Below, in pieces: positions 1 to 64,000 of a stretch of 64,000 bases of DNA (its first letter is position 1; each line of letters starts with the position of its first letter). The position numbers were made by a program, and so were the translations under genes. This DNA is from Bolinopsis microptera (taxonomy: Eukaryota; Ctenophora; Tentaculata; Lobata; Bolinopsidae): positions 18,717,919-18,781,918 of the forward strand of contig NC_087076.1 in NCBI RefSeq assembly GCF_026151205.1. Direction: 5' to 3'. Under the pieces are notes generated by a model. That model was not told where the DNA came from. It did no database searches and saw only the letters and a list, made by a program, of their open reading frames with translations.

Positions 1-762
1 ATTTTTGCTTTGACCATACCAAAGATCAATAATTTTACCCTTTCAAAAGGTGGTTAGCCTCTAGGATGTTTTTAATGACCAGGGTTAGATACCATTATAT
101 ATTACCAGATGACACGCGTTCGAGCTTATAGTTATACTTATAGCATATAGGTTATGTTTTCTTAGTTCTAATGGTACACGTAGTATACAGATAGTGATAC
201 TTATTATAGTTCGACACGTACGGAAGTTCGACACTAGATTTGGTTAAAGGATGACGTAATGCTACCTACCTTGTACTATGTATCTAAGGCATGCTTGTAT
301 TGCGTCATATGTAATTGTAACTGCTCTGTGAAAGTTTGGAATTTTTATATACTTTCTACGCCTTGCTACAAGTACAGCCAAATTAAGAAAGTGCCGCGTT
401 ACGAAGAACGTTCCTATGTTCAAAGGGACTGCCCTGTCAGGCCTCAGCACTGTGTAAACACACTATTTAACAGCTGTAATCGTCCGAGTAGTTCGATCTT
501 GTCCTTGATACGGTTTGCTTCGTCTTCCGATTTTAAAGTCTTCCGGTTTTAAAGTCTATGTTCTATGTCAAATACCAATGTAAAACCTTCTCATACAATT
601 AAATTGTTCAATAAGAATTTAACGATCCAAACATTACAAAAATGAAGTATTGAGCCTTTTAACGAACGGAAACACAAGGCAAACAGTACATAAACACTAT
701 ACAACAACATGGCAACAACATGCCAAACTAGGAACGTTCTGCGTGCAACGCTAAATTTATTG

Positions 763-784
763 CGTGTGTGTGTGTGTGTGTGTG
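763..784. repeat. (GT)n microsatellite
   Basis: An uninterrupted GT dinucleotide run of about 11 units. Confidence 0.9.
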
Positions 785-886
785 ATATCTCCCTTTGTCA
801 TTGTGTGTACGCTAGAAATTCTGTTCTTTGATCATATTAGAGTAGTACTAGTATAGACGAGGCCTAGGGTGACGTAATACTAATAA

Positions 887-1010
887 CACTTCACATAGCC
901 ATGTGTCTGCTGCGTGACGCGCTTGTTTCACAAATAGAAATAGAATACCGCCTTCGGCGCTACTGCAAGCGAGAGGGCTCTGGTTAGAGCAATTCAGCAA
1001 TAATAACACC
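887..1010. repeat. Dispersed repeat, copy 1 (second copy at 57266-57345)
   Basis: This copy contains the strings TTCACATAGCCATGTGT, CTGCGTGACGCGCTTGTTT and GCGAGAGGGCTCTGGTTA. The same strings occur in the same order at about 57266-57340. Copy 1 has about 40 extra bases between the second and third strings, so one copy has an internal deletion or the other an insertion. No coding potential is seen. It is probably a fragment of a MITE or SINE family; the copy at 57 kb lies inside an inverted-repeat element. Confidence 0.75.
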
Positions 1011-1477
1011 GCAAAGCCAAAATCTTTGCAAAAAATTGAGAAACTCATTTGTGTCGTCCTTTATAATCATAATCCGCTCCGATCAAGAAAGCATATTCAC
1101 TATTTCACCGCATATTATTGTCGATAACTCACTTTATTAACAGCTCCTAATGATTATGGAAGCACGAAACGTAGAAAAATGTGATCTCCAGAAAAACATT
1201 TTTTAATTTCTGAGTTTTTGGTTTTACTTTTAATACTTGCAATTGAGTAGTTAGTGATCTAAGTGATTCCTGACATTGTTATTTTTTTCAGGCAGAGTTT
1301 CATATTTCCGTTTCTACACGTTTCATTGATTGCTGAATTTTCGCTTTGATTTTTTAAAGAGATGGATAATTTTAGGGCAAGAAAACAAACAGACCATCAG
1401 AGCTGTGAGTGTGAACATCTTAGTTTTCAATTCCTTAAAAGTCTAATAAAGTTCATAATCTGGAGCCAAGTTGGATA

Positions 1478-1500
1478 TACAGGGTGTTTCGAGACTCGTG
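1478..1500. repeat. Possible isolated terminus of a Tc1/mariner-like MITE
   Basis: TACAGGGTGTTTC here matches the terminal inverted repeat of the palindromic MITE at 63770-63987. No partner end was found nearby. It may be a decayed or truncated end lying just upstream of the sulfatase gene. Confidence 0.35.
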
Positions 1501-1685
1501 TCCAAATTGAAAATTTTAATTTTTAATTTTATGAAGGAGCAAAATTAGATGCAATCGGTTTTAAAATGCTGGTTATACCTTACATTTCAGTTATCTCTCA
1601 CAAATTCGTTTCAAAACTCATCTTTTCGCAAATTTGTATCCTTTCGAAATTTTTTTTATTTAAGTTTTACCTAAAACTTAAATTG

Positions 1686-3323
1686 ATGATCAAGTTCCCT
1701 GCAACGTTGCTTTTGTTATTAGCGAGTGGGTTCCTGGCTATATCTCGTAGTTCCACACCAAAACAACCCAATATTGTGTTTATCGTGGCTGATGACATGG
1801 GATATCAGGATGTAGGATTCAGAGGATCAAACATTCGTACTCCTAATATAGACAGACTGGCTAGGGAGGGTGTGATTCTTGAGAACCACTACGTCATGGC
1901 AGTTTGTGCTCCAGCTCGGGCAACTCTGATGACGGGGCGGTACCCTATCAGAACTGGGTTCTGGCAGGGTAACCTCCATCCAACACAAGAATTCGGGCTG
2001 GGTCTAGACGAGACTCTACTGCCCGAGATGTTGAAGAGAAACGGGTATGCTACTCACGGTGTAGGTAAGTGGCACTGTGGTACTTACACTTGGGACCATA
2101 CCCCAGCCAAGAGAGGCTTTGATACGTACTTTGGTTTGTTTTTGGGAATTCAGGACTATTACACGCACCATAGGGGTTCATGGTTAGATTTCAGAGAAGA
2201 TTATCATGATGCAGATAGTGAATTTGTGGACGATATTAGAGACGATTTGGATGGACATTACAACACTTATCTATTTACAGACAGATCACTAGAATTGATT
2301 TCGAACCATGACAAAAGTCAGCCCTTGTTTTTATATTTAGCCTACACAGCGCCCCATACACCGTACCAAGCTCCATTGGAAGATATTGAAAAATATTATA
2401 ACTCAGATTCAATTCAAGACTCCAGAAAAATATATGCGACTATGATCTCTATCATGGATGACGGGATTGGTAAGATAGCTGATGCCCTGAAAGACCGAGA
2501 TATGATGGACAACACCATCATAGTGTTCACATCTGATAACGGAGCTAGGCGTATGAGTCAGGGCAGTAATTTTCCTTTAAGAGGAGATAAGGGAACATTT
2601 CTAGAAGGAGGAGTAAGGTCACTTGCATTTGTTAACAGTCCTCTTATACAAAAGACTGGATATATAAACACCAATCTTCATCATTTCTCTGATTGGTATG
2701 CAACATTCCAGAACCTAGCCGGTGACAATCCCAAAAAACACGTCAAAACCCAATTACCTATCGACGGTGTGGACATCTGGAGTTCAATAGATAACGACTT
2801 GCCCTGCAGGGAGGAAGTTCTATTAGAATTTAGAGATTCCTCTAAGTATTTAAATGCAGTTTCTGACGTTCCGAAAACAGATTTATGTGACAATGAAAAT
2901 TGTTTCGATTTATCAGGAGTTCTCAAGTTTAAAGATGGGGAATTAACGTTTAACGCACAAGATTTCTTAGCCTTGCGATGGAAAAATTGGAAGATTCTCG
3001 CGGGGTCCACATTCGAGTTGCGAGGTTGGACCACAAAAAACAATGGAGATGGGTACATAGGAATATCCGACGGAAGTGGGGACAAAATTGATAGAAGTCA
3101 TGTATCTGGAACACTTCTATTTGATCTATCTTCTGATGTTAGCGAGGAGAGGAATGTTGCCGGTCAGTATCCTGATATTGTGTTGAAACTCCTTGCGAAG
3201 AGACAGGGTTATCTCGCTAAAGTGGTACCCTTACAACGAAGACAGTTGAGAGATGACATTGTGATGGACGATGGAGTGTGGAGACCGTGGGCCAAAGATG
3301 AACACGAACTACAGAGGCGTTAG
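1686..3323 (+). CDS. Arylsulfatase B-like secreted/lysosomal sulfatase (single exon)
   Basis: The product is predicted to hydrolyse sulfate esters, in arylsulfatase B-type enzymes typically N-acetylgalactosamine-4-sulfate of glycosaminoglycans, in the lysosome or outside the cell. The frame is open from an ATG at 1566, but I choose the ATG at 1686. It begins a normal signal peptide (a basic start, then a run of Leu, residues 1-20) and gives 545 aa, close to the ~530 aa usual for ARSB. Visible motifs are the metal-binding Asp pair D36-D37 in VADDMG, the sulfatase active-site signature CAPAR at 74-78 followed by TGRYPIRTG, GVGKWH at 125-130 and SDNG at 283-286. C74 is the residue normally converted to formylglycine. 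The core is CxPxR with Ala in both variable positions, where human ARSB-type enzymes have CTPSR. There are no introns. Arylsulfatase I/J-like identity is possible. Confidence 0.88.
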   Translation: MIKFPATLLLLLASGFLAISRSSTPKQPNIVFIVADDMGYQDVGFRGSNIRTPNIDRLAREGVILENHYVMAVCAPARATLMTGRYPIRTGFWQGNLHPTQEFGLGLDETLLPEMLKRNGYATHGVGKWHCGTYTWDHTPAKRGFDTYFGLFLGIQDYYTHHRGSWLDFREDYHDADSEFVDDIRDDLDGHYNTYLFTDRSLELISNHDKSQPLFLYLAYTAPHTPYQAPLEDIEKYYNSDSIQDSRKIYATMISIMDDGIGKIADALKDRDMMDNTIIVFTSDNGARRMSQGSNFPLRGDKGTFLEGGVRSLAFVNSPLIQKTGYINTNLHHFSDWYATFQNLAGDNPKKHVKTQLPIDGVDIWSSIDNDLPCREEVLLEFRDSSKYLNAVSDVPKTDLCDNENCFDLSGVLKFKDGELTFNAQDFLALRWKNWKILAGSTFELRGWTTKNNGDGYIGISDGSGDKIDRSHVSGTLLFDLSSDVSEERNVAGQYPDIVLKLLAKRQGYLAKVVPLQRRQLRDDIVMDDGVWRPWAKDEHELQRR

Positions 3324-3848
3324 TTGATGTGCTCTTTTTACTTTTATTTCATTTTAGTAAAGAACACAAAATACTTAAATATATCACCAGATTAATAATT
3401 GATCTGGTTGCGTGGTGGTGATTAGTGGTGAGTAGTGGTGAGTAGTGGTGAGTTATAACGACACTTATTGTCGTTATAACTCACCGCCAACTATCAAAAT
3501 TTGATAGAATTCACAGCGAAAAAGATCAGTCCTTATTTCGAGATCCTAACAACATACCGTAGAAGGCTACAAGGCAAAACATATGTAAATAGCTGTAACA
3601 CTGTGTCATACAAATATAAGCATATATTCATTGTGAATACTGACCAAAAACACTACCACAGTGTCGCACAAGTATTTATATACTTCTGAACGGTATATAT
3701 ATAATACAGTTGTATATAACTGATAAGTTATCTGTTAAGTATTTCTTAAAAACAGGCAAGGACGAGCAACATCTAATATATGCACATTATATAAGATTAA
3801 GAAGATAAAGATAAAGTTAATTACCTGCCATAACTTACATATCCGCAG
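3324..3848. other. Spacer after the sulfatase gene, with short tandem repeats and a hairpin
   Basis: This is the 3' flank of the sulfatase gene. Three to four copies of a 10-bp GTGGTGAGTA-like unit (3410-3450) run into a strong hairpin listed separately. No AATAAA is seen close to the stop. Nothing protein-coding is supported. Confidence 0.5.
3447..3485. repeat. Perfect 17-bp stem, 5-nt loop hairpin
   Basis: GGTGAGTTATAACGACA, a CTTAT loop, then the exact reverse complement. It lies about 125 bp past the sulfatase stop codon and directly follows a run of GTGGTGAGTA units. It could be the core of a tiny palindromic MITE or a structured 3' UTR element. The sequence alone does not decide between these. 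Confidence 0.7.
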
Positions 3849-4067
3849 CGCCGACCTGTGCTCCACTAACGGGCAATGTCAGCAGCATGGTTCCCGATCT
3901 AGTGAGTTACGCTACAGAAGATCGAGTCACACTAACGTGTGTAAATAATTATATAATTTCCTGGGCAGCATCTGAATCTGATAACAGTGCAACTATTAAA
4001 TGTGGAGGCACTGGTTGGGTTTCTGAGCCACTACTGGAGAATTTTAGCGGAGCTGTTGGATGTGTTG
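3849..4067 (+). CDS. Sushi/CCP-domain exon (partial gene)
   Basis: An acceptor ending CCGCAG precedes the exon and a GTGAGTG donor follows it at 4068. The 219 nt are phase 1-1, as is usual for shuffled sushi modules. The translation has the four-Cys CCP pattern: CAP near the start, LTC, IKC, then a Trp in GTGW and a final GCV. Sushi modules occur in extracellular adhesion and complement-type proteins. No upstream exon or start codon could be found between the sulfatase stop and this exon. The gene is therefore incomplete, either starting farther upstream or surviving only as a remnant. Confidence 0.7.
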
Positions 4068-4321
4068 GTGAGTGTTTTTTTACTTGGTTTAATAGATAGG
4101 TGAGTGTTTTCTTACTTGGTTTAATAGATAGGTGAGTGTTTTCTTACTTGGTTTAATAGATAGGTGAGTGTTTTTTACTCGGTTTAACAGATAGGCGAGT
4201 GTTTTTTACTTGGTTTGATAGATAGGTGAGTGTTTTTTACTCGGTTTAACAGATAGGTGAGTGTTTTTTACTTGGTTTGATAGATAGGTGAGTGTTTTCT
4301 TACTTGGTTTAATAGATAGGT
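4067..4321 (+). repeat. Tandem repeat of ~31-33 bp, each unit starting with a 5' splice-site-like GGTGAGTG
   Basis: About eight units, plus a degraded ninth near 4333-4362. Each reads GGTGAGTG, a T-rich stretch, ACTTGGTTTAATAGATA (variants CTCGGTTTAACAGATA and GGTTTGATAGATA). The first unit begins at the exon end, so the true donor site of the sushi exon is the founder of the array. One unit has GGCGAGTG, which would weaken it as a donor. The array lies at the start of the intron between the two sushi exons. Confidence 0.85.
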
Positions 4322-4548
4322 CATACTCATTGGTGAGTGCTTTCTTGCTTGGTCTAATAGCCTGCAGATCTTTTGTAGCGTAACTCAGGGTGTTTTGTAG
4401 CTTAATTTATTAGATATGCGTATTTCTAGCTCAGTTTACAGTTTATTAGATTAAGATAGATGAGTGTTTATCAGGGAGTTTTTAAGAGGTACAATAAACA
4501 GTTCACAACGATATTTGATTTTTGATTATGATATTTTACTTTCCTCAG

Positions 4549-4842
4549 AATGTAATATAGAAGTGGAATGTACGGAAGGAACATGCTCAGGCGGAGAATG
4601 TGTCTGTATTGATGGTCATGAGAAGTCTACAGATTATCCAAGCCTGTGTACTCTAATTAAGTGTCCTATACTTGCCCTTACCAATACAGCTGCTGATGTC
4701 ACAGGACCTTATAGCCCAGACACGATAGTCACTGTCACGTGTAATGAAGGATATCATGTTGCAGGAACAGATAGTGAAACTGAACAGACATTGAATTGTA
4801 ATTTAGGAGGAGCTTACGATGTGAACCTTAAACCTTGTGTCG
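4549..4842 (+). CDS. EGF-like plus sushi/CCP exon (partial gene)
   Basis: The acceptor is CTTTCCTCAG and the donor GGTAAGTA begins at 4843. The 294 nt are phase 1-1 and in frame with the preceding sushi exon. Residues ~2-34 have six Cys in an EGF-like arrangement (ECNIEVEC..CSGGECVC..C). The rest is a sushi module (IKCP, VTC, LNC, KPC). The two exons encode an extracellular mosaic fragment. No further exons are recognised downstream before the LINE cluster at 9 kb, so the gene is incomplete or decayed. Confidence 0.7.
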
Positions 4843-5974
4843 GTAAGTAAATACTACATAGTGAAATTTTAAAAATAAAAAGAGCCAGTTTACCTTATCA
4901 GCTCCAAGTTCTCGGTTTATGTCTTATAGAGTCAGAAATGAAACAGTTTGAGTTAGGGCCGCAGAAACAGAATATTGGTTTTGTTCTCCCCTAAATTTAG
5001 CCTGACACTTTAATTGTCTTCGTTACCTAGCTTGCTAGTCTATTGCTCGCTTCTCTCACGTAGAGAAGCTTGAAGGAAGCTTGAAAAGAGCGCCGCGCAC
5101 ATATAATAATAGCACCTAGGGACTGGCGTGCCAGTTAACTGTTTAATTGATCGCGGACCAAAAAGTCATGAAACATATTTAGTTTTCAGTGGGATTATGT
5201 TTGGATGGGATTGCGTCCTGGTGGAATTATTATTTCTGGGTGGAATTAAATCTTTCCGTACGACATTTAATTCGCGTCCTAGAATTGATTTAAGTGCAAA
5301 ATACTATTATTAGTGACCCCATTTTATTTATAATTATAACGCGGTTCCATTGTACAAGTACATACAAGTACAACGCGTCAACGCGGTTATTTAAAATGTT
5401 CATCCAAAAACTGCGTTATAGAATTATTAGGGGACTACTGTATTCTGTAAGGTACTCCTAAGGCCAAACTTAATATGCAATACCATCAATATAATATAGT
5501 TATACAACCATAAAATCATAAATTAATCGTGCCGTTATTTTTCCTGGTTAAGGGCCATCTCTTTATTTAATTTTTACTAAATTTACTTCCCCTATCAGAA
5601 AAAGATGAGATTGAACGCAGAGACAACCACAACTACTCTCGTGGAGTAGCCCATGAATGCTCGAGCATTGTTGCAATTGCATTGTCGTTGGCCTCCTGGT
5701 TGATTTAGACACAAACAACTTAAAACTAATTATTGTGGATTGAATCAAATTAATGGTTGCACATTTAATTAAAGGTTGCTACTTGCTTTCAATGCGCAAA
5801 GAAATCTTAGGCGACCAGTCTACTTTATATTATGCGTTAAGTCGCTTGGGCGCTTGGCCTAACTGGACTGAGTGGCCTGGACGGATGACCCGTACGGATT
5901 ACTTATGGGATTACACAGGGTTGGAATTAAATTATAGGTCCACTATCGTGAATTAACCGTCATACTCATTGAGT

Positions 5975-6126
5975 CATAATTGTTTACAGAATTGCCGAGA
6001 ATTGGGAAGGTAAATAAATTGTAAATGATTAAAAACATTCTCAGCTTTGTTTGAAACCGTCACAATTGTTTACAGAATTGGGTAAGTCAAATAAATTATT
6101 AAAAACATTCTCAGCTTTATTTGAAA
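5975..6126. repeat. Direct duplication of ~70-85 bp
   Basis: Unit 1 (5975-6060) and unit 2 (6061-6126) share AATTGTTTACAGAATTG, then AAATAAATT, then ATTAAAAACATTCTCAGCTT. Unit 2 has lost about 20 bp in the middle. Confidence 0.8.
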
Positions 6127-6642
6127 TCAGGGCCAGGGTTCCGGTTAGCATTAAACCTTAATTATGAATAATTCGCGAGGTTCTCAGTCCCACCAAATTG
6201 ATAGTAAAATTGTTTAAGTTTCGTGCATTTGCATTACCATTACGTTGACGCATATCTTCGGTGAAGCTATTTCGTACAGTTTGGCACTTTTTTTTTTCAG
6301 TTCGGGAAAAATTCGCTTCATAAATTTTCGAAAATCTAATTCCAAAGAATCTTTTAATTTGAAATGTGAGGTGTTTTGATAAATGATACAAATTGTATTA
6401 ATATGCGCGGCTTTTATTGTCATGCCGTCATGGGTACGGTAAGCGTACATAAAATTAAAATAATTGTTTATTTGTTTATTTTCTCCTAATTTGATTGCAT
6501 GCATGAATTGTGAATGCATTTCAGCATCTATGTAATCACAAAATTGTTCAATATTTAGTGTTGTACAAAACAACAAATTTTTTCAATTAAATTGAAATAA
6601 TAATGCTAATCAAAGTGAATACTCAAAATAAAATTCTTTTCT

Positions 6643-6742
6643 TAACGGGTGATACTCGTAAAACATAAAATATCTGTTCCATATATTAGACCGTCGACGA
6701 GTCCAACTCGGTGCGCGTCCTGGTAGGTTGTAAACCTACAAA
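6643..6742. repeat. Dispersed repeat with a GTAGGTTTACAACCTAC-type palindrome
   Basis: TAACGGGTGATACTC, later TGTTCCATA, and TAGGTTGTAAACCTACA recur in the same order at 40322-40372, where the middle is shorter. The last string forms a short perfect hairpin. At 40 kb this repeat is joined to a copy of the telomere-like MITE family; here it lies about 300 bp from another copy of it. Confidence 0.7.
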
Positions 6743-7033
6743 TTAATAAAGATAGTTAGCAGTGCGCGGCGCAACTCTTTGTTAGTTTCGAACTTTTTAC
6801 GGAATTTGGGAATAATGAAAATCGAGCGCTAAATCAACATATGTTATATTTTACCTTTATTTGATGCATCCGGTGATAACGCCCCAAGCTGTAATATTCT
6901 CGACATTATTTTCTGTTGTTTTCTTGATAAACACAATTTCTTTGGTGTTTTCACGTCCCTTTACGTTCTGTACGGCTTTGCATACGACGCGATATTTCAA
7001 AAACTCCGGGTTGGTCAAAGTTTGTCAAACCAT

Positions 7034-7480
7034 GTCCAACGTCAACAGTCACATCAAGGGGTCATACCCGCTCCTACTAAATCGCTCGCCCAAATTTTAA
7101 GAAAATTCTTGTATAAAGGCCCTTAGCTTTGGGTATGAAATTGATCTGAATCGGTGTATTTTTGGACGCTGATTCCGAATCACCCTCCATGACGTAGGGT
7201 AAAAATGCTTCCCTGGAGAGTTATGGGCAAAAAACTGTTTTGGTCACGTGACAGGCTAGTAAAACATGAATTTGATTGTTTAGGGTTCGGGTTACGGTTA
7301 GGGTTGTGGTAAGGGTTATGGATAGCTTCGGGGTTATGGTTAGGGTTAAGGTTGTGATTAGGGTTTATGTAAAGCCGTTTTGTACGGCTGCAAAACCATT
7401 AAAACCAAAGTCACGTGAAATTTTTGGGCGAGCGAATTAGTAAGAGCCGGTCATACCCCCTGACATGTGACTGTTGTTGT
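7034..7480. mobile_element. MITE with telomere-like interior (copy A)
   Basis: The inverted ends are related: CAACAGTCACAT, then after ~25 bp ACTAAATCGCTCGCCCAAA on the left, and the same order in reverse complement on the right (TTTGGGCGAGCGAATTAGTA, ATGTGACTGTTG). The interior has about a dozen degenerate TTAGGGT/GGGTTA units (7280-7370). Copy B lies inverted at 40703-41063, part of a relative at 40100-40400, and a short fragment at 57845-57935. All share GGACGCTGATTC(C/A)GAATCA. No ORF is present, so it is non-autonomous. Exact termini and target duplication are uncertain. Confidence 0.75.
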
Positions 7481-9135
7481 TGTATCTGTTATATACATTA
7501 TGGGTATTGTTTTATATAGGGTCATTGCTATATTATGTGTATATTGTTTGAATAACTTTATAACTTTATTGTTTTCAAATAACCCTTGGGTTATTGGAAA
7601 CATAATCATTAAGTAAAGTCCTCCCGCTCAGCTCAGTGATTACACACAACAACAACAAAAAGTAGACGTCAAATAAATTTCCTTGTCTCAGTGAATTTTT
7701 CACACTCGCTTCCTTTAATAAAACAAAAGTTAAATTTATTACCAATTATTCAATCAATACATATCATAAATTCTAATATTGGAAACACAATGCAGAATGG
7801 ATGTCTTAAACTATAATTTTGTTGTCACTAATAATCTATTTACTTTCAAAGTTGAAATTTAGTTAAGTATGAAATGCCACCACATCATAGTTAGGGTAAA
7901 ATATAATTCTTAAAAGTTTTAAAATTGAGAAGATTGCTCTATGACTTAAAATTTAAAATTTAGCAAAAGATATCTAATTTTTAAATAGTTGGTTACAGTT
8001 TATGACAGTACTGGCATGATCAATTTTATTGTGGCTGGTAAAAGGACCCAGTTGCCTGTAAGGGCTTTACCGAACCCCTGGGGACCACAATGTGATAGGA
8101 TCAGGCCAGATGTTTCTATGTAGAGCAATTTATTTATTTCGGAGCTATGGTTACGTGGTATAGCTGGTGGTCATGTTTAAAGGTCAGTTTATCTTTGTGT
8201 GCTAATTATCCATCCAGATGCTTAGTGATGTGAGTAAATCATGCCCTTCTACAATATATAACGTTTAACTATAAATTTGTTTTTACCACAGAAACTGTGG
8301 CACTAAGGTCAAGAATTAAAAATTTGTACTCTCATTGATAGTTAAAGCGTTTTTTTCCCCAGCACTACTACACAACAAAAACCTGTCGGCCCACCGAGGA
8401 AACACAGTCGCAGAACAAGGAACCCAATTGTGCTCCTCTATTCTGCGATCGTGTGTATTTACTATAAACTAGCTAAATGCAGTTAGTAAAATTTTCTGGA
8501 ATCATTAAAGTCGTTTGATTAGTTTATGTGTCAAAGTAATGTCCATGATAATCATATATTTGGATCCCCGGTGGGCAAACACTCGTCCCAAAGGCTAAGG
8601 CAAACCTTTCAATGTTTCACCATACGAAGTAAGGAGATTTGAACACATACTCAGCCTACAACTCCACCCATGGGACGAGACGTCGTGAGCCTCAAAATAT
8701 ATAGCATATACCCAGTCAGCAAACACTATACACAACATACATACGATTACAAACAATGTATAATGCCATTACTTCATTTAAAAGAAAATATATCTGCTAT
8801 CTAATTTTTTTTTTAAATTGAAGAATAAACCTGAAGAGAGGAGAAGGAGAGAGGGGTTTGGGAGAGGTAGAGTAGGAAAACAACAGGATCCTGTGCCGCA
8901 GGATTTTAAAATTTGTTGTATGATGATTCGTTTTGTGTCGTCTCTTAGATTAATATAGGTCTGATACCCTTGTCATGGTTTTTTGCAATAACACCGTGGT
9001 TTACTCATATGATTATGTTTACTAAATCAAACTATTTCAATGATAATTCATTTGCATCAAAGTTGTAACTGCACCAAAGTTGTCGGTCATATTTAGATAA
9101 TAGTTCTAACAAAGCTTTCTTAAGATTATTCTTGA
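7481..9135. other. Intergenic stretch without recognised genes
   Basis: AT-rich, no supported coding exon. A segment at 7512-7575 (AGGGTCATTGCTATATTATG...) is related to 58284-58340. A T-loop-like GATTTGAAC near 8638 was considered as a tRNA or SINE internal promoter but has no cloverleaf partner. Confidence 0.45.
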
Positions 9136-9413
9136 ATATAATAAATAATAATAATAAAATTTGGTAGCTTAAACACAAACTCTAAGCCCAGTGGATAAAC
9201 CACAAAACTTATGCTCTATTGTGTGAAACAAAGATACTAGATCAAGATAACTATCAAGGAGTGTATGCATAGGACATAAAAAGTTTTGGAACGAAGATGA
9301 CATGCTTGTGAAGCGAGCTAACAGTCTAATTGCTAATAAGTTCAAAAAGATCATGACATTAGGTTGCATCCTAAACAGTTTAAGCAAATAACATAAAGTT
9401 ATTATATTGTCAA

Positions 9414-12360
9414 TTAATCGCTCATGCCATAACTTTTCTTAAACAGGTGAGTTTTTAATAATGTTTTGAACAGATCAACATCGGAACAAGTCTTAATTTC
9501 AATTGGTAGTTGGTTCCAGATTTTCGGAGCAACAGTCTGAAACGCTCTTGGGTGTGATCTTGTAGATCCGACGGGTAGGTGTAAGGAGGAAGTTCTTCTG
9601 CTACTCGAACTAACAAATGTTACTAGATCACACAGATATGCAGGAGCAACACCATTGACTGCTTTGAAAATCAGTAAGCATAACTTAAACTCAATCCTCT
9701 CCTTCACCTTGAGCCAATGAAGGGATTTGAGCTTCTCCTCGACTGAGTCTCTCTTCTTTAATCCAAAAACCAGACGGCATGCTCGGTTCTGAATGTTCTG
9801 CAGCTGCGTAATTGAGGCTTGACTACAACCATAGTAAAGTGCATTGCAGTAGTCAAGCGATGAGATTACAATTGCTTGAGTCAGTGTTTCCATCTGTTTG
9901 GTTGTTAGGAATGTTTTCATCTTAGCAAGGTCTCTTAGTTTCAGAAAACAAGATGTTTTAAGTTGCTTGATTTACTCACCAAAGTTTAGTTGAGAGTCGA
10001 GACGAAATCCGAGGTTCTTTGCAACAGGTGACAGCCTGACACACGTCTCAGAGTTAACAAACACGCCCCCTATAGACAGCTGCTGGAGAACAAGCGGTGT
10101 CCCAAAGACAAGAATCTCAGTTTTTCCTGCATTGAGCTGTAGATAATGTTTTTTCATCCAGTCATTAATTTCTTGGAAACATTTGGGAACATCGTTGATA
10201 AGGACGGTGGGCTCCTCGTTTGGCTTGAAACTTTTATACAGCTGATGATCGTCGGCGTAACCCTGGATGGAGAAGTTCAAATCATGTGCTGCTGAGTACA
10301 AAGAGCGAATGTAGATGTTGAACAGGACCGGACCCAGCACAGAGCCCTGTGGGACTCCAAACTTAATCACTATCTCATAAGATTCCTCATTTCCAACTTT
10401 AATCGTTTGACATCTACCTGTGAGGAAGCTGCTGAACCATTTCCAAGCTGTCCCTGTTATTCCCAACTCATTTCTGAGGATGTTCAGTAGTTTGCAGTGG
10501 TCAACTGTATCAAAAGCTGCGCTGAGATCTAGGAGAAGAACAACAGTTGCCTTGCTTTCTGTAGATGCAATGAGTAGATCGTTAACAACTCTCACAAGCA
10601 GAGTCTCGGTGCTGTGTTTTGATTTGTATCCAGACTGCTGTGGGATGTTCAGGTTGTTGTTTTCTAGATGTTCATTTAGACGCCTGAGCACTACTCTTTC
10701 TATCAACTTGCCCACAAAACTAAGGTTAGATATTGGTCTATAATTCTTGAGATTATCACTATCTAATCCCTGGCCCTTGATCAGGGGTGTGATATGAGCT
10801 AGTTTAGCGCCATCAATACTGCCAGAAGATAATGAAGCATTTACTATGTCAACTAAGACGGGTAGTAGAACCTCAAGGTTTTCTTTAAAGATGTTTGCAG
10901 GTAGAGGGTCAATTGAAGAAGACTTGATCTCTGATGCCTTGATTATCTCCTCTAGTTCTTCTAGAGTAGTTGGAGAGAACTCAGCTAGTTTTTCTCCGCA
11001 GTAAGAGGGCGTTTGATCGTCAGACTCCACATGATCAAAGTTATTTCGTATTGCCTTTATTTTCTCCTGAAAATATACGTTAAAGTTTTCGACTGTGTCC
11101 TTGAGAGACTCCGACGAAGGCAACACAATGCTTTTATCCCGATCAAGAAAGGTGTCCACAAATCTAAAAAGACTCTTAGAAGAATAGGAATGCTTTATGA
11201 ATTCGACTTTGAAAAACTCATGTTTCTTCCTGTCTGAGAGTTCTGTGCACTGCTCTCTGATTGATTCATAGTGTTTCTTGTCAGTTAAAGATCCGGAGAT
11301 TTTCCACTTTGTCTCGGCTTTTCTTCTTTGGCTTCTAAGTGCTTTATATTCACCATCGAACCAAGGGGCAGACTTACGTTCTTTGATTTCCTTTGTGAGG
11401 AGAGGAGCATGGTTATTCAGCACAGTTAGGCACTTAGAGTTGTATAGGCTGATGCGGCTTTCAAATGACGGCATTTCAGCTTGTGATAGACCCTCAGGAT
11501 CCATTACAGTAACCAATTCCTCAGCAAGATTATCCGCAAAACAATTTTTGTCAATTTCTTTGACATTTCTGAATGTGATAACTTTTTTCTTGTTGAGATT
11601 GCTTGCAACTGTTTTTGTGAGGCTAAAAGTAACCGGGAAATGGTCACAGTTTGGGAACATTTCCGAGGTGTGCGAGTCTACTGTGACACTCTTTGGATTG
11701 ACTATCTGATGGGAGGAGATTACAACATCCAGAATATGTCCTTTGTTGTGAGTTGGATCTCTCACGTATTGATGCAGTCCATAGCTGGCCAATACTTCAG
11801 TCAGTTTGGCCGTGTTTCTTGATTTATGATCATCCAAATGAATATTAAGATCACCACAGATTAAAAACTTCTTGTATTTCATGAATATGTTCCCAATAAA
11901 CTCATCCAAATCTTCAAAAAATACATCAGTCAATGACCCTGGTCGGTAAACACAAGCACAGAGGACAGTATCACCCGATGAGTCTCGAAATTTGCCTAAA
12001 ACTGCTTCAAACGTATCTCCACACTTATCAAACACAGGAGTAAGGTTCAAATCACTTGAATTGTAAATAATTCCAACTCCTCCGCCTCTGCATTTAGCGG
12101 AGTCTTTCCTGATGTAGTGAATCAAGTTATAGCCGTAAGACTTGATGGTAGCAGTAACATCATTCTTCATGCTGGTGAGCCAAGTCTCAGTGACAAAAAG
12201 GACAGAGATTCCTTGGTCGATTATAGATTCCATGATTGGTTGAATCTTATTATTGAGAGATCTCACATTCCAGCAACAGCCAAGAATCTCCGCCGGAGAG
12301 GATTTCAGACCACTGCTTACAAGTTTTTTGAACTGTAGTAATTGATAGTTTTGCGGAGAT
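9414..12360 (-). pseudogene. LINE A ORF2: endonuclease-reverse transcriptase with one in-frame stop
   Basis: The frame runs from about 12360 (no obvious ATG; it overlaps the ORF1 end in another frame) to the stop at 9414. Residue numbers below count from the internal Met at 12266. An exonuclease-endonuclease-phosphatase domain occupies roughly the first 215 residues (ETWL, GDLNIHLDD, CDHFPVTF). Reverse transcriptase follows with AAFDTVDH (~588), GVPQGSVLGP (~640) and YADDHQLY (~670). A TAA after LNFGE interrupts the frame at ~9969-9971, and the same frame then continues for about 185 codons with the normal LINE C-terminal region. A single base change (for example CAA to TAA) explains the break. 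Without readthrough the product is inactive or truncated. Confidence 0.88.
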
Positions 12361-13681
12361 GCTGCTGTTCAGCAACATAAGCTGGACATGTCCTATCAAA
12401 TGCCGTGTGTGTGTTTCTTTCATCCCGATACTTGCCCTTAGAGCAGTTAATGCAGCATGAAATAATACTATTAGTTTTCTTTTCTGGACAATCTTCTGAC
12501 GTATGATTCTTGGAACAATAACCACAAATAGCTTTTTCTGATTCACACTCCGACCTGTAGTGTCCAAAACCTTGGCAGTTGTTGCATCGTTTTACATGAA
12601 ATTGATCATAAACTTTGCAACTAAACGAACTGATGTATAGCCGATCTCCCTGTTGTTCTATGATTTTCCTGATATTGTTACTAACTCGTATAGTAGCTTG
12701 ATGCTTGCTGCTGTTTTTGATCTGAGGTTTAACTTTTAGTACAGAAAATGTTTCACCCTGGGATTTTAATGCCTTAATGTTGGGGTGAGCTTGAAGGAGC
12801 AGGTCTTCTAGATCTTCTTCAGAATAATTATCAGCAAGGTTAGCAACAGAGATTGTGGGCAAACGTTCTGGTGGCTGGTGCGTTTTCATATCTGGAAGTT
12901 GCTGGGATACTTTCTTGACAAGATTTTCCCTGTCAGCCGTTGTCGGACACACAACCACAATGTCCCCTTTCTTGTTGACATACCGTTTGTCAGCATGAAT
13001 GCGATCTTTTGCTTGATTTTCTGGTGTTTTGCTGGACATGATTAATACAGAGCGATATGAAGGGGCAACTGGTGCTGGAGATGGAGGAGAAGAAATTTCA
13101 GTTTTGTCCGGAGATGTTTTCATATTCACAACTTTCATAAGTAAACCCTTCATGTCCTCCATAGATTGGGTCAGATTATCTACTCGCCTGTCAATCAGGT
13201 CGACTTTACTTTCGGCACTGACTGCGGAGTTCTGTTCAGAGTGTGTCTTGCAGACATTACACACAAACGTAAAAGTCCCAAATCTGGAACTGTTAACACC
13301 CTTGGTTGCGTTTCTGTCGGAGTATGCTTTGAAGAAAGTGCGAGGACAGATTACAGCATTATTGATCCTATCTTTATCAGCATCTCGACAAACAGCATGA
13401 AATGACGATTTACACAAAAAGCAGGTAAGAGCAGTGTCATTAGCTTGAACATCATTACAGGTGTTACAAGTGCCGTCTTTGATGTAGACAAACTGGTATT
13501 GAAGAGTGTTACCTTGTCGCTGTTGAGTACTTTCAGAGGATGTGGATGAGTTCAGGATAGGTGTGAAACGTTGCGGGGATAACATATCTTCGCTAACATT
13601 CCTGTCATTCTTTGGCGTATCATCCTGTAACGAGATTGAGGACCTGTTACCCTCATCATCAAAACCACCTTCTCCGATCAT
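12317..13681 (-). CDS. LINE A ORF1: zinc-finger/zinc-knuckle RNA-binding protein
   Basis: An intact 454-aa ORF1. Residues ~70-150 have a PHD-like Cys/His cluster (CNTC, CFLC, FHAVC, CNVC). A short coiled-coil-prone stretch follows. The C-terminal third has three zinc knuckles: CNNCQGFGHYRSEC, CGYCSKNHTSEDC and CINC..H..CP. Such ORF1 proteins bind their own RNA and form ribonucleoprotein particles with ORF2. It overlaps the start of ORF2 by a few dozen bases in a different frame, implying reinitiation or frameshifting for ORF2. Confidence 0.85.
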   Translation of the reverse strand: MIGEGGFDDEGNRSSISLQDDTPKNDRNVSEDMLSPQRFTPILNSSTSSESTQQRQGNTLQYQFVYIKDGTCNTCNDVQANDTALTCFLCKSSFHAVCRDADKDRINNAVICPRTFFKAYSDRNATKGVNSSRFGTFTFVCNVCKTHSEQNSAVSAESKVDLIDRRVDNLTQSMEDMKGLLMKVVNMKTSPDKTEISSPPSPAPVAPSYRSVLIMSSKTPENQAKDRIHADKRYVNKKGDIVVVCPTTADRENLVKKVSQQLPDMKTHQPPERLPTISVANLADNYSEEDLEDLLLQAHPNIKALKSQGETFSVLKVKPQIKNSSKHQATIRVSNNIRKIIEQQGDRLYISSFSCKVYDQFHVKRCNNCQGFGHYRSECESEKAICGYCSKNHTSEDCPEKKTNSIISCCINCSKGKYRDERNTHTAFDRTCPAYVAEQQHLRKTINYYSSKNL

Positions 13682-13724
13682 TGCGCACTTCTTTTACAAA
13701 GTGAAACAGTGCAGATCAGCAGAG

Positions 13725-14851
13725 TCAGTAGAGAATCAAAATTGAGTTTGGGGTCCTCAAATTATTTGTTATATAGTAGTGTTGAAAGTATATACTGATG
13801 GGAGTGGAGAAGTCTATTTCACTTGTTGACTTACGGCAGTGATTCCAAATACTAGTTGATTGATAGATGAATAGTGAGGATGGAGTGGGTGGGATGAAGT
13901 AGTTGTCTCGTCTTGGTGACCTGTTGAATAAAGAGAACATTGAGACTGGTGATTGGAACTTATTAATTTTAAACATTTCCAGTAAACAGTGCAACTTATG
14001 AAGATTGTGGACAGTCAGGAAGTTATACTCGTTACAGATTGGTTTACTGTGTTCTAGTTCAAATAAATCTTTGCCCAACATCTGCTTGATAACTTTACCG
14101 GTCTTATCCCTAGTGATAGGCCTTACTCTGGCACATGTTTTGAACTTATTGAAGTATGCATCATTATCACCAAAGAGAATTCTTATGCATTTCTTTTGTG
14201 TTTTAAATATGGCTTCTAGTTTATTATTTGATACACCTCCCCAAACAGATATTCCATAACATAGGTGTGATTCAAAAAGGGTGTGGTACAGGTCCTTATA
14301 TAGTTTTTTAGGTACACAGCGTCTAATTCCACATAGTCTACCTATCTCACATTTCAATTTACGGTTTAACGCTCTTAAGTGAGCATCCCAGTTCAGTTTT
14401 TGGTCAATAATGACTCCAAGAAACTTAGTTTCCTCCACCTTTTTAATTACTATATATTATTTAGTGTCAGTTCTAATTCATTGGTGTTTGGATCTGGTTC
14501 ATTTCTACAGTTCGGCTTAAAGTGGATATAACAACATTTCTTTATGTTGATATGCAGCAAGTTACTCTTCATATACTGATGAACAAGTTTAAGAATTTTA
14601 TTAGCTTTGCAGTAAAGTGTTTTTATACATTTATCTACAACAAATATGTTGGTGTCATCGGCAAAAAGTATAAACTTACCTAGGTCTGATACTCTGTATA
14701 TTTCATTGATGTAGATAATGAAAAGCAAGGGACCTAATACTGACCCCTGAGGAACACCAAATATTACAGACAGTTTTTCGGATTCTTCTCCAAGTACTGA
14801 AACATATTGCTGTCTATTAGAAAGGTTATTATCGGCATCAAAATTTGACAC
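13725..14851 (-). pseudogene. LINE B: reverse-transcriptase fragment
   Basis: Two frames (14851-14450 and 14438-13725) encode consecutive parts of a non-LTR RT. The first has GVPQGSVLGP and FADDTNIFV (motif C). The second has a FLGVIIDQKLNW thumb-like motif and the RT C-terminal region. They are offset by a frameshift near 14445. The endonuclease and 5' half are missing. The C-terminus runs into the 5' end of LINE A at about 13730, which suggests that LINE A inserted there. The family is Jockey/CR1 superclade, but a different lineage from LINE A. Confidence 0.8.
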
Positions 14852-14947
14852 ATTGCTTAGTATTGCGTCTCGATTTTCAGCACACGAATCCGTTTTTCAG
14901 CAAAATTGTGTCCCTAATTGCTGGTTCCTAGCAAGTTCTCAACTTTC

Positions 14948-15019
14948 TGGAGAGGAGTAGAGCAAACAGTCTACTAGGACATGAATTTCATCACTAAAGA
15001 AGCAATAAGTGCACCATCT
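14948..15019 (-). pseudogene. C-terminal zinc motif of a non-LTR ORF2 (fragment)
   Basis: The minus strand reads a CX2CX6HX4C motif (CTYCFFSDEIHVLVDC) followed by LLY. This is the Cys/His motif at the end of many non-LTR ORF2 proteins. Stops and frameshifts flank it. It may belong to LINE B or to a third element. Confidence 0.5.
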
Positions 15020-15371
15020 ATCTTCTCATGACACAATGGGGGTTTCGTATCGGCAGCTGATAAGAAGCCTTATTATGCTGTATATTGAACATCATGCTTC
15101 TGGTTCATAATATTGCTTAATTTTATCGTAGAATTCTAGTTTTGACAAGGATGCATTCGCAGTTTTCTAAGGATCCACAAATTCTTGCCTTATGTTGTGA
15201 ATGATTTGAGTGGAGAGCTTGAATCGGGTGAAACTGTGAATCATATATTGTGTTAACTTGTGAGAAGTTGATTAAGTTAGTATGATGATGAAAATCTTTT
15301 AAAAATAACTGGCTACAATGAGCATTTTATTAACAATAAACTGTTTTCACAACTACAATTAAATACATTTA
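15020..15371. other. Degraded repeat DNA between retroelements
   Basis: No open reading frame. Presumed 5' UTR or junction DNA of the element that follows. Confidence 0.3.
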
Positions 15372-16913
15372 TTGAGGAAAGGAAATCAAGTCTTAGGAAG
15401 ACGTACAATGTCATCTTTTACTGTGGCGCCTTCATCATCTGTCACTAAGGTGTGCCATACATGTAATGTCAAAGCAACTAGAGGATTTTTGTGTCTTGGG
15501 CCATGTAAACAGTGGTACCATGTTAAATGTGCTGAACTGAAGAAAAGAGAAGAAGAGGTGTGTAAAACATGCAACGATATATATATAAATGTAAATAAAT
15601 GTAAACAGTCTGATGTAAATAAAACCAAAGACGATGTAAACATACACAAAGAAACTGACGATAGTGTAATCCTTTGCCCAGCATGCAGCACAACAGCCGA
15701 TCGTGGAGGGGATGTTGTTGGATGTGACGGTGTTTGTGGAAAATGGTTCCATGTTACATGCCTTACAGAGGGCGATCAAGCAGTCGGTGATGGATATTGG
15801 TACTGTTCCTCTTGTTATGGTAAAGAGGCTTTCCCTGGCTTCCCAAGTTTTGTGAAGACAGCTGACTCAACACCCGCAACGTGGGGTTTGCTCAAGGGAC
15901 CTTTTATTAAAGAGACATTTGGCAATGCCTATGATGAAATAATCAAGTGGAAGAAAAACCTGTTCAAGGTTCCTTCTGGTGCTCAAGGTAAAGCCTATGT
16001 GAAAGCGACTTCTAAAGTCATCAACTATTATGTTAATAACTCCCCCCTTCAAAATGTGGCCATGACTGCACTTATGGTTATGCCAGCCCTGCTCCTTCAA
16101 AAACCCTCCAAACGATCCAAAACAAAGGACCACGTCAGACATCTTGAAGATCGCCTCAAACTTTGGGAAAAAGGGGACATCAAGGGCCTCATCAAAGAAG
16201 GTAAAGCTATTCAGAAGCGTATAACATCAAGCAAGTTTACTCCCCAACATACACACAAAGTATTCTCCAAGCTCATGCTTCAAGGAAAGGTGTCAGCAGC
16301 GCTCAGATGGGTGACAAATAAAGCTGGGGGCCACCTAGAGCCAACACCAGAAACTATCAAGTTGCTAGAGAGCAAACATCCTGACCCACAGCCTGAAGAG
16401 TCCTTCCTTGTAAGCAGTCTACTCAGCAAGGTGGGCCTGGAAAAAGTAGACAATGTTATATTCGAAAACATAGATATTGAAGCAATCCAGAAGGCAGCAA
16501 AGAACACCAATGGATCAGCTGGCCCCTCTGGCTTAGATTCTGATGGCTGGCAACGTATCCTTTGCTCTAAGTCATTCAAGACATGTGGTGCTGAACTATG
16601 TGAATCAGTTGCCTTACTAACCAGGAAACTTTGCACTGAATTAGTTGACCCTGATCCCCTAGCATCCTTCATATCTTGTCGCCTCATTCCTTTGGACAAG
16701 AAGCCCGGTGTTAGACCAATAGGGATCGGTGAAGTTCTCCGCCGAATAATCGGCAAGTCAGTTACTACTCTGCTTAAACCAGAGATCCTAGCAGCCACTG
16801 CACCGCTTCAAGCGTCAGCAGGCCTAGAAGGTGGAGTAGAAGCTGCTAATCAACCGTTTAAACCGGAGAGTTGCCCTCCACAACACAAGTGTGATGTGTC
16901 CCGAGCTGTATAA
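15372..16913 (+). pseudogene. PHD-finger / N-terminal RT part of the R2-like element
   Basis: 513 codons; the likely start is the ATG at 15372 or 15408. Two PHD-type fingers are visible: ~28-67 (CHTC..CLGPC..WYHVKC..CKTC) and ~101-149 (CPAC..CDGVC..WFHVTC..YWYCSSC). RT entry motifs follow: GSAGPSGLDSDGW and then RLIPLDKKPGVRPIGIGEVLRRI. The frame derails after EGGVEAAN. Downstream codons in the +1 frame read LNRRVALHN, which normally follows motif A, so the segment with the first catalytic Asp has been deleted. PHD fingers read histone tails, so they could guide target choice; that is inference. Confidence 0.75.
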
Positions 16914-18828
16914 ATATCTTGTTAATACCTACAGAAAAGCAGCAAAACTGTACATACCAAACTCCAAGGGATTGTTTATTTTATCCCAAGAGGGTACTAC
17001 TCAGGGGGATAACTGTGCTTCTGCATTTTACTCCTGTAGCCTGATGCCCCTTATGGACAAACTCCCCACAGAGCCACCAGATATCTCTCCCGTGGTCTGT
17101 GATAACACGAAACCTCCCCAGAAGCCTCCAGAGGAGAATAATAAGATTGAGACACCGCCAGATACAACTCCAGATAGGACTCCGGAGGTAAATAAGCCCT
17201 CCAACAAAGCTGCTAAACACATATGGTTTGCAGATGATTCTGGAGCAGCAGGAAGGCTTAAAGCCCTGAAGATTTGGTGGGATACCCTACAGGCATCTGG
17301 CCCCGTTTATGGCTATTTTCCCAAACCTTCCAAGACCTGGCTTATAGTTAAAGAGGAGTATCAAGAGGAAGCCAAGTCTCTCTTCCCCGACCTCAACATC
17401 ACCACCGAAGGATGCCGTTACCTGGGTTCCTTTATTGGTACAGAGTCTGGAAAGAATAAGTTCATCCAAGCCAAATGTGCCGAATGGATAGAAGAGATCG
17501 AGGGATTGGCATCAATTGCACAGCATGAGCCACACCTTGCTTACGCCGCTTTTGTTTATGGCTCCTCCCGCAGATGGTCTTTCCTGATGAGGACCACCCC
17601 TGACATAGCAGTGAACTTGCAGCCCATTGAGGACAAGATCAGGAATTTGCTCATTCCCAACATGACAGGACACACAATTAGGTCCAACTTTGAGCGCAGC
17701 CTGTTCTCCCTCCCAGCCAAGTTAGGTGGACTAGCTATCATCAATCCAGTAGAAATCGCTGATAATGAGTACAAGAACTCACTCATGGCTAACCAGCAGC
17801 TTACAGACCACATCCTGAAGCAACACACCACTCTCAATACCAACAGAGAGGCTGGGAAAGCAGTCAAGTCTGCCATTAGCCTGTCTAATGCCAAGAGGTA
17901 TGAGTCACTCAAAAACCAGCTGATGAACGATCTTCCACCTTCGATCAGTGAGAAGATCCCACATGCATGTGAAAAAGGTGCATCAAGCTGGCTGACCGGA
18001 CTTCCCTATGAGAAGTACGGCTTTGTCTTGAACAAGCGAGGGTTCAAAGACGCGATAGCATTGAGATATGCTCTACCCATTGCCAACATAGCCAAGAAAT
18101 GCATTTGTGGCAAAGATAACACCTACAACCACATTCTTATTTGCAAGAAAGGAGGCTTTGTCAACAGCAGACACAACCGACTGAGAGACACTGTTGCAAG
18201 CATTCTTGAAAAAATATGTAATGAGGTTGTTGTAGAGCCCACACTCCAGCCATGCACTGGAGAAAGCCTTCGCCCTGGTACCATCCTGGATGATGGGGCA
18301 AGGCTCGACATAGCAGCTAGAGGTTTGTGGTCACCAATGGAGATGGCATTTTTTGATATCAGGGTTTTACACCCCGGAGCCAAATCCAAAGCTAATCACA
18401 ACACCCCAGCAAAGATGTACAGCAAGCATGAGAGAGAGAAAGAAAGGAAATATGGAGACCGCTGTGTACAAATTGAAAAAGGAACCTGCAATGGCCTTGT
18501 ATTCTCGACCACCGGAGGTATGGGCCCACAGGCTACCATGTTCCTTAAACGAGTAGCAACACTTCTGGCAGCCAAGACCAGCCAAGACAAAAGCCTCATT
18601 ATGGCAAATCTAAGACGTCGTTTGAGGTTTGAGCTACTTAAGACAGTATTGATTGCAGTGAGAGGACACAGAGGACGGTATTATGAGAAAGCAATACCTG
18701 TTGACGAACTGGACCTAAATCTTGCACACACCACCAACGATGAAGACAGGGGTGATGATGTTGATGATGAAAATAATGAAGTTGATGATGAGGCTGAGAA
18801 TGTAGAGGAAGAGGTTTCAGAAGAGTGA
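16891..18828 (+). pseudogene. RT palm/thumb and restriction-like endonuclease part of the R2-like element
   Basis: Motif B-like EGTTQGDNCASAF is near the start and the catalytic FADDS at about residue 113. A CxCx7Hx3C motif (CICGKDNTYNHILIC, ~400-416) comes next. About 55 residues later, ARLDIAARGLW...FDIRV (~470-492) resembles the PD-(D/E)XK core of R2-type endonucleases. The acidic C-terminus follows RRRLRFELLKTVLIAVRG. The start codon at 16891 is not a natural one, since this frame is the continuation of the upstream ORF after a deletion. The protein as it stands cannot be an active RT. Confidence 0.75.
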
Positions 18829-18884
18829 GCTGAAAAGAAGACAAGTTTCTATTCTAATTTATTGATTATTATATTTATAATAAA

Positions 18885-19588
18885 TAGGAGAGATCAAAAA
18901 CTTTAATTTCCAACAGAAAATTTTTAAAACACACCTAACAAATTCTACCCTGCTAAATAGCTATTAAAAACATTAATAGTTTCGTATAAAATTTAAGATC
19001 TAAACAATTACTACCCTTCAAAATACTATTAAAAATGTTCATGTAACAAAATATTTGACTTTACCAGTCTCTTGAAGTTTCAAAATGAAACTCAGGTGGA
19101 AATGCAGTTACAACAGGACACTGGTTCTCTGTGATTACTGAAAGAAACTATTTCAAAATGTAAGTTCTTAACACTTCATAAATGCTTTTCTGAGAACTAA
19201 AGAGATCATATCGAAAAACTATTCCCCTGATATTACGACAATATCTGAATTAAAGATGTTTCTTGTCAAGTAAACATAGTCCAATATCTACACCTCAATA
19301 TGTTTGTTTGTTCATACTTGTACTATAAGTAACATAATCATAGCAAAATATTTAATGCTATAATAAATCTCGTAAATTCTAAGAATAAGAAAACTTCATC
19401 TTTTAGACAGATTAATCTTATGATTAAGATTTAGTCCATGGCTTTCCACAATTTCAACACAGACACTGATAAAAATAGAGTCTCTGGAACAGTTTTTTTG
19501 AAAAGAAATGTCAAACAGTATATATACAATAAATTAAATCAAGTGATGCAATTGGCAGAGCACAATCGTAAATCCTGAGCAATAGATA
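18885..19588. other. AT-rich spacer
   Basis: No genes or clear repeats recognised. Confidence 0.4.
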
Positions 19589-20237
19589 TCATCTATCCAG
19601 GTCGTAGCTCTTCTCCTCAGGTATCAGGTTGAAGGAGACATTGGATATAGGGGCAGTCCATGCCTTCTTTGCCTTTCCACATACACCTCTAACTGCTACT
19701 CGCACACTCCTCATTATATCCATGCTGAGGCGTGTCCTGATGTTACACATCACCTGGCTGTAGTCCTCCTTTGTCTTGGTGGCTATCAACACAGTTCAGT
19801 ATGATAGAGGCCTGCTCAGCTGCTAAGTCGACATTGGACCTTCCACTATTACACAGAGTGATGATGCGTTCAGCTTGACACTGTAGATTCCTATCTACTA
19901 GCTCACAGCTTGAAAGTAGGTGCAGAGCTGTTTGCTCATCCAGGCCACAAATACATAGCAGAGAAGCCACTGCCTTATCAACTCTGAAGAGATGGGGGTT
20001 CAAAAGATTGTTCTTGTACATAAGACTCATTACCAACACTTCCACCACGCAGCTTACTCCAAAGGGGATTGGAAGAGGGCTGCACGAGACTATTGGAATA
20101 TCAGACCATCCTTCCATAAGAAGTAGGTTTTGTAGACTTTCTTGCTTAAGCAGCTCTGTGAATTGCTGCATCATTCCCTTGGTGTACTTGTAAGTCTTTG
20201 GGGGATAGTAGCAGAATGTGGTCCAAGTTAGTATCAT
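19589..20237 (-). pseudogene. Antisense C-terminal fragment of an R2-like retroelement
   Basis: Two overlapping frames (20237-19743 and 19792-19589). The first has CICGLDEQTALHLLSSC, a CxCx7Hx4C motif like that of the neighbouring element. The second reads TRLSMDIMRSVRVAVRG then ISNVSFNLIP, parallel to RRLRFELLKTVLIAVRG in the 3' tail at 18.6 kb. A frameshift separates them. The RT domain is absent. Confidence 0.6.
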
Positions 20238-20464
20238 CTGTTAGTATCATCCGTTATAGGCTTATTAAAATCGGTATTTTTTTAATAAGAAGTTTGATGA
20301 ACAATAATGAGCTGATAAGTTAAACAACCAACTTTTTTTGCTTCTAATCTGATCCAGTTTGTACCTAGGTAGTCATTCTTTCTACCAGATTTTGTTTTGT
20401 CAAGTCAAACACGCAAATTAAAAGCTTTGAAGTTGTGGCCTTATGCCTAATATCACAGTTTATC

Positions 20465-21714
20465 ATGCCTATCTACAAAGACTTGGACGAGCTTGCTGGA
20501 GATATTCTTGGGAAAGAATACCAAGTTGAAAGCGAAGTTGCAAAAGACACTAAAGGACTCGGAAGTACTCAGCTACGATTCAAAATAACTCTTATTGACA
20601 AGGATGTAGGCAACCAAGATAGTCAGAAGGTTTTTGCAAAGCAAAATGATATGAAAAGTCAAGTGTATAAACTGCTTCATGTTGTAGAAAAAGAATCAAT
20701 TATATGTATGATAGAATTATCCCATGTGTATTAAATTTTGTGTCTGAACGAGACTCCCAGCTCTGTTCTGACGTGAGATTATTGTTTCCACATTATTATG
20801 GTCGAGGTAGTGTTTCAAACAATCATATTTTTCTTTTCCAAGATCTCTTTCACACCCATGGTGAAAAGTTTAAGGTGGATGCTAGTGATACATTTCATGA
20901 TGAAGCACATGTTCATCTTGTCATAACATCAATAGCTAAATTTCATGGAGTCTTCCATGCTATGAAAAACATTGGTGGCTTTGACTTCAAAGATGAATAT
21001 CCCATTCTAGCCGAAGATTACTTACTTGAAAAAAAGAGTTTTGATCTAGTCGCACCATTTTACAATGGAGAATTTCATAAAGCCTGGGAAATATTACAAG
21101 TGGTTCTGCATTGTTATTCTAGTGAGTGCTTCAACATGATGGTGAAATCTAAACTAGTTCTGCCAGATAACCACGTATCCGATATACAGAAGGCTTTGGA
21201 AAAACTTAAATTTCTTGTCGGTGATCCTTTAGAGTTAATGAAAAAGATTCGTCAAAGAGAAACTGCAGACACATCTATTCTCATTCATGGAGATTTTCAT
21301 CCTATGAACATAGCTATGTCAGATTCTAAAGTCAAGTTCTTTGATTACCAATTGATTCGGTATAGTGATGGATGTTCTGATGTTAATCAATACTTATGTC
21401 AAGGTACTACATCTCAGCAAAGGAGTAAGAACCTCACATCCTATTTGGAAACATATCACAAAACGCTGACCGAAACTTGCAAGAAATTGGGAATGTCTGG
21501 ATCACCTTATGGAGACACAGCTGGTTTTATGTTGGAATACCAGAAGTTTTCTCCCCTTCAGATTCCATATGGCTTTGGTATGCTGATCTGGAAATTTGTA
21601 ACAGATTTTAAAGCTTATGAAGAACTTGCAAATTTGCTGAAAAAATTGCAGTGTTGCACTGCCTCCGACAAATCCATTCCTCATGAAAATATAATAACAT
21701 TAAACATGCATTGA
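20465..21714 (+). pseudogene. CHK / EcKinase-like small-molecule kinase, one frameshift
   Basis: A single-exon gene for a choline/aminoglycoside kinase-fold protein of the CHK (EcKinase-like) family. Some insect members phosphorylate ecdysteroids; substrates in other animals are mostly unknown. The N-terminal part (from the ATG at 20465, alternatively 20435) covers the nucleotide-binding lobe (ELAGDILGKEY, LGSTQLRF, VFAKQN). The rest, in a frame offset by one, carries the catalytic loop HGDFHPMNI and the metal-binding FFDYQ. The switch maps to a five-A run at ~20688-20692; one extra A would join the frames into roughly 415 aa, the family norm. Either it is a young pseudogene, or a homopolymer sequencing error hides an intact gene. 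The strength of the remaining sequence favours recent loss or error. Confidence 0.82.
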
Positions 21715-21946
21715 TAAACTGGGTCCAAAAGTTTGGGTAGCGATTCAAATCTTATTTGAGTTTGTGATTGAGATAGAAGATAATGGTATTTTAGATCAGA
21801 TCTAATTTTTCTTTGGTTATTAGCGAAAGTTTTTGTTAAGGATAATTTAGATAATAATGGTGTTCAAAATCAAATCTATTTTTCTTTAGGTCGCCATCAT
21901 TCCTGAGAACCATATAATCATGTTGAATTTTCAGTGTTAAGTGTGC

Positions 21947-21952
21947 AATAAA
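21947..21952 (+). terminator. Polyadenylation signal of the CHK-kinase-like gene
   Basis: Canonical AATAAA about 230 bp after the stop codon at 21714, followed by AT-rich sequence. Confidence 0.55.
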
Positions 21953-23799
21953 TTATATATTATTGAAACAAACAATTAACGTTTATTTCGTCATGTACCT
22001 TAATCTCATCAAAACTCTAATCTATCAACCATATTTTGTATGATTCAACCTTTTTTGTACGTGATTTAATCTGTAAGCAATTATAAGGAATATTTAGATA
22101 AAGTGAACAAATATATAGCACATTATATTATAATACCTTGGTAATTATCAGTTGTGCACTGAAAAATTAGAAAAACTAATTCTAATTCTAATTACTTTGT
22201 TCACATTATAATATTATAATATATGGGGTATATGTTCCATGGCACTGCTAATCTAAGACAGCAAGAAATCAAAAATGCATGTTGTCAAATTAACAATAAT
22301 TATTCTCATGAATTCCGATAATTTTTACCTTTATTTAAAACGAGATCAATGGGGGCCGGGCCGGGTCGTTGTTATTAAGTAATCACTTTTTGGCAAATTT
22401 TTAACCCCTCCCCTCCCCCTCTGTAATGGACGTCTATAATACAAAGCTATTGTGTTTAAAATGACAGTGTTACCATTTAGAAACCCCCTCCTCACATAAT
22501 ATTGACGTTATAAGGAAGTAAGATATCCAAGTAAGGATTGGTAGAGCACCCAGCATGTTACTCGGAGGTATAGTAGGCGGATCATACCCGCTCCGGCACT
22601 ATGCCGGCCTATGAATACCTGCTTGTACAGTACAGTGTACACATCGCGATACAATCATAGCCCAACCCTATCAACTTAATCGAGCCGATTCAACACCCAC
22701 AAATGCATACACCCTTGGGAGCCGTCAGTCGAGCTTGATTATATTAAGTGGATTGAAAACATCTTGCACTTCATAGTACTGTCAGTACAGTACTTCACTA
22801 CGATAATCCCCCCACAACAAAACATATAAGTAAGGATTTACACAGCTATTTATAGATCTATATTGTTCACATTTTTGTGTTTTGCTTTCGTTTCTATTTA
22901 TATGATACTAGTGTAACCTTTGCCTACACTCTACAGCCGGGACTTCACTATCGCAGTTGAAATGCAAAAGTCTAAACCCGCCTATTATATTCGAAAACAC
23001 ACATTACATTTTGTTAAAACGGTGCGAAAGTATGAACTCGCTCAGTCCAAACAGACTGCAATTTAATTCTGAGTGCCCCTCATGTATCTAATAGTAATAC
23101 TTGAAAAGCAATCTTGACTCTTGAGGTACACTGCCAAATTACCTAATTATATAGGTATTATATAGCAAATCTGTTATGAGGGGAGAGAGAGCGAGAGTGG
23201 GAGAGAACGTGAGACACTTTAGTATCACATTTGGGTCACAAAATGATCAACTAAACCACTTACCACCGATCGATTTAAAACCTTAATCATTTGGCTTCGT
23301 CAGAGTTTTCCCGGCACTATACCGAAAAAAACCAGTCCCATATCTCTTACCGTTTTCTTGATTTAGCCATTCATAAATTACAAACAGACGCACACACAGA
23401 TTTATTGAGATTATTAGTATAGATCATAATAGTACTCTGATACGGCACAAGTCACATATTTCAGTTATTTGATGATTTAGCTCTCGTTTTAAAATATTAA
23501 ATTTTGAGTAAACATTTGCATTGGCTGAGTTCTGCCAGGTACGGTTAACCTATAATATTTTAATTTTTTGGTCATTTTAATTTTTGATTAATTTACGATT
23601 ATAGATAAGATTCATTCAATGGTAGTGAAAATTATGCGTTTCATTATTTATATTGGATTGGCTGTTTCAATTCGATTATTTCACTTTGACACAAGTATTA
23701 TTCTATTTAATTGGCATGATTTATTTTTGTAAGCATGCATTGCTAACTTTGACCATGTTCTCATTTTTAGCATAGCTGTATTGAGAAAACTCTGCAATT
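21953..23799. other. Intergenic stretch and probable ARPC4 promoter
   Basis: No coding exon recognised. It contains a short GA-rich run near 23175-23215 and several AT-rich tracts. The 5' UTR of ARPC4 must lie just before 23800, but no promoter motif can be assigned. Confidence 0.45.
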
Positions 23800-26700
23800 A
23801 TGGTGAGTACTTAAAATAAGAACTATTAGGAACAGCTCTGAAATCTTGAATTCTTAACATATAATAATTAGATATGATACAACACATTTACATTTGAATT
23901 TTACACAATGAATGTAATTTTTGAAAACATGATATTATGGTATATTTGAAAGTTTATTTTAAGGCCGCGACATTGAAGCCCTATCTGAATGCAGTTAGGA
24001 CTACTCTTGAAGCTGCCATGTGTCTTGAGAACTTCTACTCTCAACGTGTTGAGCGACATAACAAGCCTGAAGTAGAGATAAGGTAAGCAATATATAAGCA
24101 CCAAGTATTATGCACTAAGTATTATGCACTAAGTATTATGCACTATGCAGTATGCACTATGTACTAATATGTACTATGCAGTATGCATTAAATGCACTAT
24201 GCACTGCACACTATGCATTGCACACTAAGCATTATGCATTTAAATACATTATGCACTGTGCATTATACACTAAGCAGTAAGCACTGCACACTATGCATTA
24301 TAAGGGGTCCATATTTACTCCGTCACATATGTGACGGAGTAAATGTTTATAGTGTGACAATGTGACCATTTCTGTGCCGGCTGTATTTAGGCGATATCTT
24401 ATCATCTGATTAAGATATCGTTATGTGACAACGTTTGCCTAGAGGATGAGACGATTATCCTAACCGTCTCAAACCATCAAGGGTTTAAATAATTTCATAG
24501 TGTGACAAAGTCAACTACACCGTGCTTTTTAACACTTAACAGGGCAACTAATATTTACCAATATCCTCAAACTCAAATGAACGTGTCCAAATAGTTTTAC
24601 AGCAATCTTAAACTATATTTTGATGAAAAAAGAAACAACAACAAATTTATCTCTTTTGATCATTATGAGTATGTTACTAACTTTCGTTGTTATTCACCTT
24701 ATATAGCCCAAGACGTTTATCAATAAATTTTAGAGAGGTTCTTCTCGTCCAAGTTTGTAACTTTTAAAGTATTTTGTTTAGTCGAAGAAATAAAACGACA
24801 AAATTCAATGCATAATCACTGTAATGAATACCGGTAATCGGGAAGAAAATATCCCCAAGAATTAATCAAAAATCTCATTGCTACACGATAATAGCTAAGA
24901 ATCAACGAGGATATTTCTACAGTACTGAAAAGAGGAGCGCCGCCAACTAATTAAAGAGAAGTTCTTAAAAAACGAGAAGTGGAGCACTTCACCACTACAA
25001 ACAACTGATCGGATGAAAAGTCAAGGTTGTCTTTTTGAAAAGGCCACAGAGGTGTCTACATTTATCTTGACTCCCATCCTGAATCTTCATTTTCTTCACG
25101 ACTCTTCACCAAGTTCCTCTGGCCTCCTTCTTCTGAAAAATGATAATTCGTGATGGGTCAAAGCAGTACTGACTACTGAGCTGGGCTAGATAAGAAATAT
25201 AGTATGCACTCGAAATAACATGTTATATTGTGGAATATTTCAGATGCTTGCGTTCAATGGGGATAAAGGAATGTAGAACATGTTTAATGCTAGGTTTAAG
25301 TATATATAACTATATAATACATGTTCAAATTCTGCAATAATAATAATTAAATATATTATGTTACATTGAGCTTCTTTAGATCGTTCTTTATAAAAGTAAC
25401 AACCATTTAAACCCCCTACCTCCGTTAAATTGAGGTCATGTTAAGAAGTTTAGTGTGTCTATTATAAATTTACCTTCTTCGTTTAAAGCCATCTCGTCTT
25501 GTACCCGGGAATACCCAAAACCGGCTGAAAAAGAAAGCGTCGAAATTTACCAGGCATAAAGAGGAACGAAACTCCCAGGCTAGTTATATTTCGATCGTAA
25601 GAGAGATTCAGTGAGATTCAGAGATTCAGATTTTTTATCAAGTATTAGGGTAAATTGAAATGGTAAATTAATGTGAGACTTACGCCACTGTTCTTCCGCG
25701 TCTGACATAATCGCAGTAGAACTCACTGAAGAAATATAGTTTTAAATTTAAAAGTCATAGGTTTTTAAACTAAATTATGAAGGTATTGATTTTAATGTAA
25801 CATAATGAGTTAAATCCAAGAATTTATTTGTATTAATTGTCGGTTAAACCCTGTGTATCTTCGAAAAAGTTCCTTACCGAAAACAATGGCCAACATGAAC
25901 AGTAACGTCCTGAAAACAAATCTATAAATTTGTGAACGGTATGGCAATCAGATCTAACGATCTAACATATTTTGTCTACTATAGAAAGTTCAAACTCAAT
26001 TATTAAAGAAACGGAATCTTTGAAACATTGGTCGTGGCCACTTAATTCGAAAAATGAAAAGCAACAGAAAACAAATGTAGACACGGTACAACTTACACGG
26101 AGGTGGTTAAGCTGAATCTCATTGGTAAAGTGTTTGTAGAACCGCTGGAACCGTAAACTGTCTCTGAGCTGGATAAAGGGAACACTGGTGCTTTGAAGCT
26201 TGCACTGCTCTTTTATACCCAAATGTTCGCTCCGTTCACAGAGAGCACCCATTTTAGTTGACGATTGCCTGAGTGATTTTTAACAATGTGTGTTCTTTAG
26301 ACAATGGGATTGCTGCGGGGCAAAGAACTAATCCATCGACAAGTTTTAATAAGCTCAATTCATGAGCTGCGTTGCTTGGAGGTCAGCCGTAATTAAAAAT
26401 ACATACTGGGGATCAAGGACAATGGAAACCGGAAGATTGTATTTATATTGGTGTGGTGATAGTATTGTCCATCAAGTGCTCACAAAAATGTCCACAAACA
26501 CGTATGAGAGCGCTCTTTAACAAACCTTACAAACCAACAAAGTAGCAGTTGCGTGAGGGAGCGCAGTGATGGGTGATAACTTCTCAACAGGATAACTTCG
26601 TGCTCAATTAGATCCCATACAGTTACCAGGTTATACAATGTTCTTGGCAGGCCCAGGATACCATGTCAATCCATATTCAGATACGAAAACTTTAACCGGG

Positions 26701-29379
26701 TCTTATTATAACATTCAAATCGCGAAAGGAATTTTGACATCACAATGTGGAAGCTCCAGAGAAATACTCACGGAGTTTACACAATAACACATAAATCATA
26801 GTAACAAAATCTATTTATAAACAAAAAATTAATTATCTAAAAGCCAAGCAGGTTATTTTAAAATAAAGTTAAAGTGTCCATTATGTTTCAGATCATCAAA
26901 GGAGGTGCTGTTTACTCCGCTGGAGATTTGTAGAAACGAAAAAGAGAAAGTCCTCATTGAGGGATCGATCAACTCTCTTCGAATGAGCATAGCTATCAAA
27001 CAGGTTTCAGCAAATTGTGATATTTTCACACTATACTTTTAGATCTGCTAACTCTATTAATAGTAACACAATCGCTACAATTTATCAGGAGTAATAACGT
27101 GCATATTAAAATAATTGCAATCTCTACTATAATTCAGAGAATTATTTATGTTGTACGACCGCCCACGTGCAAATCAGACGAAAAATATGAACTTGCGTAG
27201 TAACCATGGTAACGAGGGTTGTTACACGCACGTGCACGTGCAAAGATTGTTAAAACGACATTTTTTATTGGTTTTGATGATATTACGTTGTGTTTAGTGC
27301 GAGCAACATTTTAATCGGCTGTATCTTCGGTTTGTTTAGGATATTTTTTGACGCGATTTAAACTTACTTACAAAAAATACTATTAGCTTCCTCCCTGTGA
27401 CCACGGGTTTTCTAGTTTATTATAATATAATATATAATAATGGAAATATGGAAAATTTCCTTCAGATCTGAAAAATGCTCTTGTTAGGCCAGCTATCAAA
27501 GATGATAAATGAGACATGTTATGTTACCGTATAACAATAAATACAACTTGCAGGTATCGCTGATGCATTTTATTTCAGGCTGATGATATCGAGAAGATTT
27601 TGTGCCACAAATTCATGCGGTTCATGATGATGAGAGCCGAGAATTTCTTCATTCTCCGAAGGAAGCCTATCGAGGTTAGAAAGAGTCTTACAATTTTAAA
27701 AGGAATTCCTGATTCGAATTTTCAAAAAGTAGTCTGGTATACCAATTACCACCGTGGCTAATAGTTTCATGCCCCCGCGTTCCCTCCGCTAAAGCGTCGG
27801 GAATTATCGCGGGTAGCACTCAACAGCCAAGGTATTATTGTATTGTAACCTTTAGTTTAACCCTTAACCATTTCAATGTTTCCAGGGCTACGACATCAGT
27901 TTCCTCATAACAAACTACCACACCGAACAGATGTACAAACATAAGCTCGTAGATTTCGTCATGGAGGTGAGAATTATTTCTATCTAATATCAAGTTGTTA
28001 TTAATCTTAATTTTGCTTAAAAATATTGTATTTGATCAAAATATATCCATATCAATAATTCTAAAGTTAGCTCAATCACTTGCAGAAAATAGAGTGACAT
28101 TTAAATTAATGAAACAAAATTCTCATCCGACTTTTTGCCCGTTTCAGTTCATGACAGAGATAGATAAGGAGATCAGTGAGATGAAACTTTGTCTCAACGG
28201 TCGTGGTCGTATTTCTGCTGTGGAGTTTTTGAAAAACGTAAGAACTAACAACTATGTATAAATATTTAAAACTATCCTAGTTGATTATACCAGATAAATA
28301 CTATATAACTACTAGTTGTGAATTGTAGTTGCTATTATTCCTTATATGGGAGGTGTATTTTGTTTCGCTGGTGTTACATTTTGAGCCGTTTCATACATTT
28401 TAGCACGTTAATGAGTTCTGTGATGTAAAACATTATCATCTAAATCTTTTCTTTCAAGACTTGTTTACGAGTGGTTTGTGAATAATGAATAATGTAGCAT
28501 TCTTTAGTTTGTGCCAGCCAGAGAATGGAAGGAAGAAGAGTCGTGAATCAAGTGTGAAAAATGTGTGAGAAATACATGTTTTAGATATTCCATATCAAAT
28601 AATTGTCTAAGTGTGTCCCATTTTAAATCCCACATTCGCTTGAAGTAATGAAAACTTCCGTTGGCTTGAGAGATACGAGTTGAATATGTTTTATACGTTT
28701 GGTTTATAATACTTTTATAATTTATATGTTATGTTTGAAGCACTTAGCATATATTCGCATTTTTAATCAGAGCAAAAAGACCATTGACTCTGAAATTTTT
28801 AACGAACCTTTCATCCACTTCGCACCTCATTAAGTATTACCAATTACCAAATTTACTAATTACCATTATTCCCATTGCCGAATTGAATTTACAGCTGATA
28901 ATCTGACACCTTGTACTTCATTTCAGTTCATTTCACTACATTTCATTTCATTTCAGATTTCATAAATTAAACGTGAGTACATCAAAATAAATTTCATAAA
29001 AAAGGTATATTTTAACTTCATTAATTTGCGAAATATCACATCACATAATGATACAATTAGCTCTTAGCAAGGGGTAACAGACCTTCCTCTGCTTTGTATC
29101 ATTCCTTACAGATCACTATACCATTAATATAATAGCTCTCTATAAGTGTATCGCTTAACCTGTTTTTTATGTACATCGCCTTTTTGTAAGCACTTATTTT
29201 ACTAATTTTACTCCGCTCTGCATGTTATATAATACCATTTGTTGAAAAATTGCCAAAAGTTTAAACCTAGTTAAATGTGGACGCACAGAGAAAGAAAACT
29301 ATTTTTACTACCGTAGCGAAGAATTAAATTCGCTAAATTACTTGAAACTGAACGAATTTTTTTCTTTCAGTTTAACTAG
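23800..29379 (+). CDS. ARPC4: Actin-related protein 2/3 complex subunit 4 (p20-Arc), seven exons
   Basis: ARPC4 is a core scaffold of the Arp2/3 complex, pairing with ARPC2 and contacting the mother actin filament during branch nucleation in the cytoplasm. Exons: 23800-23802 (ATG only), 23964-24082, 26892-27003, 27579-27674, 27886-27966, 28148-28237 and 29371-29379. All have GT-AG borders and compatible phases. They give 169 aa, against 168 in human. Conserved stretches include [63 protein letters not shown] and [16 protein letters not shown]. The last exon is inferred: the CTTTCAG acceptor at 29370 followed by TTT AAC TAG gives the ending EFLKNFN. Without that splice, the frame would read through GTAAGA and stop at 28261, giving [15 protein letters not shown] at 29992-29997 may end the transcript. 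Confidence 0.93.
24107..24300. repeat. Degenerate tandem repeat of ATTATGCACTA-like units in ARPC4 intron 2
   Basis: About 14 units of roughly 13 bp with the core TATGCACTA or TATGCATTA. It begins 24 bp inside intron 2. Confidence 0.8.
24313..24471. repeat. Cluster of three inverted repeats in ARPC4 intron 2
   Basis: First, a perfect 32-bp palindrome centred on CACATATGTG (24313-24344, arms ATTTACTCCGTCACAT). Second, CGATATCTTA/TAAGATATCG with a 9-nt loop (24392-24420). Third, TGAGACG/CGTCTCA with an 11-nt loop (24447-24471). AGTGTGACAA occurs just after the first and again near 24502. No ORF is present. It may be the end of a DNA transposon or a structured intronic RNA. Confidence 0.65.
24500..26891. 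other. Remainder of ARPC4 intron 2
   Basis: The intron is 2.8 kb, by far the largest in the gene. I recognise no nested gene. A 96-codon minus-strand frame at 25962-26252 shows no domain. Confidence 0.45.
27753..27819. repeat. Stable imperfect stem-loop in ARPC4 intron 4
   Basis: An outer GTG(G)C-like end pairs with GCAC, CCCGCG (27774-27779) with CGCGGG, and TTCCC with GGGAA; a GC TAAA GC hairpin sits at the tip. The GC content is well above that of its surroundings. Twister and tRNA signatures were sought and not found. Confidence 0.5.
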
Positions 29380-30559
29380 AGAAGAGCGGTGGTGTCGTCT
29401 AGACGAACATGAAAAGGACATTTATAATTGATTCTAATTTTTTTAGTTGTGTTACCAATTTTGTTATACCTTTTCACGGTTTTTGGTATACATTTTCACG
29501 GTTTCAGCATTCTTTTTCGATGCTAACTCATATATTTCATTATAATTTAGTAATTGAAAATATCTTTGATCGACACCTTTGCCATTTCAATTTTTCTATT
29601 TGACTAAGCGCCATGCTGTTTCGTAGATTTTTCGGATGGGTAGGATTGTGGTTGTATCGTAATCGTGATATGTCAAGTATGTAATATGTATGTTGCTGTA
29701 AATATTATATACGATTCTGAATTATGTTAAAATGAACACTGCGTCCCATTTTTACTATCTTGTAGGTTTTTTATAAGACGATTAACCTTTTGCAATTAGT
29801 AAACGGGGAAAACATCTGCTGATTCAGTAGCCTTCGCAGTTCGAGCAATGAAAATTTACCATTTATATTAATATTTTATATTCAAGTTTATTATACTCAT
29901 TAAATTTAAGACATGCTAATTGCTAATAGTATTGCTTTAAGACCAGTTTAATATGTTAGGGATGATTCGAACAAGATCCTGTTAATTTGGAAATAAAGTA
30001 AACTTTCTGGTACAAGGAGAGTAAACCCAGTGCGGAACAGCCGAGGAAGAACAGTTAAAAAATAACTCAATAATAATGTCTTTCAATAGTCCTGTGGTAG
30101 TGACGTTATCAACCACAGGTAAAAATAGTAACCACAAGTGTTGCGAGAAAATTACTATTATAACTATTTTTTTATTGAAAATCTTTTCAAAATAGTACAT
30201 ACATCAATGTAATTGCATGAAAATAACACGGTCAAAAAGTGATTTCTATGTACTATAATGACGGGAAACCAGAACGTAGTTCGTGCAAAAATTACACCTA
30301 CAAAATATGGTCCCTGACAAAACATTTCATACAATCAACACATATAAATTTAAGATATATTGTAATAGAGATGATTGTGCAATAATAAAATACAGCGTGC
30401 ATAAAATATCATAATGTTAATAATTTGTTAACTTGTTAATGAAATAGATTATATCATACAATACTTTTAAAAACCCAACCCACAACCCAACCCACCCCTA
30501 ACCCCTTAAATAGTTTGGATCGGTTATTTTAGATCAGAGAATTGGCATTGGGAGAAATG
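29380..30559. other. Downstream flank of ARPC4
   Basis: No gene recognised. It holds the putative ARPC4 poly(A) signal (29992-29997), a short CCTGTGGT/ACCACAGG inverted repeat near 30091-30119, and a C-rich CCCAACCCA/CCCCTAACCCC tract at 30474-30508. Confidence 0.4.
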
Positions 30560-31380
30560 AGATGCATCTAATCATTATCAGACAGGTAGAATTCAGCGTG
30601 ACTATCGTTTGGATCTGTGGGTAGCATTTCCGACCATAGGTGATCCTTAAGTTTGGCCTTGAAGATATCAGGACAGCTATGGTCTCTTATTTCGAGAGGA
30701 AGTTTATTCCAGAGCAGATGTGTCCGATAAAAGAATGATTTCTTAAGGAGACTGCTATTACACAGTGTTTGAACAAGAGTCGTTACATAACTTAGGCTGT
30801 CATGGTGACATGATCTTAAGCGTGTGCTTCCTTTGTATAGTTGTAAGTAATTAGGAAGCTCTTGTGTGCATAGGTACACCATTGACTATTTTGTGAAACA
30901 AGGTCAGGTCATTCAATTCAAACCTCTTGCTGAGAGGAAGGATTTTCAATTGATGACATTTGTAAGTATAGTTTTCAAAGGACTGATATCTTGTGAATTC
31001 CTCATCAAAAATCCACTAATACACCTTTTTTGAAAAGCATCCAACTTATCTAGTTGCGTTTTATTAAATGGACGCCAGATTTGGGAACAGTGTTCAAATC
31101 GACTTCTAACAAGTGCAAGGTATAGATTTCTTCTTCGTCTCACATGGACAAATGAGCAAGTGCGTTTCAGCAGCCCAAATTTTTGGTTAGCTTTGGACAA
31201 TATTTTAGTTATGTGTTCTTCAAAACGAAAGCCCTGATTTATAACGACTCCAAGATCTGTTTCCGTACTGGTGTAATCTAAGGGAGTATTACCAAGCAAA
31301 TATTGAAATCTGATAAATGGAATAGGTAATATCCTACTGCTGAATTTCTTTCCAGGAATCATTTCTCAAATATTGGGCAA
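30560..31380 (-). pseudogene. LINE C: C-terminal RT fragment
   Basis: Two frames on the minus strand (31362-30946 and 30882-30568), separated by frameshifts near 30945 and 30880. The first has the thumb motif TDLGVVINQGFRFEEHI and RSRFEHCSQIWRPF; the second has LLWNKLPLEIRDHSC. These are the usual C-terminal landmarks of CR1/Jockey-superclade RTs. The 5' half is gone, as is common for LINE insertions. Confidence 0.78.
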
Positions 31381-32370
31381 ACATTTAAAATTTATTGTTT
31401 TGCGCCCTTACCTATGTAATTAAATATTGTTCAGTTTATGGAGCAGCTTACCTTGGAAGCAAAGTGGTGTTATAAAACTGCAGAAACCTTCTCTGCAATC
31501 AAGGAGGTGGTCCGCAGTTTGCGTGATGACCGTGAAGATGCCCACTTCTGAACTTTTCAATAGGTAGGTTCTGAACAAGCGGTTTCTGTAGTTGATGGGT
31601 TTTTGCACTCTACGACTTTGTCTATCGGCAGTTTCAAGCACTAAAGACTTTTATGTTCTAAATCTGCACAGAAAGCTTCTGTTTTACAGGGAAAGTAGTC
31701 AGACATTTTATTAGACCACAATTTTTCAGTTTCTAGAGATGGATGACTTTGCGAAGGAACCTGTTTGCTCTCTCCTCAAGGCTAATAATACGGGTTAAGA
31801 TACCAAATTAGAAGCAAAGGGTAATATCGAGATCAACTGGAAGACAACTCAATCATATTATTAAACAGCACGGTCATAGACAATTAAACTTCAAATCTGT
31901 TTCGGGTAATTTAAAAATGTTATTACTGTGTACGCGTCTTGTTCACTTGATGATGTTGTGAAAATAATACAATCAACGAAAATTCAATAACTTTTTAATT
32001 GGCGTTATGAAATAATTGATTACACTTTAATTTTTCAGATTATTGTCTGAGCGGTTTTAACAAGGGACCTGTTTTCAGGTTTTCTCTGTTTGTGGAATAA
32101 CAACACGTTCTACTTCCAAGGAGAAATGCGGAAACCTCTGCTCACAGATGCGATTGTTCACAACGGTTCATGCAACGGTTTAAAAAACATGATAAACAAT
32201 AAAAACATACTATAACCAGCCACCAAGTGATTTGGGGGTGATCAACTAAGTAAAACTTCTTCCTTATTTGATGCTATTGCTAGTTTCATAGCTATTCTGT
32301 TGGTCAAACTTTTCATTTTTCGCGCGAGCCAAAATGCTCGATTGCGCGGCGCGCACCGTATCCGAATATA
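31381..32370. other. Spacer between LINE C and the DNA transposon
   Basis: No supported gene or repeat. A weak minus-strand frame at 31420-31641 has no recognised domain. Confidence 0.4.
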
Positions 32371-32592
32371 CACAGTGGAAAATGTTGGCCATTTCGCAGA
32401 TTTTATTTTTGCAGCGATAATCGCACTCCCTCGCGATTATCGCGCGATAATCGACTCCTTGTGCGATTATCGCCTCATTTTGCGATTATCGCGCGGTTAT
32501 CGCCTCATTTTGCGATTATCGCCCCCCCTTGTGCGATAATCGCCTCATTATGCGATTATCGTGCGATTGTCGCCTCAATTTGCGATTATCGC
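32371..32592 (+). repeat. Left terminal region with 11 GCGATTATCGC-type sites
   Basis: Copies begin near 32413, mostly GCGATTATCGC or GCGATAATCGC, with variants GCGGTTATCGC and GCGATTGTCGC. They are separated by short spacers such as CTCATTTT. Each site is an 11-bp near-palindrome. Clustered sites next to a transposon end are typical of subterminal transposase-binding arrays. Confidence 0.8.
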
Positions 32593-33836
32593 AGTATATA
32601 ACGAGAACCTAGCTGCCACATCTACAGATCTACTGGAGCCATTTCAGATTTTCAGTGGTAACATAAGTTTATAATTAAAGTTAAAAGATTAACAGCAGTC
32701 GAATATTTAGAGTTGACAAATTGACAAAATGCTGCGTTGACAAAATGGCTACGTCAAATGATCAAATAGTTACTCTATATGATTCAATTGTAAGCCCACA
32801 TAATTTAATTTTGGTCAACGTTGATTAGCGGGTTTTCATCTTTAAGTTAATATATGATTCATCTCATGTTCGTTGACTAATTTACCTATTTCTAGCTAGA
32901 ATCCAGAATTCTTCCAAAATATCGAGAGCTCAGATTAGACTGAGAGGGGACTTTTTGTTGTGACTTCCCTAGTCACCGCTTATTGTGCGGCCGGGCGCGT
33001 CATGCCCGAACCTCGACAGCCATCATCCCGAACCGTTTATATTATCTGACAGCCGCTTTCAAATGTGTTTAACTTAACGATTAGATTTATATTTTTAGAA
33101 TACTTTTCCGTTAGGCTTATAGCATGTGATCACCTCTAGGGCTCAGGTTACCATTTTGACAGTTAATTCAATGCTCATAGTATGTCCTGGCCTTATCGTT
33201 TAACTTAGATCTGATTGCTTGTGACGAGATGATGTATTTCGTTTGTCTCTATCCATCCCGGTTACGAGGCCTATCGAGCTGGAACTGTTACTTAAGGGTG
33301 CCCCAGTGAGGCACACTTTATATATATAATAATGATAACATATACACTAATTTGATCCATCGGATATTAATATTCACGTCTAAGTATTACTGCTATGAGT
33401 ATGACATAGTGTATTCCTGCTCGCATCAGAGTTATTTCCGATGTCATCCCAATTCAGTTATCTAAGGTCTAATTTTTACCGGAGAAATTGTCAGCTCAAT
33501 CGTTATCTTCGATTCAAGTGATTCCTTGCGCTCAAAATTGTCCCGCACTCGTCAAATTACATCCTCTGAGAATTATGGCGAAGTGGACAAAATTGAATCA
33601 CCCTCGCGCGGCGACAAAAACTTGCGTGATGCGCGGTTTCAGTCGCAGTCACTACTATAACGAAAAAATTTTAATGGCAAAACATAAGCGGCGTTTTACA
33701 TAATATGTGGCGAATATCATTATTGATCAAGTAGAAAATATGAACAGAGGGTGAAGCATCACCAAATTAACAATCTTTCAATTTTAGGCATATAGCAGAT
33801 TGTCCCAAACACTAAATCCATCATGATTGACCCATT

Positions 33837-36800
33837 TCAGTCACACAGCTTGGATTTCACTTTCAACAGGTATTTCCGTGTTGCTAGCTCGCACTTTTTC
33901 ACAACTCGGTCTTCGTCATTACGAACATGGTCTGAAAATTTATGTTGCTTACATTTCTGTATTAAAGTGGTGGTCGTCCACATATTATGTACTCCCCCTC
34001 ACCTTCGATGGTTAAGTAATATATGAACGACCCCTTACACACTACTATTCAACGTGTGGAAATCAAAATTTGATCTCAAACTCAATTAATTCTAAAAGCC
34101 CAAGTTATTTCTTACTTGTCATGTGTTCGTGATTCTTAAAAAGGGAGTGAGTACTCTCACCACCTTGCTCATTGAAAGATCCAGAAAACATCCCCCAGAG
34201 CTGTATCTGCTCCAAAAAGTGGTCTTCAAGGAGATGTATCTGGTGGAGGTGGTGTTGAAATGATGTTGCAATTTTAAGAGTTCGGTTGGGCCGGAGTTTC
34301 TTATAAATATGTCATGAAAATAACTTTCTTCCAGGCTATTTAGGGGTTGGAGACAACAGGTAAAGCTATAAGAGATAACAACAATACCTTCACCGATGTG
34401 GACTGACCAAACTTTCGGTACTCTGCCAAGAAGAGGTCCCTGGCCTTGACAAGAGTTTCGATCTCACGGGGACTCTTCACTTTCCCACTTTTGCCACCGA
34501 GAACTAAGAGATCTCTATACGAGGACTTAATGCGATCCAGTGCAAGGAGCCGTTGCTGAAAGTGCAGCTTGTCCTGTGGTCTTATCTTCCTGTCAACACA
34601 GAATCGGTCAGTCACAGAAGCTCGTTATCAATACAGAATTTTAGCCTTCAATCACAAGTAAAAAGTGGTAGTTATTTCACTATAAACGACAACCATTAGT
34701 AACATGAGTTAAATCGCACTGATCTCACAGAACTTACTCGTTTTTATAGAAGTGGTCTGTCCAAAATTGAGTGTGATTGGCTTTAACCAAATATCCTGCT
34801 CTCACGCCGGTCAGGGACACACCATGGTATGCCTCAGGAGTGACATTGATGCCCCTCAAATATTGCTCATACTTCGAGGAAAGGGGCCCACTGTTGCACT
34901 TCGAGGCCACACGGTTACCTAAAATGTACAGTGCCACACTTATTTTCTTCAACTCATTATATATCAGTTTGCAAAGCCTCCAATTTTTCAATAATGAAGT
35001 GATACATTCATCGATGAATCTACATTACCTTGTTCGATGCGCAGAATCATGGCTCCAAAGTCTGTCGTACTGCTGTAGCTGTTGGGAAGAAACCCGTCTG
35101 CCACATTGCAAGCGAGTACAAAGTCTATCTCCTCGCACAGTTTACCGTACTCTGTCCACAGAAAAGTCCCGACTTTGATGTTCTAAAGGAAGTATCAAGA
35201 GTCATGACAATCAGTCAAATAATTCTAGTACCTAGTTCTATTTGCCACATATCAGGAACAGCATGAGCGGTGTTCGAATAAAAAACTGTGAGCTTCGATC
35301 ACTTACTATGTGCAAGAACGGAACAGCGACCCAGTTTATGAGATAATCAGAATCCTCCCCGAAACAGTCTGTGATGGGTCGTGAAGCAACATTCATAAAC
35401 TGGGCTTGGGATCTCGGGTTACACTGAGTCATTCTGATGTGGAAAAACTCGATACTAACAGTTTACAGAAATGGTATACATCTATCGAAATACATACATG
35501 GTATACAATATACATCGAGATAAATGTTTGTACTTTGTGAAATGAAGGAGCTGCAATCAGCGAGTTAATGACTGGTATTATAAGTTTATAAGTACCTCAT
35601 ATTAGCATCAAAGTTCTGCATAATTCCCGCAAAAGTTCGGGGCTTGCAGAGAGCTCTCTGGCTTCTGGGTACTTGCATCAGGTCTTTATGTACCTCGCAC
35701 AGTGGACAGGGGAACGTCCCATTGCTGCCCATACCCAGCATAGCCCACAGTGCCTTTGTGTCTGCACAGAGAATCATCTTCACATGTGCTCCACAGAAGA
35801 CAAAGTTCTTGAGCTGTGGTAGGTCCCGGTTAACCACCTGTAATGTTATCTGTCTCATGCCTGTCCAGTTTTTAAAGTGTAAGCTGTTAATACAAATAAG
35901 CTCAAGTTGAAGTCTAGATTTCATGAAGAAATACCTTAAATATGACCTCCATGTTCCTGCGATGGTCCGGAGCTTCGGTGTACACCAGCATTGGGTGGGC
36001 ATACGAGCTGTTACACGAAGGCTGGTTTAGCACATTGACTGCCACTTTAGTGGAGCTCGTGTCTGCGTCTACAAACAGCTTAACATGTATAGTTTTGTCA
36101 GTTCCCACATCTAACTGGCCTGGAATATATAGAATTCAGCTGGCTGTTAATGAACTATGTGATAAAAACCGCTAAAAGAACTGCCCACCTTGACCTATTT
36201 AAATCAAATTAATTTTTTGTAAACAGCTCTATAATCTCTAGAAATTTGAAATACCGGTATTCTTCAAGGTTATAAGTGTTTTGGTTAGCAGTTCCTGTCC
36301 ATCACAGTAGGCTACTGGGGTACGTCTTGCTAACAGCTCACCACTTTTAGTTTCATTTTTATCATGTGCTGCAGCTTTATGGGAAAGAGAAACCTTGAGG
36401 CTAAACTTTACTTGAAAACATTTCAAATGTTGGGATGTGATAATTGATGAAATATCGAGAGAGGGGGAAGGGTGAAAAGAAAGCGAGCAAAAAGAATTAA
36501 AGAATTATTAGTATAAATCAAGAGGCTTTCATATGAACATATTGGCACGGGTGTAGAGTTGAGCCTGTACGGAACCTAGTAGTTTCAGATCCTTGTTTAA
36601 CTTGCCGTACAGCAAGGTCATTCACTACTTTAGCCCTGGCGAGGCACATAGCTCACTCTACAACTCCGTGTCAAATGTTTCATATATACCAGCCAAGTTC
36701 ACAAGATATATCCTTGTGTTTGAGAAGAGCTCGTTAGAACTGCTTCTTTTCCCTTCAGTATCCCACAGTCTATCAAAATTAGTGTCACAAAATTGGTATC

Positions 36801-38664
36801 ATAAAATTAGTTAATAAATTAGTATCACAAATAGAGTTAATGAATTAGTGTCACAAAAAAAAGTTAGTATCACGGAACAAACATCACATAATTTTTCAAA
36901 AATTAATAATAAATTCAGTGTATTTACAAGTTTTATAGTTAAACTGAACCTCCCCAACGCTGTCGGAAAATCTCAGTCGCAGTGAGCTTCTTTTGAGAGG
37001 CCTTTTTTTTCCTCTCAGCAGCCATGCGGACTCTGGCTTCTAATGACAGATTCGGGCCCCCAGTTGTCCGCACTGATACTGAAATTAGAATGAGTGAGGC
37101 AGGGACAGGGAGGGAGGGCCAGGGAGGGAGGGCCAGGGAGGGAGAGCCAGGGAGGGAGGGCCAGGGAGGGAGAGCCAGGGAGGGAGAGCCAGGGAGGGAG
37201 GGCCAGGGAGGGAGAGCCAGGAGGGGGGTTCACTGCCTAATACCTGGATGCTGCTGAATTAATCCGTGATCGTGGTTGCACAGCACAGACTGGTGTACCG
37301 TGACTGGAACGGGACGGTCTGAAATAAATATGGTGTTAAGATTTCATCACAAATGATATAACGCATCGCCAATCTTCATAAGAGTCCTTTCTTATCAATA
37401 AAATAACTAGTTGACTTACCAAAACACCACATACATTAACTCATTTACTTTTATGGCTTAAAAATTTACCCTGGCCCATTTGAACTGACGGAGGGAGTTC
37501 GCGAGCGAGAGCGGATGGGGTCAGGGGTTCTGATCAGGATACTGCTGCAATATTTAGATGTGTTATATATCAGTTTTAAATTTGACTAAATATTGTTAGC
37601 CTGGGTACAAACATATTACATAACCCTGGCAATAACATTACAATGGAATTAAACTGCATACTAAATGACGATTTTCAACCATTTCAAAAACATTGGACAC
37701 CGGGTCATATTTATTCTGCTATGCTACCTGACGGGTGCTGGGGTCGGAGAGGGTGCTTGGTGGAGGAGGAGATTGGTCCTCATCTCCGCAATTTCCGCCG
37801 CCTTTTCGTCCAGGACATGCCGCATGGCATTGGTCACACAATCCTGAATATCACTATTTTAACAGCTTTGTTTCAACAGGGATTCAGTGGATCTCATATC
37901 ATGACAGATGAAATTTGATTGTTCATATGTGATACAGGTGCAGCTTACCTTGCAGTGCAATGCGTGCAGTGGATCTGTCTGGGTACCAGCAGCAGTAACT
38001 GGGGGATGATCCGATGCTGCTCTCTGCTTCACTGCTGCCCCCTTCCTCTTGCATTTCTTGTCAACAGCATATTTCTTATATCGTAGCTGGACCTCCCTCA
38101 CCCAATCAGAGTGTACGCCACTTTCTGAAATGTATTCATCTCCTTAATGATTAAAGAACGATTTTTACAAAAGATATATCGATCATAGTTGTCATTTGTT
38201 AAGCCATGATGTTTTGCGAGAACTTCTCTAGTTCCTAATAAGAAGTGAGGCAATGGCAAGTGATAAAAACTTATTTACCCTCGATATGGCAGAAACGTGC
38301 CACAGCTCGTTTTATTTCGGGAACCGCTTCGAGAGTAGGGAACCTGGCTCTCATGTGCCTGAAGAGTAAAATTTGGGGGGGGGGGGGGGGGGGGGGGGCC
38401 AACCATATTAAAGTATATTAAAGTATATCCCCGGGTCAAAATCGGAAAAAATCCTACATTTTAATATACTTTAATATACCTACAATTAGAAGATTTATAT
38501 AATTTCACTTACAACTCGTGCAGATTGCAGGTCGAGTCAGCAAAAATGTAGGTAAGAGGAAACAAACAAGTTCGATGTATAATAACTTACAACCAACATC
38601 TCCTGCGGAAGCCATCGGAACCAAGTGGTCTTAACTGTCGTGTTACAGTTAACCCTGCGAACAT
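33837..38664 (-). CDS. Multi-exon RNase H-like transposase (putative transposase of the surrounding element)
   Basis: Core exons, 5' to 3' on the minus strand: 36410-36255, 36119-35935, 35837-35596, 35433-35307, 35182-35029, 34918-34738, 34589-34388, 34299-34116 and 33931-33837. All nine have GT-AG borders, agree in phase and join into 507 codons without a stop. Motifs: FVDADTSSTK (candidate first Asp), ILCADTKALW (second Asp), FPCPLCE (Cys pair), EAYHG, then IHLLEDH and NEQGGESTH (candidate Glu). This order matches a widespread uncharacterised transposase-like family of cnidarians, sponges and nematodes (family recalled, not searched). Likely 5' exons: 38664-38591 (ATG, MFAGLTVTRQ), 38358-38279, 38124-37949, 37843-37728, 37544-37470 and 37318-37244, in phase. 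Exons between 37078 and ~36700, including one reading MAAERKKKASQKK, could not be joined in frame with confidence. Confidence 0.7.
37100..37222. repeat. 14-bp G-rich minisatellite (CCAGGGAGGGAGGG)n
   Basis: About eight copies with GG/AG variants, lying in a putative intron of the transposase gene. The + strand carries closely spaced GGG runs, so it has G-quadruplex potential. Confidence 0.85.
38375..38398. repeat. Poly-G run beside a splice acceptor
   Basis: Twenty-four G on the + strand (poly-C in the transcript), 17 bp upstream of the acceptor of the exon ending at 38358. It acts in place of a normal pyrimidine tract. Run length is likely to vary or be misread. Confidence 0.85.
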
Positions 38665-39659
38665 TTCTGTCCTGCTTCCACTCATGTTCTCACTAATGTG
38701 ATAATCGATATGAACGTGCTTAATTTCGTTCTTTATAACAACAAATGCAATCATTTAATTCGATCGAGCTGTCAAGCAGATTACGGTATTAGGTGAATAG
38801 TGTGGCCATTGGTAACGACAATAGACAAGTCACTTGGTGACATGATACCGATTACCGCACGTGTGTAAGTTGTAACATCTTATACACTCTTACAGAGATA
38901 TATCTATATTCGATCCAAGCACTCTCACTTTTGAAAACTGAAGTCGAAGAAAATATTCTGATCCAGGTCACACTAAGAGGTACAAATCATAACAAGTAAA
39001 GTTGGCTGGTAACTAAGCGCTAAGTGAGCGCCCTAGTAGCGCTCGATTCATAATTTGATTTTCGTATAGTTCAAATCCAACAAAAGTGCGCGGCTCACCG
39101 CGCGTGGCAAACTTGAAATGCAGTAATGAACTCCGTGTACTATTTGAATATAATATTGATATAATTGCCATCGGCAGACAGAATGAACAATATGTATTGA
39201 TTCAGATTCTTATTCATGTATAAGATTTATTTCCATAACGGAATTATGAGATAATTTTCGAATTACAAATTGAATAGAAGTTTATGTTTATGGTTTCGGG
39301 TTTGTCGTAGGGGCCCAGGGGTCATTCGTAAATAGCGTTTGCGTCCGTTAAACAGGGGGAAGAGGAATGAAATTGGAAATATGAAATGTTGATGCTTGTG
39401 TTTACTTTCGCCTTTGAAGGTTATAGTTTGATTGTAAAATGGAATTGTGAGGCCAGGGTCAAACTCAAAATGAAAATGCAGGATCCGCTGCGCGCGGCGT
39501 CAGGCACAAGGTTTAATATATATATCAAATATAATATTTTTTATTGCTGTTCAACCATAATTTTGATTCAGTGCAGTGTTGAATGTTGATGCAGTATATG
39601 ACTCACAGTATGTCAAAATTAACTCATCATTTCACTATTGCATTATCATCGCAGATTTT
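38665..39659. other. 5' region of the transposase gene inside the element
   Basis: Presumed promoter and 5' UTR. No other gene recognised. No TATA box assigned. Confidence 0.35.
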
Positions 39660-39846
39660 AGCGATTATCACTATTTAATGGCGATTATCGTGCATTTAGC
39701 GATAATCGCCAATGTTAGGCGATAATCGTGCGCAATAATCGCATGTTAGGCGATAAACACGCGATAATCGCATATTGGGCGATAAACACGCGATAATTGC
39801 ATTATCGCTTTTATGCAAGAATAAAATCCAGATATTTTCCACTGTG
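39660..39846 (-). repeat. Right terminal region with GCGATTATCGC-type sites
   Basis: Nine to ten degenerate copies (GCGATTATC, GCGATAATCGC, GCAATAATCGC, GCGATAAACAC, GCGATAATTGC), then GCTTTTATGCAAGAATAAAATC and a terminal CCACTGTG. This is the left end inverted. Sites are more diverged than on the left. Confidence 0.75.
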
Positions 39847-40099
39847 TATATCGATCGAATGTACGCCGAAATCGATTGTATCACGTGGTGACCCCCACTG
39901 TGACACTGTCGCTTCACTATTATATATCGTCTTCGACGATACAGGGGGAGCCGCGCACTTGGTGCGCGGCGGGTCATACAACGTATGACATTGACAAGAA
40001 ATCGAAACTCGGAGCCGGCCGCGCAGCCGAATTTTGGATGATGATTAATCACTCTACACTCGACTCACGTGACTTTCTCAACCCGTTCTATAGCTGGCC

Positions 40100-40400
40100 C
40101 TGAACGACTATTCGGAACCCTAACCCTCTTATCTGATCATAACCCTAACCCAATCCTTACCAAAAGCATGTGCTGGAACCCTAACTCTAACGAGAAATTA
40201 GGCTAACTTCCTTATACGGTCATATCACGTGATCGAGACAGTTTTGCGCCAATATCTCGCTAGGGGAGCATTTTAACCCTATGTCATGGGGGTTATTCGG
40301 AATCAGCGTCCGAAAATACATTAACGGGTGATACTCTTAAAATATATGTTCCATAGGTTGTAAACCTACAAAAAATACATCGATTCAATTTGGTTTCAAC
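40100..40400. mobile_element. Relative of the telomere-like MITE (copy C), joined to another repeat
   Basis: CCCTAACCC-like runs, then ATCACGTGATCGAGACAGTTTTGCGCC (compare TCACGTGAC...GTTTTTTGCCC in copy B), TTTTAACCCTATGTCATGGG and GGAATCAGCGTCCGAAAATACAT. At 40322-40372 it is fused to the repeat also found at 6643-6742. A piece of the far end (AATTTGGTTTCAACTG) recurs inverted at 57853-57870. Confidence 0.65.
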
Positions 40401-40702
40401 TGTCGGGGGCCCTTTTAGAACAATTTCGAAGATCGACTGTCGAGTGATTTACTTTTTATTTAGCACGTTCTTTCTCCGAATTTTAGTTTTTCCTATTATA
40501 TTGTTACATGGGGACCTCAGGCTATCATGTTCATAAACATAGTGATTAGAATGACAGGCTGAGCGCGGCCCAGTAAACCTATTGTTACCGCACCTATCAG
40601 TCGCAATGGCTATTCTTTACGTGATCAAATGTTTCATTTTCACCCTCTAAAACAACACAATTTCGACAGTTTTTAATTCAAATTTCACTCTGATAGTGGG
40701 AT

Positions 40703-41063
40703 CTTACTAAATCGCTCGCCAAAAATTATCACGTTACTTTGGTTTTTATGGTTTTGCAGCCGAACAATACGGTTTTACATATTAATCCTAACCATAACCC
40801 CGAAGCTATCCATAATTTAACCCTGACCACAACCCTAATCCTAAACAATCGAATTCGTGTTTTACAGGACTGTCACGTGACCAAAATAGTTTTTTGCCCA
40901 TAACTCTCCAGGGAAGCATTTTTACCCTTCTACGTCATGGGGCCGGGGGTGATTCGGAATCAGCGTCCTAAAATACATCTTTTAAAGTTTTAAGATTACT
41001 TTCATACCCTCAGGGCCTTTTCACAAGATTTTTTAAAAATTTGGGCGAGCGATTTAGTGCGAC
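40703..41063. mobile_element. MITE with telomere-like interior (copy B, inverted relative to copy A)
   Basis: Ends TTACTAAATCGCTCGCC and GGGCGAGCGATTTAGTG; interior CCTAACCATAACCCCGAAGCTATCC, the reverse complement of copy A. GTCACGTGACCAAAAT and GGAATCAGCGTCC are shared. About 360 bp, no ORF. Confidence 0.78.
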
Positions 41064-41520
41064 TGTGGGAGCGCTGATAGTGACTGTGAGAATGGAGAAA
41101 ATGTAGGAGCCGATCGAATATCCGGCTGAATTCGGTTTTGAGAAAATGCATTTCATCTACGTTTAGACTTTCGTGTCACAATGACCAAAAACACAATTTG
41201 TGATCCCATTGGCTTGCCGCCTATCCACCAGAGGCCCAAGCCGCCCAACAGCAATTTTGTAGAAGCGAAAGTTATTAGTATTACTCGTTGTCCAGAGAAC
41301 GTGTACAATGAATATCATCACTTTAAAGCGGTCAGGAATATTGTTATATTTGCTATATTTGAAAAACAAGCTATCACATTTTCCCACTTCAGGAACAGTG
41401 AAACTGAAAAGAGATATTACATGGAGCGTGGGATCTAGGCTTCACGATCATTCGATATGGGATGCGGCATTCCGATGTGGGAACATTGAACATTATTTTA
41501 TTTGACTTAACTGACTTAAG
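41064..41520. other. Spacer
   Basis: No gene recognised. Short frames on both strands lack domains. Confidence 0.4.
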
Positions 41521-41668
41521 TCGGCTTCTTGGTCCGAGCAACTACAATTCCTCGCCACACGTGGCGGTCAAGCATAACAGATCTTATCTCTTCAACACAG
41601 GAAAGGCTGGTGTCCTTCTTTAGCATATCCAGAAACGTAAGGTGGGGCCTCCCCGGTCTCCTTCCTGT

Positions 41669-43118
41669 CCCATATCCAAAAACATTTTAATTTCCTACAT
41701 TCTCAATTTTTTCGTTTTCTGTGGCCCACTCGCTTCGCTCGCATAAAAAGTCTTTGTATTCGCGCGGTTCAAAGATTTTTCATGGTGGATTCCAGATTCT
41801 CAATTTTACTTTTTTAGGGCCCGGAACAGGGACGTAGCCAGGATTTTTCTTTGAGGGGGGCTGTTGGCGAGCCGACGTGTCCAATCCATCTGCGCAGCGA
41901 GCGAAGCGATCAAGCTGTGGCAGGGGTCTGGGGGCGCAGCCCCTTTGGCGGGGGCGGAGCCCCTTTGGCGGGGGCTAGGGGGGCGCAGCCCCCCGGAAAA
42001 TTTTTGCGAAACAGGGTGTTTTAGACGACATTTGGCATTAAAGAAATTTGTAGGACAGCAATAAACTGGGATTGAAAAGAATCAAGTACTCACGTAAATT
42101 TGGTAACTTCACAACAGCAATCTGCATTCTCCAATCAGAATTTACGACTTACTCAGGCCTCATCGTCTTAAGATTTTTACATTTCCTACGGTCTAGGGGA
42201 CACTATTGACTATTTATAGAAGTCTTCTAGAATGTTTGCTTGGATTTAATGACAGATATTTACTAATCCACAGTTCAAATCTTTGACTGACTGCAGTCAT
42301 AAACACAGCCCAGTTACCAGGCGACCATGGGGACTAGGGGGCTTATCTTTTTTCTGGGGTTCGATTTTTTCCGGGGGGGGGGGCTGCCGCCCCCCTAGCC
42401 CCCCCCCCCCCCCCCCCCTAGCCCCCCCCCCTGTCTACGTGCCTGGCCCGGAATGCTTTTTAATAGATAATCCTAGGTTACTTTTGGGGGCGAAGCCCCC
42501 GAAAATTTTGGAAATTTAAACTAGATTTGGCCTCCTGGAACGAATCTGACAATGGAGAACGATTTTAGCATACTATTTTCTGATTTCAATTTTTATTGGG
42601 ATAAATTGTCTGGATTCTAGAATCCCTAAACACTTGGCTTAACTAAAGCACGAAATAGGAGACAGCATGAAGTATCAAGAGTTTATAATTTTGGCAAAAA
42701 TGTTTTCTCATCTACTACCATCACTTTCTGCTTTCAAGCCCGTTTCATAGACTAGATGAGTAGATAGTAAAATGTTAATAAAGTAATAATGACAACTATT
42801 TATGTCGTGTACGCGAAAATGCCCCAATAATTAGCATCTGGTTAGTGGTTACTTGATGCACAGATTTTGTAGCTAATAGCAACAAACTTTGGTCTGTGAA
42901 ACGAAATTTGATAGACTGGATCAGTGGATCCCTGACTGAGGACATTTAAATAACGGTCCAGCAACTTTTAGTCTGCTCTTTCACTTAAATTCCTACTGAA
43001 ATATTATCGAAAATTCTCAGAGTTGGCTCTCGAATTTCCTACTTTTTGTCAAAAATTTCCTACTTTTAAAAATTTCCTACATTCTTAGAATGCGAGAATG
43101 CGGGTTTTTGAATATGGG
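41669..43118. mobile_element. Insertion within the RTE-like LINE, with short inverted ends
   Basis: Both ends read inward as CCCATAT(C/T)CAAAAAC. The flanks carry an ACAGGA-like short direct repeat of the host LINE, a candidate target duplication. The interior shows TTTCCTACATTC motifs near both ends and the hAT-type MITE below, so insertions are nested. There is no coding frame, so it is non-autonomous. Confidence 0.55.
41819..42453. mobile_element. hAT-type MITE with 8-bp target duplication
   Basis: Inverted ends CAGGGACGTAGCCAGG (41827-41842) and the reverse complement of CAGGCACGTAGACAGG (42430-42445). Flanking 8-bp direct repeats GCCCGGAA lie at 41819-41826 and 42446-42453. An 8-bp duplication with CAGG ends fits the hAT superfamily. 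The ends are extremely C/G-rich (GGGGGC..GCCCCC blocks, homopolymers of C at 42399-42429), while the middle is ordinary AT-rich DNA. Confidence 0.85.
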
Positions 43119-43255
43119 TCTCCTGTATCCATGCTGAGGGTCCCAGAACAGAAGTTGGTTTGCCAGAAGGTCGTCATGCCTGGCTACATGTCCAGCCAGT
43201 CTCATTCTTCTGGAGGCTATCATCGCTGATGGCTTATTTTATTTATATGTAATAT

Positions 43256-43851
43256 TGTTATCGCTTTCTTCTCTTTTCAAACATTACTATGGTGATAGTA
43301 CATATATTGGTTATTTTATACGTAGTCACCTAATAAAGATGGCAGTAAATTGCGGAGAAATTAATTAAGATGATTTATTATTTTATTCTCGATCGGGGCT
43401 CTTTATTTATTAGATTTTTGTTATAACCCGTTGAGTTTATTTTTTAAGCGTTTTGTTTCAAAATGTACGAAAGGATAAATACTTTGTTATGTTTTCTTTC
43501 GACTTGTTTAAGAACAGTACAACTGTGATAATCTTTATTGTTCAACAAACTTAAGAGTTTCAACTCTCACTAATAATAAATTAATTTGTCTCCAGATTTC
43601 GTTCTTATGGCGATGGTCAAAATATTTATAGCTTAGAATATCCCTCTTCGGTTAAAAATTAATATCAACAAACGATAGTCAATCTTGTCGCCAATGCTGA
43701 GTTATTAAAATGGCCTGATATCAAGTTCTCTGCTTTATTTTCACTTTTTGAGATGGAAGTGATAATCTAATCCATGCGTATTTACATATTCGAGTCCTGC
43801 CACAAGCATTCTGTTCATGTCTTGAGTCAAGTGACGCTAACTGAAACTAGC
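43256..43851. other. 3' flank of DMGDH
   Basis: No gene recognised. TTTATT at 43734-43739 (AATAAA on the minus strand) lies about 115 bp past the DMGDH stop and is a likely poly(A) signal. Confidence 0.5.
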
Positions 43852-46800
43852 TCAAGCCTGTAGCTGTGCCTGTTTGAGAGCATTTCTCGTTCTGACCGCC
43901 TCTGTCTCGTACATGGGGTCGTTAACTACAGTAGCTTTGTATCTGAAATGAAACTTGATAGTAATTACCCTGTTCTGGTTTTGGATGACTGATCAAGTTA
44001 AAACACTGGATATATTATAGAGATGGATTTTCCTTGACAACAAAACGCAGTGTGCAGACCCAAACCGGTTTTGCTGCAGACTAGAAAATACTAGATTTAC
44101 AGCCCCTCTTGCACAAAACAGTAAGACTAGTTAAACCGGTTTCTTTCTTACCTCTTGCCCAGAAGTTCAACGTACACATTGGAACCTAGTTCAGCCAGGT
44201 CGCCGGGTGGGAGGTATGCCATGCAAATACTTGTATTTTTGTTATAACTCCAGGCTCCGGATGTAGTGTTACCAACGACCTGTTTTATTTCACATTTATT
44301 CGACTGTTAACTAAATAACAGGATCGCATATCGGCTAGCTTTCATTCATTTAATAAATATTATTAACATAACAAATTCATACTGAGAAGAAAAATAGGAT
44401 AATTACTGTTTGTAATGCAATAAGTTAGAACAAGTTTAAATGTGGGCCATCTAGGCCAAACCTCTCTTAAAAAAACAAAAATTAAACAGGTTTAAATTCT
44501 TGAATATACCTTGTTGTCAAACCAAATAGTCTCGTTACCCTCCGGATCCAAATAACCATGAGTGTCAACAGTCAGAGCCACCAATTTAGTCTTCAACTCT
44601 TTACCAAGCAATTCCTTACAAGCCTCTTGACCAATAAAACTCGTCTTTTTGTTTGTTTTTACGAAGGGCCCTAAACCAGCTTCGAATGGGTTCTTATCCA
44701 GATTCATCTGAAATTGAAACATGTATTTTGAATGCTGGTTATTTTCCAAATGTTTCTGAAGTGGACAACTCTCATTGTCGTTTTGAATAATAGCTTATAG
44801 GGTACCTGCTTTAATCATGGCAAGATTTCCAAGCATTTATCAAAATTGGGACAGTCTCCAAGACAGCATAACCAGATTTTATCCTGTTTGTGGCCTGAAT
44901 TACCTGGCTATTATGTTCATAGTACAGCCAAAACCGGTGCCAACCATGGACCAGTGTCCGCTTGCAGTTGATGCGATTTAGCTTCCTTCACTATACTACT
45001 TCCTATACTAGCATATCTTGAGAAGATCTATTTAAGAAAAACTAGTTTCCTTCAACTAATTCCTGTTTGCCAAACCAGAAACTGGCTTAACGTTAAACTC
45101 GATTGAGGTAGACAAACCAGTTGGACTAGTGCCACGCAAAGAAGCGCGCGCTCAAAGTAATAATAATGTTTGTAGACTGTGTCCGCCTCTTTATGAAAGT
45201 ATACAAATCGGCGTTTGCGCAATCCAGACAAACCTTGCACAGTCGAGGATTTTGGAACTCGAATTTACAATCCTGTATTTGATAACAATTCCGATTTAAA
45301 TGTGTTCGTAACGATTAAAACCGAGAAAGATTTAATTTTCAAAAGTTACCTCGGATCCCCATCCCCTAAATCCTTTTTCAAGTCTTAAAGAGTTCGTTGC
45401 GTAAGCACCATAATCTCCAATCTCAAATTCAGCTCCTGCTTCTAGAATTCTTTTGTAAAGGGCGCCTGTGTCGTTTCGATCATGATGAATTTCCCATCCC
45501 AACTCGCCTGGAGTTTACAAAAATATTAGAATCTAAAGTCTTCGTAAAAGGTACATTCTACAAGGCATCATTTCCTTCAGTTCTAAGTTTCATCCTGAAC
45601 TTCTACCTATAATTTACCAGTGTACGATATCCTTGTTGCCTGAACACCAAATCCGGCCAGGTTCATTTCACGACATTCCAAAAACGGGAATTCTTCATGA
45701 GACATAGCACTGTCAGTAAGCTTGGTCATGACGTCACGGGAATATTTCCCGGTTACTGCTAACACTCCCATTTGATCGGTCACGTTCTGCAGTGTAAACT
45801 CTGCATTTTCAGGCATGTGCTGCTTTATCCACCTGTAACAATTCTTGTTTACTTATTCTGTTTACATAAGTCATTTGGCATAGGATCAACATTTATTGAT
45901 TTAAGTACATAGTTAATACACTAGTGAGAGTAGACATTACAGTGAGTGAAAAACAAAAAAAGAATTTAGCGTTTTTGCTATAAAATGGTCTTGAAAATAC
46001 GACTAAAATATATCGACCAATACAAAACAAGATCACACCCAGGCTCCAATAAATACCTGAAATCATGTCCTTCACTGCCAGAACCTGTCACTATGTAATA
46101 TCTGTCTTTTCCGAGTCTAGATATTGTTAGTTCAGAGTAGACTTTACCATTGGGAGTAAGCATGTGCGATATGTTCACTCGTTGTTGCTGTAAATATTCG
46201 TATCATCAGATGTTTGATAGAGAATAAACGTTGAATTCAATATTAACGGTGGCTAAAAAATAATGAGCTTCGAGTTGTGAAGCTTTGGTACAGTTTTGAA
46301 TAAAAGCATTTGTTTTAAACCGACCTTGGGTAGAGTATTAGCAACCATCGAGGAGAGGAACTTAGTTGCACCTGGTCCTTCTAAAACGAACTTTCCGAAT
46401 GGAGTAAGATCAGCTACACCGACCCCGTTGAGAATGAGATCCACTTCTCTGCCGACTGCATCATGATAATGTTTCCTGGTGTAACAGACTGGTGTGGTCG
46501 TGAGTTCCCCTTTAGTTGCAAAGAAGTGCGGCTGTTCCCATCCAGCATGGAACCCAAACGCTGCAGATAAAAACATTTAAGTAAGAGCATTATGTCGCTT
46601 GATTTAAAAGTTAGGGTGAACAAAAGACTAAAGAAAGAAGTGAGGAACTCTGCACCAACCAGCTCCCCTTTCTTTAGTTTCCTCGTAAACTCCGCTCACC
46701 CTCTCTGTAGGTCTTCCTGCCCATCTCTCCTCTTTAGGGAACGCAGGACACGTGTTCATTCCGTAGGACTCTCGAGCCTTCTCCATTAGGAACTTCCGGT

Positions 46801-49800
46801 CAGTCCAGTCCGAATATCTATCTGGATCACATTCTATCAGGTCGTAGTCAGGTTCTCCATTCATCATCCATCTGATAGAGAAATTGCAAGGTGTGAGCTA
46901 TGGAAATCATGTTTACCAGTTTTATTTTACATTATGAGACCCACGAGATTGAATTACATGCTAAGCTATCCAAACTGTACAAAAACAGGTAATATAGCAC
47001 GGAATTTAGTGGGAAAACTGACCTAGCAAGGTATTTTCCAGCACCTCCAGAATGTATAATACCGTAGCCGAACCCGACGGCTAGCCAGTAATTTGTTAAG
47101 TGGTGAGTTGGTCCCATCATCGGTAATATGTCGGGAGAATATGTAATCGGTCCTGCTATCACGCTCTGCGGGAATGTTTTGTTATTTCTAAAAGTTCAAA
47201 ATTTCACCGAATTATAAGGAAGGCAGGTGAAAAATAGTAATAAAGGTGATGGTTCTTGTATTGGTGTAGGTGGTTTTTTTGCATTTTTTCCGCCTCGAAA
47301 TGGTGGAAAAACCTACAACTTGGAATCTCTAGGAAGAATTGTTCAAGTAAAGAATCGTTCAAGTAAAGAGTTCAATGCGTAATTGGATATTTTAAACATT
47401 ATTGAATATTTAAATATTCCGGGAAAATATTCTGGGAATTTTAAAATTATTCAAGGTATAATATAACCGGGTTGGATAAATAGTTCAAGGGGGCTATATT
47501 TATGAGTCGCATTTGAACTTGATTTCTCTTGGAGAATTTCTCTTTAGACTCTTAACTTGCGAACAAATTGAAGCAGCAAACTTTAGGCTAGAAACTTTAT
47601 TGAATTGAAATAATCATTCCACGTAACAACGTCTTCTTCAGTTCTGTAATAAAATTGTTAAACATGTGTAAAAATTAACGACGGAAAGAAATTTAAAATA
47701 ATATTAAGACAAAAACAGAGAAATAAAATTTACGAAATATGACCCAAAAATGTAATTGCAAAAAATGTCAAAACAACAAAAAATACGACAAGAAGAAATG
47801 TAAGCTAATACAACTAAATACTGTACTACTCATGATACTAAACTAATTAGTAAACGTAAAACTGGTTGTTCAGAATTCACAGTTCATGTGTAAAAACTAA
47901 TGATAAAATCAGCACTTAAGCAACGATAACTCGGTTGTCATGGTTACTATCCAAAAATTCCTATCAATACATTATTTACTAGTTAAACATCGACTAAATA
48001 TTTGTACAAATAACTCAACTCAGAACGATCATTCATTTCAGGACTTAATCTCAATATATACATCGCTTCTACAATCTTTCTACGAACAGTTTTACTCTGT
48101 AAATCAAGTAACTTAAAAGATAAAACTGGGGTTCGGTTAGGATGTAGAGATGCGTAGTGCTGTCCAACCCCATTCTCTGGATGTGCTCTAGGATTCCTAG
48201 CAGCCTGTCTGTGCTCCATCAGACGAGCATGGAGGCTTCTCTCAGTTTCCCCACAGTATCTCTTACCACATAACTCGCAAGTAACTAAGTAAATAGCTCC
48301 TTTTGTTGAGCATGTTGTTCCTGTGAGTCTAGGGCAGATCTCACAATTGTTGGGGTTACCAAGGTCACAAGTCTTCTTATCCAGTGGACGAGAGCGGCAG
48401 AAGATGTCCTGTAACTTCTTACCAGGTGTAAAAATAACTCTGATGGGGAGTTTGTTAGATTTGATGTAGTTGCGAATCTTATTACAAACTGTTCCAGAGA
48501 TGAATGGTAAGGTGAGTGGGACAGAGTCAGGTGTGGTTTGACGTCTTCTCCTAGTCCTCCTGTTCCTTGCGTTATGACTCAGAGGTTGGTGTCCATTTTT
48601 CTTTAAGAGATCATCGATGATCTTAACTGAATGATCGAGTTCCTGGGGTCCTGAGGAAGCAATGGTGGCATTACGGTAGAAGTTCTTCTTACACTCCTCC
48701 TTCACTGAGTCCGGGTGGTGTGACTTCTGGTGTAATGTTATCCCCTTGTTCTGGGTTTTCCTGTAGAATCTGTGGTGCACTTTTCCTTCCTCATCGATCC
48801 GGATTTCCGTACTCAGGAACGGGACAAAATCCGCAGGGGTAGACGGGAACTCGATCTCCCACTTGATTCTGTTATCGGGATCCTGGTCGGCTATGCGTTG
48901 TAACATATCCAGTGCTTCTTCTCTGGATTTGGCTAAGGAACCAGCATCATCTACATACCGTTTGTATAAGAACCGAACAGGGTTACTGATGTAATAACTG
49001 TCTAAATATATACTATTACGCTCGAATTTCCACATTCTAATAATCGCTACAGGAGGGGATGGTCTACAACCCATGAATAAACCTAAAAGTTGTTTATAAA
49101 GTCTCCCATTAAATGTAAAATAAGAATTCGTCAAAACTACTGTAAAGATACCTCTAATTTCTAATAAACTTAAACAATACGTACTTAACTTACTCCAATG
49201 TTCTTCTGCAAATTCAATAACTGTCTCAATACACTCATTGATATTCAAATTCGTATACAAAGCTGATACATCCGCTGTAAAGAACTGTAACCTTTAAGTT
49301 CACTCTCTGGTAGCCTACAGAGGATGTCCAGGTGGCTGTAGATATCGTACATATGAGTAGGTACTTCTCTCAACAAAGGACTGATAATGTCGGTAACTAA
49401 CCAAGCCAACTTCTCTGTAGGTGAGCCACAACACGATACGATTGGTCTAACTTTCATATCCTCCAAGTTGATACGAGAGTAGTCAGTATCAGGTGGGAAC
49501 TTGTGTGTCTTCACCAGGGTGTACATAGTAGGTAATGTAGAGTACGAGCTAATAAATAAATCCTCAATACGTGAGTCTAATTCCATATGGTTACTACAAC
49601 TTTTAGGTTTATTCATGGGTTGTAGACCATCCCCTCCTGTAGCGATTATTAGAATGTGGAAATTCGAGCGTAATAGTATATATTTAGACAGTTATTACAT
49701 CAGTAACCCTGTTCGGTTCTTATACAAACGGTATGTAGATGATGCTGGTTCCTTAGCCAAATCCAGAGAAGAAGCACTGGATATGTTACAACGCATAGCC

Positions 49801-52800
49801 GACCAGGATCCCGATAACAGAATCAAGTGGGAGATCGAGTTCCCGTCTACCCCTGCGGATTTTGTCCCGTTCCTGAGTACGGAAATCCGGATCGATGAGG
49901 AAGGAAAAGTGCACCACAGATTCTACAGGAAAACCCAGAACAAGGGGATAACATTACACCAGAAGTCACACCACCCGGACTCAGTGAAGGAGGAGTGTAA
50001 GAAGAACTTCTACCGTAATGCCACCATTGCTTCCTCAGGACCCCAGGAACTCGATCATTCAGTTAAGATCATCGATGATCTCTTAAAGAAAAATGGACAC
50101 CAACCTCTGAGTCATAACGCAAGGAACAGGAGGACTAGGAGAAGACGTCAAACCACACCTGACTCTGTCCCACTCACCTTACCATTCATCTCTGGAACAG
50201 TTTGTAATAAGATTCGCAACTACATCAAATCTAACAAACTCCCCATCAGAGTTATTTTTACACCTGGTAAGAAGTTACAGGACATCTTCTGCCGCTCTCG
50301 TCCACTGGATAAGAAGACTTGTGACCTTGGTAACCCCAACAATTGTGAGATCTGCCCTAGACTCACAGGAACAACATGCTCAACAAAAGGAGCTATTTAC
50401 TTAGTTACTTGCGAGTTATGTGGTAAGAGATACTGTGGGGAAACTGAGAGAAGCCTCCATGCTCGTCTGATGGAGCACAGACAGGCTGCTAGGAATCCTA
50501 GAGCACATCCAGAGAATGGGGTTGGACAGCACTACGCATCTCTACATCCTAACCGAACCCCAGTTTTATCTTTTAAGTTACTTGATTTACAGAGTAAAAC
50601 TGTTCGTAGAAAGATTGTAGAAGCGATGTATATATTGAGATTAAGTCCTGAAATGAATGATCGTTCTGAGTTGAGTTATTTGTACAAATATTTAGTCGAT
50701 GTTTAACTAGTAAATAATGTATTGATAGGAATTTTTGATTAGTAACCATGACAACCGAGTTATCGTTGCTTAAGTGCTGATTTTATCATTAGTTTTTACA
50801 CATGAACTGTGAATTCTGAACAACCAGTTTTACGTTTACTAATTAGTTTAGTATCATGAGTAGTACAGTATTTAGTTGTATTAGCTTACATTTCTTCTTG
50901 TCGTATTTTTTGTTGTTTTGACATTTTTTGCAATTACATTTTTGGGTCATATTTCGTAAATTTTATTTCTCTGTTTTTGTCTTAATATTATTTTAAATTT
51001 CTTTCCGTCGTTAATTTTTACACATGTTTAACAATTTTATTACAGAACTGAAGAAGACGTTGTTACGTGGAATGATTATTTCAATTCAATAAAGTTTCTA
51101 GCCTAAAGTTTGCTGCTTCAATTTGTTCGCAAGTTAAGAGTCTAAAGAGAAATTCTCCAAGAGAAATCATAATATAACCGGAAGATTTAATTTCATGGAC
51201 GCGGACTTAACCAGTTTATTTCACTATCAAAAAAAAGTTAACAGCTAACCGTAATGTCTGTTTCCTGCATTATTGGCAGCAGGTCCATAGCATGCTCTAT
51301 GCACTTATCAAGACGATCTAAATCACTTTCCCAGAGTTCTTTACCGAAGCCTTTAGGAACGCCGTTATCATACCAGTCCTCCTGAATCTTCATCTTCTCT
51401 GGTTCCTCGTACGGTCCAAACAGGAGTCCTGGTTTTGTAAACTTTGTCACACTTTTGTAATACAGTAGAAACACAAATACAAGAATGTTTATTTCAGTAC
51501 GTGTTATGTTACCAACATTTTTTACTAGAGAGTAATTTCATTTAAGACAAACAGGTTAGTGCACAAGCTAAAGACACGTACAGTGCTACATTGTATGCAG
51601 CTTTTCTTAGTGACCCATAGCTCTAATATTTCTGGTTGACATGATCTACATTCAAGAATTCAAAACTTATTCTTTTAGCTTTAGGCTAATTGAGATTTTA
51701 ATTTATCCAACAATTTCACAATAACAATAACACACATTACAATATTGTACTTATAAATAGTAACCTGTTCGCTCCTGTCTCGCGTAGTAAGAACCTCTCA
51801 GATCCCGAATGCCTGGAATCTGACGACCGTTGTGGTTCTTCTGCCAGTCCTCTAAAAAGGGAACACTTGCAGTTACCAAGTACCTGTAATTAGTGTTGAT
51901 TAGTGTTAATTAGTATTAATTAGTAAGATTGTGCGCTAATATTTGGAAGATGAGAAGCCAACATGATACTACAATTTTGAATCACACTCATTAATAATTG
52001 AACATTTTGTCTTCACTGTCATAAATTTTAACTCATTTGAAAACCAATACGTACTGATGGTGTACCGGAACAAGAGGTAGATCCAGTCCCGCCATCTGCC
52101 CGATTTCTCGAGCGTGGAATCCGGCTGCGTTGACCACTTGCTTTGTGTTTATTTTTCCAGAAGGTGTATCCACCTATCAAAGTTGTCATCATTAACGATT
52201 AATAGCACATATAGCAGAGACACAATAAACAAATACACTAAAATACGAGATAGTCCATAGATTGATTTTGGAGTAATTGGAGTGGTTAACAAAGGTCAAG
52301 AAGTCTTACCTCCCATGTTCCGTCAGCCCTCTGTTTAGTGCCAGTGACTGGACAATCTTGTACTAATGTTGCTCCATACATTCGGGCCCCTTTAGCAAAC
52401 GCCTACATGAATGTTCGTTACAACGCATTTTTGTTAGAACAAATGTTTTAAACGTAATAAAGATTTGGATTTGATGGTGTTACTCTATAAGTTATCGCTA
52501 CAGAACCCACCATAGTAAGACTGTAAGGGTCGGTATGACCATCACCAGGGCAGTATAATCCCCCGTGAATTCCATCCATGTTCAGAAGAGGATGCATCTC
52601 CGCTATGCTGTCGGGGTCAACTAGCTCCTGGTTGGCTCGATGCCACTGATGTCGGGTCATCATGTATCTGAACAAGAAGTTGGTTCAGAGGTAATCATGA
52701 CCATTATCAGTGCTAAATGAATCAAGACGAATTCAATCAGATGCAATTTGTATTTGTGTCACCGATTACTGCATAAACTATGTATATTATTACAGTTTCA

Positions 52801-53489
52801 GTCAAATGTTCGGAACTTAATAATTAATATCAAGTTATAAATTTGATTCCTTTCATTGGAATAGAAGTATCTAAAACTGCTACATAATAAATATTATTAC
52901 TTGAACTCGTTCATATGTTCCATTGTATGGGCCAAACGGAGTGAGCCAGTGGCGTGAAATCCAATTTCCTGAAATTTATATTTTCGTTAGCTTAAGGGAT
53001 GAATTCAGCTCTAATGAGTTAAGAGCAAAGCTTCACAATTTTAAAAACTGAAAAATTTAGATGGTGAAACTTATTTGAAATTCTTTCATCTATGAATTAC
53101 CTGATCAGTTTCTGCTTCGATTGTTTCGAAAAGTTTTATCGATTCGTAATGAAGGTTCCGCATGTTGATACCAGGATGATAGTATGTAGTGAGACCAGCC
53201 TGCGAGATTTTTTTCAGAAATTGCTTCGAAATAGTAATTAAAGAAAGAAACGAAAATCTCGAATGTTTCAGTAAAATCTCATGCACATGACAATACTTAC
53301 TGCATGCCATGTTGATCCAGCAGTGAGTTCAGTTTTCTCGAGAAGCACAACATTTTTCACCCCAAACTTTGCGAGATGATACGCCAAACCAGTACCAACA
53401 CATCCTCCTCCAATTATTACAACATTAGCGTTGTCTTTTGCATGTCTGGTTTCAACACTGAGGAATGTGCGAATAATTCGTATGTTCAT
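43852..53489 (-). CDS. DMGDH: Mitochondrial dimethylglycine dehydrogenase, 17 exons
   Basis: It oxidatively demethylates dimethylglycine to sarcosine in the mitochondrial matrix, passing the one-carbon unit to tetrahydrofolate and electrons to ETF (choline catabolism). Exons (minus): 53489-53301, 53199-53101, 52968-52901, 52667-52511, 52402-52310, 52173-52055, 51883-51765, 51428-51250, 47165-47023, 46871-46660, 46560-46325, 46187-46057, 45832-45618, 45507-45350, 44707-44510, 44279-44152 and 43942-43852. All borders are GT-AG, phases agree, and the sum is 844 codons plus stop (human 866 aa). Residues ~23-32 hold the FAD-binding [10 protein letters not shown]. His62 in STWHA, followed by AGLTTY, corresponds to the covalent flavin attachment site of the family. 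C-terminal GCV_T-like folate domain: [56 protein letters not shown] fits better than sarcosine dehydrogenase. The N-terminal basic stretch ([15 protein letters not shown]) could be a mitochondrial presequence. Intron 8 (47166-51249) hosts a Penelope-like element. Confidence 0.93.
47612..47645 (-). ncRNA. Degenerate hammerhead-ribozyme-like motif, left Penelope copy
   Basis: The minus strand reads CTGAAGA, a short ACGT..ACGT stem, then GGAAT. Penelope-like elements are known to carry hammerhead motifs of the form CTGANGA-stem-GAAA. Here GAAA is replaced by GAAT, so activity is doubtful. The mirror copy is at 51048-51085. Confidence 0.35.
47983..49605 (-). pseudogene. Penelope-like RT/GIY-YIG endonuclease, left copy
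   Basis: Two frames: the N-terminal part (from ~49605) with TLVKTHKFP and [16 protein letters not shown], then 49260-47983 with the rest. They are offset by one base near 49285 (SELKG then the [13 protein letters not shown] frame), probably a 1-bp deletion at a T run. RT motif A (ADVSALYT), [20 protein letters not shown] (motif C) and [11 protein letters not shown] are all present. The C-terminal GIY-YIG-type nuclease shows [20 protein letters not shown] and [10 protein letters not shown], preceded by a Cys cluster ([13 protein letters not shown]). The 5' end is truncated. Confidence 0.85.
49598..50706 (+). pseudogene. Penelope-like RT/GIY-YIG endonuclease, 5'-truncated right copy
   Basis: Starts abruptly at [13 protein letters not shown], in RT motif B, and runs to the same C-terminus as the left copy with an identical protein sequence. 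It lacks motif A and the N-terminus, so it cannot be active alone. An upstream ATG at 49501 is in the antisense DNA of the left copy and is incidental. The copies were probably joined head to head during one integration. Confidence 0.85.
51048..51085 (+). ncRNA. Degenerate hammerhead-ribozyme-like motif, right Penelope copy
   Basis: CTGAAGA at 51048-51054, a stem-loop at 51055-51069, then GAAT where GAAA is expected. Same assessment as the left copy. Confidence 0.35.
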
Positions 53490-54689
53490 TGTCCAATAAG
53501 AAAGACTGGCATTAATTTGGAATCGCTAGTGCAGTATGAGATGAGCAATATAAGTTAATGGTCATACCTTTCGTGTTTCTCAAGAAATCCGTTTGGTTTT
53601 GAAGAGAGAAAGCGAGAATGGTTCCATGCCTTCTTTAGAAAATTATTTCTTTTACCAAGCCTAATCATTACTCTTTGTTCATTCTGTAATGATTAAGCAT
53701 GAGCCTTATTTTGTGTGACTTTCTATTTACAATGATATTGAGACTTTATTTTTGCTAAGTGGAATTCCAGGAAATCAGCACCTGTATGCTGCAGATCCTG
53801 TTGGTCGTAATCCGGTATTTGGAACCAGATTATGTTACAAAGCTGCTTCTAGCGTTTTGATCGATATGAAGTGTGATAAAAAAGAATGTATATCAATAGA
53901 ATTCATGTAGACGTGACTTATTTGTAATTGGAAACTATGCAAAGTGTTAAGAGCTAAGGAAGGGACAACGAAAAAGGTGTCGAGGCTGTTTTTTATTTGA
54001 AAATCCAATTGATTATTCTATACATAAATCAAGCGTTACATTTCAGCCATGCAAAATTACGATGACATTATTTTGATATAGTACTGCTAATGGAAAGACA
54101 GTACTGCAATATAAGTTGCATACTGTGTGGCCGGATGACAACTGAATAAACTAGAAAAATAAACTTGAATATATAATATTTAATTCGGCCGAATAAAAAT
54201 GATAAGCTACCATATCACACTAAAGTAAGTGGGTAAGTGAAGCAACTGGTTAAAGTAATCAATGTCAATCGTGGAGAACCAGAATGATACTGGATACACC
54301 AATGAAAAGGGGAAGTGTTAATGGGGTTGTCAATGTGCAATTATTTAAGGTAACACAAGGTAAACTAATTAAAGGCTCTCTGATGAGTTGTCACAGGATT
54401 TAATATTATATATATGTATATACACAGGTATATATACTATACACAGGTAGGGTAAAGACAGAAAAATACAATCTAAAATGCTGTTCCCACAAAGGCAACA
54501 CTTCGTTTTCTTATCATACAAGTAACACTGCTGTAAAGATTACATGTCATCATATATATTGTACATATGGCTAACTAAACTCAAATTTAGCAGAATCTTG
54601 CTCTGATCTTGATCCAAAACCAATTAAAAAGTTCTAAAAAAAGAATGTTCCAAGCAGTATAATATCTATAATATTTACATTTAAAAATC
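53490..54689. other. 5' flank of DMGDH
   Basis: No gene recognised; presumably contains the DMGDH promoter. A TATATGTATATACAC-type AT/AC-rich patch lies near 54408-54445. Confidence 0.45.
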
Positions 54690-54850
54690 TAGGAGACCTC
54701 AAAGCTCGTCTTCTGGGGGATGAGGTTGAAGGAAATGTCTTGCAGTTCAAGACGGGCTTCATCCTGAGTGTTGGTCTTCCTTGAGAATGAGCTTGGTTGG
54801 ACTGTCAGGAGTGCTGGTTCTATCCTTACGTCTTTACACTTTGCTTCTTG
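54690..54850 (-). pseudogene. Internally deleted C-terminal fragment of an R2-like element
   Basis: The minus strand reads VRIEPALL...TQDEARLELQ, like VVVEPTLQ...DDGARLDIAA in the element at 15-19 kb. It is fused directly to DISFNLIPQKTSFEV, which resembles VSFNLIPEEKSYDL at 19.6 kb. The intervening ~100 codons are missing. Confidence 0.55.
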
Positions 54851-54966
54851 TAGGAAGAAAGCAGAAGTGTCTCTTTACTTTTACAGTTAAATTCTGTTAC
54901 CTGAACTCAACTAAACAGTATTAATATTATACTATAGAGGTATTGCACTGACATCTATATTCTATA

Positions 54967-56187
54967 GTGAGTAAGACTCTCAATAAGATGATACTAAACA
55001 GGATCAAACCTGCCATGGAAGACATCTTAAGGATCAATCAGAACGGATTTAGAGAGAGTAGGTCAACAACTAGTCATATTCTTGGCCTAAGAAGGGTATT
55101 CGAGGGAGCCCGGGATAAAGATCTGACCGCGGTAATGCTCTTCATTGATTTCAAGAAGGCATTCGACAGCGTGCACTGTGGATTCCTCATGAAGATCCTC
55201 CTGGCATATAGCATTCCCAAGGAGATTGTAGGCTTGATACAAAGAATGTATGCAGATACTTTTGCTCGTGTGATTACCGAGGATGGTCTGAATGAAGCAT
55301 TCTTTATTCTAGCAGGAGTGATGCAGGGAGACACCTTGGCGCCCTATCTATTCATAATCGTAATTGACTACATTATGGGGGTGTCCCTAGAGGGTAGGGA
55401 CTTTGGGTTTACTCTACACCCTAGAAGAAGCTGACGCTATCCGGCTGTCAAGGTCACTGATGCGGACTTTGCTGACGACCTTGCTCTTATAACAGATAGT
55501 GTTGCGGAGGCACAATTTTTCCTCAGGAGTCTGGAACTGGCCGCCAACTCAGTTGGACTCCACCTCAACGAGGGGAAAACTAAGTACATGGGAATCAACA
55601 TAAGAGATGATGATAACCCGCCTCTGGTTGCTGGGAGCGGGAAGACCATTGAGAAAGTCGATGACTTTGCATATTTGGGTAGTTGAATGAAGAGTTCGGA
55701 GAAGGACTTTGGAGTGAGGAAAGCTAAGGCATGGGAAGCGTGTCACCAGATGAAGCTTGTATGGAAGTCGGATATGCGTAGAGATCTCAAGATACGACTG
55801 TTCCTGGCTACAGTTGAGTCCATCCTACTGTATGGCTCTGAAACATGGACTGTCAGCCAGACCTTCGCAAAACGTATTGATGGATGTTATACGAGAATGC
55901 TCAGGATGGCACTTAACATAGACTGGAAAGAGCGGCAGACTAACGCCAAGGTATATGGACACCTCATCAGAGCATCTGATAAGATAGCTGAACGGAGGAT
56001 GAGACTCGCAGGTCATCTAACCAGACATGAAGAGCTTCTGAGTCATCAACTTCTCTTCTGGGAACCCCTTCTGGGAAATCGTCGAAGGGGAAGACCACAC
56101 CTCACATATATTGACATCCTTCGAAAGGACACGGGGCTTGACGACAGCAAGGAGATTAACAAACTCATGCTGGATAGACAGATCTGA
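54967..56187 (+). pseudogene. RTE-like LINE reverse-transcriptase fragment with two TGA stops
   Basis: One continuous frame broken by two TGA codons. Before 55432: NQNGFRESRSTTSHI, FIDFKKAFDSV (motif A), GVMQGDTLAPYLF (motif B). Between 55435 and 55683: DADFADDLALITD (motif C) and KYMGINI. After: LLYGSETWTV, RRMRLAGHLTRHEELL, GRPHLTYIDILRKDTGL. The stops fall at RRS* and LGS*, the second where relatives have Trp. The 5' part with the endonuclease is absent. The tail after 56187 includes an A-run. Confidence 0.85.
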
Positions 56188-56967
56188 AAAAAAAAACTAT
56201 CTCTGTTCGGACGTTGAAGCCGCCCTAAGTCGAAGTTGAGTAAGTCGATATACTTTAATATTATGAAAGATATTTTGTGTCAAATAGAGCTTGTTTAATC
56301 ATTCTTACACACCAAAAGGTTGGTGTCTGTTTTTAATTGATTTATCATTGTTAATAAAGTTTATATTGATAATTTTATAGAGTAGTCTGTAGACCAATTC
56401 AATTAATTTACTGGTCACATGTATGGTTATTGGTTAAGAGTTTTATGACACTGAATGAATCTACGAGTATAAGGACTGCTAGTATTTTCAATTTTTTATT
56501 TGTTTTCACTTCTGCACGTTTAGGCAGTTGCTCTTGTGACCAGAGTTTTAGAATTATATATATATACATATTTATATAACAACACAACATATACATATAT
56601 GTTGTGAATGTTAAATTTCAAATTTTTTTGCTATTGAAGTACTTGAAAACAAAACTAAAAATTCTAATATAATAGCAAAACAAAAATTGCATCAAAAACT
56701 ACAACTGAAAACAATGTATTAAAGAGTCAAATCATGTTTTGCTCATATTTGAACTATGATAAACGCTCGATTTATGAAATGAATCAGATTTAATGATTGC
56801 AAATGCGCGCGGCACTTTCATACATTAGAGTAGCACAAATTTGAAATTATTTGGCGCGCCATTTCCTCCGCAAAAATTTGGTTCAATTGAATGAGCTCGA
56901 GCGTGCTAAATCACTTTACAGTCGATCTTCGAGATTGTTCTATAAAGGCGCGCCTCAGACATAGTCA
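56188..56967. other. AT-rich spacer
   Basis: No gene recognised. Contains a TATA-rich run near 56555-56600 and a GGCGCGCC/GGCGCGCC pair about 95 bp apart (56851 and 56946). Confidence 0.4.
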
Positions 56968-57844
56968 ATGTAATAAACTCCAAGCGCGAGCACAGAACTT
57001 TTTTCTCCGATTTTGATAAATTTGGTACCAAAAGTTGTTTAGAAATGCAATAAAATAAATCCACTGTGTAGCAATTTTTGCTAAAAATGCTACACGGATC
57101 TTTTTCGCCGCGCGTGCTTTTTTCGCGCAAATTTTTAGTTTTTAGCCTATAACTTGCACATTTTCAGTTTTATCGCATAATTATTGTAACAATCGCAATC
57201 AAGCTCATCGAGACGAGACTTTTAGTACTAATATTTTAAAATATTTTCAAACTTTTTTAATCTGAATTCACATAGCCATGTGTATACGCGTACTGCGTGA
57301 CGCGCTTGTTTGCGAGAGGGCTCTGGTTAAAGCAATAATCTGAACACAAAACTTTTAGTACTAATATTTTAAGATTTAAAGGAAAATTATTTTCAATTTT
57401 TTTTAATTTGAAATTTTGTGAAATTCTGTGTGAAATTTTTAAAAATTTTTGAAAAATTACGATCCTGTAAGAATTATTTCAAAAAATTCAATATTTTAGG
57501 AGTTATAGGCATTTTAAGCAATAAATTACCTATTTTCGTTCTTTGTGCACTCTTGCAATGCACAAAAGGCCCACATACAGCTCGACGTTATCGTGCTAAA
57601 ATCAAATCAAATCAAATCAAAATATAATGACACAAACATCATCACACATCATCAAAAATATATCTACTTAAGTTTAAAAATTATCTTAAATCTATTGGCC
57701 TCTATGTGCTACACGGTGAATCTTTATTATTCACAGTGTTCGGGAGAGACTTGCCCTTGTATTGGTGTAGAGGCAACTTTTGGTACAAAATTTATCAAAA
57801 TCAGAAACAAAAAATTCTGTGCCAACTCATGGCGCTTATTACAT
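56968..57844. mobile_element. Inverted-repeat element (~0.88 kb) containing dispersed repeat copy 2
   Basis: The left arm reads ATGTAATAA, GCACAGAA, TTTTGATAAATTTGGTACCAAAAGTTG, then AATAAA...CACTGTGTAGCA. The right arm, in reverse complement, reads the same landmarks in the same order. Arms are ~100-140 bp and moderately diverged. The interior holds the repeat also seen at 887-1010 (57266-57345) and an AAATC microsatellite at 57600-57620. No transposase ORF. Confidence 0.6.
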
Positions 57845-57935
57845 AGATTAACAGTTGAAACCAACTTCAATCGATGTATTTTCGGACGCTGATTCAGAAT
57901 CACCCCCCATGACATAGGGTTTTAACCCTATGAGC
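57845..57935. repeat. Fragment of the telomere-like MITE family (copy D)
   Basis: CAGTTGAAACCAACTTCAATCGATGTATTTTCGGACGCTGATTCAGAATCACCCCCCATGACATAGGG is close to the reverse complement of part of copy C near 40285-40400. The telomere-like interior is missing. Confidence 0.65.
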
Positions 57936-58439
57936 AGTTCACTGTTTATTAGTCTCACGATGAAATACTGATAGTTGGATAATATCCGGTTGAAAGAGAC
58001 CAGGACAAATGAAACAGGAAGTTAGGAATATAGGCAAATTTTCGGCGTCAACGCCATTTTCAGAGTTCAGGCTCACATTAGTTGTTTTAAAGTAGCGTTA
58101 GATATATTAGGAAGCGCCTTCGGTTTGAAATCTTAAGAACAACGGTGATTTCTCTCCGGGGAGACAGAGGGGCAAGAAAGAACTTTGTCAATATAGAAGT
58201 TTAGATTTGAACTTGGAGCCGCAAGGCCAAGGGTGATTTTCAAAACTTTGAGTTGTTGAAGGGTTTAGTTTTTTCTTTTTATACAGGGTCATTGTGACAT
58301 TATGTGTATACTGTTTGAAAAATTTTATAAAGTAGCGTTGAAAATATTAAAATAAATAAATAATAAATAACGATAATAATAATATCAGTACAACGACTAA
58401 TTAAATATTGTGTGATATTACTTATGTGATTATGACTTA
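57936..58439. other. Spacer with a short dispersed repeat
   Basis: 58284-58340 is related to 7512-7575 (AGGGTCATTGTGACATTATGTGTATA). No gene recognised. Confidence 0.4.
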
Positions 58440-59474
58440 ATGCGAATGATTCAGCGCAGCCTAATTGATAAAAATCTTCCATTTTCCATTTTGTTATTTG
58501 TTAATGATCTTCCAGAAGGGATTAAAAGTATAATTAAACTATTTGCTGACGACGTTAAAATGATTGTTAACCCTATTTATAATTTATCAGCTGATTTGCT
58601 ACTTTTAGAACTTTGGGAACCCAATTGGTGTTTAAAATTTAACGTAGATAAATGTATGGTCATGCAAATTGGCTCTGGTAATCCTAAGAATCAGTACTTG
58701 TTCAGTGGTGTGCCTTTGAGGTCTGTTGACAGCGAGAAAGACCTTGGAGTGGTCTTTAACAGTGCTTTTAAATTTGAAGATCACTTGAGAAAGTGCATTG
58801 CTAAAGCTAATGGAACCATTGCCTGGCTTACAAGAAATATTTTATCGAGGGAAACAAGTGTTATGCTGGGCTTGTATAAGTCAGTGGTAAAGCCTCATAT
58901 AGAGTATTGTTCGCAGGCATGGGCTCCAATGGCAGGGCATGGTAACTGGTCACTGATCCTTGAATTGGAAGGTGTTCAAAGATCATTCACCCGTATGATC
59001 AATGGACTGGGCCTCATGACCTACAGAGAAAGACTGGATAACTTGAAGCTCACAACCTTGCTTGAACGTAGGTTCCGTGGGGATCTCATCGAGATGTTCA
59101 AGATTCAGGAAGGCTTTGTGGATTATGGGTCCGGTTTATTTGGTCTTGCTGGTAGGACTGTCTCTGCTAGGTCAAAGCCACACAGATTTACCACAAATGA
59201 GACTGACTTCTCTGCCCAAAGGGTCTTGCGCTACTGGAACAGTCTACCACCACTTGTGAAAGCTAGTGAGTCGGTTACTGGATTCAAAAGAGGATTAGAT
59301 GCCTTTCGGCTTCATGGATATCAGGCAAATAAGCTTGGCCACTACTGGGAACTGTCATATGACATCTTTGATAGGACAGATGTCTCTGTGTCTAATAGGA
59401 ATAGTTATGTAAGTTATATGAAAGAGAATCCAATGGTAGCTAAGAGGAAGAAGGTTAATATCAAAGGTATTTAG
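58440..59474 (+). pseudogene. LINE D: 5'-truncated CR1-like RT fragment
   Basis: A 344-codon open frame beginning inside RT: LLFVNDLPEGI, then LFADDVKMIV (motif C), KFNVDKCMVMQIG, EKDLGVVFNSAFKFEDHL, KPHIEYCSQAW, RVLRYWNSLPPLV and the normal C-terminus. Motifs 0-B and the endonuclease are missing. The clean truncation followed by an uninterrupted frame suggests a recent insertion. A GTTATGTTATGTTATGT tail at 59570-59590 may mark the 3' end. It is not functional alone. Confidence 0.82.
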
Positions 59475-59590
59475 TTACTTTTTTTTGTTGTAATTATATG
59501 GTTTCAAACGTAAATTGTTCATTTTCTGGGAATTTCTTTTTTTAAGATTCCCAGAGAGGCATTATTTATAACGTTATGTTATGTTATGTG

Positions 59591-61082
59591 TAATTTAGCA
59601 TCAGTTTTCGAACTATTATGTTGAATGAATCGGTACTAATGAACTGTCAATCGTCCATCATTATCATATTCTATTATGGATTCTGTGCCACATGTTCGCA
59701 GATTGTAGCTTATTTCTTCTTCGCTGATAATTTTGAATAAATCAGTTTTCGTTGCAGATCTCAATACTCACCACATAATAGAAGACACCTTGTGTGTAAC
59801 AGTACCATACAGTATACATAGATTGTTCTGTGCTAAATTTTCGCTTGTTATGTCCTAAAATCTGTTTACTTATGTTAACCAGGCTTCTGCTTTTAAAAGT
59901 AGACATTTTCAAAATGGAAGGGTGCATTAAGGGTGTTATACAGTTAATGGGGATTTTACAGTATTAAGATAACATATTATATTTTCAATGCAACATGAAT
60001 TCACACTGTTCTGCAATATCTATAATCTCAACCCAATCATCATCAGGATGTTGGGTTCTGACAGCCTGTTAACAAAACTTAATGATTTGAAACCAGACTG
60101 TCAGGGGACAACACACTTGATAGGAGTAGCTCAGTCAATTTCATCCCCCTTTCCAACCAAAGGTTTGACGTCCTTTTATTGTGTTTAAGAAGAAACTCTC
60201 TTGTGTTTTTTTTCCTTGTTCATTATTATGTAGACTGTACAAAATAAAGTTTTAGATTTGTGTACAAATTTTACCATTCACGAAAAAAGAAGCGCTTGTA
60301 ATCATTGATAGCTTACAGTGGTAATTGTGATAAATTTTTAAAATCATACAGAAATGTGTTTCTTATATATTATGGCATTTCAGGTTGTGACCATCTATGC
60401 AGAATACAACTCATAGATGATTCTACAGATAACGTTTTGTCCTGTTTGTTATTTGGATATCATTCATCACTTCCTAGAAGAGATGTCACTCCTGAGTTAT
60501 CCATTCTCCGTCTTACATCTGTTAAAGTTCAATATTTTGCTGGTACATTTGTCTTATTTCTATTATTATGAAAGGTTCAAATCAAATCACGGATTTAAAT
60601 CTTCAAATCTTCCACTTGTAATAAACATTAGAATGTCAAGTTCTGTTTTTTTAATCACAATTAGACTCAAATATTGATAGTTAAAACTAAAAATGCATTC
60701 CCAGGTCGTCCACAAATTAATAAGAGCAACGCCTACTCATTCTCAATATTTCATCCTACAGAAGAGAGCTTTACCTCACTTGACCAAAGTCCGAAATGTG
60801 GAGGTACTTAAAATTCCCACTTTGGTATTTTACAACAGATTATATTAATATTGTTTTAAAGATTCAAGTTCAAATATCGATTTTACATTCTGTGATTGAT
60901 AACAATAACATGATCAAATTAATAGGACAAAAGAGTTATTACTCTATTGTAACTAAAGTTTGTATTCTAAATAGTAAATTGTGATCCAAACAGAGTTATT
61001 TTATGAAATCACTGTAATGTTAAAATTGCATTTGTACCAAAATGTATATTAAAACCATAGAATCTTTACATAATTAGTATTC
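59591..61082. other. Spacer between LINE D and the GPCR gene
   Basis: No gene recognised. Several 60-90 codon frames lack domains and splice support. Confidence 0.4.
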
Positions 61083-62099
61083 TTATAGCACTATTGAATT
61101 ATTCTGAACCTTAACTTCAACCTTTGACTTGACAGGATCACGCTTGACTCTTAAGTATCTGAAGGAACATTTTGGTGTCAAAGCTATGTAAATGATCGGA
61201 TTTAGCGTGGATATTATTGATGGAATAGCTAGACAAAGCAAAAAATATGAAATCCCTTCCTTTAAACCGATTCCACTTTCACTCCCTCTGACTTTAACAG
61301 GGATAATTGCATAGAACCCAAGTATTATGATACTTCCAACATTAGTGATCAGAATCTTCAGGCTACTTCTCGTTTTACGTCTTCTTGGGCCACCTGATTT
61401 CGGTTTCAGATGACATTGCACTAGCTCGTAGATAGTAAGGAATGATGTTGAAATTGCACCTACTTGTAACACCCATGTCACCCCAGTCATCAGAAAGAAA
61501 AAGGTGAGGCTGCTTATTCTAATACCTAGAACTCTTGGATCAAAATTCCAGGCAAGACTTGTTATGGGCAGTACTATGGGGATTGAGTTTTCAGACTCAC
61601 GAACATCCAGCATTGCACATCCAGCAATAACAGGAAGAATGACCAGTGACAGGAATAATCCAGACATTACCAGTCTTATTCTTGGTCGTTGGAGAGGATA
61701 CCTTATTTGATAATACCGACTCATAGCAAGAAAAGCTGTTACGTTGCTCGGTGCTAAAACGACTGTCCAGCCAATGATACCATGAACTTTTTCTCCGAGA
61801 TGGGCGATCCTTATTTTCTTGTAATATTCCTCGTTACATGATAGTTCAACACTGTTCCTGCATTCCTCCTCTTTTTCTTTTAAGATGGCTATTGCGAAAT
61901 TAGCTGTTAGCACCCATGCTGTGATGAAATCAGCAGCAGATAGAGTAAGGTACAAGCTCCTTGCTAAAGAGTTCTTCTTGCGAGCCTCATGAACAAACAC
62001 CAATCCATTCAGTAAAGTGCAGATCAGAACAACACAAATACAGGATACTCCTATGTAAATATCTGGTGAAGTTATTCCTCCTTCACTGAAAACAGCCAT
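61083..62099 (-). CDS. Rhodopsin-like (class A) G-protein-coupled receptor, orphan, single exon
   Basis: 338 aa with seven hydrophobic segments at about 14-38, 46-72, 107-128, 144-165, 193-224, 248-270 and 283-307. Class A landmarks: N31 in TM1, D57 in TM2 (LSAAD), SRY at 127-129 where most receptors have DRY, and NPIIY at 300-304 in TM7. C80 or C88 in the first extracellular segment could form a disulfide. There is a basic third loop (PRRRKTR) and a short cytoplasmic tail. It presumably sits in the plasma membrane and couples to G proteins. The ligand cannot be guessed. Intronless receptors of this kind are common in cnidarian-type genomes. Confidence 0.82.
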   Translation of the reverse strand: MAVFSEGGITSPDIYIGVSCICVVLICTLLNGLVFVHEARKKNSLARSLYLTLSAADFITAWVLTANFAIAILKEKEEECRNSVELSCNEEYYKKIRIAHLGEKVHGIIGWTVVLAPSNVTAFLAMSRYYQIRYPLQRPRIRLVMSGLFLSLVILPVIAGCAMLDVRESENSIPIVLPITSLAWNFDPRVLGIRISSLTFFFLMTGVTWVLQVGAISTSFLTIYELVQCHLKPKSGGPRRRKTRSSLKILITNVGSIIILGFYAIIPVKVRGSESGIGLKEGISYFLLCLAIPSIISTLNPIIYIALTPKCSFRYLRVKRDPVKSKVEVKVQNNSIVL

Positions 62100-62355
62100 C
62101 TCCTCCTTTTCGCTGAGAAAAATGTTACTTTGTTTTACAGATTACCAAGTCATAACTTTGTATTGATTATAAAAATAACCTCGAAACATAAGCAATATTT
62201 ACAGCAGTAAATACAAACTATCAATAACAGAATTATTACAGCTCTAACTCTAACTCTGCTAATAAGCACTTACAACATTTAAAAAGTAAACACTTAAAAG
62301 ATTTAAATATAAAATATCTCATAAGTTCTGTCCACACCTTGGGTAATTGTCAGAT

Positions 62356-62437
62356 CATTGTAGGACCTACAATGACCAGAAGTCATTAGACTGTGTCACA
62401 CCTATATTGTTGGTACGAGACAGTCTAATGACTTCTG
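62356..62437. repeat. Two inverted repeats in the 5' flank of the GPCR gene
   Basis: CATTGTAGG-A-CCTACAATG (62356-62374), followed at once by CAGAAGTCATTAGACTGT (62377-62394) and its exact reverse complement (62420-62437) around a 25-nt loop. It could be a tiny MITE or structured regulatory DNA. Confidence 0.7.
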
Positions 62438-63769
62438 TAGTGTTGAACCGTTTTAAGTGTTTGTTATATAATATAATGACGTTACAAACCCACTGTCTTA
62501 CAACCTTTATTGTTTTAAAGCAAAAGTATAATTGCACAAAGGACAAGAGAAACTTCGAAAGAGCGTAATAAAATGGTGTTAAAACAACAAAAACATGATG
62601 ATATGACATAATTATGCCAATGTGTGACAGATCAAGACAACTTAGTATATTTGTTTGTTTTAAAGCAACATCCTGCATAAAAAATAAATCACACAGCGGA
62701 TTTATTGGTTAAGAGTAACAATGAAAGAACGTAATAATAAGAGGTTTTGTATTGTAACAGCCAGTTAATCTAAACGTGACAAGTGTGACCTTACACTCAT
62801 TAGAGAAAAGACATTTAAAGAAACATAATATATAACAACCCTTATATTAACGTAAATACCAAGTCTAGTTTATACAAATCGATATTAATTAAGTTAATAC
62901 CTGCTAGTTTGCTGTGGGTTTTACTTGATATTTAACGATTACAAGCTCTTCGATTTTTCTGTAATCGCAAGGATAACGGCATAAAAAGTTATTGACAAAA
63001 CGAAACGCTAATAGTCAGTCGTGTGACAGATTTATATCCCGTTCCTGATTACAGTTTTCAAAACATAATGGGATTACAAATTATCTAGACGGCTCTGCAG
63101 CCGCGGTCGTGACACATTTAGTGGTGACTAAGTCCGGAAGTAGGTGACATTAAATGAATTCGTTTAACAGTAATTAGAGTTTAATAATATGAATTGTAAA
63201 GAGCAAGTTTGAGTTAAGAGTTAGCAAACTGTATCGATCGAGCTTACAAACAACTGACTCTAGAGAGATTATCCAGCGAGCCGAGCCGTGATGGTCACTA
63301 ATCTTGCTAGCCGTAGACGCGATGTCTAGTAATTGATTTACTAGAAGTGTTGCTTCTGGTTAAAGGGAATTAGAAGAGTAGAGTAGATAAGTAGCTGTTA
63401 CTAAACAAATTACAATCATGTCAAAGTCAGAAACTCTTCAATAAACAGCAGTTCGGTTGGGATACAGAAATTAAATTAAAGAGATTAAAACCGGATAACT
63501 CTACACGGTGAAAAAGTTAGCAAATGAAATTATCTATACAAGATCATGTGATTACAGTCAACGGGTAAATTAAGTTTCAAATCAATACAAAGCCGGCTCT
63601 ACAATTATCCAAACTAAGGAATAATAAACTACGCTGCACGTGTCAACTGTCAAACTTAACACCACGAAGTCACGTGTTGTGATATCAAGAGCACGTGACG
63701 TTACAGGGCAGCTCTCCCCCTACTTCCTATGAGGGAGACGTCATATTATTGACAATCAATTAAATGATT
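62438..63769. other. Spacer with no recognised gene
   Basis: AT-rich. Three CACGTG sites near its end are listed separately. Confidence 0.4.
63637..63697. promoter_or_regulatory. Cluster of three CACGTG E-boxes
   Basis: CACGTG at 63637-63642, 63671-63676 and 63692-63697, within 61 bp. bHLH-type factors (Myc/USF/MITF families) bind this hexamer. It could be a promoter element of a gene outside the window. The evidence is only the motif count. Confidence 0.3.
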
Positions 63770-63987
63770 TACAGTGTGTTTCAAAAGTCTGGAAAGGATG
63801 TTCTTTTTAGATAACTTTTAATCCATTTGTCTAAACTTTATTCTGTAAAAAGTTATTGGTAGTTCGAAAGTCACCATGAAACGTTAGAACTATGACCAAT
63901 AACTTTTTACAAAATGAAATTTAGACAAATAGATTAAAAGTTAAATCTAAAAAGAGCATCATTTCCAGACTTTCCAAACACCCTGTA
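63770..63987. mobile_element. Palindromic Tc1/mariner-like MITE
   Basis: Begins TACAGTGTGTTT and ends AAACACCCTGTA. The ~95-bp arms are nearly perfect reverse complements around a ~30-bp centre. TA at both ends fits a TA target site. No ORF, so it depends on a transposase elsewhere. A related end occurs at 1478-1490. Confidence 0.88.
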
Positions 63988-64000
63988 CAAACAAATAGCA

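Follow-up and report, generated by a model that had tools for sequence, protein, structure and literature searches.

A Chapaev-like DNA transposon with palindrome arrays at both ends and a predicted second gene in the ctenophore Bolinopsis microptera

The window, a 64,000-nucleotide stretch of Bolinopsis microptera DNA, carries at positions 32371..39846 one copy of what, judged by sequence, is a recently spread family of cut-and-paste DNA transposons. We consider it rather probable that this is an element of the CMC/Chapaev type which uses a DDE transposase together with a 201-aa dimer pairing the array-coated ends, and that the window copy, itself deleted, could be mobilised only in trans.

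A first-pass annotation had proposed a DNA transposon with exactly these borders, which was confirmed by the placement of the terminal inverted repeats CACAGTGG..CCACTGTG precisely at 32371 and 39846 and by the presence of TATA on both sides. The arrays of an 11-bp near-palindrome that it had described at both ends were likewise recovered. The features of the two ends are:

32367..32370, no strand: left target-site duplication TATA (same four bases at 39847-39850)
32371..32383, plus strand: terminal inverted repeat of the left end, CACAGTGGAAAAT (13 bp); the right end, inverted, has the same sequence
32414..32592, no strand: left array, GCGATWATCGC in 11 sites with one mismatch or none, spaced by 11, 19 or 21 bp
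39661..39800, no strand: right array, GCGATWATCGC in 7 sites with one mismatch or none, located upstream of the two genes
39834..39846, minus strand: right terminal inverted repeat ATTTTCCACTGTG
39847..39850, no strand: right target-site duplication TATA

The further copies that the annotation had led us to expect do exist: the 265-Mb genome contains 12 left and 12 right near-identical ends, one of the right ends being counted from 290 of 347 matched bases. A 4-bp target duplication is present in 10 of the 12 elements examined with both ends, namely in eight of ten from the family of the window copy (F1) and in one each from the sister family (F2) and family F3, which are represented here by the single elements L023 and L026; L017, with a diverged right end, was left out of this count. 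The exceptions among the F1 copies are L021, which has no target duplication, and L020, whose right end is altered. A genome search for an empty site of the window copy gave only the copy's own two flanks and a dispersed repeat, which is contained in the right flank, and the borders rest instead on the 4-bp duplication in these ten elements. Ten copies differ from L013 by 2-6 substitutions (0.02-0.14%) and 1-10 gaps over 3.6-8.7 kb, with alignment pieces below 150 bp and the loci L017, L011 and L019 omitted from the comparison. An Rfam search of the window returned no match; among viral contigs 130 stretches fitted the search pattern for relatives and none was confirmed, and no relatives were found in phages.

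The two longest copies measure 8.69 kb and are predicted to encode a 695-aa transposase in 13 exons and a second protein of 201 aa in 5 exons (gene 1). The window copy, which had been described as looking complete, lacks 1,225 bp of their sequence; the deletion takes transposase exons 1-4 including the start codon, together with 20 of the 160 nt of exon 5, and a 1-nt insertion in exon 5 of gene 1 results in a frameshift. Similarly, the intron-rich gene reported inside the element holds up insofar as splice-compatible minus-strand exons with CMC-type motifs are present, but these belong to two genes, which in the longest copies have 18 predicted exons between them. The window copy retains the following parts:

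33837..33931, minus strand: transposase exon 13 with stop codon (predicted)
34116..34239, minus strand: transposase exon 12, containing HLLEDH (H(4)H motif) as well as the candidate catalytic E within GGES
34388..34589, minus strand: transposase exon 11 (predicted)
34738..34918, minus strand: transposase exon 10 (predicted)
35029..35182, minus strand: transposase exon 9 (predicted)
35307..35433, minus strand: transposase exon 8, with the LH motif (FLHI) at its end
35596..35837, minus strand: transposase exon 7, with the candidate second D (LCADTKALW) and the C(2)C motif CPLC
35935..36119, minus strand: transposase exon 6, with the candidate first D (LFVDAD), inside the DUF1280 match
36255..36394, minus strand: transposase exon 5, truncated to 140 of its 160 nt
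36394..36395, no strand: site of the internal deletion, where L013 has a further 1,225 bp
36939..37078, minus strand: gene 1 exon 5 with stop and the 1-nt insertion (coordinates read by eye)
37728..37843, minus strand: gene 1 exon 4 (predicted)
37949..38124, minus strand: gene 1 exon 3 (predicted), contains GTQTD
38279..38358, minus strand: gene 1 exon 2 (predicted)
38591..38685, minus strand: gene 1 exon 1 with ATG (predicted)

Among 14 F1 loci, only L014 and the reference L013 itself have all 18 predicted exons without difference (single exon differences were listed for loci other than L017). Of the 16 in-gene junctions, two, at transposase exon 12 and at exon 3 of gene 1, were given the second-ranked acceptor because it fits the sister protein, and a spurious last alignment piece was dropped from each sister gene. 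By its predicted coding capacity, the window copy is a non-autonomous, internally deleted derivative that has lost the transposase start. Since both ends and both arrays are kept, it could be mobilised, though only in trans by an intact copy.

The coding blocks of the element are conserved between families. The transposase is 75% identical between F1 and F2, with a pN/pS of 0.20 (693 codons), while the gene 1 protein is about 50% identical, with a pN/pS of 0.38 (188 codons); both genes are constrained, with fewer amino-acid-changing than silent differences. Of the transposase residues, for which the DDE and motif positions were assigned by eye, CPxC, FLHI, H-x4-H and the E of GGES are invariant in all three families, and the first D is covered in two of the three. 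The first ~325 positions of the F3 transposase were omitted from the alignment because the aligner there ran into inserted reverse-transcriptase-like and other sequence with stops. The profile search that had been suggested for the transposase yielded DUF1280 (PF06918) as the best Pfam match, at E 8.2e-5 and with 22.8 bits below the cut-off of 25; DUF1280 was matched by two of the three family members at E up to 1. A Cys/His-rich stretch at the N terminus coincides with a weak match to Transpos_assoc (PF13963), seen in two of three members (best E 0.0011; 19.6 bits, below the cut-off of 27.7). Ribosomal_L13 (E 0.093) and DUF7637 (E 0.11) were weakly matched by one member each and set aside, and no Pfam match to a RING domain was obtained. 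At E up to 10, neither Transposase_21 (PF02992) nor DUF1258 (PF06869, the Mirage transposase) was among the Pfam matches, an absence whose meaning is limited for Transposase_21 by the HMMER filters, which drop most matches above E ~0.1. A genome-wide search with the DUF1280 profile, in which 2 candidates were scored, returned no copy of this element. One DUF1280 locus in the genome lies above the cut-off, and the element's own profile matches it at the same stretch (E 3.5e-5 among its 256 open frames).

Gene 1 was found in F1, F2 and, as an N-terminal part only, in F3; the C-terminal half of the F3 gene 1 protein was omitted from the alignment. Comparison of the protein with Pfam gave no family and no recognisable DNA-binding domain, and comparison with the PDB by sequence gave nothing credible; 18 matches, all to RhoA at E ~1, were taken as chance.

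All 18 GCGATWATCGC sites in the window (at most one mismatch) lie within the element, compared with a first-order Markov expectation of 0.4 and a maximum of 2 in 20 simulated 64-kb sequences. When paired, the motif occurs 60 times per strand in 265 Mb (reversed control 0), which equals 12 left ends times five, and 100 of the 120 matches, those listed, fall in ten known left ends. In F2 the arrays consist mostly of ACGATWATCGT; this paired form gave 26 matches genome-wide (control 1), of which 24 coincide with the termini of F2 or F3 elements that had been located; the other two are elsewhere, at C9:13832199 and at C5:23559328, the latter with an end fragment ~11 kb away. The arrays are part of the element, and the possibility raised in the annotation that they are independent insertions of one short repeat was rejected on the strength of these window and genome-wide counts. 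As the ten sites of F3 are mixed (A..C 4, A..T 3, G..C 2, G..T 1), the case for an outer base pair specific to each family rests on F1 and F2. In F1 the spacers between the palindromes are dissimilar between left and right (0.25 direct, 0.36 inverted), and the palindromes are 0.91 identical between arrays, a value that is partly circular because the sites were selected by that motif. The sites show a phasing close to 9.8 bp (statistic 0.873, a value reached by none of 5000 random placements), in a test that overstates the significance since the sites derive partly from tandem duplication. The palindrome was also met in one unrelated Salmonella paper.

In the mechanism that we favour, the DDE transposase would cleave at the CACAGTG ends, with insertion at a 4-bp stagger. 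The 201-aa protein would act as a homodimer that recognises the CGATWATCG palindrome, in a manner comparable to TnpA of plant En/Spm, which binds subterminal repeats (PMC2613891, in excerpt). It would coat the phased arrays at both ends and bring the ends together for the transposase and, because the right array lies upstream of both genes, it would probably also repress its own promoter.

A different division of labour, in which a Chapaev-type transposase alone binds arrays and ends while gene 1 is a passenger or has another role such as anti-silencing, appears unlikely to us. It would fit the Cys/His-rich N terminus of the transposase and a gene 1 protein for which Pfam and PDB sequence searches gave no known DNA-binding domain. 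However, F1 and F2 show 2 differences in the outer 35 bp of the left end, and the outer base pair of the arrays has changed, along with gene 1, more than the ends and the transposase; moreover, all three families have retained gene 1 or at least a part of it. That a host transcription or silencing factor uses the arrays, which would then have no part in the mechanics of transposition, is very improbable given that the F1 pattern total equals 12 left ends times five, with the 100 matches listed out of 120 in known left ends, and that the motif differs between sister families.

Compared with the paired-end mechanism, the family placement is a separate matter: by its sequence features we assign the element with fair confidence to the CMC group, nearest to Chapaev. 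DUF1280 has been equated with putative Chapaev transposases (PMC3985635), and C(2)C, LH and H(4)H motifs, which in the element occur together with DDE residues, are Chapaev features (PMC4079192; both papers in excerpt). The host agrees as well, its open frames looking by eye like those of an animal. The 4-bp duplication agrees with the 3 to 4 bp expected of Chapaev, and so do the 5'-CAC/GTG-3' inverted repeats, which are not exclusive to it; according to excerpts of PMC12730594, EnSpm also accepts CAC..GTG ends and CMC relatives as a group have 2-5 bp duplications, so that other CMC lineages would be compatible with the ends and the duplication taken by themselves. With the DUF1280 score below the cut-off and the element absent from the genome-wide DUF1280 results, it is to be regarded as nearest to Chapaev and not as a settled member. 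It differs from Chapaev in having 13 transposase exons, no RING match, a second gene and palindrome arrays; among the papers listed in a literature search, no title or abstract start showed a Chapaev with either of the last two. An animal CACTA (En/Spm) or other CMC lineage in place of Chapaev seems quite improbable, although the weak Transpos_assoc match, the CAC..GTG ends and the outcome of the genome DUF1280 search would suit it, as would the two-gene layout: in excerpts of PMC2613891, En/Spm combines a conserved transposase for the ends (with TnpA and TnpD as its two proteins) with a faster-changing second protein, and subterminal repeats differ between related families. Against it stand the best Pfam match to DUF1280, the missing Transposase_21 match, a gene 1 without a detectable relative among the Pfam families, ends that read CACAGTG and not CACTA, and 4 duplicated base pairs as opposed to 3 in the EnSpm examples of PMC12730594 and PMC2613891 (in excerpt). 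From Mirage the element is set apart by the absent DUF1258 match. Transib and RAG1, as relatives, have the C(2)C and H(3-4)H motifs in common with it (PMC12730594, in excerpt), and comparison of the transposase with solved chains by sequence gave no credible match to any of them, RAG1 and Transib among them (chance hits only, one and two). The element duplicates 4 bp, whereas Transib duplicates 5 bp; of the superfamilies guessed at in the annotation, CMC is favoured and Transib/RAG is not.

More tentatively, and as a possibility that we rate below the Chapaev-type mechanism, it might be speculated that the element represents a distinct animal CMC lineage, in which a Chapaev-like core and a CACTA-like N terminus are combined with a dedicated, co-evolving dimer reading helically phased palindromes, an En/Spm-like arrangement that would be either ancestral or independently acquired. 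If the favoured mechanism is true, two-component transposition, with a conserved cutting enzyme and a faster-changing array-reading protein, extends beyond plant CACTA elements to a Chapaev-type element of an animal. Which palindrome goes with which protein can be tested directly, since two copies have every predicted exon in order and the sister family has a different palindrome.

The borders of the transposon at 32371..39846 are exactly those drawn in the first-pass annotation: CACAGTGG starts at 32371, CCACTGTG ends at 39846, and TATA flanks both. The same ends recur in other copies, with 12 near-identical left ends (330 bp) and 12 right ends (347 bp) in the 264.65-Mb genome; in the 347-bp search, one of the 12 near-identical right ends matched over 290 bases, and one further copy was found at 74%. 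Copies were compared at 14 loci, the window copy included, and both ends were placed in 10. A perfect 4-bp duplication is present in eight of these (agac, tgtc, aaag, gtat, tctg, aact, agca, tata); the remaining two are L021, which has no duplication, and L020, the right end of which is altered. Elements of the two sister families, F2 (locus L023) and F3 (locus L026), are flanked by GTTC and GCCG, respectively. The first-pass annotation had also suggested looking for empty sites, and none was found for the window copy. Two copies, L014 and L015, lie in the same orientation at G000:C6:17679872-17692221 with 7 bp between them, and are taken to be separate insertions a few bases apart since their duplications differ, gtat for one and tctg for the other. 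The right flank of the window copy, at about 39876-39979, is part of a dispersed repeat with 981 candidates in the genome, the best 40 of 981 being scored.

The window copy had been described as looking complete but is not: it lacks 1,225 bp after 36394 that are present in the longest copies of the family (F1), the reference L013 (8,695 bp) and L014 (8,694 bp). Transposase exons 1-4 are absent, transposase exon 5 is short of 20 of its 160 nt, and exon 5 of a second predicted gene (gene 1) has one additional base. Other copies bear different internal deletions, and all 18 predicted exons are free of differences at only two of the 14 loci, L014 and L013 (the reference itself). Over 3.6 to 8.7 kb of alignment, ten copies are separated from L013 by 2 to 6 substitutions (0.02 to 0.14%) and 1 to 10 gaps, and at the sequence level this indicates that F1 has spread recently. 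In the copy L017 (G000:C7:16813000-16821540), the left part is identical to other copies and the right part is at 90% with 133 gap openings, representing either an older piece or a poorly polished assembly.

Where a single intron-rich gene had been proposed, two are predicted, both on the minus strand. At the DNA level, the longest match of L013 and L023 has 63.5% identity, and 18 blocks taken from many minus-strand frames are conserved between the two; opposite-strand frames are also conserved, mostly more weakly. GT-AG introns connect successive blocks except blocks five and six, between which no good splice junction was found (best score -3.1). As, in addition, block five ends at a stop in both families and block six can open with a start codon, the blocks were read as two genes split at this position. 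Gene 1 (201 aa, 5 exons) has 96 identical residues among the 188 aligned between L013 and L023; the lengths of exons 2-4 change by 3, 12 and 9 nt, each divisible by three. Gene 2, the predicted transposase (695 aa, 13 exons), has the same 13 exons in L023 by spliced alignment guided with the L013 protein, the two proteins agreeing at 521 of 695 residues (at 520 of 693 when aligned by codon). Nei-Gojobori values, reported as proportions and not rates because synonymous sites are saturated, were pS 0.737, pN 0.144 and pN/pS 0.20 (bootstrap 0.16-0.23) for the transposase and pS 0.918, pN 0.352 and pN/pS 0.38 (bootstrap 0.32-0.46) for gene 1. In the F3 element L026, the N-terminal part of gene 1 is kept, as is the catalytic part of the transposase. 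Searching the genome with gene 1 gave at least 70 exon matches; judged by coordinates, 68 of 70 lie inside located copies or inward of a located left end, within about 9 kb except for the farthest, which is about 15.5 kb in and between two array ends on C6. Outside located elements are C2:7026229, a rearranged F2 relative with the end motif absent from the 8 kb examined, and C2:7099320. Additional features of the window are:

1527-3323, plus strand: arylsulfatase-like open frame (by eye)
37096-37225: minisatellite, 14 bp x 9.4 copies, in the intron preceding gene 1 exon 5
37949-38124, minus strand: GTQTDP in gene 1, conserved between F1 and F2
38375-38398: run of 24 G in predicted intron 1 of gene 1 (by eye)
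47983-49293, minus strand, and 49483-50706, plus strand: open frames that have a long identical stretch in common, inverted between the two, and contain sequence like reverse transcriptase and GIY-YIG (by eye)
61083-62141, minus strand: seven-helix receptor-like open frame (by eye)

We take GTQTDP to resemble the binding motif of LC8 dynein light chain, binding of which could favour dimers, and the frames at 47983-49293 and 49483-50706 look like an inverted pair of Penelope-like elements. The arylsulfatase-like and receptor-like frames are in keeping with an animal as host.

The palindrome arrays belong to the element, as initially described: GCGATWATCGC (up to one mismatch) occurs 18 times inside it and nowhere else in the window, where 0.4 sites (maximum 2 in 20 simulations) are expected. 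Genome-wide, paired GCGATWATCGC occurs 60 times per strand, a total equal to 5 per left end times 12 left ends, versus 0 for the reversed control, and among the matches listed (50 of 60 per strand) all are in ten known left ends. Paired, the sister motif has 26 matches per strand against 1 for the control; 24 of the matches coincide with the ends of F2 or F3 elements already located, and the exceptions are C5:23559328 and C9:13832199. The latter (G000:C9:13832199-13832242) is a pair of ACGATTATCGT palindromes with no located element near, and perhaps belongs to another family. For sites selected by the CGATWATCG core, the outer bases are mostly G..C in F1 (14 of 18) and A..T in F2 (9 of 13), and are mixed in F3 (n=10: A..C 4, A..T 3, G..C 2, G..T 1). 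Spacers of the left and right F1 arrays are unlike (0.25 direct, 0.36 inverted) and the palindromes alike (0.91, a partly circular value as sites were picked by motif), which speaks against whole repeat units having been copied from one end of the element to the other. Steps between sites are mostly about 10 bp, and the phasing statistic for six arrays combined was 0.873 (null mean 0.475, maximum 0.734 in 5000 random placements), a significance that is overstated since tandem duplication within arrays makes sites non-independent.

The enclosed gene had been credited with RNase H-like motifs. This label is based on motifs, read here as candidate D, D and E residues (on our reading, the first D in LFVDAD, the second in LCADTKALW and E in GGES) that were assigned with RAG1 spacing as a guide. 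In Pfam, two of the three family members match DUF1280, at best with E 8.2e-5 and 22.8 bits (cut-off 25), and two of the three match Transpos_assoc, at best with E 0.0011 and 19.6 bits (cut-off 27.7), so that both matches are below threshold. DUF1280 stands for putative Chapaev transposases according to an excerpt of PMC3985635, and the excerpt of PMC7642931 gives DUF1280 counts only, for Hydra and others. According to an excerpt of PMC4079192, Chapaev elements duplicate 3 to 4 bp of target, end in CAC/GTG and have the motifs C(2)C, LH and H(4)H, and all of these features are present here. However, in an excerpt of PMC12730594 a wider group shares CAC..GTG ends and duplications of 2-5 bp, and searching the whole genome for DUF1280 gave a single locus above the cut-off but none of the copies of this element. 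Both points slightly weaken the Chapaev assignment and slightly strengthen the alternative of an animal CACTA or other CMC lineage, which we nevertheless consider unlikely. The transposase profile matches that single DUF1280 locus over the same stretch (E 3.5e-5 among 256 open frames of the locus), the next-best open frame reaching E 3.5. Chapaev transposases carry a Chapa zinc finger, followed in two subgroups by a RING finger (PMC4411706, in part); RING models in Pfam did not match the transposase. In the Chapaev papers found for subterminal or palindromic sequences, titles and abstract openings mention neither a second gene nor palindrome arrays for any Chapaev element; Repbase may already have an entry for the family.

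Between F1 and F2, the conserved parts are the transposase (75% identical) and the left end, with 2 differences in its outer 35 bp; the outer base pair of the array and gene 1 (about 50% identical) are more changed. A similar split is described for plant CACTA elements, where TnpA, which binds the subterminal repeats, is needed together with TnpD (excerpt of PMC2613891). Because of this resemblance, it is proposed that gene 1 encodes an array-binding protein, and a CMC-group element nearest Chapaev with gene 1 as this partner is the best explanation and, in our judgement, a reasonably probable one. By analogy, we infer palindrome binding, dimerisation and a need for gene 1: its protein would bind the palindromes as a dimer, the dimers would sit side by side on one helix face, and the protein would help to pair the element ends.
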